Positions 1 to 45,765 of a stretch of DNA of 45,765 bases are shown here, one piece after another. The position numbers were made by a program, and so were the translations under genes. This stretch comes from Sulfurimonas sp. (GTDB taxonomy: Bacteria > Campylobacterota > Campylobacteria > Campylobacterales > Sulfurimonadaceae): the NCBI GenBank assembly GCA_016744115.1, contig JADGEZ010000018.1:1-45765 (forward strand), written 5' to 3'. The notes beneath the pieces are model-generated. The model did no database searches. It was not told the origin of the DNA and saw only the letters and a list, made by a program, of their open reading frames with translations. How positions within the stretch are numbered: position 1 is the first letter of the stretch; every line of letters starts with the position of its first letter.

Positions 1-147
1 ATAACCCCAACCGTAGCTTTGGCTACGCTTGAGAATATTTGCCTTGATTAAAACTCTCTATAAAGTGCTGAGACATATAGGAGTTTTGCAAGAAGTCTAT
101 TAACATATCATACTGCTATAATGCCCTATTACTTATTTAAATAAGGG

Positions 148-858
148 CTATAGGAGGAATGAACTAGCAAGTCCAATCAGTCCACCAAATACTCCACCCC
201 AGACAATAAGCCAATCAAGATGTTGTTTAATGAGTTTTTGAACTATTTCTTTTACCATTTGCGGTGTTAATTCATCTAGTCTTGCGTCAATTACACTCTC
301 TATAGATGCTAACATATCATCATTGAGAGATGAGCTTTTCATATTTTTTTGTAAAGTTTCATTAAAGGCATTAGAATTTACGATTTTAATAACGGCTAAT
401 TTCATTTTTTGAGAAAATGGCTCACGAAGAGCATCAAGGGCGGGTTCACCGCCAAGCATTCCCAGCATTCCACCAAAAGATGATTCCATTACTGTTTTTG
501 AAAGTGCTTCAAATGCTAGTGAAAAGTCTGTTTCTTGGATTATGGGTTCTAAGTTTATCTTTTTTTCTTCATCTTGAAAAAATATTTCTAATTGTTCTCG
601 TGTAAAAAATTCATTCATCATAAGATTTTTTATAGTTTCTTTGAAAGCTTCAAACTGTGAGGGAATTACACCAGAACCATAAAGAAAAGGAACTTTTTCA
701 AAGAGCATGTGAATTGCAAGTTGATTAGTTATCGCACCTGAGAGGGCAAAGAGACCACTAAATAGTAAAAGGCTTGAGTACTCACCTTTGAGTGTAAATG
801 ACAGGGCTATGAGAGATAAAGCAACTAAGTTGGTAATTAAAGATTTATTGATTTTCAA
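148..858 (-). CDS. DUF445 family membrane protein
   Basis: This 236-residue protein has one hydrophobic segment near the N-terminus (about residues 8-50) and another at the extreme C-terminus (about 214-236), with a charged helical region between. The stretch GAITNQLAIHMLF (about 41-53) matches the signature of the DUF445 (YheB/YjiN-like) family of inner-membrane proteins, whose biochemical function is not established. The start is TTG at 858, preceded by AAGGA six bases upstream. The stop overlaps a short GCCC/GGGC inverted repeat with an AT-rich interior (123-148), which could be a weak terminator. It is divergent from the gene at 976. Family assignment is good; no role can be given. Confidence 0.75.
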   Translation of the reverse strand: MKINKSLITNLVALSLIALSFTLKGEYSSLLLFSGLFALSGAITNQLAIHMLFEKVPFLYGSGVIPSQFEAFKETIKNLMMNEFFTREQLEIFFQDEEKKINLEPIIQETDFSLAFEALSKTVMESSFGGMLGMLGGEPALDALREPFSQKMKLAVIKIVNSNAFNETLQKNMKSSSLNDDMLASIESVIDARLDELTPQMVKEIVQKLIKQHLDWLIVWGGVFGGLIGLASSFLL

Positions 859-975
859 ATTCTTTCCTTTTTTAAAAGTAGATTATACTAAAAACGCTAT
901 TATTATATTAAGATAACACAATATAGTTATTTAATGTGATAAAATATTAATCTAATTAAAACACCAGGAAGCAAA

Positions 976-1851
976 ATGAAATTTATACTTGCGATTTTTT
1001 TACTATCAACTCTATTATTCTCACTACAAAGACAAGTGATCGTTGGCTCTTATGCCATAAAAGATAATGCCCAAGATGCTTTAGTGATATTAAATAAACT
1101 GATTCAAACTAATGCAGGTCTTGGGGAGTTAGTGGAAAAAGAACAGTTAAAAGTTATGAATAAGCATATCGGTGATTACTCAGTGGTGAGTATAAAAGAA
1201 TTTGAATCTTATGTCCACACATACGAAATCATGAAAATGTTAAAACCCTATTATGATGATATTTATTCTATAGCTTATATTAACGGTGGTATTGAAAATA
1301 AAGAATACTTTAAAGATGTTGAGAAAAGGGCACTCGAAGAAACAAAGGCTATACAGCAAGAAGAAAAGAGTACATATAAAGAAATAATCATTGAAGAAAC
1401 AAATGTAATAGAACAAGAAGAAAAGAGAACATTTCAAGAAATTATTACAGAAGAAACAAAGGCAATACAAGAAGAAGAAGAAAAGAAAATGTTTCAAGAA
1501 ATAATTACAGAAGAAATCAAGGTAATAGAGCAAGAAAAAAAGATAAAAATTCAAGAAAAGATTGCCAAAAAAAGTAAACTAATATCTCAAGATGAAAGTA
1601 TAGAAGAATTACTTCCAATAGGTGAAAGTATAGAAGATAATACGATTGAAGAAGTTGTCCTTGTGGTTGAGCCGATGAATACTGCAAATGTGTTTTCTGA
1701 CAATAATTTCGAAGCGATAAATCCTGTGAGTGAAAAAAGTGATATTGATATCTATACCTACTATATTATCATTGGATTTATTTTTCTTCTTCTTATTTTA
1801 GGTGGAGTTATAATAAGTAAACAATTTATAGATAAAGGCACGAAAGAATGA
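976..1851 (+). CDS. SPOR-like, Glu-rich coiled-coil membrane protein
   Basis: A signal-like N-terminus (residues 1-18) is followed by about 80 residues with the pattern of a SPOR/peptidoglycan-binding fold: VIVGSYAIKDNAQDA, then YSVVSIKEF, then IYSIAYINGG. Residues 115-200 are a Lys/Glu-rich coiled coil built from about four imperfect 19-20 residue units containing EIITEETKAI. A single transmembrane helix lies near the end (about 258-280) with a short Lys-rich tail, so most of the protein should be periplasmic and tethered by its C-terminus. The start is ATG with AGGAAG upstream. Its stop overlaps the next gene in an ATGA junction, so the two are translationally coupled. The SPOR call is from pattern only; partnership with the RND permease is inferred from coupling. 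Confidence 0.6.
   Translation: MKFILAIFLLSTLLFSLQRQVIVGSYAIKDNAQDALVILNKLIQTNAGLGELVEKEQLKVMNKHIGDYSVVSIKEFESYVHTYEIMKMLKPYYDDIYSIAYINGGIENKEYFKDVEKRALEETKAIQQEEKSTYKEIIIEETNVIEQEEKRTFQEIITEETKAIQEEEEKKMFQEIITEEIKVIEQEKKIKIQEKIAKKSKLISQDESIEELLPIGESIEDNTIEEVVLVVEPMNTANVFSDNNFEAINPVSEKSDIDIYTYYIIIGFIFLLLILGGVIISKQFIDKGTKE
1321..1560 (+). repeat. Degenerate tandem repeat inside the coiled-coil gene
   Basis: About four imperfect units of 54-60 bases encode the Glu-rich heptad-like repeats. Units begin near 1321, 1369, 1426 and 1486. They are in frame and differ in length by whole codons, so copy-number change would lengthen or shorten the coil without a frameshift. Confidence 0.6.
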
Positions 1852-4800
1852 TAAATCAAATTGTAGAATACTTTATAGTAAACAAAAGATTAAATTATGC
1901 ACTTTTAATCTTTTTAGCCTATCTTGGATATAGCGCATATATAAATATTCCAAAAGAGATGTTTCCCCCTGTGCAACTAGACAAGATAAGTGTTAATGGC
2001 TCTTATGCAGGAGCAAGTGCCACAAATATGGACAAAATGGTAGTTCGAGATATAGAAGATGAACTCAACAATATAAACGGTATTAACAAATCCGAAACAA
2101 CTATAACTCCAGGTTCTTTTAAGATTATCCTTACTCTTAATGAAAATGCAAATAATATAAACTTACTTTCTAAAGTAAAAGACTCTATTGCTCTCTCAAA
2201 GCAGTTCTTACCATCGGATATGGATGAACCAATAGCTAAACTTCTTGATAAAACTAAGGCACTTATAAATTTGGCTGTATCATCAAATACACTTTCTTTA
2301 TCCGAGCTAACAGTAATCTCTCAAAACATAAAATCAAAACTCTCTAAGGTCAAAAATATAAGCGATATTTCTATTCGTGGTGATTCAGATGAAGAGATTC
2401 TAATTAGTATCAATTCTGAGGCTGTAATAGCCTATGGACTAGATCCATTAAATGTAATAGACGCAATTTCAAATCTTTCATATATCTTTCCTATAGGCAA
2501 AATTGAAGAAGCGGGAAGTTTTGCATTTATATCTACTACAAATGGCAAGTCTAACATACAAGAATATAAAGATAGCATCTTAAAAATAGGTGCTAAGTTT
2601 ATAAAACTCGGTGATATTGCTGAGCTAAAACAACACCATCCACAGACAAAAACACTTTCAACCTTTAATGCTAAGCAGACGCTCACTCTCATTATCTCAA
2701 AAGGAGAAGAGGGTAATGCTATTGAGCTTTCTAAAGAATTACGCTCAAAAATTAAAAAAATTGAGAAAAACTATGACGAAGTAAATTTTGATTTTTATAA
2801 AGATAGTTCCATCCCCATAGAGGACCGATTAGATACCGTTATATCAAACCTTATGTTTGGTTTGATTTTAGTATTTTTGTCTATGTTTATTTTGATAAAT
2901 CTTCGTATTGCATTTATTGTTGCGTTGGGGATACCATTTTCATTTATCATAGGGCTTTTATTTATTTACCATATGGGTTATTCTATAAATATTGTCTCAC
3001 TCTTAGGGGCTTTAATAGTGATAGGAATAGTTGTAGATGATGCGATAGTGGTAGGGGAAAATATCCAAAGACATATTGACGAGGGTATGGATAATCATGC
3101 GGCTTCCGTACTTGGTGTAAAAGAGATGATCTTACCTATTAGTCTCGCTACTGTGACAACGGCAGTGGCATTTTTACCAATGTTCATGCTTCATGGTGAG
3201 ATTGCTCTTTTTCTTATAATGGTTCCTATAGTGGTTGTAATGATTTTAATAGGTTCTTTAATTGAGAGTTTTTTCTTTTTACCATTACATGCTTCAGAAC
3301 TTTTAAAAAAGAGTAAAAATTTTGTAGATTGGAAACCATTTCAAAATTTATATGAGAGCATCTTAAGATTTAACATAGAATATAAAAAAATATTTTTAGT
3401 TTTATTTTTGATACTTATTCCTATCTTTACAGTAATTACAGCTAAGTCAATGCAGTTTCAATTTTTTCCAAATTTTGATGGAAATAACCTTTATATATCT
3501 GGTAAGCTAGATATAAATACACCTATTGAAGAGACTTTTAAAATTGCAAAAGAGATTGAAAAAACTATGATAGCTCACTCTGATGAATTTTCAATCAAGA
3601 CAACTTCTATGACAACTGGATATAGACGAAGTTTAGCGGGTGAGACAGAATTAAATAATAATGTATTCTACATTACATTAGAGCTTTATGACAGGATAGA
3701 AACAAATTGGATTAATAAATATATAAATCCAGTCTTAGACTTTAGTTTTGATTTTGATGATTCTAATGCTAAGCGTAAAGATAAAACCTTTGTTTTAGCA
3801 CCTCGTGCAAGTGAACTCATAGAACCATTTATAAAAAAATATAATATGACTGAATTAGGTGTTCAAGAAGATAAAGCGGGACTTATAAGTAGCGACATTC
3901 AAATAAATCTCTCAGGAAGTAACGATAAGGCATTAGAACAGGCTGTTGCAAAAATTTCTAAAGAGATAGTAAAAGTCAAAGGTGTGGTAAACCATAGTGA
4001 CAATATTAGATACGGAAAGATGGAGTATAAGATACAAATAAATTCCTATGGAGAGTATCTAGGGCTTAGTGAAGCATCTATTTCACGAACTTTAAGTAAT
4101 TATTTTTTGCAAAAACGCCAAAGCACTACCTTTAATAACTCAGGTGTTATGGAGATTAAAACAGAAGATAGTAATAAAGATAAAACACAAAGCTTACTCA
4201 ATTTTAATCTTCCTATTGGTGATGGAACATATGTAAAACTAATAGATATTGCTAAAATCATAAAAATAAGAGATTATGAAAAAATAAATAAGCTCAATGG
4301 AAATATTGTAAAAATCATATATGCAAAAGTAGATAAGCGTATTAGCACTCCAAGTGAGGTTTTAGTTTCACTTGAAAATATTTTGTCTGAAGTTTCAGCA
4401 TCAGGTATAGAGGTGAATTTGTTGGGTGAAAAAGAGAAAAATAAACAGCTTAAATCAGATATGAAAGATACATCTATAATCGCTGTATCTTTAATATTTC
4501 TAACACTTCTTTTAATCTTTTCAAAAATAAAATATGTGCTAATGATTATGAGTGTTATCCCACTTTCTATATTAGGTGCATTACTTGGACATAAGTTACT
4601 GGGTATAAATCTAACAATGCCATCTTTGATTGGGATACTAGGACTCGCAGGAGTTGTTATAAATGATGGTATCATTATGCTTGATTTCCTTCGTGGAACT
4701 CATAAAAGTGAAGAGTTTTTTACGCGTGCGAAACTAAGACTTCGTCCTATTATAATAACATCTGTGACAACATTTTTAGGTTTATTTACCTTGATTTTTT

Positions 4801-4940
4801 ATGCGAGTGGTCAGGCGGTTATTCTACAGCCTATCGCTATATCTATTGGTTTTGGATTATTATGGGGGACAATTTTAAATCTTATTTATTTACCAACGCT
4901 TTATGCGATGGTAAATAATATTAGTGCTAAAAAGATTTAA
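1848..4940 (+). CDS. RND-family (AcrB/HAE-like) efflux permease
   Basis: This 1030-residue protein has the usual RND length and layout: one N-terminal transmembrane helix, a large periplasmic loop, a block of helices (about 330-535), a second large loop, and a C-terminal helix block (about 880-1025). The TM4 proton-relay pair is present as D397-D398 in [14 protein letters not shown]. The TM10 position that carries Lys940 in AcrB reads Asn in [13 protein letters not shown], as in a large RND subfamily. The substrate is unknown. No periplasmic adaptor or outer-membrane channel gene lies next to it; instead it is coupled by an ATGA overlap to the SPOR-like coiled-coil gene. The stop overlaps that of the convergent chemoreceptor at 4937. 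Confidence 0.88.
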
Positions 4941-7084
4941 AGCTTATTGAGTATTAAAAATAATTCTTGTGAACTTTTTTCAGCACTCGTAAAAGTCTCT
5001 ATGATTTTATCAGCATTTTTAATTGCACCAGATTTAATAAGTTCTGGAACATGCCTTATACTTGTATGAATAGCTTTATGTGGAGTGTTTATTTGATTGT
5101 AGATATGAGATGTACCGAATACTTCTTTACCTTTGGCTACATACCATTTTCCAAACCTACAACTATTTGAGTCAGAAAAAGTATGATTATCTGTATCTTT
5201 AAAAACAGCGTCATAAGCAGAAAGTTTAAAGGCAATATGATCTATTTTTGCAAGATTCAAGAACATTTTACTAGATATTCTTTCATTTTCATCTTTGATA
5301 ATATGAGCACTTTGAACTAATTTATGAAGGTTTGTATTAAAACTACCTAGTTTTTCTAATGATGAACCTATTTCTGTATCCATTTCTTCTGAAAATTCTT
5401 GCATAGAAGAAGAATTTTGTTTAAGAAGATTAATATTTACTTCAACCTCACTTGTAGCTTTTTGTGTTCTCTCAGCAAGTTTTCTAACCTCATCAGCTAC
5501 AACAGCAAATCCACGACCATGCTCACCTGCTCGTGCTGCTTCAATAGCCGCATTTAAAGCAAGTAGGTTTGTTTGATCTGAAATATCTTTAATCAATGAT
5601 ATAACATTTGTAATTTCATTGACACTCTTGTTAAGTTGATCTGAGTTTTCTCTACTTTCTTGCATCTTATGAGAAATGTTGTCGAGTGAATTTCCCATTT
5701 GAGAGGTTGATTCTTTTACCTCTTCTACTATTAATTCTGTTTGCATATTTTGTTGATTGATATTATCAATAGCTTCCATGTTTCCTGTCATACCATCTTG
5801 AACTAGGGAAAGACCAGAGATTGCACCTTCACTCAAGAGGTCTGTAAGTCGAAGGGTTAAGTTGTTCTTATCGAGCTGTATTTGAATTTCTTTTTCATGT
5901 TCTTTAGATTGGATAAGAGCATTATTTGCATTTTTTATAGCAGTATTGGCTGCATTTACTGTTAGGTTTGCTGCTTTAATAATAGTAGCAATTTCATCAT
6001 GACTCAAACATGTAATAACTTTTGAGAAATCATTTGAAGTAACAATATCTTCAAGAGCATCTTTAAAATTAAAGATTCTAGTGATCAGATCCTTAGAAAC
6101 TAATATTCCAGAACCTAAAACAAAAATCATAATAATGATATTTAGAGCTATGTTGAGTGTCATATTTAAAGATGAATCTTTCTTTAAACCTTCCACTAAA
6201 AATAAAACTTCTTGGGATAAATGTGTTTCAACTTTTTTTAGTAAATCTATTTTTATACTAACCTCTTTAAACCATACCGAGGCATCTATATTAAAACCTC
6301 CATCCATATTTGAAAGAGCTATTTTTCTCATCCGATTTACTTCATCTATAGAACTCCCAACTAATGTATTTTTATAAAATTCTCGGTTCTTATTTGTTGC
6401 TAAAAATAAATATCTGTTCATGTAAGCATCTTGAAGGCTTATCAATTTTACTAATTTGGCATAAAAAGTAGATGGAAAAGAATCACGAGCAAAAATAGCT
6501 GTTAAAACAGCTCTTTCTATACCAGCTCTTTCTTTTGAATATAGGTAGTTTGTGAAAGCGTTTAGGGAGGTAGTTATCTTTTTATTTGAACTCATTTTAG
6601 CAATATGAGCTATAGTCTCTAAAAAAGCACCATTCATAAGTGTGTAATAAGATACAGCTTCGGACACATTCAATGACAATGAAGAAATTTTAGATCTGTT
6701 TTCTTCAATCTGTGAAAGTTGATTAAGTGCATCTCTTAATCTATCTTGCATCTCTTGAGGATAAAATGAAAAATCCATTGTTTTATAAAATGTAAGCATA
6801 TTTGCTTTTAAAGCATCAGTATTTTGACGAATTAAAAGAAGTTTATTTGAAAATTTTTCCCCTTTTGAGCCAATAAATCCAGCAGAAGCCCCACGCTCTT
6901 TTTGTGTATTATGCACTAAAGCACTTATCTTGGTTGCAAAAATTGCAACTTCTTGTATTTTTGTAAGTTTTTGAACTTGTGAATAATTTTTATATATATT
7001 TAGGCTTAGAAGTATAAATATGATTAAAGCTGGTATTGTAATAATTAAAGCCATTTTAGACTTTATTGATAAGTTATTTAGCAT
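4937..7084 (-). CDS. Methyl-accepting chemotaxis protein with NIT sensor and CZB domain
   Basis: In order: a transmembrane helix at the N-terminus, a periplasmic helical NIT-type domain (nitrate/nitrite-sensing family; motif [12 protein letters not shown]), a second transmembrane helix, a degenerate HAMP region, the MCP signalling domain with its conserved tip ([20 protein letters not shown]), and a C-terminal CZB zinc-binding domain ([19 protein letters not shown], then HKAIH supplying the His/Cys ligands). It should report a periplasmic ligand to CheA/CheW. An upstream in-frame start exists at 7129, but ATG 7084 has AAGGA eight bases before it and gives the expected short cytoplasmic N-terminus, so 7084 was chosen (715 residues). 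NIT ligands are known for only a few members; nitrate or nitrite is a hypothesis here. Confidence 0.88.
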
Positions 7085-7138
7085 GGAAATCCTTGTGATT
7101 TTTAGTCTTGTACACATTCTATCACTCATGCAAGATGC

Positions 7139-7258
7139 TTAGTATATAAAAAGTAAATATAAAACAGCCCAAAGTAAAAATATAATAAATCCTAAAACAC
7201 TAAAGGTAATAACAATCCTCAGTGTAAGGTAAAAAAGAAATTTGAGAAATGTTGGCAT
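7139..7258 (-). CDS. Possible 39-residue single-pass membrane peptide
   Basis: A short open frame starts at ATG 7258, 16 bases after the rhodanese gene's stop, and ends with TAA at 7139. It encodes MPTFLKFLFYLTLRIVITF followed by a strongly hydrophobic stretch ending LLFIY, so nearly the whole peptide could span the membrane. There is no strong Shine-Dalgarno sequence, so expression would rely on coupling to the upstream gene. AT-rich DNA can produce hydrophobic frames by chance, so this is tentative. Confidence 0.4.
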   Translation of the reverse strand: MPTFLKFLFYLTLRIVITFSVLGFIIFLLWAVLYLLFIY

Positions 7259-7274
7259 ACTTTTAAGTAAATGT

Positions 7275-7673
7275 TTATTTATAATCTACAAAGTTTAAAT
7301 CTGCATAATCCATCCGATGGATTTTTATTCCACCTGTCACATTGGTTACCTTATAATTATATGTATCAGAAAGAAATACAGCAATCATTTTAGTTCTACT
7401 ACCAGTACGACAAATGAGGGCAAAAGGTTTTTTTGTATCTACTTTAGAATTTAAAGCTGCTAAAAAAGCAGGGATATTGTATTGACCTTTTTCATTAAAA
7501 AATTCTATAGGGATAGTTCCTTTAAGTATTCCAGTTTCCTTCCATTCTCCTACTGTGCGTATATCAACCATGGGTATTTTAGAATCAAGAAGTTTTTGCG
7601 TTAGATATTCGTTCTTAAGTTGAGCACATAAAGATGCAACAAGTACTAAAAATAATAATATAATTTTTTTCAT
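7275..7673 (-). CDS. Periplasmic rhodanese-like domain protein
   Basis: A cleavable signal peptide (residues 1-18, ending near SLCAQ) precedes a single rhodanese domain. The fold markers are VDIRTVGEWKETGILKGTIP and the active-site loop CRTGSR with the catalytic Cys near residue 88. Such exported single-domain rhodaneses bind or transfer sulfane sulfur, or act as redox/sulfur carriers outside the cytoplasm; which applies cannot be told here. The start is ATG with GGA eight bases upstream. It is the first of two closely spaced minus-strand frames, the tiny membrane ORF being next. Confidence 0.8.
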   Translation of the reverse strand: MKKIILLFLVLVASLCAQLKNEYLTQKLLDSKIPMVDIRTVGEWKETGILKGTIPIEFFNEKGQYNIPAFLAALNSKVDTKKPFALICRTGSRTKMIAVFLSDTYNYKVTNVTGGIKIHRMDYADLNFVDYK

Positions 7674-7736
7674 TTTTTTCCAATAAAGTTATTTTCAGAA
7701 TTATAGCAAATTTTCTGCAAGTTTAGTTTTTCTTGT

Positions 7737-8186
7737 TTAATAGGATAACTTCAAATCTTTTTTATTAAGTCTAATAACTTTTTTTAAATCATAATCATAA
7801 AATGTAATGTGTGTTCTGCCATTGTAATACACATCACCTTTATAGACATACCTTGAATCATGATAAGTTACATTTTTTGTCATAAACAAGGTCGAAGCGA
7901 CTTTGTAGCCTATGGGTTGAATTAATGTTGATAAAGAAAGAGCAAAAAATCCGCCAATTACGATTAGGCTAAGTTTAGTATTTTCAATATAGGTTATTAA
8001 AATTCCAAAAAAAACTGAAAATAAAAGATAAATATAGATATTTTGATGATCTGCAAAAAAAGGATTATAATATAAATCTATTTTATAAAAGTCTATATAA
8101 TTTAACTTCATTCCTAAAAATAAAAAAAAATCAACAAAAAAAGTAAAAAATGCACCACTTAAAAATGCTTGAACTGCTTTAGTCAT
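7737..8186 (-). CDS. Hypothetical small integral membrane protein
   Basis: This 149-residue protein has three predicted transmembrane helices (about 6-24, 50-65 and 70-90) followed by a soluble tail of about 55 residues containing a repeated aromatic/charged pattern (VYKGDVYYNGRTHITFYDYDL). I do not recognise the family. Its ATG overlaps the stop of the YrdC-like gene (ATGA), so it is co-translated with that gene, downstream of carB. No function is proposed. Confidence 0.6.
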   Translation of the reverse strand: MTKAVQAFLSGAFFTFFVDFFLFLGMKLNYIDFYKIDLYYNPFFADHQNIYIYLLFSVFFGILITYIENTKLSLIVIGGFFALSLSTLIQPIGYKVASTLFMTKNVTYHDSRYVYKGDVYYNGRTHITFYDYDLKKVIRLNKKDLKLSY

Positions 8187-8653
8187 CGAAGCCTCACTTG
8201 TGTAGTATTGTTAATTTTAAATAAGGACGATGAAGAGTTTTCATGAAGTCCATTCTTGTCTTGTATTATTATATCCGTTTTATGTTCACAAAATTTTAAA
8301 TCAAATTTTTTCCCTGATTGGTTAGCAGATGTCGAATAGTTCCATTTTAAATTTTTAAGAATTTTTGAATCTAAAGTGGTTTTTGCAATTCTAAAAGCTT
8401 TATTTTTGATTATGAAACTTATTTTTTTTGAACGACGAACTAAATTTCTTCTCTTGAATGGGACTCTATTATTATCATTTAAAAAATGACTTAGACTAGA
8501 ATAGACTATGATAAATGTTTTTGAAGAATCACGAGATTTAATGCTGAAGAGTTTATTGGCATCTTGAGAAACAAAACCAACAGTAGTGTCGGTTTGTGTT
8601 AGAATTATAGGGCTTATACTAAAAAGTCTTGAAGTGCTTTTGGATTTGACCAT
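8183..8653 (-). CDS. Short Sua5/YciO/YrdC-like protein
   Basis: Conserved traces of the YrdC fold are visible: [15 protein letters not shown] near residue 18 (the family's PTDT.YG motif), [10 protein letters not shown] (the KxR signature), and [12 protein letters not shown] near residue 107 (SxN signature). At 156 residues it is shorter than typical TsaC/YrdC (about 190) and much shorter than Sua5. Full-length relatives make threonylcarbamoyl-adenylate for tRNA t6A. Whether this short version keeps that activity is uncertain, and a complete TsaC may lie elsewhere. The ATG at 8653 lies 40 bases inside the end of carB in another frame; no other ATG exists downstream. Confidence 0.6.
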
Positions 8654-11600
8654 GAATCATCTTTCATTGCATCAAGTGCTAAGATTAAGGCTCTTGCAGC
8701 ACTAAGTGTTGTAAAGTATGGAATATTTCTTTTAAGAACTTCTTGACGGATGACTATTGCATCTTTTTTAGATGTGTTGTTATCTGATGTATTAATTGCC
8801 ATTGATATTTCGTCATTTTTCATGCTATCTTCAATATTTGGGCGACCTTGAGATATTTTAAGAACGCTATCACAAGGGATATTATCTTTTTCTAAAATAC
8901 ATTGAGTTCCTTGTGTAGCAAGAAGTTTAAAGCCATGTTTGACAAGTCCTGCGGCAATTTCTGAAGCATATTTTTTATCAGCATCCACAAAGGAGAGAAA
9001 ACAAGTGCCTTGTGTTGGGATAATATTTCCAGCAGAGAGTTGAGATTTTGCAAAACTTATACCAAAGTTTGAGCTAATTCCCATAACTTCACCCGTTGAT
9101 TTCATCTCAGGACTTAGAACTAAATCAGCACCAATAAGTTTATGAAAAGGAAATACTGCTTCTTTTACGCTAACATGACCTTTTAATTTCGGCTTAAGAA
9201 GACCATTTTGTTCTGTTAGTATGTTGTATGTATCATAATAATCTAAAGAATCTCTAAGAGTCTCCCCAAGCATTACTCTAGTAGCAACTTTTGCTAAAGG
9301 CATCCCTGTAGCTTTTGAAACAAAGGGAACTGTTCTTGATGCACGAGGATTTACTTCTATGAGATAGATTTCATCTTGATAGATTGCATATTGAACATTC
9401 ATAAGTCCAATCACTCCAAGACCCAGTGCAATGGTTTTAGTTTGTTGCTCCACTTTCTCTATCATTGTATCGCAGAGACTAACAGGAGGAAGTGAACATG
9501 CAGAATCCCCAGAGTGGATACCAGCTTCCTCTATATGTTGCATCACCGAGCCAATATATACATCTTCTCCATCACAGATAGCATCAACATCCAGTTCTAT
9601 TGCCTGATCTAAAAACTTATCAATTAAAACGGGGGCTTCATTTGAAACTGAAATAGCTAAGGTCATGTATTCATCTAACTCTTCATGGCTATAAACGATT
9701 TTCATACCACGCCCACCAAGAACAAAAGAGGGGCGAACAAGCACAGGAAAACCTAATTTCTCAGCGATTGGACCTGCCTCTTCTTTTTTACGAGCCAGTC
9801 CATTTTTTGGTTGTTTTAATCCATATTTTATAGCAAAATTGGAAAACTGTTCTCTATCCTCAGCTAAATCAATTACACCCGAAGGAGTTCCTGCAATTTT
9901 TGCACCAATTTTTGTAAGTGCATCGGCGAGTTTAAGAGGAGTTTGTCCACCAAAATGAACGATGATACCATCAGGCTGTTCATTTTCTATAACCTCACGA
10001 ACATGTTCAAAATCAATAGGTTCAAAATATAAAACATCCGAAGTATCATAATCAGTTGAAACAGTTTCAGGGTTACAGTTATACATGATACACTCGATAT
10101 CCATCTCTTTGAGTGCAAATGCTGCATGAACACAACAGTAATCAAACTCTATACCTTGACCTATTCTATTTGGACCACCCCCTAAGATGAGAACTTTTCG
10201 TTTATCACTTATACGGTTTTTTACATTTGGAAGTTGGCTTATGTTTGTTGTTGAGTAAAGGTAGGGAGTAAGTGCTTTAAATTCAGCAGAACATGTATCA
10301 ACTTCGTTATATTCTAGTGATACACCAAGAGATTTTCTTTTATCATATACTTCATTTTCATTCACTAAATGATTTGAGTTTTTAGTAATGAGTTGGGATA
10401 TTCTTTTATCTGAAAAACCATCTACTTTAAGGTTTCTCATCAAGTGAGCATCAAAGAGTACTTTATCCGTAATTTTACTTTCACTATCAATCAATTCTTG
10501 AATCTGATAAAGAAACCAAGGGTCTATTTGACAAGTATCAAACATCTCCTCTATAGTCATACCACGGCGAAAACCCTCAGCTACATAAAGAATACGATCT
10601 GCATTAGGACGACGAATTTCATGTTTAATAAATTCTATATCTGCATCAATCTCATCAAAACCACAAAGTTCAGTTTCAAGTGAACAAAGTGCCTTTTGAA
10701 TAGACTCTTTAAATGTACGACCTATTGCCATGACCTCGCCAACAGACTTCATACTTGTACTTAAGGTACTTACAGCTTCTGGAAATTTTTCAAATGTAAA
10801 ACGAGGAATCTTTGTAACAACATAATCAATTACAGGCTCAAACGCTGCAGGAGTTCCTGTAATGTCATTTGTTATCTCATCGAGTGTATATCCAACAGCA
10901 AGGAGTGTAGCCACCTTTGCGATAGGGTAACCAGTTGCCTTTGAAGCAAGTGCAGATGAGCGTGAAACACGAGGATTCATCTCAATGACAATCATTCTTC
11001 CTGTTTTAGGACAGATTGAAAATTGGACATTTGATCCACCGGTATCAACGCCTATTTCTCTTAAAATTGCAAAACTTGTGTTACGCATTCTTTGGTATTC
11101 TTTATCTGTAAGTGTGAGTGCTGGTGCTACAGTGATTGAATCACCAGTATGCACACCCATAGGATCAAAATTTTCAATTGCACAAATGATAATACAGTTA
11201 TCAGCCTTATCTCGGATAACTTCCATCTCGTACTCTTTCCAACCAAGCATAGATTCCATAATTTCTATCTCGTTTACAGGAGAAGCTGAAATACCTTCTT
11301 GTGCCAGTTTTTTAAACTCTTCCATATTATATGCTACACCGGAACCACCACCAGCAAGGGTAAAAGAAGCTCTACTTATAACAGGAAAACCTATCTCTTT
11401 TACTGCTTGGATAGCTTCATCAACACTATAAGCGTTACGACTTTTTGGTAAATCCATACCAATCTTTAGCATAGCTTCATTAAAGGCTGAACGATCTTCG
11501 CCTTTATGAATAGCTTCAGGACTTGCACCTAGAAATTTTATATCCTCTAGCATACCTTTTTCATACATGGAAGTTGCAACATTAAGGGCTGTTTGTCCAC

Positions 11601-11871
11601 CCATGGTAGGAAGAATTGCATCAACATTTTCAGCTTTAATAATCTTTGCAATAACATCTTCTTTAATCGGTTCGATATATGTTCTATCAGCAAATTCAGG
11701 ATCAGTCATAATTGTTGCAGGGTTAGAATTAATTAAAACAACACGGTATCCTTGTTCTTTTAAAGTCTTTACCGCTTGAGTTCCAGAGTAGTCAAATTCA
11801 CAAGCTTGACCGATAACAATCGGACCAGAACCTATAAGTAAAATAGTGTTAATGTCGGTGCGTTTTGGCAT
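8614..11871 (-). CDS. carB: Carbamoyl-phosphate synthase large subunit
   Basis: This 1085-residue protein is full length for CarB. It makes carbamoyl phosphate from bicarbonate, glutamine-derived ammonia and two ATP, feeding pyrimidine and arginine synthesis. The N-terminus carries [19 protein letters not shown], and the matching second half carries [19 protein letters not shown], showing the internal duplication. Two ATP-grasp domains (about 128-335 and 670-860) and a C-terminal MGS-like allosteric domain (about 945-1060) follow. The ATG at 11871 has AAGG nine bases upstream. The small subunit carA is not in the window. Its 3' end overlaps the YrdC-like gene. Confidence 0.97.
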
Positions 11872-11952
11872 TATTTACCTTCTAAATTGTATTAAAAAAT
11901 TTAGAAATTATAGCTCAATGGCACTTAAAATCTGATGAGTTAAGGGTTCTTT

Positions 11953-12693
11953 TTAATACTCAAAAGTGTATATAAGTGAAGCCAAACCTGAATATATATA
12001 ATGATCTTTTATTATTGTGCTTGAACTAGCTGATGAGGGTAGTTTATCGGCTCTAATATTTATGAGTACAGAAATTTTTTGTGTGATAGGGTATTTTATA
12101 TAAGTCTGTATAGTTAGTTGTAAACCAGCATCAGAAATATATTCTGATTCTCCTCTATTTAAAGCTTCATCTGCGGTAACACCATAATAATAATTCATAA
12201 AATCATCAGATTGATAGGATAAGGTGAGACTTGGATAAAAAGAAAATTTACCATACTCTAAATCATAAGCTATTTGTGCTTTAAGAAGCCAAGATTCGTG
12301 TCGATCAAGTATATCTGTAAGTGCCATAATCTCTATATATACCTTATTAGCTTTTGCGCTAAAGGCTAAACCCCCTTCCCAAGAATTTTTTCTTTTTTTC
12401 ATCCCTTGTATATCAGATGTATCATAGCCATAAACTCTAGGCTGTGTTGTTAATGACAAAGCCCAAGAAAAATTCTTTTTTTCATCACCTAAAAAGTAAA
12501 GACCAATTCTACTCCAGCGTATATAAAATATACTATTATCAAAAAAAATAACAGGGGAGGGCAATATAATATCCTCTACACCTTTATACGGCTGAGTATG
12601 AATATATGAGCCCAAACCTAAGCTTACTTTTTGCTTAGTATCTTGTGATATGAGAAAAGAATAGCTCAATAGAAGTAAGAGAATATATCTCAT
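11953..12693 (-). CDS. MipA/OmpV family outer membrane protein
   Basis: The protein has a signal peptide (about 1-16) and alternating hydrophobic/polar strands ending in an aromatic residue (YTFEY at the C-terminus), typical of an outer-membrane beta barrel. The layout (GLGSYIHTQPYKG near the N-terminus, GLYFLGDEKKNFSWAL, YYYGVTADEA) fits MipA/OmpV proteins. Escherichia coli MipA is described as a scaffold between MltA and PBP1B. The gene starts in an ATGA overlap with mreC, so it is translated with the cell-shape genes, which makes a link to wall growth plausible but unproven. Confidence 0.72.
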   Translation of the reverse strand: MRYILLLLLSYSFLISQDTKQKVSLGLGSYIHTQPYKGVEDIILPSPVIFFDNSIFYIRWSRIGLYFLGDEKKNFSWALSLTTQPRVYGYDTSDIQGMKKRKNSWEGGLAFSAKANKVYIEIMALTDILDRHESWLLKAQIAYDLEYGKFSFYPSLTLSYQSDDFMNYYYGVTADEALNRGESEYISDAGLQLTIQTYIKYPITQKISVLINIRADKLPSSASSSTIIKDHYIYSGLASLIYTFEY

Positions 12694-13451
12694 TTTTGAG
12701 TTCTTATCATGTGGAAATAATTTGGATTATTTGATTTATAATAAGGAACAACGATAGCTGTTTGATAGCCATGCGTTTTAGAACTTGAGATTACCTTACC
12801 TACTTTTAAACCTTTAAAAAAGATTTTATCTAATCCAGAAGTGACCACCTCATCACCCTCTTTTATCTCAAACCAAGCTGGAATATATTTGACGATTAAA
12901 TTTTCACCATTATTTCCTTGAGCAATACCTGGAGCTAAAGAGTCCCCAACATGGATGGCGTAAGTACTTTTAATATCATTATTTAGGAGGGCAAGGGGGC
13001 GTCCATTTTTAGGAACAATAATTCCAGCTACAAGTTCTTTATAACTTAAACCATAAATCCTAGAACTATTGTAATCTTTAATATCTATCCATAGTTTATT
13101 ATAGTCTCCAAATTTCTGATAAGATATAATACGCACTAATTCAACTTTTGGGTTAAACTTTAAAGAGGAATTATTAGCTTTAATCAAATCATTTACCTCT
13201 GCGGCGAGTTGTTGCATAATAAAATGATCATTCTCAAAATTTTGTAATTTCTCAGATAACATTTCGATTTTATCGGCTTGATAGAAATATTTTTCAATAT
13301 TACTTTTAGTGTATTGAATCGAATCGCCATAAAATATTTTTATATGATTAAGTGAATTTATAAAAGGTGTTTGAATAGTATTGCTATAGTAAATAGCACC
13401 TATTAGTAGAGAAATAGAGACAAATAAAAAGCTAAAGAGCTCTTTATTCAT
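12690..13451 (-). CDS. mreC: Rod shape-determining protein MreC
   Basis: This 253-residue protein has one N-terminal transmembrane helix (about 6-24), a coiled-coil region (about 55-95) and the beta-rich periplasmic MreC domain (NNRPLALLNNDIKSTYAI-like and GDEVVTSGLDKIFFKGLKVG segments). MreC is the periplasmic scaffold of the elongasome, linking MreB to PBP2/RodA. It overlaps the end of mreB by eight bases. No mreD follows; the next gene is the MipA-like porin. Confidence 0.93.
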   Translation of the reverse strand: MNKELFSFLFVSISLLIGAIYYSNTIQTPFINSLNHIKIFYGDSIQYTKSNIEKYFYQADKIEMLSEKLQNFENDHFIMQQLAAEVNDLIKANNSSLKFNPKVELVRIISYQKFGDYNKLWIDIKDYNSSRIYGLSYKELVAGIIVPKNGRPLALLNNDIKSTYAIHVGDSLAPGIAQGNNGENLIVKYIPAWFEIKEGDEVVTSGLDKIFFKGLKVGKVISSSKTHGYQTAIVVPYYKSNNPNYFHMIRTQK

Positions 13452-14481
13452 TGTCGAAAAGTTCTTGTAATAAGTCTATCTCTTCTAATGCACGACCAGT
13501 TCCACGAGCAACAGCTAAGAGTGGTTCATCTGCAACAAAAACAGGGATTCTTACAATGTCTGATAAGTATTTATCAAGTCGGCGGATTAATGCTCCACCA
13601 CCAGTTAAAATAATACCATGATTTACAATATCGCCAGCTAAGTCAGGTGGCATCTGCTCTAATACGTCACGAAGAGCCTCTGCAATTTCACGAAGAGGAT
13701 CTTTCATAGCCTCTCTAGCATCTTCACTTGTAAGTTCAACAGAACTTAATAGTCCCTCAACTTGATCACGACCATTCACAACCATGGTAAGCTCTTCATC
13801 AAGTGCTACGGCTGTTCCAATATTTATTTTAATCTCTTCTGCTACTCTTTCGCCTATAAGTAGGTTATACTTTTTTCTAACATAGTTTACAAGAGAGGCA
13901 TCTATCTTATCCCCTGCTGTACGGATAGACTTAGAAAGTACAAGACCACCGAGTGATACTACTCCAATCTCAGTAGTCCCTCCACCAATATCAACCACTA
14001 AATTTCCTTGTGGTTCTCTAATATCAATTCCTGCACCAATTGCCGCCGCCATAGGCTCTTCGATAAGAAAAACTTCACGCGCTCCAGCACTTAAAGCTGA
14101 TTCACGAACAGCCTTTCTCTCAACTTGAGTAAGACCATAAGGTACACAAATTATGATTCTAGGAGAGATTAAAGAGCTTCTTCCGTGTGCTTTTTCAATG
14201 AATTTTCTAATCATTTTTTCTGTCATATCAAAGTCTGCTATTACGCCATCACGCATAGGGCGAATTGCCTTAATATTTCCTGGAGTTTTACCAACCATAT
14301 CTTTTGCTTCTTGTCCAACTGCAAGAACTCTTTGTTGCCCATATTTTTCAGTTTTAACCGCAACAACAGAAGGTTCATTGATGATAATACCTCTACCTTT
14401 TGCGATTACAATTGTATTTGCAGTTCCTAAGTCTATTGAGAGATCGTTTGAAAAAAGTCCTACTATTTTATTAAATATCAT
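13444..14481 (-). CDS. mreB: Rod shape-determining protein MreB (bacterial actin)
   Basis: This 345-residue protein is full length. Actin-fold nucleotide motifs are present: DLGTANTIV (phosphate 1), VVDIGGGTTEIGVVS (phosphate 2) and LTGGGALIRRLD (adenosine), along with IEEPMAAAIGAG. MreB filaments at the inner membrane direct lateral peptidoglycan synthesis. It is 12 bases downstream of clpX and overlaps mreC, consistent with one transcript from fabZ through the shape genes. Confidence 0.97.
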   Translation of the reverse strand: MIFNKIVGLFSNDLSIDLGTANTIVIAKGRGIIINEPSVVAVKTEKYGQQRVLAVGQEAKDMVGKTPGNIKAIRPMRDGVIADFDMTEKMIRKFIEKAHGRSSLISPRIIICVPYGLTQVERKAVRESALSAGAREVFLIEEPMAAAIGAGIDIREPQGNLVVDIGGGTTEIGVVSLGGLVLSKSIRTAGDKIDASLVNYVRKKYNLLIGERVAEEIKINIGTAVALDEELTMVVNGRDQVEGLLSSVELTSEDAREAMKDPLREIAEALRDVLEQMPPDLAGDIVNHGIILTGGGALIRRLDKYLSDIVRIPVFVADEPLLAVARGTGRALEEIDLLQELFDNE

Positions 14482-14493
14482 ACCTGTGCGCCT

Positions 14494-15738
14494 TTATGCT
14501 GTTTGTTTTTTTTGTTTTTTTATATACACTGGATTTTCTCCATCTTTAATAACTTCTGGAGTTATTAAAACTTCATAACCACTATACTCTGGAAGTTCGT
14601 ACATAATATCAATCATATTTTCTTCTAAAATTGCGCGTAAACCACGAGCTCCAGTTTTTCTTTTTATTGCTTTAGAGGCAATTTCAAGGAGGGCATCATC
14701 TTCAAAATTTAGCTCAACCTCATCTATGGAGAAAAGTTTTTTATATTGTTTTACAAGAGAGTTCTTAGGTTCAGTTAAAATACGAACCATATCTTCTTCT
14801 GTAATTTCATTAAGTGAAGCGATAATAGGAAGACGACCAACAAGTTCTGGAATAAGTCCATAAGAAACTAAGTCATCAGGCTCAACCATATTATAAGTGG
14901 TTTTTTGCTCATCTTTAGTTTTCTTATCATGACCAAAACCAAGTATATTTTCACCTTGTTTTTTCTTGAGAATCTCATCAAGTCCATCAAAAGCACCCCC
15001 ACAAATAAATAAAATACCTGTAGTATCAATAGAAGTAAATTCCTGATTAGGGTGTTTTCTTCCACCTTTTGGTGGTATATTAACCTGCGCACCTTCGATA
15101 ATTTTCAAAAGTGCTTGTTGCACACCTTCTCCTGAAACATCTCTTGTGATAGAACGATTTTCACTCATTCGTGAAATTTTATCAACTTCATCAATAAAGA
15201 CAATACCTTGTTGTGCTTTTTTAACATCACCATCCGCTGCTTGAAGTAATTTTGTTAAAATATTTTCAACATCTTCGCCAACATAACCAGCTTCAGTTAA
15301 AGATGTTGCATCAGCAATAGCTATAGGAACATTTAAAACTCTCGCAATAGTTTGAGCCATAAGCGTTTTACCAGAACCAGTTGGACCGATTAATAAAATA
15401 TTAGATTTTGCAATTTCAGTATCATCATCAATATTAGTCGTTTTAAAAATTCTCTTATAATGGTTATATACAGCAACACTTAAAAGTTTTCTCGCTCTTT
15501 CTTGCCCTATAATATACTCACTTAAAAAGTTATTTAACTCTTTTGGTGTCATGAGTGTATGTACAGTATCTACAAGTTCTTTATCTATTATATTTACTTC
15601 ATTATTTGTTTCATCGCCAAACATAATTTTGTAAGCAGATGTGACACAGTTTTTACAAATATAAATGCTATTTCCCGCTATAAGAGGGTTTATATCACTC
15701 TCTGGAGCATCACAAAAGCTACATTCTCTATTTATCAT
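14494..15738 (-). CDS. clpX: ATP-dependent Clp protease ATP-binding subunit ClpX
   Basis: The 414-residue protein starts with a C4 zinc finger (CSFC at 6-9, CKNC at 28-31). The AAA+ core follows: Walker A GPTGSGKT (118-125), pore loop GYVGED, Walker [10 protein letters not shown], and sensor/C-terminal domain with TGARGLRAI. An LGF sequence in the expected loop (about 270) matches the ClpP-docking IGF loop. ClpX unfolds tagged substrates for ClpP. Its ATG overlaps the lpxA stop by four bases. Confidence 0.97.
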
Positions 15739-16550
15739 ATTAAGTTTTCCTTCATTTTAACTTCTACTGATTTTCTTTTAAAGGGGATACCCCGTTTTGT
15801 TTTGAGCACAAAATCACACAGCTTATTTACATACAGATTTGAAGTGTCTTCTTTGAGTTTATTTGCAGTATCTTTAAGAGCATGCCCTGATCCAAATAGA
15901 TCTTTATACGCTGATTTTAAACTATTAATATCATCACGATTTATATGGCGTCTTAGCCCTGTTAGGTTGAGACCTTTTAAGCTTGCACGATTTCCCTCAG
16001 CCATACAATAAGGTGGAATATCCTGAGATAAGGCAGAAGCTCCTCCAATCATCGCATAATCACCAATGTTTACAAACTGATGAATAGGTGTCATCCCTCC
16101 AATCACAGCGAAACTACCAACTTCTACATGACCAGCTAAAGTAGCCCCATTTGCAAAAATACAGTTGTTAGCGATAATAACATCATGTCCAAGGTGAACA
16201 TAAGCCATAAAAAGATTATTGTTACCAACAATAGTTTTACTTCCTCCACCCTTAGTTCCAGGGTTAAAAAGAGTAAATTCTCTAATGGTATTGTTATCCC
16301 CAATAATAAGCTCAACATCTTCACCATTAAACTTTAAATCTTGAGGGATAGAACCAATTGCTGCATGAGAAAAGATTTTATTATTTTTTCCAATAGTCGT
16401 TTTTCCATAAATACAAGTATTGTGTGCAATAGTAGTTCCATCGCCAATTATTGCCTTGCTTGAAATAAAGCAAAATGCTGCAATTTCGACATCTTTTCCA
16501 ATTACAGCACCGTCTTCAATAATTGCATGAGGGGAGATTTTTGAACTCAA
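15735..16550 (-). CDS. lpxA: UDP-N-acetylglucosamine acyltransferase LpxA
   Basis: This 271-residue protein is a left-handed beta-helix made of hexapeptide repeats (about 1-190) with an alpha-helical C-terminal domain. The catalytic region reads [13 protein letters not shown], with the general-base His equivalent to E. coli His125. The signature [20 protein letters not shown] and [14 protein letters not shown] follow. It performs the first step of lipid A synthesis, using 3-hydroxyacyl-ACP. The gene is 12 bases after fabZ, which supplies the acyl-chain pathway. Confidence 0.97.
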
Positions 16551-16562
16551 CTTCTAACCTTC

Positions 16563-17009
16563 TTATTTATCTACAATCATAGCTTTTAATTCAGCTTCTG
16601 ATACCATTTTTTCATCAACGAAAGCTTCGCCTTTGAGTACCCAGACAGCACCTTTATTTTTAATAACACTAATTCTGTATTCTAACTTATCTCCAGGTTT
16701 AACAGGCGCACGAAATTTGGCTTTATCAATACTCATAAAATAAACAACTTTATTTGAAGCTTCTTCTTTTGTCATATCCATACTTTTAAAAGCAAGTATT
16801 CCACCAGCTTGTGCCATACCCTCTAAAATCATAACTCCTGGATAAATAGGGTGATCTGGGAAGTGACCTTGAAATACATTATCACCGATAGTTACATTTT
16901 TGTATCCAATAATAAATTCATTTGGAGTAAGTTCACTAACACGATCTAGCAGCAAAAAAGGGTAGCGATGAGGAATTATTTCTTGAATTTCTATTACATC
17001 CATAATCAT
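16563..17009 (-). CDS. fabZ: 3-hydroxyacyl-ACP dehydratase FabZ
   Basis: This 148-residue hot-dog-fold protein has the FabZ signatures: [13 protein letters not shown] at residues 11-23, the catalytic His in [12 protein letters not shown], and the catalytic Glu in [11 protein letters not shown]. It dehydrates 3-hydroxyacyl-ACP in fatty-acid elongation. The ATG at 17009 has AAGG eight bases upstream; a second ATG two codons later is also possible. It is probably the first gene of the fabZ-lpxA-clpX-mreB-mreC set. Confidence 0.96.
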
Positions 17010-17055
17010 AATTAGAGCCTTGTAAATATTTTTTATAATTTTACCTTAATTTATA

Positions 17056-18138
17056 TTATAAAATGATTAGCTTTTCTCGGACATCTTCATAAGTCTTTGC
17101 GTCAAGCTCAATATTTAATTTAGAATCTAATATATTTTCAACTATGATTATAGGTGTTAAATCATAACTAGATGACATTAGTATATGTCTTATATTTAAT
17201 TCTTCATCAAAACTCAGAGATTTAAAAATTAATTCATGTATGTTTTTATATGTATGATTAGAAAGATAATTAAAATGTTTTAAAGTAATAAATTTTATTT
17301 CTTCTTTGTTAAAATAATGTATATTTTTATCTTCAAATTCTATACGACCTTGAGCCTTTTTTCTAGGAAGACAAGAATAAGAAAGTGCATAAGCGGGGAT
17401 AACTTCTCTTTTACCTTTTTTAAGTTTAAAGTTAAATTGACGGTAATTTAGAAATTTTTGTTTAATGATTTTATATTTTACACCTTTTTCTTCAAGCTCC
17501 ATTCTATAATTATACATCTCAATTCTTTCTTCGATCGACGCAGGAAGAATAAGGTTTGAAATTGGTGAAAACATCTCATCCATTAAACGATTTTGCTGTT
17601 CTCTTTGCATACTTAAACCAAAGATACAACCACAATAGTCCTGTCTATAAAGCTGCTGTTCTTTTGTAACACGGCTTTGATCTTGAGTACCACCACCTGA
17701 GCGATAATCAACTGCGATAAACTCCACACCATGTTCTTTGAAAAATGTATCACCTACTCGTTTGAGTTGCTCTTGAGATTTTAAAGGACTTACTAAAAGG
17801 GTAGTAGTGATTTTAGTCTCACCAAGTTCTAAGGCTTTTTTAGCACTTACAGAAAATCTTTTATCAAAACATACTTCACATCTAGCACCTTTTTCAGGCT
17901 CTTTTTCTAAACCACGAACTGCGTCAAGCCAATTTTCATAATCATACTCACCCTCAAGTACTTCAATACCTAATTTTTTACATGAGCGTTGCACATCTAA
18001 AAGACGAAGTTGATATTCGGAGTAGGGATGAATATTTGGATCATAAAAAAAACCAGTAAGTTTTTCTTTGGGAAAATCAGCCTGAAGCTTTTCTAAAAAA
18101 AAGTGTGAATCCACACTGCAACATATATGAACAAGCAA
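17056..18138 (-). CDS. queH: Epoxyqueuosine reductase QueH
   Basis: This 360-residue protein has an N-terminal QueH (DUF208) domain with the paired cysteines HICCSVD at the start, a GARCEVCF pair near residue 86, and QDYCGCIFGLS near residue 168, matching the Fe-S and metal ligands of the family. It reduces epoxyqueuosine to queuosine in tRNA anticodons, replacing QueG. A C-terminal extension of about 150 residues is Lys-rich and less conserved. The start is TTG at 18138, chosen because the ICC motif must be close to the N-terminus; a possible AAGGG lies about ten bases upstream. queA, an earlier step of the pathway, is also in the window at 40.5 kb. Confidence 0.88.
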   Translation of the reverse strand: MLVHICCSVDSHFFLEKLQADFPKEKLTGFFYDPNIHPYSEYQLRLLDVQRSCKKLGIEVLEGEYDYENWLDAVRGLEKEPEKGARCEVCFDKRFSVSAKKALELGETKITTTLLVSPLKSQEQLKRVGDTFFKEHGVEFIAVDYRSGGGTQDQSRVTKEQQLYRQDYCGCIFGLSMQREQQNRLMDEMFSPISNLILPASIEERIEMYNYRMELEEKGVKYKIIKQKFLNYRQFNFKLKKGKREVIPAYALSYSCLPRKKAQGRIEFEDKNIHYFNKEEIKFITLKHFNYLSNHTYKNIHELIFKSLSFDEELNIRHILMSSSYDLTPIIIVENILDSKLNIELDAKTYEDVREKLIIL

Positions 18139-18174
18139 ATTAAGCCCTTGTATTAGTTAGTAGCAAACTTTTAT

Positions 18175-19236
18175 TTACCACTCTTTAATCTCTTGATAAA
18201 TACTATCTCTCTCAACTGGGATAAATCCGCTGTTTTTTATAAGCCCTACAAACTCTGTTATATCAACACCGTTTGCACTCTTTGCACCAGCGGCTGAGTT
18301 GATTGATTCTTTTTCAATTGTTCCATCTAAGTCATTTGCCCCAAATTCTTGTGCTACTAAGGCTAAGTTTACCGTAGAGGTTACCCAGTACGCTTTTAGA
18401 TTAGGGACATTGTCTAAGACTATGCGACTTATTGCCATAGTTTTTAAAATTTCATTGGCAGTAATTGGCTCTTTTATCTTTAAATAATTATTTTGAGTTT
18501 GATACACTAAGGGGATAAAAGCATTAAATCCATTTGTCTCATCTTGGAGTTTTCGTATTTGCATCATGTGATCTATTCGGTGTTCTCTTTTTTCTACATG
18601 ACCAAAAAGCATTGTAACATTTGATTTTTTTCCTCGTTTATGCCATTTTCTATGAATATCTAACCATTGCTCGGTTGTCACTTTTCCCTTACAGATATAA
18701 TCACGAAGCTCTGTATCAAAAATCTCAGCCCCACCACCTGGCATAGAATCAACACCATTATCTATCATCAAGTCTATAATCTCATCATAAGTTTTATCAT
18801 AATGACGAGCTAAAAAATCAACTTCAGCAGCAGTTAAAGCTTTTATATGCAAGTGAGGATACTCTTTTTTTATTTTTTTAAAAATTTTTAAGTACCAATC
18901 AAGCCCAGTATCTGGGTTGTGAGCAGAAACGATATGAACTTCTTTTACTCCATTTGCCTCAACTTTTTTGACTATATCCATAATCTCATCATGACTCATA
19001 GTGTAAGGGTTAGGATTTTTTCTGTTTGCTGCATAGGCACAAAACTTACAAACATCTGCACAAATATTTGTTGGATTGATATGGCGATTTATATTAAAGT
19101 AGGTTTTTTTACCATGTTTTTCTTCTCTTATAGTATTAGCTAATTCGCCAAGTTCAAAAAAATCCATCTCATAAAGACTTAAAGCTTCATCAAAATCTAT
19201 TCTTTTTCTTGCTAATATTTTCTCTTTAACATTCAT
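18175..19236 (-). CDS. mqnE: Aminofutalosine synthase MqnE (radical SAM)
   Basis: This 353-residue protein has the radical SAM cluster motif CADVCKFC (CX3CX2C, about residues 57-64) within HINPTNICADVCKFCAYAAN. The family markers EVHIVSAHNP, SMPGGGAEIF and TMLFGHVE are also present. MqnE joins SAM-derived adenosyl to 3-[(1-carboxyvinyl)oxy]benzoate in the futalosine route to menaquinone, the route used by Campylobacterota. It is close to the paralogue MqnC, but the PGGGAEIF context and length favour MqnE. ATG 19236 has AGGA about seven bases upstream. Confidence 0.9.
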   Translation of the reverse strand: MNVKEKILARKRIDFDEALSLYEMDFFELGELANTIREEKHGKKTYFNINRHINPTNICADVCKFCAYAANRKNPNPYTMSHDEIMDIVKKVEANGVKEVHIVSAHNPDTGLDWYLKIFKKIKKEYPHLHIKALTAAEVDFLARHYDKTYDEIIDLMIDNGVDSMPGGGAEIFDTELRDYICKGKVTTEQWLDIHRKWHKRGKKSNVTMLFGHVEKREHRIDHMMQIRKLQDETNGFNAFIPLVYQTQNNYLKIKEPITANEILKTMAISRIVLDNVPNLKAYWVTSTVNLALVAQEFGANDLDGTIEKESINSAAGAKSANGVDITEFVGLIKNSGFIPVERDSIYQEIKEW

Positions 19237-19271
19237 ATATTTTCCTACTTATAAACCATGGTTGATTCAAA

Positions 19272-19371
19272 CAAGCTTATTTACTTCTTTTGTCACCCTG
19301 AACTTGATTCAGGGTCTTATACTAGATTCTGAATCAAGTTCAGAATGACGGGCTGTATTAAACAGCCGTGA
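19272..19371. repeat. Composite palindromic intergenic repeat, copy 1
   Basis: About 100 bases between mqnE and lsrK hold three parts. First is an AAGCTTATTTA-type flank. Then come two palindromes in opposite orientation: ACCCTGAA-CTTGA-TTCAGGGT (19295-19315) and ATTCTGAA-TCAAG-TTCAGAAT (19326-19346). Last is a small GGCTGT-ATTAA-ACAGCC hairpin (19351-19367). A near-identical inverted copy lies at 38371-38477. It sits just past the lsrK stop and may terminate that transcript. Confidence 0.85.
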
Positions 19372-19372
19372 C

Positions 19373-20935
19373 TTATAAACCTGCTGATTTCCACATTGGA
19401 GTCGTGATATTATCATCTACCAACTTTAACTGTACTTCATAAGCTTTTTGCCATTTTAATTTTATATCTTCATAAAGTTTATAGTTTTTCATATTTGGCT
19501 CATAGGTTTTATCCCATACAACTAATTTTTTTGATGCCTCAACTAAGGAGCTATATATTCCTACTCCAACTCCCGCAGACATACAAGCACCTAGAGCTGT
19601 TGCTTCGGTTATTTTAGGGATTTTTACTCTACATCCTGTTACGTCTGCTAAAGTTTGTGAGCATAAGCTACCCTTTGAAGCACCCCCTGCAAAAACTATA
19701 GTGTCTATCTTTACGCCTGTAAACTCTTTTATTTTTTCTAAATTAATTGCAGATACTATACAAGCATTTTCTTGCAATGCTTTAAACATCGAGGCTTTAT
19801 TACAAATATTTACATCAAGGCTCAGGTTTAAAAAACTAGGAGCAGCATGGTACCATTTGCCATATTTCATAGTATCAGAAAAAATCGGCATAATTCCATG
19901 CGAACCTACAGGAACATTTTTCGCTTTTTCCTCTAGTAAGGTATATACATCTATCCCTAAATCCGAAGCTTCAAGTTTTTCTAAATCACAAAACGCATCA
20001 CGAAACCATCTCATCACCAAACCTGAAAAAAATGTAATTCCCTCGGCTTGAGAAAGCCCTGCTACTACATGAGGATTTACTCTTATTGACATATTTTTTG
20101 GTGGTTTTAGATCACTAGGGATATTAACAACTTGTTGCCAAAATGACCCTCCTAAAATTGCGACCTGATTTACATCTACTACACCTAATCCAGCACAACC
20201 TAACTGTACATCACCACCACCCATGACCACTTTTGTATTTATAGACAAGCCTGTTTCAATAGAAGCTATTTTACTTACATCACCGAGTAAAGTTCCACTC
20301 TCTAATACAGGAGGAAAAATATCATCTTTGATACCCACTTTTGTAGCCATCTCACTAAACCAATCACGGTTTTTTAAAGAAAAAATTCCTGTAGTTCCAG
20401 CATTACTAGGATCACTCGCTATTACACCAGATAAGCGAGCTAAAATCCAATCCCCTATCATGGAGATTTTTGAAACTCTCTCATAAAGATGGGGTTTATT
20501 ATTTTTAAGCCACATTAGTCTAGGCAAAGCCCCAAGTGCAAAGGTTTGACCTGAATGTTGATAAAACTCTTCTTCAAAACTTTCAAAGTTTTCTTTTAAA
20601 TATCTTACTTCTTTGTCAGCTCTTGAATCAACATTTGCAACTGCCCAAAGTTCTTTGCCTTTAGAGTCATAAAGTACAATTCCCTCACGCATACTCGTAG
20701 CACTTAGGGCTACAATATCTTCGCCTTTTAAGTTAGCAAGTAAAAGAGATTGCTTGATACACTCACATATTAAGCCCCAGTTTTTCTCAAAATCAAAACT
20801 CATAGAATTAGCAACACCCTCTTCTTGGAGATGCGTCCACTCCTGTTGAGACATTGAAATTTGCTCTCCCTTAGTGTCAAATATAACTGCTCTAATGCTT
20901 CCTGTACCTGCGTCAATCGCCATTAAATATTTCAA
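19373..20935 (-). CDS. lsrK: Autoinducer-2 kinase LsrK (FGGY family)
   Basis: This 520-residue FGGY kinase resembles E. coli LsrK along its whole length as I recall that sequence: DAGTGSIRAVIFD, SMREGIVLYDSKGKELWA, DPSNAGTTGIFSL, GGGDVQLGCAGLGVV, FWQQVVNIPSDL, MRWFRDAFCDLEKL, MPIFSDTMKYGKWYHAAPS and VFAGGASKG. LsrK phosphorylates the AI-2 precursor DPD in the cytoplasm. The start is TTG at 20935, two bases after the aldolase stop, so the two are coupled; an ATG four codons in is less likely. No LsrACDB transporter, LsrR or LsrF is in view. The function is well supported by similarity, while substrate use in this cell is inferred. Confidence 0.88.
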   Translation of the reverse strand: MKYLMAIDAGTGSIRAVIFDTKGEQISMSQQEWTHLQEEGVANSMSFDFEKNWGLICECIKQSLLLANLKGEDIVALSATSMREGIVLYDSKGKELWAVANVDSRADKEVRYLKENFESFEEEFYQHSGQTFALGALPRLMWLKNNKPHLYERVSKISMIGDWILARLSGVIASDPSNAGTTGIFSLKNRDWFSEMATKVGIKDDIFPPVLESGTLLGDVSKIASIETGLSINTKVVMGGGDVQLGCAGLGVVDVNQVAILGGSFWQQVVNIPSDLKPPKNMSIRVNPHVVAGLSQAEGITFFSGLVMRWFRDAFCDLEKLEASDLGIDVYTLLEEKAKNVPVGSHGIMPIFSDTMKYGKWYHAAPSFLNLSLDVNICNKASMFKALQENACIVSAINLEKIKEFTGVKIDTIVFAGGASKGSLCSQTLADVTGCRVKIPKITEATALGACMSAGVGVGIYSSLVEASKKLVVWDKTYEPNMKNYKLYEDIKLKWQKAYEVQLKLVDDNITTPMWKSAGL

Positions 20936-20937
20936 AT

Positions 20938-22098
20938 TTATTTCTTTGATTGTTTTTTTAATTTGGCTTGTTCTAGCTCCCAGTATTCCATCTCAAAGCT
21001 GTTCTTTACACTAATGGACTCATAGCCACCTAGTTTGTCGGCTCTTAAAACTGCCATCATGGTGTGGGATACTATATCATTGATAATATCCGCTTCTTTT
21101 TGACTTTTCCCAAAACTTACAATTCCAAAATCTTTAATCACTGCATATTTTGGATTTGGATTTAACATCAGCTCATTTTTTGAAAACTCATTAAAATAAG
21201 CTTCATACTCTTGAAGAAATTTTTTTAGGGCATCAGTTACATTGTTGTCATTTATCACTAAAGGGATACGCTTTGTTCTAATAATATGTTCAGGAGTTAG
21301 AACCCCACGCCTTGCGAACTCATCTAAGTTGTCTTTTGAGGCATAGGTTAAGGCTAGGGGGCTTTGGTTTACATTTGTAAATATGTCAATTTTTAAAGTA
21401 CTTATATCAAATTCTCTAGGAGTATAGTTTGTCAATTTTATTTTTGCATTTTTTGCTAAAAAGTCTTCGGCTAAACTTACAGCATTTATCATCTTTTCAT
21501 AAGATTTTTTTGCATCATCATCAAAGGTAAAAATTCCATGATTATGTAAAATTATCCCCTCACATTGAGCCCAGTCTAGGTTTTTGAGCATCTCATTTAT
21601 CTTTGAGGCTAAAATAAATCCTGGCATTATGTAGGGAACTATCAGAAAATTTGGAAAAGTTTTTTGTATATTTTCTTCTCCTGTTTGAGAGTTCGACATT
21701 GTAACAATTGCGTCAGCGTGAGTATGATCAACCACTTTAAAAGGGATTATCGCATGTAAAATTGCTTCTACTGAAGGGTTTGGAGCGGTTTTATCTATCA
21801 TCGCTGCTTTTTGCCCACTTACCATATCGGAGTCACTCAAGCTTTTTAGCTCAGCCATCTCTAAAAGTGTTGCCATCTTTACAGGAGCAAACCCCTCTGC
21901 CTTGATTGAGACTAAATCCCAGCCAGAACCTTTAACTAAAAGTATATCCTCTTCATTAATACGAGTTTTTACAGAAGTATTTCCGCCACCGTGTAAAACA
22001 AGTTCATCACTTTGACCTAAAAGGTTTGATGTATATACTCGTAAATCTAAATCACTTTTAAACTTTTTCGCCTCTTCATCACACCATAAATTTTGCAT
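20938..22098 (-). CDS. Class II aldolase/adducin domain protein
   Basis: The 386-residue protein has a class II aldolase fold: HGGGNTSVK near residue 36, the metal-binding VVDHTHADAIVTMS near residue 120, and the second His pair in ILHNHGIFTF near residue 182. The C-terminal third, ending in EMEYWELEQAKL, resembles the aldolase half of bifunctional rhamnulose-1-phosphate aldolase/dehydrogenases (RhaD/YuxG type), but no dehydrogenase domain follows. It should cleave or form a phosphorylated ketose-like substrate with a divalent metal. Its place between an LsrG-like protein and LsrK suggests it acts on phospho-AI-2 or a derivative; this is inference. GGAG lies ten bases before ATG 22098. Confidence 0.8.
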   Translation of the reverse strand: MQNLWCDEEAKKFKSDLDLRVYTSNLLGQSDELVLHGGGNTSVKTRINEEDILLVKGSGWDLVSIKAEGFAPVKMATLLEMAELKSLSDSDMVSGQKAAMIDKTAPNPSVEAILHAIIPFKVVDHTHADAIVTMSNSQTGEENIQKTFPNFLIVPYIMPGFILASKINEMLKNLDWAQCEGIILHNHGIFTFDDDAKKSYEKMINAVSLAEDFLAKNAKIKLTNYTPREFDISTLKIDIFTNVNQSPLALTYASKDNLDEFARRGVLTPEHIIRTKRIPLVINDNNVTDALKKFLQEYEAYFNEFSKNELMLNPNPKYAVIKDFGIVSFGKSQKEADIINDIVSHTMMAVLRADKLGGYESISVKNSFEMEYWELEQAKLKKQSKK

Positions 22099-22113
22099 AT
22101 AAAAATTTCTCCA

Positions 22114-22401
22114 TTAGACTAAAATATTTAAATCATCACTATATTTTTCTTCACAATATGGCTCAAATGAAGATTTATATATAGCATAATGCTCTGATTT
22201 TTTATGTCCCTCTAGTGCTTTTTCATCTCTCCAACTCTCAACTGCCATAAATTTTTTCGGATTATCCTTATATTGGAAAATATAATAAAAGATACATCCG
22301 TCTTCTAGCTTACTTGGAACTACCATTGCCGATAAAAGTTCCTTCATTTTTGCTTCACTGCCCTCTTTAGCGATGAATGTTACCCGTTTTGTAATAGTCA
22401 C
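22114..22401 (-). CDS. ABM-domain protein, LsrG-like candidate
   Basis: With the start at GTG 22401 the protein is 95 residues, a normal length for the antibiotic-biosynthesis-monooxygenase (ABM) fold shared by YgiN and LsrG. Core features are VTFIAKEGSEAKMKELL, DGCIFYYIFQYKDNP, FMAVESWRDEKALEGHKKSEHY. AAGGA lies eight bases before the GTG; a longer frame from 22455 would run through the inverted repeat and add a non-conserved tail, so it was rejected. E. coli LsrG isomerises phospho-AI-2. The fold and neighbouring lsrK support a similar role, though generic ABM proteins exist. It is the first gene of the lsr-like cluster. Confidence 0.72.
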   Translation of the reverse strand: MTITKRVTFIAKEGSEAKMKELLSAMVVPSKLEDGCIFYYIFQYKDNPKKFMAVESWRDEKALEGHKKSEHYAIYKSSFEPYCEEKYSDDLNILV

Positions 22402-22424
22402 TTTTTTAGTCCTTAAATAAAAAT

Positions 22425-22485
22425 AGCCAAAAGTGGACTCTATATCCAACAACATTTAAATTGAATATAGAGTCCATTTCTGGCC
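22425..22485. promoter_or_regulatory. Imperfect 21-bp inverted repeat, candidate operator
   Basis: The arms are 22425-22445 and 22465-22485, matching at 18 of 21 positions, with a perfect 12-base core TGGACTCTATAT / ATATAGAGTCCA and a 19-base AT-rich spacer. It lies 24 bases upstream of the GTG of the LsrG-like gene, just downstream of TATAAT-like boxes on the minus strand. A repressor bound here would sit near the transcription start. It could instead fold as a 5'-leader hairpin. Confidence 0.65.
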
Positions 22486-22495
22486 ATTTTGTATT

Positions 22496-22525
22496 ATTAT
22501 AAATTATATATCTTTTAGTATTATA
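22496..22525 (-). promoter_or_regulatory. Candidate -10 boxes for the lsr-like cluster
   Basis: On the minus strand three TATAAT hexamers occur (plus-strand ATTATA at 22496, 22503 and 22520). The nearest would place transcription start at the edge of the inverted repeat. No convincing -35 box is seen. The region is very AT-rich, so the hits are weak on their own. Confidence 0.3.
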
Positions 22526-22546
22526 TCTAAATTTAAGCAATTTGAC

Positions 22547-22552
22547 TATAAT
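22547..22552 (+). promoter_or_regulatory. Candidate -10 box for glnD-glmS
   Basis: A TATAAT hexamer, preceded by TTTGAC, lies 24 bases upstream of the glnD TTG start. No clear -35 box is present, which is usual for housekeeping promoters of this phylum. Confidence 0.4.
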
Positions 22553-22575
22553 AATAAAAAATAATAGGGATTTCC

Positions 22576-25101
22576 TTGGATATAAAGTTACAAATTGAAG
22601 ATATTATAGAAAATAATGGTTCAGATTTTGAACTCTCTAAACTTTTTAAGGTTTATATAAATGAGTATAAATCTTGCCTTCCTAAGCTTTTTGAAAACTC
22701 ACAAGGGAAAGATTTTTTAGTTAAACATACTAAAAAATTAGATTCCATTATTGATTTGATGTACAAAACTGTACTTCGTAGAATATTTGGAAATTACTTA
22801 CCAATGAGAAGTTCCATTCCTATCGCTGTCGTAGCCCTTGGTAGTTATGCAAGAGAGCAACTTTGTGTTCATAGTGATATAGATATATTGGTTGTATATG
22901 AAAAAATAGATGGATATGATACACATCTCATCATGGAAAAACTTTTTTATCTCGCCCTTGATGCAGGTTTAAAACTCGGTCATAGGGTGCATACAACTGA
23001 TGACTTATTTACAGCAAGTACAGAAGATATTACTATAAAAACATCTCTTATGGAGGCTAGATTTATCGTAGGATCTGCTTTTATCTGGCATGAGACTGGA
23101 AGACAGATTAACAAGATTCGTCTTCATCAACAAAAAGAGTTTATTTTAGCAAAGGTTGAAGAAGCACAAAAAAGAAGAAAAAAGTACCCTCAATCTATGC
23201 AACCAAATATTAAAGAGGGTGTAGGTTCTCTTAGAGATACACAACTTATTTTGTGGATAGCCCAAACGATTTATGGTATTAAAAATCTCAAAGACTTAAT
23301 AAATGTCTTATTTAGTGAAGAGGAATATAAAGAGTACCGTATAGCCTTAGAACTTTTATTTCGAGTTCGCTCAGCCTTACATCTCATCATAGGCAAACAA
23401 GAAGATAGACTTTTATTAGAGTACATGCCTCAAGTTACAAAAATGCTAGGATTTAAAGATACTAAAAAAATGGCTATTAAAGTTTTTCAAGCACAATGGA
23501 GAATAAACAATTTTACACAAATCTTTGTAAAAAAAATGATTCGTCCTTACATCTCAGATAAATCTTATATATCAAAGTTTAGACACTCTAGGATTGCAAA
23601 AGGGATTTATGTCCTTGATGGAAGATTATTTGCCTCATACAACTTAGAACCTCTGCCTATTCATACACTACTAGAAATTTTAGTTGCCTTGCCTGATCTA
23701 AACTACAGATACGACGCAGGATTTTTAAACCAATTTACCTATACAAAAATCAAACATCCTTTAGCTCAAAACACTTATATACTTCTCAAAAAGTTATTTG
23801 CTAGAAAAAATATGTATTGTTTTTTAAAACTTTTTATTGATGCTGGAATACTCCATCATCTTATCTCAAGTTTTAAAAAAGTTCTTCACTTGCCACAGTT
23901 TGATGGCTATCATCACTATCCTGTAGATATACACTCTATCAAGTGTGTAGAGGCTCTTGAAAACATTCAAGAACCTTTGATACAAGAGTTATATAATACA
24001 TTTAGTGATGAAGAAAAAGTTCTTCTTAAAATCGTAACTCTTTTTCACGATACTGGTAAAGGAAGAAAACAAAACCATTGTGATGTAGGAGCTAAACTCA
24101 TAGCTCAATTTTCCAAGCATTTAAAAATAAGTGAGAAACTCAGTAAAACAGCAGTGGTACTTGTAAAGCAACATATTACAATGAGTAATGTTGCTTTTAA
24201 AGAGAACATCCATAATGAGAAAACACTTTATAAATTTATGTCAAGTGTAGGGGATACTAAAACGCTACAACTTCTTTATGTCTTAACTTATGCAGATATT
24301 AACGGTGTTGGTGGAGATACTTACAACTCCTTTAACTCTAAACTACTTCTTGATCTTTATCATTTGGCTTTAGAAATTTCTGAAAATTCAGATAGAATTA
24401 CTGATGCGAAAAAGCGTCTTAATATTGAGAGAAAAGTAAAAAATCAAACTGCCTTTAAAACACTTCCCTTATTAATGAGAAAAAAGATTTTAAGGATAGA
24501 GTCAAATCTTTTCTTTTTTAAACATACTCCAGAAGATATTATAAAAATTGCTAACAAGGCAAAAGAGACACAAGAGTATAGTTTTAATATCTCTACAAAT
24601 CAATCACTATCAATCGAAATATATAGGAAAATTCCGTTAAATATTGGCTATCTTTTAGCTACTCTTAGCCATTTAGATGTTGGTAGTATGGAAATTTTTA
24701 CACTCTTTGATGATATAAAATACTTTAAAATAGAGTTTATTAAAAACTTAGAAGAGGATCAATTGAGGGATGTAAAGTATAGCATAGAAAATGCCTTTGA
24801 TATGAAAAAAGAGACTAAAACTCAAAATATAAAACTCACTAAAGAATCTATAAATATTGATTGTGAACACTCTTTAACCCATGCGGAGATGACTGTACAC
24901 ACAAGTAATCAAAGAGGCTTACTTGCTTTTGTAATGAACTGTTTTGAAGAGCTTGAGATTAATGTTGTTACTGCTAAAATTCATTCATCTAAACATAAGG
25001 TTAGAGATAGTTTTTTAATCCAAAAACAAAATAACTTATGCGATAATACCCAAGATATTTATAATCTTCTTCTTAATAAGGAAAATCAATGTGTGGAATA
25101 G
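22576..25101 (+). CDS. glnD: Bifunctional uridylyltransferase/uridylyl-removing enzyme GlnD
   Basis: This 841-residue protein has the GlnD order. A nucleotidyltransferase domain carries GSYAREQLCVHSDIDILVV (about 89-107). An HD domain carries LFHDTGKGRKQNHC, with H490 and D491, plus VLVKQHI. Two ACT-type regions close the protein (about 675-740 and 770-838, the latter with SNQRGLLAFVM). GlnD adds or removes UMP on PII proteins according to glutamine, governing nitrogen assimilation. The start is TTG with AGGGA just upstream. Its end overlaps glmS by 13 bases, so the two are coupled; both respond to or consume glutamine. Confidence 0.92.
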   Translation: MDIKLQIEDIIENNGSDFELSKLFKVYINEYKSCLPKLFENSQGKDFLVKHTKKLDSIIDLMYKTVLRRIFGNYLPMRSSIPIAVVALGSYAREQLCVHSDIDILVVYEKIDGYDTHLIMEKLFYLALDAGLKLGHRVHTTDDLFTASTEDITIKTSLMEARFIVGSAFIWHETGRQINKIRLHQQKEFILAKVEEAQKRRKKYPQSMQPNIKEGVGSLRDTQLILWIAQTIYGIKNLKDLINVLFSEEEYKEYRIALELLFRVRSALHLIIGKQEDRLLLEYMPQVTKMLGFKDTKKMAIKVFQAQWRINNFTQIFVKKMIRPYISDKSYISKFRHSRIAKGIYVLDGRLFASYNLEPLPIHTLLEILVALPDLNYRYDAGFLNQFTYTKIKHPLAQNTYILLKKLFARKNMYCFLKLFIDAGILHHLISSFKKVLHLPQFDGYHHYPVDIHSIKCVEALENIQEPLIQELYNTFSDEEKVLLKIVTLFHDTGKGRKQNHCDVGAKLIAQFSKHLKISEKLSKTAVVLVKQHITMSNVAFKENIHNEKTLYKFMSSVGDTKTLQLLYVLTYADINGVGGDTYNSFNSKLLLDLYHLALEISENSDRITDAKKRLNIERKVKNQTAFKTLPLLMRKKILRIESNLFFFKHTPEDIIKIANKAKETQEYSFNISTNQSLSIEIYRKIPLNIGYLLATLSHLDVGSMEIFTLFDDIKYFKIEFIKNLEEDQLRDVKYSIENAFDMKKETKTQNIKLTKESINIDCEHSLTHAEMTVHTSNQRGLLAFVMNCFEELEINVVTAKIHSSKHKVRDSFLIQKQNNLCDNTQDIYNLLLNKENQCVE

Positions 25102-26903
25102 TAGGATATTTAGGAAACAAAAATACTAAAGAGATACTTTTAGATGGACTTAAAGAACTCGAATACAGAGGTTATGATTCAGCAGGAATTGCAGTACTTC
25201 AAAATAATAATTTTTCTAATTATAAAGCAGTTGGAAAACTAATAAATTTAGAAGAAAAAACTAAAGATTTTGTAACAAATAGTTTCGCAGTAGGCATAGG
25301 TCATACACGCTGGGCAACGCATGGAAAACCTACAGAGCTTAATGCTCATCCACACTTAGGGGAGAGTTCTTATGTGGTGCATAATGGAATAATTGAAAAC
25401 TATGTTAGTCTAAAAAATGAACTTCAAAGCGATGGAGTAAAGTTTTTAAGTCAAACAGATACAGAAGTTATCGTTCATCAGTTTGAGAAAAATCTTATAA
25501 CTGCTAAAGATACTTTTGAAGCTTTTTCTCAAACTATTTCTCAGCTCCAAGGTGCTTATGCAATACTCTTAGTCACTAAAGGCGAAGATGAAACTATCTT
25601 TTTTGCAAAACATGGTTCACCAATGCTTATGGGAGTAAATGAAGAAAATGAAAAGTTCTTTGCCTCATCCGACACTCCTCTCATTGGTCATGCAAAAGAA
25701 GTGAATTATTTTGAAGATGGTGATTATGGTTATGTCTCAAAAAATGAAATTATTATTTATTCAAAAGACAAAGAACTGCAAAAGCCAAATTTTCAAACCA
25801 TCTCTACAAATAGGCTCTCTAGCCAAAAAAATGGATATAGATTTTTTATGGAAAAAGAGATTTATGAACAAAGTGATGTGGTTTCAGACACGCTCATGGG
25901 AAGACTTGGCGAGAATGAAATTAATTTTAACGAGATAGATTCTACACTTTTTGACGATATCAATGAAATCAAACTTTGTGCTTGTGGTACATCATACCAT
26001 TCAGCACTTAGTGCATCTTATATGTTTGAGAGATATGCAAAAATACGCTGTTGTGTAGAAATTGCAAGTGAATTTCGTTATAGAGATCCTCTTATGTGTA
26101 AAGATACTCTTTTTGTAGTTATCTCTCAAAGTGGAGAAACGGCTGATACGCTTGAAACTTTAAAGATGGCAAAAAAAGAAGGGCTTAAAACCTTAGTGAT
26201 TTGTAATGTCGATAACTCCTCTATGGTACGACTTGCCGATGCTTGTATCTTAACTCGTGCAGGAATAGAAAAGGGTGTAGCCTCAACAAAAGCTTTTGCC
26301 ACACAAGTGAGTGTTTTTTGGATGTTAAGCCTTTATGTAGCTAAACTTCGTGATGCCATGGATGCTAATCAACTCGCAAAACAGATTCATCTATTGCGTG
26401 AAATTCCTAGCTCTCTAAAGATAAGTGACGCTATTCATGAAAAAATAAAAAGATTGTCAAAACGCTACTTGCATGGTCATGGGTTTTTCTTTATAGGGCG
26501 TGATATATTTTTTCCTTTAGCCCTAGAGGGTGCCTTAAAACTAAAAGAGATTAGTTACCTTCATGCTGAGGGTTACCCAAGTGGAGAGATGAAACACGGA
26601 CCTATCGCTTTAGCCGACCCTGAACTTTTTACCATCGCTCTTTTGCCTCAACATCTTTTATATGAAAAATCAAAATCAAATGTGGAAGAGTTAAGTGCAA
26701 GAGATAGCACAATCTGTGCTATCTCTGCCATAGAGTTTGATAAGGCGGATGATTTTATCCAAATAAATGAATGCCAAGATTATATGCTAGAGTTTTTTGA
26801 AATGATGATTGTCGTACAACTTCTTTCACTAGAAATTTCAGTAAGATTAGGAAATGATGTAGATATGCCAAGAAATTTAGCAAAATCGGTGACTGTGGAA
26901 TAG
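25089..26903 (+). CDS. glmS: Glutamine-fructose-6-phosphate aminotransferase GlmS
   Basis: The 604-residue protein starts MCGIVGYLGN, which puts the catalytic Cys at position 2. A class II glutamine amidotransferase domain (with GIGHTRWATHGKPTELNAHP) is followed by two SIS sugar-isomerase domains (CGTSYHSALSASY; SQSGETADTLETL; HAEGYPSGEMKHGPIAL). It ends in the classic DVDMPRNLAKSVTVE. It makes glucosamine-6-phosphate for peptidoglycan and lipid A. No glmS ribozyme is expected in this phylum and the upstream space is occupied by glnD. Confidence 0.97.
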   Translation: MCGIVGYLGNKNTKEILLDGLKELEYRGYDSAGIAVLQNNNFSNYKAVGKLINLEEKTKDFVTNSFAVGIGHTRWATHGKPTELNAHPHLGESSYVVHNGIIENYVSLKNELQSDGVKFLSQTDTEVIVHQFEKNLITAKDTFEAFSQTISQLQGAYAILLVTKGEDETIFFAKHGSPMLMGVNEENEKFFASSDTPLIGHAKEVNYFEDGDYGYVSKNEIIIYSKDKELQKPNFQTISTNRLSSQKNGYRFFMEKEIYEQSDVVSDTLMGRLGENEINFNEIDSTLFDDINEIKLCACGTSYHSALSASYMFERYAKIRCCVEIASEFRYRDPLMCKDTLFVVISQSGETADTLETLKMAKKEGLKTLVICNVDNSSMVRLADACILTRAGIEKGVASTKAFATQVSVFWMLSLYVAKLRDAMDANQLAKQIHLLREIPSSLKISDAIHEKIKRLSKRYLHGHGFFFIGRDIFFPLALEGALKLKEISYLHAEGYPSGEMKHGPIALADPELFTIALLPQHLLYEKSKSNVEELSARDSTICAISAIEFDKADDFIQINECQDYMLEFFEMMIVVQLLSLEISVRLGNDVDMPRNLAKSVTVE

Positions 26904-26950
26904 ATATACTATAACTTTGTGAATCAGATTTTTTTATTTAATTATGGACT

Positions 26951-27020
26951 AGATTCCCAGTCAAGCTGAGAATGACATTGTTCAAGCTGAGAATGACATT
27001 GTGCAAGCTGAGAATTAGAT
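26951..27020. repeat. Palindromic repeat followed by tandem half-units
   Basis: Between convergent glmS and the comEA-like gene there is one full palindrome, ATTCCCAG-TCAAG-CTGAGAAT (one mismatch, a G.U wobble if read from the minus strand). Its right half is then repeated in tandem: CAAGCTGAGAATGACATTGT at 26962 and 26983, with a diverged third copy at 27004 (period 21). Confidence 0.75.
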
Positions 27021-27033
27021 TAGTGTAAAGGCG

Positions 27034-27282
27034 TTATTTTTTACACTCACTAGCTTTTAGGTCTTTAAGATTTTTTTCTAAAAACTTAGATCCTATACCT
27101 TTTACGCTTGTTAAAGCTTTTATATCTTTAAAACAAGAACCCTCTCTGTGTTTAAGAATCGCATCAGCTTTTTTTGAACCAACTCCATTTAATGTCATCA
27201 ACTCTTGTTTACTTGCTGTATTTATATCTACTACAGCAAGAACTAATGTTATGCCTAGCAATAGCATCACTAAAATCTTCAT
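27034..27282 (-). CDS. ComEA-like helix-hairpin-helix protein
   Basis: This 82-residue protein has a hydrophobic signal sequence (about 1-17) followed by two helix-hairpin-helix motifs: VDINTASKQELMTLNGVGSK and ALTSVKGIGSKFLEKN. This is the layout of small ComEA proteins, which bind incoming DNA in the periplasm during natural transformation. dprA, which acts later in the same process, is in the window at 39.7 kb. It is a single gene with repeats on its downstream side. Confidence 0.82.
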   Translation of the reverse strand: MKILVMLLLGITLVLAVVDINTASKQELMTLNGVGSKKADAILKHREGSCFKDIKALTSVKGIGSKFLEKNLKDLKASECKK

Positions 27283-27378
27283 ATTAACTCCTTTTATTTT
27301 TCAAGGACATTGTAGCTAAAAATATATATATTAACAATTATATAAAAAATTATCATAATTCCTTAAAGAAATGAGATA

Positions 27379-28452
27379 TTATTTAGTATTACTTTGAGAG
27401 AATTTAACAATACTAAATAAATCACTAAAAGCATTTTCACTAGAAACTTCAACATTTTGAAGACGAGCTAGAGCTTCTGAATATTTTGCTTCAAGTTGTA
27501 GTTTTATTGCTTCTTTTAAACCTTGATGTACATTAGTATGATGTTTTGTAATAGAAGCTAGTTTAGAATCTCCTTTGAGAAATGTAGAACTAGCCTTTGT
27601 GTACCATTTAGCAAACCTGCAATTGTTTTCATCTATTATATCTGCAGAATTTTCATTTATCATAGCCCTATAGGTTGAAATTTTTAAAGATATATGATCT
27701 ATTTTTCCAACATTTACTTGTAATTCATCAGTAACATACTGCGTTTTATTTTTGATAGTTGAGGAGTTTTCCATTACTAGTTGAATACTTATATTAAATT
27801 CTTCTAATATATTGGTAACTTTTGAAGTTTCATCATTAAATGTCTGGCTAATTTCTAGCATAGAATTAGCATTTTGTTTTAATGAGTTAATATTAATTTC
27901 AACCTCACTTGTTGCTTTTTGAGTTCTTTCTGCTAGTTTGCGTACTTCATCTGCAACAACTGCAAATCCTCGACCATGTTCTCCTGCTCTTGCTGCTTCA
28001 ATAGCTGCATTAAGTGCAAGTAAGTTTGTTTGATCGGATATATCTTTAATGAGACCAATAATATCGCCTATGGCTGTTACACTCTCATTTAAGGAGTTTG
28101 AATCATCTCCAAGTGTATGTGTATATTCTTGTATTTTATCAATGCTACTAGCAATTGCATTTGTCTCACTCTCTACATCGGTCATTTTTTCTGTAGTTAC
28201 TGTGTTTAAGTCATTTATCTCTTGCAACATTTCAAGGGGGCTATTTACTGTTTGTTGCAAAAAATTATTTCCATTTTCATAACTATCTAAAAGAGTATTT
28301 ACAAGTTCATCTGTTTTTTTGTCTTCTATAAAAATAGGCTTTTGAAGTTCTTGTATTTTTACTCTTTGATCTTGAATCTCTTGTCTGAGCTTTTTGAGTT
28401 CTAGTGTATGTTGTTTTTCTAATTCTTCTATTTTTGAGCTACATCCAAACAT
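27379..28452 (-). CDS. Cytosolic MCP signalling protein with CZB domain
   Basis: With the start at ATG 28452 (AAGGA five bases upstream) the protein is 357 residues and begins [14 protein letters not shown]. An upstream start at 28491 lacks this. It has no transmembrane helix: a coiled coil (about 5-45) leads into an MCP signalling domain with the tip [20 protein letters not shown], then a CZB zinc-binding domain ([32 protein letters not shown]). CZB domains of cytosolic receptors can sense zinc-linked signals such as hypochlorous acid. It lies 96 bases after the NIT-phosphatase gene on the same strand. Confidence 0.85.
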
Positions 28453-28548
28453 ATTATTCCTTATTTTATATTTAATATCTTGATAATACATTAAGGTGAC
28501 TTATAAAGTTCTGATATATATTATAACGAGACCGTTTAATGTAATATT

Positions 28549-31221
28549 TTATATTTTAAATGCTATCATTGTAATGTCATCATTTGTTTCTTCATTCCCT
28601 TGGTAGTCTAATAATGTATCTAAAAACATTTTTTCTTGATTCACAAACTTTTCATTGTGAGACTTATTTATAATATCTTTAAACTTTCTTTTACCAAATG
28701 GAAAACTTTTTTTTCCACCATTTTGATCTAAAAAACCATCTGTAGAGATGTAGAATTTCATATTATCTTGTGTATCAATACTATGTTGAGTAAATTCATA
28801 ATTAGAATCAGAAGTTCTGTAACCTATAGAGTGTCTATTTCCTTTTATCATATTTAATTCATTATTATTTATTATAAATAATTCGGTATTAGCCCCTGAA
28901 AATTTGATATTTTTTTCTTTTTTATTATAATAAATAATTCCTCCATCAAAGCCTGCATTTGAAATAGAGTCGTTTTTTTCTTGTTTTAAGATACTTTTCA
29001 TAGCAATATTAAATTTTTTTAAGATAGAAGCTGTATTTATACTAGATTTATCATTGATTATCTTTGAAAATATTTCTCTTTCTAAAGCTTTTACTAGCAT
29101 TGTCACAAAAGCACCAGGAACTCCATGACCAGTACAGTCGATAACCATAAATATACATTCATCTTGACTTATCTCATCAAATAGATATATATCACCTCCT
29201 ACAACATCTTTGGGTTTCCAAATTACAAAATATTCTTTAAAGTATTTAGAAAATATTTTTTTATCTGGAAGAATAGAGTGTTGAATTAAAGAAGAATATT
29301 CTATTGAATCTTTTGTATTTTGGTGCAATTTTTTTAAATTAATATGTAAGTTATTAAGATTATCTTTTTGCTTTTCAATTGTATCTAAATTCATACCAAC
29401 TTTTTTATTATCCATTAAAACACTTGTGATAGAATCCCCTAACGTATTTACTCCTGAGGATAACTTATGAAGATGTGCTTTTAAGTTTTTAGTTTGTATT
29501 TTTCTAGTAAAATTAAAATTTGAATATTCTTCTAAAACTTCTAATACACTAGAAATATTTAACTCCATATTATCAGCCATCTTATTAAGAAGTGTAGCAA
29601 GTTCATTTAAAGCTTCATTGGAAATTATTACAATAACTCTTTTGGATAGATTACCCTCTTCAAATTCTTTCAAAACTTCAATAGTTTCTTTTATGACATT
29701 TTTTTCTTCTTCTATCCCTACTTGTATTCTTTTTATATTTTGATTAACCTCTTTAGATATGTAACCAATTTCTGTATTACTTTCAATTAATAAATTTATA
29801 GTATCTGTTTTTTTGTTAATATAATCAAAAAAAGAAAATATACCTTTACTGAAGTCTTTGATAGTTTGCATGATATTTTTATTGATAAAAAATGAAAATA
29901 CAGTGAGAAATAGTATTAACAAAGTTGTGATAATACCTATAATGTAAAATTCTTTTATTAGCAAGTCATGTTCTGTATGAATGGTTTCTAATAATTCTTC
30001 AGTTACAAAATCACTAATTTCTTTCATTAAATTAATTTTTACTGTACTTAACTCAAACCAAACAGAGGCTTTTACACTAAACAAACTATTGCTAAGTGTA
30101 TTAAAAGCAGTAATTGCAGGTTTAACATCAACTTTAATCATTTCATCACTTTTAGATGTTCTAACTTTAGCTTGAATCGCTTCTATGATTTTTGGTAGAT
30201 TTTTATGATATAAACTAAAAACATGTTCTATATCTTTTAGTAAGTTGAGTTCTTCTTGATTAACATATTTCATATTTTTATAAGTATTTATACTTTTTAA
30301 TAAATCTTTATATAAAAGTTCAACATTCTGTGCATACTTATAGTCTCTTCGTATGACAAAATTTTTAAAATTATGGATGAAACCACCATAACCGACAGTA
30401 TTTTGCATATTAGATATTATGTGAGTTTTTTTTGATGAATAAAGTAGTTTATTTATAATAGGGATTAATTTATGAAAACTTTCATTATCAATGGTCGTTT
30501 TATAAAAGTTTTTTGTATCACTAGAAGCATATTTTAAAAAATTAGCAATAAATATGTTTTCTTCTGCAATATTATTAGTAAACTTTACTCTAACACCCTC
30601 TTCAAATTCATTTTTATTTAAAATACTAGCACCAATGGCTTTTTGAATACCAACTGTTTCTTTAGCAAGTAAAAAATTTAAATAGGCAATCAATTGTCTA
30701 GTTACCACAGATGAAACAGCCATTTTACTAACATTTACTATGAGTTCTAAATATCTTGAATTTATTTTTGTATAGTAAGTTAATAGTTCATCATAAGAAA
30801 TAAACACACTTTGTACTTTGGCTCTCACATGAACAATATTATTTGTATAATTTAATGATTCTGCTAATAGATTAATACTATTTTGATTCAAATTATCCAT
30901 TTTAATTTCTTTGATAAAACTATTTAAATCTTGCAATTTTTTATTAGTTATATTGTATTGCTCTTTTAACCTTTTTTGAGTATCTTTTGAGTTTACCTCT
31001 AGAAATAAAATAGAGATGCCTCTTTCTTTTTGGATTTCATGAACGAGGGAGGATATTTTAGTTGAAAGAATGACACCATTTTTTAAAATGTCTAGTTTTT
31101 CAATTTTATAATAACCATCGTATATAAAATATAAAGACATTAATATTATTACTATAACAGGTATCAATATCAAGATGAAAATTTTATTTTTTATAGATAT
31201 GTCGAAAAATAATTTGTTCAT
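28549..31221 (-). CDS. NIT-sensor SpoIIE/PP2C-type serine phosphatase (SiaA-like)
   Basis: In order: a transmembrane helix (about 13-33), a NIT-type helical periplasmic domain (SSLVHEIQKERGISILFLEV near residue 55), a second transmembrane helix (about 421-443), a HAMP-like linker (DFSKGIFSFFDYINKKTDT, then EIGYISKEVNQNI) of the kind seen in epsilonproteobacterial chemoreceptors, and a C-terminal SpoIIE phosphatase (about 645-890). The catalytic metal motifs are GGDIYLFDE, DCTGHGVPGAFVTM, STDGFLDQNGG and NDDITMIAF. It is expected to dephosphorylate an anti-anti-sigma-like partner, probably the SiaC encoded upstream. ATG 31221 has AGGA eight bases before it. The phosphatase domain is nearly the same as that at 33259-34000. 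Confidence 0.85.
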   Translation of the reverse strand: MNKLFFDISIKNKIFILILIPVIVIILMSLYFIYDGYYKIEKLDILKNGVILSTKISSLVHEIQKERGISILFLEVNSKDTQKRLKEQYNITNKKLQDLNSFIKEIKMDNLNQNSINLLAESLNYTNNIVHVRAKVQSVFISYDELLTYYTKINSRYLELIVNVSKMAVSSVVTRQLIAYLNFLLAKETVGIQKAIGASILNKNEFEEGVRVKFTNNIAEENIFIANFLKYASSDTKNFYKTTIDNESFHKLIPIINKLLYSSKKTHIISNMQNTVGYGGFIHNFKNFVIRRDYKYAQNVELLYKDLLKSINTYKNMKYVNQEELNLLKDIEHVFSLYHKNLPKIIEAIQAKVRTSKSDEMIKVDVKPAITAFNTLSNSLFSVKASVWFELSTVKINLMKEISDFVTEELLETIHTEHDLLIKEFYIIGIITTLLILFLTVFSFFINKNIMQTIKDFSKGIFSFFDYINKKTDTINLLIESNTEIGYISKEVNQNIKRIQVGIEEEKNVIKETIEVLKEFEEGNLSKRVIVIISNEALNELATLLNKMADNMELNISSVLEVLEEYSNFNFTRKIQTKNLKAHLHKLSSGVNTLGDSITSVLMDNKKVGMNLDTIEKQKDNLNNLHINLKKLHQNTKDSIEYSSLIQHSILPDKKIFSKYFKEYFVIWKPKDVVGGDIYLFDEISQDECIFMVIDCTGHGVPGAFVTMLVKALEREIFSKIINDKSSINTASILKKFNIAMKSILKQEKNDSISNAGFDGGIIYYNKKEKNIKFSGANTELFIINNNELNMIKGNRHSIGYRTSDSNYEFTQHSIDTQDNMKFYISTDGFLDQNGGKKSFPFGKRKFKDIINKSHNEKFVNQEKMFLDTLLDYQGNEETNDDITMIAFKI

Positions 31222-31254
31222 GTGTAGAGTCCTAATAAATTTATTTTAGTTACT

Positions 31255-32208
31255 TTAGTCCAACATATCTTTAAAAGTAGATCGAATAGTTAAAAATTCA
31301 TCCAAGTTTTCAAAAAAAATATCAATTAATTTAGGATCAAAATGTTCCCCTCTTTCTTCTCTAAATAACTTAAATATTCTTTCATCTTCCCATGCTTTTT
31401 TATATACCCTATCACTCCCTAGAGCATCAAATACATCAGCTAAGGCAGTTATTCGTCCATATATATGGATCTCTTCACCTTTTAATCCCTGCGGATAGCC
31501 TTTTCCATTATATTTTTCATGATGTTCATAGGCTACTGTTGATGCAGTTTTTAAAAGAATCCTATTAGAATGTCTTAACATATCATAACCTATCTGTGCA
31601 TGAGTATCCATGATAACTCTTTCTTCATCAGTGAACCTACCAGGTTTATTTAATATCATATCAGGAATAGCAACTTTTCCTATATCATGCATAGGCGAGG
31701 CTTGTTTTAACATCTCAGCTTCTTTTAAAGGTAAACCATAATAAAGAGCAAAAAGTTTAGAGTATTCTGCAACTCTTTTAACATGAAAGCCCGTTTCTTT
31801 GGACCTACTCTCACCAATAGCACCCATAGTAAAAATAACTTCTACTTGGGTATCTTCTATTTCTTTACTTAGGAGTTTAATTTCCTCTAGTTTTAACTGA
31901 AGTTCATCGTAATCTTTTCTCTGTCTTTGATCACTCCTCAACATGATTTTATCTTGTCTTACAATATCCTTTATTAATTTTTTTGTTGTATCTTCAAAAT
32001 TTCGTTTTAATATTTCAATTTCATTAATTAAAGAATTTTTTTCTGTATTTTTTTCTTTATTTCTTCTGGAGATTTTAGTTCTTCTTTGGGATTCTTTGCG
32101 TCTTTGTTCTTTATCACGCTTGTCTCCTTTTTTGCGTCTTTCTCCCTTCTCACGCCTCTCTTCTTCTCTTCGCCTTTCTTCTTCTTTACGCCTTTCTTCT
32201 TTATCCAT
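31255..32208 (-). CDS. HD-GYP domain c-di-GMP phosphodiesterase
   Basis: Residues 1-58 are an extreme Glu/Arg/Lys tract (repeats of EERR/ERRR), followed by a coiled coil (60-125) and an HD-GYP domain (about 130-310). The key residues are H174-D175 in HDIGKVAIPD, DTHAQIGYDM, and HHEKYNGKGYP (229-239). HD-GYP enzymes hydrolyse c-di-GMP with a di- or tri-metal centre. There is no receiver domain, so control must come through the N-terminal region or a partner. The gene starts 17 bases after siaC, in the slot where Pseudomonas has siaD, a diguanylate cyclase. c-di-GMP hydrolysis follows from intact motifs; SiaC control is inference. Confidence 0.87.
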   Translation of the reverse strand: MDKEERRKEEERRREEERREKGERRKKGDKRDKEQRRKESQRRTKISRRNKEKNTEKNSLINEIEILKRNFEDTTKKLIKDIVRQDKIMLRSDQRQRKDYDELQLKLEEIKLLSKEIEDTQVEVIFTMGAIGESRSKETGFHVKRVAEYSKLFALYYGLPLKEAEMLKQASPMHDIGKVAIPDMILNKPGRFTDEERVIMDTHAQIGYDMLRHSNRILLKTASTVAYEHHEKYNGKGYPQGLKGEEIHIYGRITALADVFDALGSDRVYKKAWEDERIFKLFREERGEHFDPKLIDIFFENLDEFLTIRSTFKDMLD

Positions 32209-32225
32209 TATTCATAAACCTTACT

Positions 32226-32603
32226 CTATTTCTCTTTTAGGTTAAAAGTTAGATTTTCAAAATCATCTTGAAAGTCTTCTCCAGCTTCTAAAGCACTTTC
32301 ATTCTCTTCATCGTAAATCCAGTTTATAGTTATCTTGTGCTCATCATTGTTTTCTTCTAATAAATCAAAAAAATCAAAAAATAATTTAGAACTACTTGAG
32401 TTAAAATATATAATTTCTAGTGAAATTATAGTTTCTTCTTTAGCATGTTTTCTAAAATATTTATCAATCCAAGATAAAACAGGCTCATAAAATTCAAATG
32501 TATTTTCTGGATATGATTTTCCAAAAAAATTCATTTCGCCTTTGCTCGCATCTAAGTCAATTTGTGGAGTATATTTTGTTTGTTCTATAGAAAGATTTTT
32601 CAT
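32226..32603 (-). CDS. siaC: SiaC family regulatory phosphoprotein (DUF1987)
   Basis: This 125-residue protein fits the DUF1987/SiaC family: IEQTKYTPQIDLDASKGEM at the start, GKSYPENTFEFYEPVLSW, LEIIYFNSSSSKLFF, and a WIYDEENES segment. In Pseudomonas aeruginosa SiaC is phosphorylated on a threonine by SiaB, dephosphorylated by SiaA, and when unphosphorylated activates the cyclase SiaD. The equivalent site here appears to be Ser69, in FNSSSSK. The ATG lies four bases after the siaB stop, so they are coupled. Confidence 0.85.
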   Translation of the reverse strand: MKNLSIEQTKYTPQIDLDASKGEMNFFGKSYPENTFEFYEPVLSWIDKYFRKHAKEETIISLEIIYFNSSSSKLFFDFFDLLEENNDEHKITINWIYDEENESALEAGEDFQDDFENLTFNLKEK

Positions 32604-32607
32604 TTTA

Positions 32608-33165
32608 TTAATCCGTTATCATAATTGATATATTTAAGTTGAAATAAAATTGATTTTCATTGATAACTTCAAAATGATAATTCATCTTATCAGATCGTTT
32701 GGCTATCTCTAAAAAACCTATGCCTGCACCAAGAGAATGCTTGTCCTTACCTTCTCTTCTAACTTGTCTATACTTTTTTTTCAATTCTTCTTTACCTAAG
32801 GTGACAACTCCTTGAAGCTTATCCTCTAATTTTTCTTTGGCATCTTTAGAAACTACATTGTTACTATGAAGCAAATAATTTTTAATCTTGCCTTGCTCTT
32901 CTTCCTTTGCTACTAATATTAAACCATCAGTGCTAATTTCTGAATCTTGATCATGTCTACTTGAATAGTTCATCATGTTTTGGGTTAATTCAATAAAAAT
33001 TGTAAAAATATTATTAGCAATACCCATTTTTAAATTATTGTCTTCTGCCTCTTTTTCTAAGGCATCTATCATCCCAGTTATCAAAGTCTGAGACAATATA
33101 CCTCCATAAGTTAAAAATATAATCCCCTCGGATTCTATAATTGTTCTAATTTGATTTATATGCAT
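32608..33165 (-). CDS. siaB: SiaB family protein kinase
   Basis: This 185-residue protein fits the SiaB (DUF6272) family of GHKL-type kinases. The N-box-like helix reads FTIFIELTQNMMNYSSRH (about residues 54-71) and a glycine-rich loop is seen in SLGAGIGFLEIAKRS (about 148-162). The family phosphorylates SiaC. AAAGGA precedes the ATG. The gene is 93 bases after the large phosphatase gene and four bases before siaC, the same order as siaA-siaB-siaC in Pseudomonas. Confidence 0.85.
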   Translation of the reverse strand: MHINQIRTIIESEGIIFLTYGGILSQTLITGMIDALEKEAEDNNLKMGIANNIFTIFIELTQNMMNYSSRHDQDSEISTDGLILVAKEEEQGKIKNYLLHSNNVVSKDAKEKLEDKLQGVVTLGKEELKKKYRQVRREGKDKHSLGAGIGFLEIAKRSDKMNYHFEVINENQFYFNLNISIMITD

Positions 33166-33258
33166 TTATTTTCCTTTTATAACTTTGACTTTGCAGATGT
33201 GCTTGTATTTTGTATCATACTATAATGAACTTTGAATTTTTATTAATAGACATAATTT

Positions 33259-36200
33259 TTATATTTTAAATGCAATCATAGTAATATCATCATTTGTTTC
33301 TTCATCACCTTGATACTCTGATAATGTATCTAAAAATATTTTTTCTTGTTCTACAAACTCTTGAGTATGAAATTTTTGTATAATACTTTTAAACTTTCTT
33401 TTCCCAAATGGAAAACCTTTTTCTCCACCGTTTTGATCTATAAAACCATCTGTTGTGATATAAAAGTCCATATTATCTTGTGTATCTATAATATGCTCTG
33501 TAAATTTATAATCTGCATCAGATGTTCTGTAACCAATAGAGTGTCTATCCCCTTTAATCATCTTCAATTCATTGTCTTTCATTATAAACAACTCACTATT
33601 AGCTCCTGAAAATTTGATGATTTTTTCTTTTTTATTATAATAAATAATTCCTCCATCAAAGCCCGCATTTGAAATAGAATCTCTATTTTCTTGTTTTAAG
33701 ATACTTTTCATCTCTTTGTTGAACTTTTGCAAGATAATAGAAGTATTTATGTCATTTGTATCATTTGAGATACTTGAAAATATTTCTCTCTCAAGTGCTT
33801 TTACTAACATCGTAACAAAAGCACCTGGAACTCCATGACCAGTACAATCAATAATCATAAAAATACATTCATCTTCAGTTATTTCATTAAATAGATATAT
33901 ATCTCCTCCTATTATATCCTTGGGTTTCCATATCACAAAATATTCTTTAAAATATTTTGCAAACAATTCTTTATCAGGAATAATAGCATCCTGAATAAGA
34001 GAAGAATATGCTATAGAGTCTTTTATATGTTTGTGTGTTTGATGCAAATCTTTTCGCTGTTTTTCAATAGAATCTTTCATATGAAAAAACTCTTGAATAG
34101 TCTCACCAATCTCATCAGTATAAAAAATCCTCTTTTTTATATCTGCATCATTCATTTTGAATTTTTTTATAATTCTTGATAAATACTCAAGAGGTTGTGT
34201 GATTTTTTTCATTATCATTAAGTATATAACAAAGTTTCCGAGAATAAAAAATATGCCTACTATTATAATATATATAAATTCATTTTTAATTCTATAGTTT
34301 AATAATTCTATTTGAGCATTCATACCTTGATACATTGAAATTACCATATCATCTAGGGGAAGCATGATTTTTTCTTTTTCTTTATAATATTGTTTTGAAA
34401 ACAATAGTTTTATTGCTAACTTTTGATTATCGTTCTCCATGGCTTTAAAAGCATCTTTTTCTAAATTTACTAAATTATTTGAATTAAATTCCGACAAATG
34501 TAAAAGATCTTTTTGAAAAGCGTTAAAAGGTAATTTATTAATGATGCTTTTTATAGATTGTTTATGTATTCCTTTGTGTTTTTGCTCTCTTCTTTCTTTG
34601 TTTAAATCCCAATAAATTAAATTATAATGTTTAGGTCTAATCTTAGATCCGTTTCTTATATCTAAAATATCAAAATATTGATTTTTGAATTTTACCTCTT
34701 TTGTAACAGCATAAGATCTTACTGATTTAGTTAAATCATCGGAACTTTGTCTTAGCTTTTGCATCACTTGAACTATATCAGTCTTATGTTTATATACAAG
34801 TGCTAGTTCATTTTCAACTCTATCTAAACTAAAAATTTGATAAATCAGAAAAAATATTACAGAAAGCTCAAATGCAACTATAAATAAAATAAATTTATTT
34901 ATGTTAATATTTAATATCTTTGATTTTGAATAAGTAGAATAAATAAAAATTAATAAAACACCTAATACAAAGATAGAAAAAAGAAGTTCACCTAATGTTA
35001 AGATATTTAATAATGAAAATTCTTGATTATTTTTTGAATTATTTAAGTTTTTATTTATTTGTGTTGCTGTACTAATATCATTATTGATTGCCTGCAACCA
35101 TTTGTTAGATATTTCTACTTTTTTTTCAATTGTAATGGTATTTAAAGCTTTTTGAATGATCGAAGCTAAAATAGGCTTATTTATATTTGAAAAAACATGT
35201 AAACTCGGAGACTCAAAAGATGCTTGAGAAATACCTTTTAAACCAAGAATAAACTCATCATTTATCTTTTTTTCTACAACAATTTGCCCATTAAATAAGG
35301 CGTCGGCTTTTGAATTTAACACAAGATTTATAGCCTCATGTAAAGATTTAGTAGTTATTATATTGATTTTTGGAAATTTCTTTTGTATCTTGTCAATAGA
35401 GCCAAAGCCTAGTTGCATTATAAGTGTTTTACCCTCTAAGTCCTTCATTGAAAATATAGTGTTATTAGTTTTTTTTACATAAATATAATCTTTCATTTTA
35501 AAATAAGGCTTGCTATATAAACCATAGTGCGATCTTTTTTCTGTGTAATAAGAAGCTGGTAGTATATCTATTTTTTTATTTTTAAAATCATTTAAGATCA
35601 TATCCCATGTATCATCGACATAAGTAACATTCAAGCCAGTTCTTTTTATGATAAGTTTCATATAATCTCCACTAATTCCATCTATTTTTAATGATGTATT
35701 CATAAAAACTATAGGAGACCAATCTTCAACTCCTATGCTAACTGTGTTTTGACTAATCCATTTTCTTTCTTGAAATGTCAGCCCAAGATTTATTTCTTTT
35801 TGACTTGCTTTTAGTATATCTTTTTGATATATTTTATCCCTTAAATTTGATAATTCCTCTTTAGGGATAATTTTAAATATTTTATTAATTATGGAATGAA
35901 GTAATGGATAGTTTTTATTTATTCCTAAGTGTTTATTTCCATATTTGTTGTAAATTATTTTTGCTACTTTAAGTCTATATTTTTGTAAGTCTTGATAATT
36001 TTTTTTATATGAAACTAGGGCTGAGACATCTTTGTTTTTAGATAAATTTTCATACATGGTTCTTTCATTTGAATAATGTAGTACATTTACATTTTTGGAA
36101 TCTTTTTCAATTGTTTTATTTGAGGAAGATTTTTTTAGAGTATAAATTGTTTTATGTTCTAAATCTTTTAAAGATTGTATCGTAGTATCTGCTTCTTTTG

Positions 36201-36621
36201 TAATAAGGTATAAAGGACCAAAGTTATACGACTTAGTATAGTTAAAGTATTTTACACTTCTCTCTTTTGTCCAAGATAAGTTTAATATTCCAAATACTAA
36301 TTTATCCTCTTTTGCTTTTGCAAAGGCTTCTTCCCAAGAAGAAAATTTAATTGCTATTAAATTAGTGCCACCATATTTATTTAATAATATTAATAAATCT
36401 GTGTGTATATTGCTTCCTTTGCTATCGTACTTGGCACTCAAAGTAGTTGCAATATTTATATTAGGGTGAGCCTCTAACCATTCTTCTTCTTCTTTTGTAT
36501 AATCAGGCATATATGTGTTACTTGATTTGAAACTATTAATTTTTACTGTATTGTTATATGCATGTACCGTATTTAGATAGCTTAACAAAATAATAAAAAC
36601 AATAACTTTTCTAATATACAT
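33259..36621 (-). CDS. siaA: Double SBP_bac_3 sensor SpoIIE/PP2C phosphatase (SiaA-like)
   Basis: The 1120-residue protein has a signal-like first helix, two periplasmic solute-binding (SBP_bac_3, PBP2-like) domains (about 45-275 and 290-525; the second has SIGVEDWSPIVFM and GISGDYMKLIIKRTG), two transmembrane helices (about 540-562 and 577-600), a second helical periplasmic region, a further transmembrane helix (about 785-808), a HAMP domain and a C-terminal SpoIIE phosphatase (about 880-1120; GGDIYLFNE, DCTGHGVPGAFVTM, TTDGFIDQNGG). The tandem SBP domains suggest sensing of an amino acid or similar small solute. ATG 36621 is chosen over 36633 because GGAG lies six bases before it. It heads the siaBC cluster and should dephosphorylate SiaC. 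Confidence 0.85.
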   Translation of the reverse strand: MYIRKVIVFIILLSYLNTVHAYNNTVKINSFKSSNTYMPDYTKEEEEWLEAHPNINIATTLSAKYDSKGSNIHTDLLILLNKYGGTNLIAIKFSSWEEAFAKAKEDKLVFGILNLSWTKERSVKYFNYTKSYNFGPLYLITKEADTTIQSLKDLEHKTIYTLKKSSSNKTIEKDSKNVNVLHYSNERTMYENLSKNKDVSALVSYKKNYQDLQKYRLKVAKIIYNKYGNKHLGINKNYPLLHSIINKIFKIIPKEELSNLRDKIYQKDILKASQKEINLGLTFQERKWISQNTVSIGVEDWSPIVFMNTSLKIDGISGDYMKLIIKRTGLNVTYVDDTWDMILNDFKNKKIDILPASYYTEKRSHYGLYSKPYFKMKDYIYVKKTNNTIFSMKDLEGKTLIMQLGFGSIDKIQKKFPKINIITTKSLHEAINLVLNSKADALFNGQIVVEKKINDEFILGLKGISQASFESPSLHVFSNINKPILASIIQKALNTITIEKKVEISNKWLQAINNDISTATQINKNLNNSKNNQEFSLLNILTLGELLFSIFVLGVLLIFIYSTYSKSKILNININKFILFIVAFELSVIFFLIYQIFSLDRVENELALVYKHKTDIVQVMQKLRQSSDDLTKSVRSYAVTKEVKFKNQYFDILDIRNGSKIRPKHYNLIYWDLNKERREQKHKGIHKQSIKSIINKLPFNAFQKDLLHLSEFNSNNLVNLEKDAFKAMENDNQKLAIKLLFSKQYYKEKEKIMLPLDDMVISMYQGMNAQIELLNYRIKNEFIYIIIVGIFFILGNFVIYLMIMKKITQPLEYLSRIIKKFKMNDADIKKRIFYTDEIGETIQEFFHMKDSIEKQRKDLHQTHKHIKDSIAYSSLIQDAIIPDKELFAKYFKEYFVIWKPKDIIGGDIYLFNEITEDECIFMIIDCTGHGVPGAFVTMLVKALEREIFSSISNDTNDINTSIILQKFNKEMKSILKQENRDSISNAGFDGGIIYYNKKEKIIKFSGANSELFIMKDNELKMIKGDRHSIGYRTSDADYKFTEHIIDTQDNMDFYITTDGFIDQNGGEKGFPFGKRKFKSIIQKFHTQEFVEQEKIFLDTLSEYQGDEETNDDITMIAFKI

Positions 36622-36858
36622 TTCTAACTCCATTTAGATAGATCTAATTTATTTACTTAAATAGGATGAGAAAATAAATTTCATATTATCTAATATCTAC
36701 TGTAATGTAGAATATGAATTCTATGAAATTAATCTATTCTATAGTTTCTATGGTGTTATGATAGCATAAATATAAATTTTTTTATATAATTTTAAGTTAA
36801 ATTTAAGAGCTTAGAGATTAAAAGGAGTCTAAAAAGTAGGAGTTCAAATTTCTAGTGA

Positions 36859-36880
36859 ATGCCTCTTTAAATAGAGGCAT
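36859..36880 (-). terminator. Stem-loop 3' of rpsR
   Basis: A perfect eight-base stem ATGCCTCT / AGAGGCAT with a six-base loop lies seven bases past the rpsR stop. It lacks a U-run, so it may be a weak terminator or an mRNA 3'-end stabiliser. The rest of 36634-36858 is AT-rich and should hold the promoter of the siaA-like gene, including a TAGAAT-ATGA-ATTCTA palindrome at 36708-36723, but no clear box stands out. Confidence 0.5.
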
Positions 36881-36887
36881 ATTAGGA

Positions 36888-37151
36888 CTATCGAAGGTTT
36901 TCAAATGGTTGTGTGATAACTGCTTTACGAGTCACAGTATAAGGAACTAATGCTGCTGCACGAGCTCTTTTTATAACTACTGAAATCATATCTTGGTGAC
37001 GTTTACAGTTTCCTGTTAAACGGCGTGGCATGATTTTATACCTTTCTGAAAGCGAGAAGCGTAATGCTCCAACATCTTTGTAATCCATAAAATCAACTTT
37101 TGATTCACAGTATTTACAAAATCTTTTTTTATATTTTCTTTTTTCTGACAT
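36888..37151 (-). CDS. rpsR: 30S ribosomal protein S18
   Basis: The 87-residue protein has the S18 core ([40 protein letters not shown]) with a CxxC pair near the start. It binds S6 in the 30S platform. AAGGA lies upstream of the ATG. It is last in the rpsF-ssb-rpsR operon, 27 bases after ssb. Confidence 0.97.
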
Positions 37152-37178
37152 GGTATTTCCTTTAGGTATCTATTTTAT

Positions 37179-37769
37179 TTAAAATGGAATTTCATCTTCA
37201 TCAATGTCAATCACAGGAACAGAATCAGGACTAGGCATTCGACGACTTTGCGTATTTGCTTGTTGATTATAACTAGAAACTTTGTTTACATTTTCATAGC
37301 TTTGTTGTTGCTGCGGTGCTTGATAACTCTGCTGTTGCTGCTGCTGTTGTGGTGCTTGATAAGACTGTTGCTGTTGAGCAGGTTGTTGATAATCAGTCTG
37401 CCCACCTTGAGCAGGAGCATTATTATATTCACCACCCTCCGTCTTAGCTTTTGAGTCCATCATCTTCATGGTTTCAACTATTACAGAATGCTTTGAGCGT
37501 TTTTGTCCATTTTGATCAACCCATTGGTCAAATTTAAGTCTTCCTTCTACAAGAATTTGACTTCCTTTACGAAGGTATTGGTTGGCGATTTCGCCAGATC
37601 TTCCAAAAAATGTTAAATCTGTGTAGCAAACTTCCTCTTTTTTTTCACCATTACTAGTGTAGTTATGATTAGTAGCTATTGACGCATTTGCAATTGCTCC
37701 ACCATTTTGAGAGTATCTAAGTTCAATGTCGCGAGTTAATCTTCCAACTAATATGACTTTATTGTACAT
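37179..37769 (-). CDS. ssb: Single-stranded DNA-binding protein
   Basis: The 196-residue protein has an OB-fold (about 1-110: NKVILVGRLTRDIELRYS, TDLTFFGRSGEIANQYLRKG), a Gln-rich linker (about 122-165) with tandem QSYQAPQQQQ-like units, and the acidic partner-binding tip DIDEDEIPF. It protects single-stranded DNA in replication, repair and transformation. It sits between the two ribosomal genes, as usual. Confidence 0.96.
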   Translation of the reverse strand: MYNKVILVGRLTRDIELRYSQNGGAIANASIATNHNYTSNGEKKEEVCYTDLTFFGRSGEIANQYLRKGSQILVEGRLKFDQWVDQNGQKRSKHSVIVETMKMMDSKAKTEGGEYNNAPAQGGQTDYQQPAQQQQSYQAPQQQQQQQSYQAPQQQQSYENVNKVSSYNQQANTQSRRMPSPDSVPVIDIDEDEIPF

Positions 37770-37794
37770 GGGGTTTCCTTATTTAAGCTTAGTG

Positions 37795-38235
37795 CTAGTT
37801 ACTTCGAGTTGCTTCAGCTGCTGGAGTTTCTTCAGTCGCAACTACCACTGGAGTTTCTTCAACTGTTGTTACTTCTTCAGCTTTTGTTTGAAAAGCTGCT
37901 TTTTTCTGAGCTTTTTCAACAAGAGTGTTCCATGCTTTTATTTCACGGTTGCTATCGTACTTAATAGTAATAAAACGAAGAAGTTCTTCATTAAGACGAA
38001 AACGTCTTTCAATTTCAGTAATTGCTGATGGAGCAACTGAATAATAGATAACATGGAAATATCCACGCTCATTTTTTTCAATTTGGTATGCGAGTTTTCT
38101 CATTCCCATTGAATCTGTAGTAGCTATTTCGCCACCGTTTGAAGTGATTATTTCTTCGATAGCTTTAAGGCTAGATTGGATCTCTTCTGCTGTTAATGTT
38201 GGTTTAACGATAACTAAGTTTTCGTAGTTTCTCAT
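37795..38235 (-). CDS. rpsF: 30S ribosomal protein S6
   Basis: From ATG 38235 the protein is 146 residues and begins MRNYENLVIVKPTLTAEE, the usual S6 start. AGGGAGA lies about nine bases upstream. An open frame runs 26 codons further up but has no such signal, so it was trimmed. The C-terminal 35 residues are an Ala/Thr/Glu/Val-rich tail (TVEETPVVVATEETP) beyond the conserved domain. It is the first gene of the rpsF-ssb-rpsR operon. Confidence 0.96.
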   Translation of the reverse strand: MRNYENLVIVKPTLTAEEIQSSLKAIEEIITSNGGEIATTDSMGMRKLAYQIEKNERGYFHVIYYSVAPSAITEIERRFRLNEELLRFITIKYDSNREIKAWNTLVEKAQKKAAFQTKAEEVTTVEETPVVVATEETPAAEATRSN

Positions 38236-38370
38236 AGAGTATATTCTCCCTTTGGTATTTGCCTTGAATGGCGTATGTTTCCCTTTCGGATATTTGAAGT
38301 ATATCATCGTCATAATGATACAAAGAGAAAGGAACTTGGAATTATATATAAATAATACTTAAAAGAAAGG

Positions 38371-38477
38371 CACGGCTGATTCATGCAGCCTGTCATTCTG
38401 AACTTGATTCAGAATCTAGCATAAGACACTAGACCCTGAATCAAGTTCAGGGTGACAAAATATGTAAATAAGCTTGT
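38371..38477. repeat. Composite palindromic intergenic repeat, copy 2 (inverted)
   Basis: This is the reverse-complement counterpart of 19272-19371, nearly identical apart from about six extra bases between the two palindromes. It contains GGCTG-n-CAGCC (38374-38390), then ATTCTGAA-CTTGA-TTCAGAAT, then ACCCTGAA-TCAAG-TTCAGGGT, then the AAATAAGCTTG flank. It lies in the 333-base gap between rpsF and the divergent deacetylase gene. The rest of that gap is AT-rich and must hold both promoters, with a TATAAT on the minus strand near 38342 for rpsF. Confidence 0.85.
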
Positions 38478-38568
38478 ATGATGAGCTATGAAAAGAAAGG
38501 TTTATTATAGACTTAATTTATTCTATTTCGATATAGTGTCAAAATCATAAGTAATTCAAGGTAAATAT

Positions 38569-39684
38569 GTGTCTAAAAAAATAAAATCCAAAGTTAAAAC
38601 TAGCTCAAATATTTTAAAATATGTAGCATGGTTTTTAGTCCTAAGTACATTAGCCTTATCTGCTTTTGTTGGTGGGTATTATGTAGCTTATAAGAATGCA
38701 CAGGTAAATTTAGAAAAGAAAAAGAAAGATGAAAAACAACATCTTATAAGTAAAAAAATAGAAACAATTACTAATGTGAATGAAAGACTAAAAGAAGTAC
38801 TTATAGCAGATGTTAAGGAAAAAAAATATAGGGAAAACAAAGCTATAGTGCTTAAAAAGCAAGAGATAAAAAAAGAGATTAAGATAGTTAATGACGAGCA
38901 GTTAAAAGAGATTTCAAACAAGTTAAAGCAAGAGATTAAAAAAGTAAAACAATATGCTGGTTCATCACACGAGTATTCAAGCACCAATACAAAAAAAGCC
39001 CCATCTCGTGTAAAAAGATTAGTAAAAGTAATAAGCTCAAATAAGCCAAAATTAGCTATCATCATAGATGATGTGTCAGTTGCATCGCATGTAAGGGCTA
39101 TAAAAAGTTTAGGATATAACTTAACTATGTCATTTTTGCCTCCAAGTAAAGCACGCCCTAATTCAGCTGTATTAGCTGCTAAAGAAGATTTTTACATGGT
39201 TCATCTTCCTATGGAAGCACAAAGTTATAGTGCTGAGGAGCCTAATACTTTAAGAATAATTAGTTCTCAAAGTGAAATCTCTTCTCGCGTTAAAAAAATT
39301 AAAAAGTTGTTTCCAAAAGTTAGATATATCAATAACCATACAGGAAGTAAATATACAGCAAATGAAACGGCTGTAAATAAACTTGTAATCGCTTTAAATA
39401 AAAATAATATCAGTTTTGTAGACAGTAGAACAACAAGTAAAACAAAAGTACCAAGAGTAATGAAAAATTTTGGTTTAAAGTATATAGCAAGAGATGTATT
39501 TTTAGATCACCATACAGATATAGCGTATATAAAAAAACAGATAAAAAAAGCTATTCACATTGCAAAAATAGAGGGAATGGCAATTGCAATCGGTCATCCT
39601 CATGCAAATACTATTTTAGCCCTACATGAATCAAAACATCTCTTTAAAGATATAGATTTAGTGCTTATAAATAAGGTTTACTAA
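38569..39684 (+). CDS. Divergent polysaccharide deacetylase family protein (YibQ-like)
   Basis: The 371-residue protein has an N-terminal transmembrane helix (about 16-37), a Lys-rich coiled coil (about 48-125), and a divergent polysaccharide deacetylase domain (about 153-371). Domain markers are KLAIIIDDVSVASHVRAIKSLG, MVHLPMEA, INNHTGSKYTANETA, FVDSRTTSKT and IAIGHPHANT. The active-site Asp pair and His residues are kept, but true sugar deacetylation has not been shown for this family as far as I know. It faces the periplasm. The start is GTG with AAGG seven bases upstream. dprA starts directly after its stop. Confidence 0.82.
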   Translation: MSKKIKSKVKTSSNILKYVAWFLVLSTLALSAFVGGYYVAYKNAQVNLEKKKKDEKQHLISKKIETITNVNERLKEVLIADVKEKKYRENKAIVLKKQEIKKEIKIVNDEQLKEISNKLKQEIKKVKQYAGSSHEYSSTNTKKAPSRVKRLVKVISSNKPKLAIIIDDVSVASHVRAIKSLGYNLTMSFLPPSKARPNSAVLAAKEDFYMVHLPMEAQSYSAEEPNTLRIISSQSEISSRVKKIKKLFPKVRYINNHTGSKYTANETAVNKLVIALNKNNISFVDSRTTSKTKVPRVMKNFGLKYIARDVFLDHHTDIAYIKKQIKKAIHIAKIEGMAIAIGHPHANTILALHESKHLFKDIDLVLINKVY

Positions 39685-40461
39685 ATGCCCTTGATGGAAG
39701 AAAAAATCATAGAATTATCTTGCATGAAAAAGTATCCTAATTCCATATCCTATAGAGGAAATTTAAAGTTATTAGAGAAAACTAAAATTTCTATAGTGGG
39801 AACAAGAAAACCATCTAAATATACAAGAGAATTTACAAAAAATCTTGCGACAGCTTTAAGTGACAATGATATATGCATAGTGAGTGGTGGTGCTATGGGT
39901 GTTGATGCTATCGCTCATTTAGGGGCAACATCATTTAATACTATTGCCGTACTTCCTTGTGGGATTGATATTAAATATCCAAGTGTAAATACAAATCTTT
40001 TACAAGACATACAGGAAAACGGACTATTGTTAAGTCAATTTGATGAGGGTTTTAAAAGCAGACCCTGGACCTTTGTTACAAGAAATGAATTTGTTGTTGC
40101 ACTTGGTGAAATTCTCATCGTGACAGAGTCTGATATAAATAGTGGAAGTATGAGAAGTGTTGAGTATGCACTACAGATGAAAAAAAAGATTTTTGTACTT
40201 CCCCAAAGGTTAGGGGAGAGTAGGGCAACTAATGAACTATTGGCATCTGGGAGAGCAGAAGCTATTTATGATATAGATGCTTTTGTTTCTCGTTTTTCAA
40301 AGAAAAAAAGTGAAGTGTTTAAAAATAATGATCCTTTTTTAGAGTACTGTAAATCGAATCCTAGCTATGATGAAGCCTTAAATAAATATGCACATAAAGT
40401 GTTTGAAGCGGAACTAAATGGAGACATAGACATAGTAAATGCTAAAATAGTTCTTAGATAA
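39685..40461 (+). CDS. dprA: DNA processing protein DprA
   Basis: This 258-residue protein has the Rossmann-like DprA domain: ISIVGTRKPSKYTREF, CIVSGGAMGVDAIAHLGA, TIAVLPCGIDIKYPSVN, RNEFVVALGEILIVTESDINSG. DprA loads RecA on incoming single-stranded DNA during natural transformation. The C-terminal region is short and lacks a clear winged-helix extension. It begins immediately after the previous stop, so is coupled; a second ATG three codons in is possible. Its end overlaps the convergent queA by eight bases. Confidence 0.92.
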   Translation: MPLMEEKIIELSCMKKYPNSISYRGNLKLLEKTKISIVGTRKPSKYTREFTKNLATALSDNDICIVSGGAMGVDAIAHLGATSFNTIAVLPCGIDIKYPSVNTNLLQDIQENGLLLSQFDEGFKSRPWTFVTRNEFVVALGEILIVTESDINSGSMRSVEYALQMKKKIFVLPQRLGESRATNELLASGRAEAIYDIDAFVSRFSKKKSEVFKNNDPFLEYCKSNPSYDEALNKYAHKVFEAELNGDIDIVNAKIVLR

Positions 40462-41485
40462 TGAGCATAGCATCACCATAACTATAAAAGCGGTATTTTT
40501 CTTTGATAGCCTCTGAATATAGCTCTTGAGTTTTGTCTAATCCAATAAATGATGCGACCAACATGAGTAAAGTAGACTTTGGCAAGTGAAAGTTAGTAAG
40601 CAAATGATTTACTCTGCTTGGTTTGTTTTGTGGGTGTAAAAAAAGATTTGCTTCACCTCTTTGAACTTTTCCATGTTTATCGTAAAACTCTATTGTTCTT
40701 GTGGAAGTTGTGCCTATACTCAAAATAGGAATTTTAGAATCTAAAATTGCTTTAGCATCATTTGATATATCATAGTATTCAGAGTGCATGGGATGATCTG
40801 TTATGATTTTTACTTCAACAGGCTTAAATGTGCCACTTCCTACATGAAGAGTGACATAAGCGTGAGGAAAATTATCGCATATTTTTTTATGTTGCCCAGG
40901 TGTAAAGTGTAGGGAGGCGGTTGGTGCTGCTACTGCACCCTCTTCACGAGCGAAAACACTTTGGTACTCTCGTTCATCTTCGCTGTTATCTTCTCTTTGT
41001 ATATATGGAGGAAGGGGTACATGACCTATTTTATCAATGATGGGTAAAATATCTTCAAATCGTAGTTTTGTTGAAGTATCATAAAAATGGACTATACGAC
41101 TTCCATCATCATTTAAGCTTATTACTTTAGCTAAAAAATTTTCTGTAAAAATTATTTGAGTGCCTACCTTTACTCTTCCTCTTATATAGACATTGACATC
41201 ATAAGCATTTAAAGCACGATTTATTAAGAGTTCGATTTTTCCACCACTTATTTTATGTCCAAAAAGTCTCGCTTTTATTACCTTAGTATCGTTGAATACT
41301 AAGGCACAATTTTTAGGAATAAAACTTTCAAATTCACTAAAAACAGTATGGATTATCTCTTTTGTTTGGCGATTATATACAAGAAGTCTTGCACTATCTC
41401 TTGGGTTTGCTGGGTGAGTGGCTATAAGTTCATTTGGTAAAATGAAGCTATAGCTTTGAGTGAGAAGTTCTTTTTTTTGAAGCAC
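40454..41485 (-). CDS. queA: S-adenosylmethionine:tRNA ribosyltransferase-isomerase QueA
   Basis: This 343-residue protein has the QueA signatures: LPNELIATHPANPRDSARLLV, LVFNDTKVIKARLFG, GHVPLPPYIQRED, YQSVFAREEGAVAAPTASLHF, TLHVGSGTFKPV, NHLLTNFHLPKSTLLMLVA. It transfers ribose from SAM to preQ1 in tRNA to give epoxyqueuosine, the substrate of QueH. The start is GTG at 41485, one base after the tatC stop, with no strong Shine-Dalgarno, so it is probably coupled to tatC. Confidence 0.95.
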   Translation of the reverse strand: MLQKKELLTQSYSFILPNELIATHPANPRDSARLLVYNRQTKEIIHTVFSEFESFIPKNCALVFNDTKVIKARLFGHKISGGKIELLINRALNAYDVNVYIRGRVKVGTQIIFTENFLAKVISLNDDGSRIVHFYDTSTKLRFEDILPIIDKIGHVPLPPYIQREDNSEDEREYQSVFAREEGAVAAPTASLHFTPGQHKKICDNFPHAYVTLHVGSGTFKPVEVKIITDHPMHSEYYDISNDAKAILDSKIPILSIGTTSTRTIEFYDKHGKVQRGEANLFLHPQNKPSRVNHLLTNFHLPKSTLLMLVASFIGLDKTQELYSEAIKEKYRFYSYGDAMLII

Positions 41486-41486
41486 T

Positions 41487-42320
41487 TTATTTTTTATCAG
41501 TTTTTTCGCTACTTAATTCATCTAAACCCATCATCTCGGTTAAACTTCTGTCATCTTCTTCATCCTCGTCCTCTTCTTCTTGAGGATCAGCAGGATTAAC
41601 AACTTTTACTATAAGGATTGAAAATCCATAAAGAATGATTAACGGACCAGCCATAAGGAGCTGTGTTAAAACATCAGGAGGAGTTAAAAGAGCGGCTACT
41701 ACAAAGATGATTATCACAGCATATTTAAAAAAAGCTATCATTTGTCTGTCGTCAATAAGACCTAACAGAGCAAGAAAATAAGCAAATACAGGAAGCTCAA
41801 ATGCAAGTCCAAAACCAAATAATATTTTTGTGAAAAAACCTACATAATCTTCTATATTTATGAAAGGGGTAAACTTAAAAGAACCAAAGGTTATGAGAAA
41901 ATCAAATCCAAATGGGGTTACTACATAGTAGGCAAAAAGAACCCCAACTAAGAACATGATAGTCCCACCAAGTATAAAAGGGATAATCATTTTTTTCTCA
42001 TTTGCATACAAACCAGGGGCTATAAACATCCAAAGCTGAGAAAGGATAATAGGAATGGAAGCTACAATAGCCGCAAAAAATGAAACCTTAAGAGCTACAA
42101 AAAATGCTCCTCCAACTTGAGATGTTGTTACCTTTCCATCAGCTGCGTGAACAGACTTTTTACCAACCTCTTCAAGAGCTATATTTAAGGGTTCTATCAT
42201 CCATTCTAAAATAGGCTCATGAAAATAAAACATGACAAAGAACATGACAATTAAACTTCCTACAGAAATTCCTAATCTTTTTCTTAGTTCGATTAAGTGG
42301 GGTTTTAAGTCATCAAACAT
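41487..42320 (-). CDS. tatC: Sec-independent protein translocase TatC
   Basis: Six transmembrane helices and TatC motifs are present: HLIELRKRLG near the N-terminus, SQLWMFIAPGLYANEKK, FELPVFAYFLALLGL and LTPPDVLTQLLMAGPL. TatC is the signal-peptide receptor of the twin-arginine translocase. The C-terminal tail (about 35 residues) is unusually acidic (EEEDEDEEDDR). ATG 42320 (MFDDLKPHL) is preferred; ATG 42332 is also in frame. Both lie within the 3' end of tatB. Confidence 0.95.
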   Translation of the reverse strand: MFDDLKPHLIELRKRLGISVGSLIVMFFVMFYFHEPILEWMIEPLNIALEEVGKKSVHAADGKVTTSQVGGAFFVALKVSFFAAIVASIPIILSQLWMFIAPGLYANEKKMIIPFILGGTIMFLVGVLFAYYVVTPFGFDFLITFGSFKFTPFINIEDYVGFFTKILFGFGLAFELPVFAYFLALLGLIDDRQMIAFFKYAVIIIFVVAALLTPPDVLTQLLMAGPLIILYGFSILIVKVVNPADPQEEEDEDEEDDRSLTEMMGLDELSSEKTDKK

Positions 42321-42696
42321 CTTTAGTATCATCCTCTTGTTTTTTCTTTTTCTTAAAAGTTACTTTTTCTTCTTTAACTTCAGGATTTTTTTCAATATCA
42401 CCGATAATATCATCTGTTAAATCAGTTAATTTAGCACCAATATCTGGAATATTTGTAACTTTTTGGATCTCATCTTGTGCATCAAGGAGCTGTTTTTTGT
42501 ACTCAAGTGCTTCTTGTTTTATCTCACTTACATTCATCTCTTCTTCAAGAGTGTCTTTCATCGTTCCAACCGTCTTTTTCATTTGTCTAAAAAACTTAGC
42601 AATGTCTACCATAGCTGAGGGCAGTTTATCTGGACCTAAAAAAAGTATGGCAATAACTAAAATGATTACTATTTCTGTAAAACCCATTCCAAACAT
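42313..42696 (-). CDS. tatB: Sec-independent protein translocase TatB
   Basis: This 127-residue protein has one N-terminal transmembrane helix (MGFTEIVIILVIAILFLGP) with the Glu and the FLGPDKLP hinge, an amphipathic helix (about 26-45) and a long charged tail. The length and amphipathic region favour TatB over TatA. It overlaps tatC, and hemW lies upstream on the same strand. Confidence 0.92.
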   Translation of the reverse strand: MFGMGFTEIVIILVIAILFLGPDKLPSAMVDIAKFFRQMKKTVGTMKDTLEEEMNVSEIKQEALEYKKQLLDAQDEIQKVTNIPDIGAKLTDLTDDIIGDIEKNPEVKEEKVTFKKKKKQEDDTKDV

Positions 42697-42748
42697 GTGA
42701 GACCTTTTAAATTTATAATATTAAGATGTGATTCTATCTAAAATAACT

Positions 42749-43804
42749 TCAAGAAGAGATAAAGAGTGCAATCTCATCGGATAGAAGGTACTCTTTATTG
42801 TAAAAATATCCATTCTTAAAATTGAGTTTTTTTTCATCTACGAGAATATTTGCGCTTTGTATCTCTTGAGAGTTTAAAATATTTTCATCAATACCAACGA
42901 TACTACGAAGACCTAAAAATATTTTTTCTATTTTAATCTGATCTTGGCTTAATTTTTCTTGTCTAATCTCAAGAGGATTTTTTATGTAGTCTTCTAAATT
43001 TGAAGTAGGATAAAATCTTGTTTGCTTTAAACTACCAACAGCACCGCTTCCTAAACCTATATAATCTTTATATTGCCAGTACCCTAGGTTGTGTGAACTT
43101 TGATATGAGCCAAAATTACTTATCTCATACTGCTTAAAACCATGTTTTTGGATCTCTTGAAATATCCATGAAATAAGTTCTAGTGTTTCTTTTGCCATAT
43201 AGGGTTTTATCTCAAAAGGAGTGCCTTCTTCTATCGTGAGGGCATAGGCACTTATATGATTTATAGGTAAGTTTAACGCAGTTTTTATATCAAACTCAAG
43301 AAGTTCTTTTGTATCTCCTAATGTTGCATATATCAAATCTAAGGAGATATTTTTAAAACCTATCTCTTTTGCATTATTTATAGCATCAAGGGCATCTTTA
43401 GGAGAGTGTGCTCGATTAAGAACTTTGAGCTTTTTTTCATTAAAGCTTTGCACTCCAAAACTCATACGATTTACACCAAGTGCATACATCTCTTGTAGCC
43501 ATTTCTTACTTGCACTATTTGGATTTGCTTCGCTTGTAATTTCTATATCTTTGGCTAAATAAGGCTTAAGTAATGCAAAAATATTTTTATATAAGTGGGC
43601 TTGGACTGTAGAGGGTGTACCTCCTCCAATAAAAACAGATTCTATACAAGCAGGAGATGCACAAAATCTTTGAAGTTCATACCTTAATTGCACCTCCAAA
43701 GCTTCCATATAGGCTTGTTTTAAGTGAAATTTATCTACATAGGAATTAAATGAGCAATAAAAACATTTAGAATCACAAAAGGGTATATGTATGTAAAGAA
43801 GCAT
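42749..43804 (-). CDS. hemW: Radical SAM heme chaperone HemW
   Basis: The 351-residue protein begins MLLYIHIPFCDSKCFYCSF, giving the cluster motif CX3CX2C at Cys10, Cys14 and Cys17. Further markers are FIGGGTPSTV, EITSEANPNS, GVNRMSFGVQSFNEKKLKVL, NISLDLIYATLGDT and HISAYALTIEEGTPF. Unlike coproporphyrinogen dehydrogenase HemN (about 450 residues, CX2CXC end), this shorter form fits HemW, which delivers heme to respiratory enzymes. It abuts the DUF4403 gene and lies 50 bases before tatB. Confidence 0.9.
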   Translation of the reverse strand: MLLYIHIPFCDSKCFYCSFNSYVDKFHLKQAYMEALEVQLRYELQRFCASPACIESVFIGGGTPSTVQAHLYKNIFALLKPYLAKDIEITSEANPNSASKKWLQEMYALGVNRMSFGVQSFNEKKLKVLNRAHSPKDALDAINNAKEIGFKNISLDLIYATLGDTKELLEFDIKTALNLPINHISAYALTIEEGTPFEIKPYMAKETLELISWIFQEIQKHGFKQYEISNFGSYQSSHNLGYWQYKDYIGLGSGAVGSLKQTRFYPTSNLEDYIKNPLEIRQEKLSQDQIKIEKIFLGLRSIVGIDENILNSQEIQSANILVDEKKLNFKNGYFYNKEYLLSDEIALFISS

Positions 43805-45508
43805 CTATTTTTGACCCTCTTGCTTATCATAGAGTTTTAATTTATAGGATAATTTTCCTGTTGCAAGTGCATGTATGATAAGTGAATTTTTGGAAGTGAA
43901 AATATTTTCAATTCCTTTTAATTTTATTTTACCTGTAATGATTTTCTTCCCAGATGTATGTTCGATTTTAGATAATTTTTTTGAAAGTTTCATAAAGTCT
44001 TTTTTATAATTAAAGAGAGCTTTTTTTTGAATAATGTTTTTTATTTGTTCATCAAAAAGCCAGTTTATATTGTTGAGTAAGTAACTCTTACTTTCTAAGG
44101 TATAGTCTAATTTATCTAAACTTACATACATCTCTTTGTGGCTTAACTTAGGTGTTCCCCATAGATAAAAAGTTACAACTTTGGTCTGATTTTTCTTATT
44201 TACTACATCAACAGAAACCACAAGTTTAGTATCACTTGGATAAATATTTACATTCGTTATTGTGTATTGTGTATTTGGATGCTCTTTTTTTATATAGGAA
44301 ATAAGCTCTTTTTCTAATTCTTTTTCTGCAAAAGTATATTTTATTTTTATAGTAGGATAAAGATATATTTTTGGATTAAAAATTTCACATACTATAGGAA
44401 TGGATTTTGTTGGTATCACTTTTGGTTCTTGTTTACTTGTTATGAGTTGAGGTTTGGCGGTGATGCCAATATTTATAGATAAAATATTTGAGCATTTTGT
44501 TTGATTTGTATTAATCTGCGAGATAGATATTTTTTTGGCATCAGGAATTAGCCATAAATCTTTAGATAAAGAGACGGGATATGAGTTTTCATACACAAGC
44601 TTTTGAATTTTTTGTGCGAGGTTAAGGTTTACCTCTATCTTAGAGATTTGCTTTTGTACTTCATCAAAAATATACTTATTTATCGGTTCTTCAAGAAGTT
44701 TTTTGCTTAAATATTCTTCTGTTTTAGTGATTTTAAATATATCAAGTGCATCAACAGCTAAAGGAAGAAGTATTTTTGTGAACTCTACTTGTGTGTCATT
44801 TTGAGAAGCAATTATTTTAAGTTGTGCTTTATCATTAATGGAGATAGTGCCAACAAGGTTAACATTTGCTTCAATACTTCCTCTTAATAAACCCTTTATC
44901 TTAAGTGCCTTGGTTGTTGGAATTAGACTTTGTTGATAATCAAGGTCTAGATCAATTCTATAGCTCGTAAATATTTTTATAAGTGAGCCTTCAAATTGTA
45001 TATCAAGTTTTGTTAAGTGTATTTTATGTTCTATCCACATTCCAACTTTAAAAGTTTTATCAATAAGCTGGCTTATATCTTTGGATACATATTTATATGT
45101 TGCCTCAACAGGTTTTAGCCATTGTTTATGAATATTTGTAAAGCTTTTTTTAAACTCTTTTGTAGATATTTTTTGAGTTGCTAAAATATCTGTTGTGATT
45201 TTTTGAGTGATACCACTTGATAGAGGATTTTTTAACTCATTTAAAATAACTTGCTTAATCTCCCTAGTATCAATGCTTATAGGTATTTGGATAATAGAGT
45301 TATGTTGAGTATAACTATCTACTGGTTCTATTAGCAGAGGTTTTGAAATTGTCTCATCAGAACACGCATTCATAAAGAGTATAAGTAAAAATAAAAAAGA
45401 ATTCTTAGTAAATAAATTTATTTTTAGATTTAAAATAGCTGTTCCTTTAAATATAATTATTATGTATTGTAGTGAATATTGACTTATAGTATCTACTTTA
45501 ATGCACAA
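43805..45508 (-). CDS. DUF4403 family lipoprotein-like protein
   Basis: About 540 residues of beta-rich sequence match the DUF4403 layout: IQIPISIDTREIKQVILNEL near the start, THIWKPV-like HKQWLKPVEATYKYV, repeated VNLVGTISIND-type strands, and a final HALATGKLSYKLKLYD. A lipobox-like FMNAC follows a hydrophobic stretch, so it should be an exported lipoprotein. The start is unclear: TTG 45508 has AAGGA seven bases upstream but leaves a 48-residue leader, while a shorter start near 45431 (ATT) would give a normal signal peptide. No function is known for the family. Confidence 0.72.
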   Translation of the reverse strand: MCIKVDTISQYSLQYIIIIFKGTAILNLKINLFTKNSFLFLLILFMNACSDETISKPLLIEPVDSYTQHNSIIQIPISIDTREIKQVILNELKNPLSSGITQKITTDILATQKISTKEFKKSFTNIHKQWLKPVEATYKYVSKDISQLIDKTFKVGMWIEHKIHLTKLDIQFEGSLIKIFTSYRIDLDLDYQQSLIPTTKALKIKGLLRGSIEANVNLVGTISINDKAQLKIIASQNDTQVEFTKILLPLAVDALDIFKITKTEEYLSKKLLEEPINKYIFDEVQKQISKIEVNLNLAQKIQKLVYENSYPVSLSKDLWLIPDAKKISISQINTNQTKCSNILSINIGITAKPQLITSKQEPKVIPTKSIPIVCEIFNPKIYLYPTIKIKYTFAEKELEKELISYIKKEHPNTQYTITNVNIYPSDTKLVVSVDVVNKKNQTKVVTFYLWGTPKLSHKEMYVSLDKLDYTLESKSYLLNNINWLFDEQIKNIIQKKALFNYKKDFMKLSKKLSKIEHTSGKKIITGKIKLKGIENIFTSKNSLIIHALATGKLSYKLKLYDKQEGQK

Positions 45509-45535
45509 CAGACAGTCCTTCTAAACTTGAAGCAC

Positions 45536-45706
45536 CGTCACTCTCAGCTTGATGTACCGTCACTCTCAGCTTGACTGGGAGTCTAGTAACACAAACCAAG
45601 ACACAATAAGATTCCGTATCAAGTACGGAATGACGGGGGTGTCAAGCACTCAATGACGAAAGTGTCAAGCACTCAGTCTCGTCACTCTCAGCTTGACTGG
45701 GAGTCT
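45536..45706. repeat. Cluster of palindromic repeats and short direct repeats
   Basis: Three full palindromes occur: ACTCTCAG-CTTGA-CTGGGAGT at 45559-45584 and again at 45681-45706 (flanks included), and ATTCCGTA-TCAAG-TACGGAAT (45609-45634). A half-unit lies at 45538-45552. Two direct copies of GTGTCAAGCACTCA sit at 45639 and 45662. The cluster separates the DUF4403 gene from the truncated gene at the edge. Confidence 0.8.
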
Positions 45707-45711
45707 CAGCA

Positions 45712-45765
45712 CTATAAAACCTCTTCATACTCTAACAAAGAAATATTTCTCTCCTTGGTATCAAA
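45712..45765 (-). CDS. C-terminal tail of a gene cut by the window edge
   Basis: An open minus-strand frame enters from the edge and ends at TAG 45712, giving 17 residues FDTKERNISLLEYEEVL. It lacks repeat sequence and is followed directly by the repeat cluster, as expected for a gene end. Too short to name. Confidence 0.4.
   Translation of the reverse strand, partial: FDTKERNISLLEYEEVL

Follow-up and report, generated by a model that had tools for sequence, protein, structure and literature searches.

To our knowledge, SiaC has so far been seen as a protein that switches on a single diguanylate cyclase. A siaC gene followed by an HD-GYP phosphodiesterase gene raises the question of what SiaC controls in such a setting, and whether the same clamp switches on enzymes of opposite effect. 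A locus of this kind lies in a Sulfurimonas sp. contig (JADGEZ010000018.1), of which a stretch of 45,765 nucleotides was analyzed (the window). The docking helix known from the c-di-GMP-making SiaD appears to be reused on a c-di-GMP-destroying enzyme, here and in many related bacteria.

The locus comprises five genes, all on the minus strand. The first encodes a SiaA-like phosphatase (phosphatase 1; 33259..36633; 1124 aa) in which membrane segments and a C-terminal SpoIIE/PP2C domain accompany a pair of periplasmic SBP_bac_3 sensor domains. It is followed by a SiaB family protein kinase (32608..33165; 185 aa; NF038262), SiaC (DUF1987; 32226..32603; 125 aa; PF09345), an HD-GYP phosphodiesterase whose N-terminal part is a long helical stalk (31255..32208; 317 aa; PF13487), and a second SiaA-like phosphatase (phosphatase 2; 28549..31221; 890 aa) combining a NIT (nitrate/nitrite sensing) domain with SpoIIE/PP2C. 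Gene calls and family profiles confirm the order SiaA-like phosphatase, SiaB, SiaC, and HD-GYP given in the original prediction, including the 17 bases between the siaC stop and the HD-GYP ATG. The interval proposed there, 28549–36621, holds this gene set, but phosphatase 1 starts at 36633, and 36621 corresponds to Met5. Phosphatase 2, with its NIT sensor, sits inside that interval and had not been described. A promoter and terminator scan returned sites no more numerous than in shuffled sequences.

As in Pseudomonas aeruginosa SiaABCD (7E6G, 6KKO, 6K4E), a PP2C phosphatase, SiaB, SiaC, and an output enzyme share one operon, although here two phosphatases with different sensors would feed one SiaC. 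Phosphatase 1 matches PF00497 (71 bits) and PF07228 (49 bits) and has hydrophobic segments at residues 539–605 and 784–813; phosphatase 2 matches PF08376 (124 bits) and PF07228 (51 bits). Their PP2C domains are 75% identical. That of phosphatase 2 aligns with SiaA in 6k4e (E = 3.3e-52), and alignment to this structure indicates an intact SiaA-type acidic site, with the VGGD, DCTGHG, STDG, and NDDIT motifs kept. Neither phosphatase reaches the 700-bit, full-length cut-off of the P. aeruginosa SiaA equivalog NF038263 (248 and 246 bits); the matches cover the C-terminal half only, and the sensor parts differ. The kinase scores 127 bits against NF038262 (cut-off 85) and matches SiaB in 6kko at E = 2.6e-13, conserving Glu and Asn from the ELTQN stretch.

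SiaC scores 137 bits against PF09345 and matches the SiaC of 6kko, 6k4f, and 7e6g (E = 2.4e-19). The residues N67, S69, D79, and D114 of the reference protein are kept, E110 is changed to Asp and T68 to Ser, and R103 and L107 are replaced. A phosphorylatable residue is present within N-[ST]-S, the equivalent of Thr68 being Ser69 (codon 32399–32397). Whereas the phosphosite in P. aeruginosa is Thr, this site is Ser in all 90 of the 90 SiaC proteins collected.

The output enzyme also differs from that of P. aeruginosa, where SiaD is a GGDEF protein; here it is HD-GYP, with c-di-GMP breakdown as the predicted activity. The protein scores 111 bits against PF13487, and its closest solved relative is the tri-nuclear c-di-GMP phosphodiesterase 4mcw, with which it shares all metal-site motifs and 45% identity across the aligned catalytic domain. 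The active site is intact by this alignment (E, H, HD..K, H, HH, GYP, D, and the SDR.YKK segment), which bears out the intact HD and GYP motifs reported originally. Having the metal ligands, GYP motif, and fold, the protein is a predicted c-di-GMP phosphodiesterase. The alignment to 4mcw starts past the docking stalk, and the matched part shows no SiaC docking motif. In the AF2 model, residues 3–135 form a single uninterrupted helix, followed by the HD-GYP fold.

This long helical stalk, like that of SiaD, bears the SiaC-binding R, K, V/I, S, D, Q, and D. In crystal 7E6G, SiaD residues R74, K77, V78, S82, D83, Q86, and D91 contact SiaC, and each is matched, with Ile in place of V78, in the stalk motif RQDKIMLRSDQRQRKDYD. 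This predicted SiaC-docking motif (residues 84–101; 31906..31959, minus strand) fits the pattern R..K[VI]...SD..Q....D on the helix upstream of the catalytic domain. Among 34 homologs, D93 and Q96 are invariant and R84, K87, I88, S92, and D101 nearly so. SiaD residues R80, I81, Y85, and R90 are not kept, and the stalk has one docking motif where SiaD has two per chain. A relaxed form of the motif occurs in 54 of 58 HD-GYP proteins (distinct ORFs near siaC) and in none of the SiaA, SiaB, SiaC, or MCP ORFs; one HD-GYP protein adjoining siaC (L087) lacks it. Across 60 pairs (effective number 38), the mutual information of SiaC and stalk columns was not enriched at interface positions (p = 0.79), so pairings noted by eye, such as that between the C19-copy stalk and SiaC Tyr107/Glu110, are not taken as coevolution.

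The locus is probably a SiaABC partner-switching module with an HD-GYP output instead of SiaD, in which docked SiaC most likely activates c-di-GMP breakdown. The phosphorylation chemistry and the SiaC–stalk complex come from published P. aeruginosa work. SiaB would phosphorylate SiaC on Ser69, and both membrane PP2C phosphatases would dephosphorylate it on sensing their ligands, with tandem amino-acid-binding-type sensor domains as the input to phosphatase 1 and the NIT domain as the input to phosphatase 2. Unphosphorylated SiaC would dock at RQDKIMLRSDQRQRKDYD, on the stalk that two parallel helices form in the HD-GYP dimer, much as it does on SiaD, fixing the coiled-coil register and most likely turning the phosphodiesterase on, which would lower c-di-GMP. 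Given docking, analogy with SiaD makes activation rather than inhibition likely. It is unlikely that SiaC docks on the stalk and instead locks the phosphodiesterase inactive, such that dephosphorylation raises c-di-GMP as in Pseudomonas. The same docking evidence would apply, sequence being blind to activation versus inhibition, and the Pseudomonas polarity (phosphatase on, high c-di-GMP) would be preserved. In the only solved case, however, SiaC stabilizes the extended parallel stalk of the active dimer (PMC8457831). Moreover, the docking Ser lies 82, 75, or 103 residues from the HD motif in 43 single-HD proteins, which implies indels of one or three heptads, as coiled-coil transmission would predict; such heptad-preserving spacing suggests that the signal passes through the same two-helix stalk.

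The wiring of SiaC to the HD-GYP protein that was originally proposed is well supported by conserved adjacency, the binding motif defined by 7E6G, and the lack of any motif-bearing GGDEF protein in the host genome. The original prediction contained neither this docking motif nor the wide variety of SiaC outputs. The suggested survey of siaC neighbors across Campylobacterota found the adjacency widely conserved: in unselected family and phylum surveys, an HD-GYP protein with the docking motif lies within 5 kb in 31 of 63 SiaC places, so the arrangement is not a product of chance, and it is kept through several gene orders. Over a single 5.4 kb block, the four-gene unit siaA-siaB-siaC-HD-GYP aligns at 78% identity with a Sulfurospirillum MAG, and the alignment stops at the HD-GYP stop codon. 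Two SiaC genes are present in the host genome, each paired with its own stalked HD-GYP; the second SiaC is 42% identical to the first and adjoins its partner in a different gene order. A SiaD-like GGDEF partner encoded elsewhere, which would have contradicted the original prediction, was sought in the host genome; the motif is absent from all 19 GGDEF loci. With no GGDEF gene beside siaC either, the output is of the HD-GYP rather than the SiaD type. It remains that 20 of the 63 SiaC places, four of them at contig edges, are without a recognized docking-stalk neighbor, so SiaC can have other partners, and an earlier report treats such a cluster just as a gene neighborhood (PMC9239204). We nonetheless consider it very unlikely that SiaC acts here on an unlinked partner while the HD-GYP protein is independently regulated or a constitutive counterweight, given that the motif is conserved, absent without SiaC, and present on unrelated catalytic domains beside siaC, in a host with no GGDEF protein that bears it.

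Those other domains belong to histidine kinases, GGDEF cyclases, and one class III cyclase encoded near siaC, all with the motif. Two profiles were compared, A1 from HD-GYP stalks of proteins beside siaC and A3 from the stalks of non-HD-GYP outputs only. A1 matches (E < 1e-8) occurred in 18 of 35 family genomes with SiaC versus 0 of 165 without (Fisher 2e-16), and in 12 of 21 versus 0 of 376 across the phylum (Fisher 1e-17). A3 matched 19 of 35 SiaC genomes versus 1 of 165 others. Searched against 177,635 PDB sequences, A3 had a sole match, SiaD (7e6g_A, E = 3.5e-4), spanning both known SiaC-binding motifs, and it scored 25 of 25 HD-GYP stalks, including that of the window, above 400 shuffles each. 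With A1, a PDB search at E ≤ 10 missed SiaD, the SiaD stalk scored only 12.4 bits (3 of 19,750 shuffles did as well), and the single stalk peptide of the window found no PDB match; the predicted link from HD-GYP stalk to SiaD runs via the residue match and A3. That the motif is a generic signaling-helix feature, inherited with the operon by one HD-GYP subfamily (which all HD-GYP carriers resemble) and with no role in SiaC binding, is highly improbable: shared descent does explain part of the A1 co-occurrence, since A1 derives from siaC-adjacent proteins, but the conserved R-8, K-5, I/V-4, S0, D+1, and Q+4 are the positions touching SiaC in 7E6G, they are conserved too in the nearby kinases, GGDEF proteins, and class III cyclase, and one HD-GYP protein with a kinase-type stalk (L059) suggests stalk exchange between output classes. 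The motif match, its recurrence, the profiles, the co-occurrence, and the lack of a motif-bearing GGDEF protein therefore make it very likely that unphosphorylated SiaC docks on the HD-GYP stalk of the window.

More broadly, SiaC quite likely serves as a general adaptor: a clamp, under the control of phosphorylation, that grips a coiled-coil docking stalk portable among varied outputs. These would include HD-GYP phosphodiesterases, GGDEF cyclases, histidine kinases (also HATPase-CheX proteins), and class III nucleotide cyclases, and some operons would drive two outputs simultaneously. The same SiaA/SiaB input could then raise c-di-GMP in one species and lower it in another, and in free-living sulfur-oxidizing Campylobacterota, nutrient or nitrate-type sensors would be connected to c-di-GMP removal. 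If the stalk is portable, the mostly unknown outputs of the SiaC (DUF1987) family would be predictable from sequence via a stalk search.

No report of a SiaC and HD-GYP pairing or of a portable stalk was found in the literature searched, subscription papers and preprints lying outside its scope. A 2022 mBio study predicted, from gene neighborhood, Campylobacterota clusters of PP2C, stas_STYK, STAS, and a c-di-GMP enzyme, in which a periplasmic-sensor PP2C and a HATPase-type kinase regulate the c-di-GMP turnover enzyme via the STAS protein; its accessible portion does not name HD-GYP as the output type, give a docking site, or discuss an opposite sign (PMC9239204). HsbA-HsbD of P. aeruginosa and BgrV-BgrR of Sinorhizobium, both named in PMC8457831, likewise place a c-di-GMP enzyme under a partner-switch STAS-type protein, but there a GGDEF cyclase serves as output and the controlling protein falls outside the SiaC family. 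The siaABC locus on plasmid AZO_p3 of Azospirillum lipoferum 4B (L169) has histidine kinase and diguanylate cyclase outputs without an HD-GYP, yet both proteins encoded downstream of siaC bear docking stalks like that of the window (KVAKISDRLQ and KIAKISDRMQ).

The HD-GYP gene of the window lies in a minus-strand group of sia-type genes, within a host genome of 2.05 Mb. In transcription order, a SiaA-like phosphatase of 1124 aa (33259–36633), which combines two SBP_bac_3 domains with a SpoIIE/PP2C domain, is followed by siaB (32608–33165), siaC (32226–32603), the HD-GYP gene (31255–32208), another SiaA-like phosphatase, this one with a NIT domain (28549–31221, 33 bases downstream of the HD-GYP gene) and, directly downstream, an MCP signalling protein carrying a zinc-binding CZB domain (27379–28491), which is possibly part of the same transcript. 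The catalytic parts of the sia and HD-GYP genes all appear intact. By alignment, the solved counterparts are 6kko for SiaB, SiaA 6k4e for the PP2C domain, and 6kko and 7e6g for SiaC. The original prediction of intact HD and GYP motifs in a gene 17 bases after siaC was borne out by the gene coordinates and by alignment to the phosphodiesterase 4mcw, with all HD, HH and GYP motifs present. At the SiaC phosphosite, Ser replaces Thr68 in the window and in 90/90 distinct SiaC proteins collected from relatives. The phosphatases flanking siaB, siaC and the HD-GYP gene have PP2C domains that are 75% identical and sensors (NIT versus tandem SBP_bac_3) that are unrelated, so that a single SiaC probably receives two signals.

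In P. aeruginosa the stalk of the cyclase SiaD has two SiaC-binding motifs, the listed contacts being R74, K77, V78, R80, I81, S82, D83, R84, Y85, Q86, M88, R90 and D91 (PMC8457831). The proximal motif reads RRLEKVARISDRYQQMMRD in 7e6g, and residues 84–101 of the window HD-GYP protein read RQDKIMLRSDQRQRKDYD. When anchored on the serine, the two share R74, K77, S82, D83, Q86 and D91, with Ile in place of V78. D93 and Q96 never change across 34 homologues, and R84, K87, I88, S92 and D101 are nearly invariant. The AF2 model, whose nearest solved fold is 4mcw, places the motif (pLDDT ~79–90 nearby) within a single unbroken helix, residues 3–135, preceding the HD-GYP fold.

Of 58 distinct HD-GYP ORFs near siaC, 54 carry a relaxed form of the motif, which is absent from all the SiaA, SiaB, SiaC and MCP ORFs there; some of the four HD-GYP ORFs lacking it are a fragment or not direct siaC neighbours. 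Searches with PF09345, the SiaC family profile, covered 200 family genomes (35 positive) and 397 phylum genomes (21 positive), with a separate named set added from Sulfurimonas, Arcobacter, Sulfurospirillum, Vibrio, Colwellia, Methylococcaceae, Rhodoferax and Mariprofundaceae. A profile of HD-GYP stalks gave strong matches (E<1e-8) in 18/35 family genomes with SiaC versus 0/165 without, and in 12/21 versus 0/376 phylum genomes; since siaC neighbours were used to build it, the evidence lies in the lack of matches elsewhere. In the host genome it matched exactly two proteins, both HD-GYP, each paired with one of two SiaC genes.

At many loci of relatives siaC and an HD-GYP gene are adjacent, in varied orders (B-C-HD, HD-B-C and C-HD-B). 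Among 63 unselected SiaC places, a docking-motif HD-GYP gene lay within 5 kb at 31, solely other docking-stalk outputs at 11, an HD-GYP gene without the motif at 1, and no recognised stalk output at 20, some of which have divergent stalks seen by eye or profile (L069, L077). At eight loci of one related genus (L085, L090, L091, L094, L096, L097, L101 and L103) the encoded SiaC has lost Asp79 and Ser69, residues of the SiaD-type interface. No docking-stalk protein was found beside siaC there, although all eight loci carry SiaB and most also a PP2C phosphatase. We read this SiaC lineage as having another partner or none.

The block from the siaA start to the HD-GYP stop codon (36622–31254) shares 78% DNA identity with a MAG binned as Sulfurospirillum, and the alignment ends at that stop codon. 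These limits indicate that the four genes have been transferred together or retained together, and so favour the HD-GYP gene as a member of the unit. The MAG copy has a phosphatase of the SBP type only. Its HD-GYP protein has an N-terminal Arg/Glu/Lys-rich extension, similar to but longer than the ~60-residue one in the window (32032–32208), which is missing in most relatives.

The same stalk residues occur near siaC in GGDEF proteins, HATPase-CheX proteins, a class III cyclase and histidine kinases (~315 aa), and in Azospirillum on both a kinase and a cyclase downstream of siaC. The residue tallies illustrate rather than prove the point because the search pattern already required part of the motif. 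We judged a profile made solely from non-HD-GYP outputs to be the stronger test. Against 177,635 PDB sequences its sole match was SiaD of 7e6g (E=3.5e-4), in an alignment spanning both crystallographic SiaC-binding motifs; every HD-GYP stalk tested outscored its 400 shuffles, and genome matches tracked SiaC (19/35 with versus 1/165 without). One HD-GYP protein (L059) bears a kinase-type stalk scoring 61 bits with this profile, suggesting stalk exchange between output enzymes.

In the literature searched we found no SiaC paired with outputs other than SiaD; SiaC is treated with SiaD only. From gene neighbourhood, a 2022 survey (PMC9239204) predicts that c-di-GMP enzymes of Campylobacterota are under the control of a PP2C phosphatase, a HATPase-type kinase and a STAS protein. 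New here are an HD-GYP output bearing the putative docking motif, the specificity of the docking stalk for SiaC genomes, and the variety of candidate output enzymes with a common stalk.

By analogy with SiaD, docking of SiaC should turn the HD-GYP enzyme on: unphosphorylated SiaC would clamp the stalk of the dimer, SiaB would act as the off switch and each phosphatase as an on switch. Whereas SiaD forms a 4:2 complex with SiaC, the single motif on the window stalk predicts a 2:2 SiaC:HD-GYP complex. Most single-HD proteins have 82 residues between the docking Ser and the HD motif, five have 75 and one has 103; these spacings differ by whole heptads and so fit a signal carried by a two-helix coiled coil, a pattern that is suggestive and involves only two or three indel events.

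HD-GYP partners of ~450 aa (L104, L107, L109, L139, L157, L164) appear to contain a further, divergent HD domain in their N-terminal part, in the order docking stalk, HD, HD-GYP. HATPase-CheX proteins of 650–720 aa with the docking stalk adjoin siaC at L109, L139 and L062, a possible link to chemotaxis. At two loci (L112:685-1683; L114:1929-2927) the stalk RQLSKIVKISDRQQ belongs to a class III nucleotide cyclase encoded <4 kb from siaC, which suggests a cyclic nucleotide output under SiaC control.
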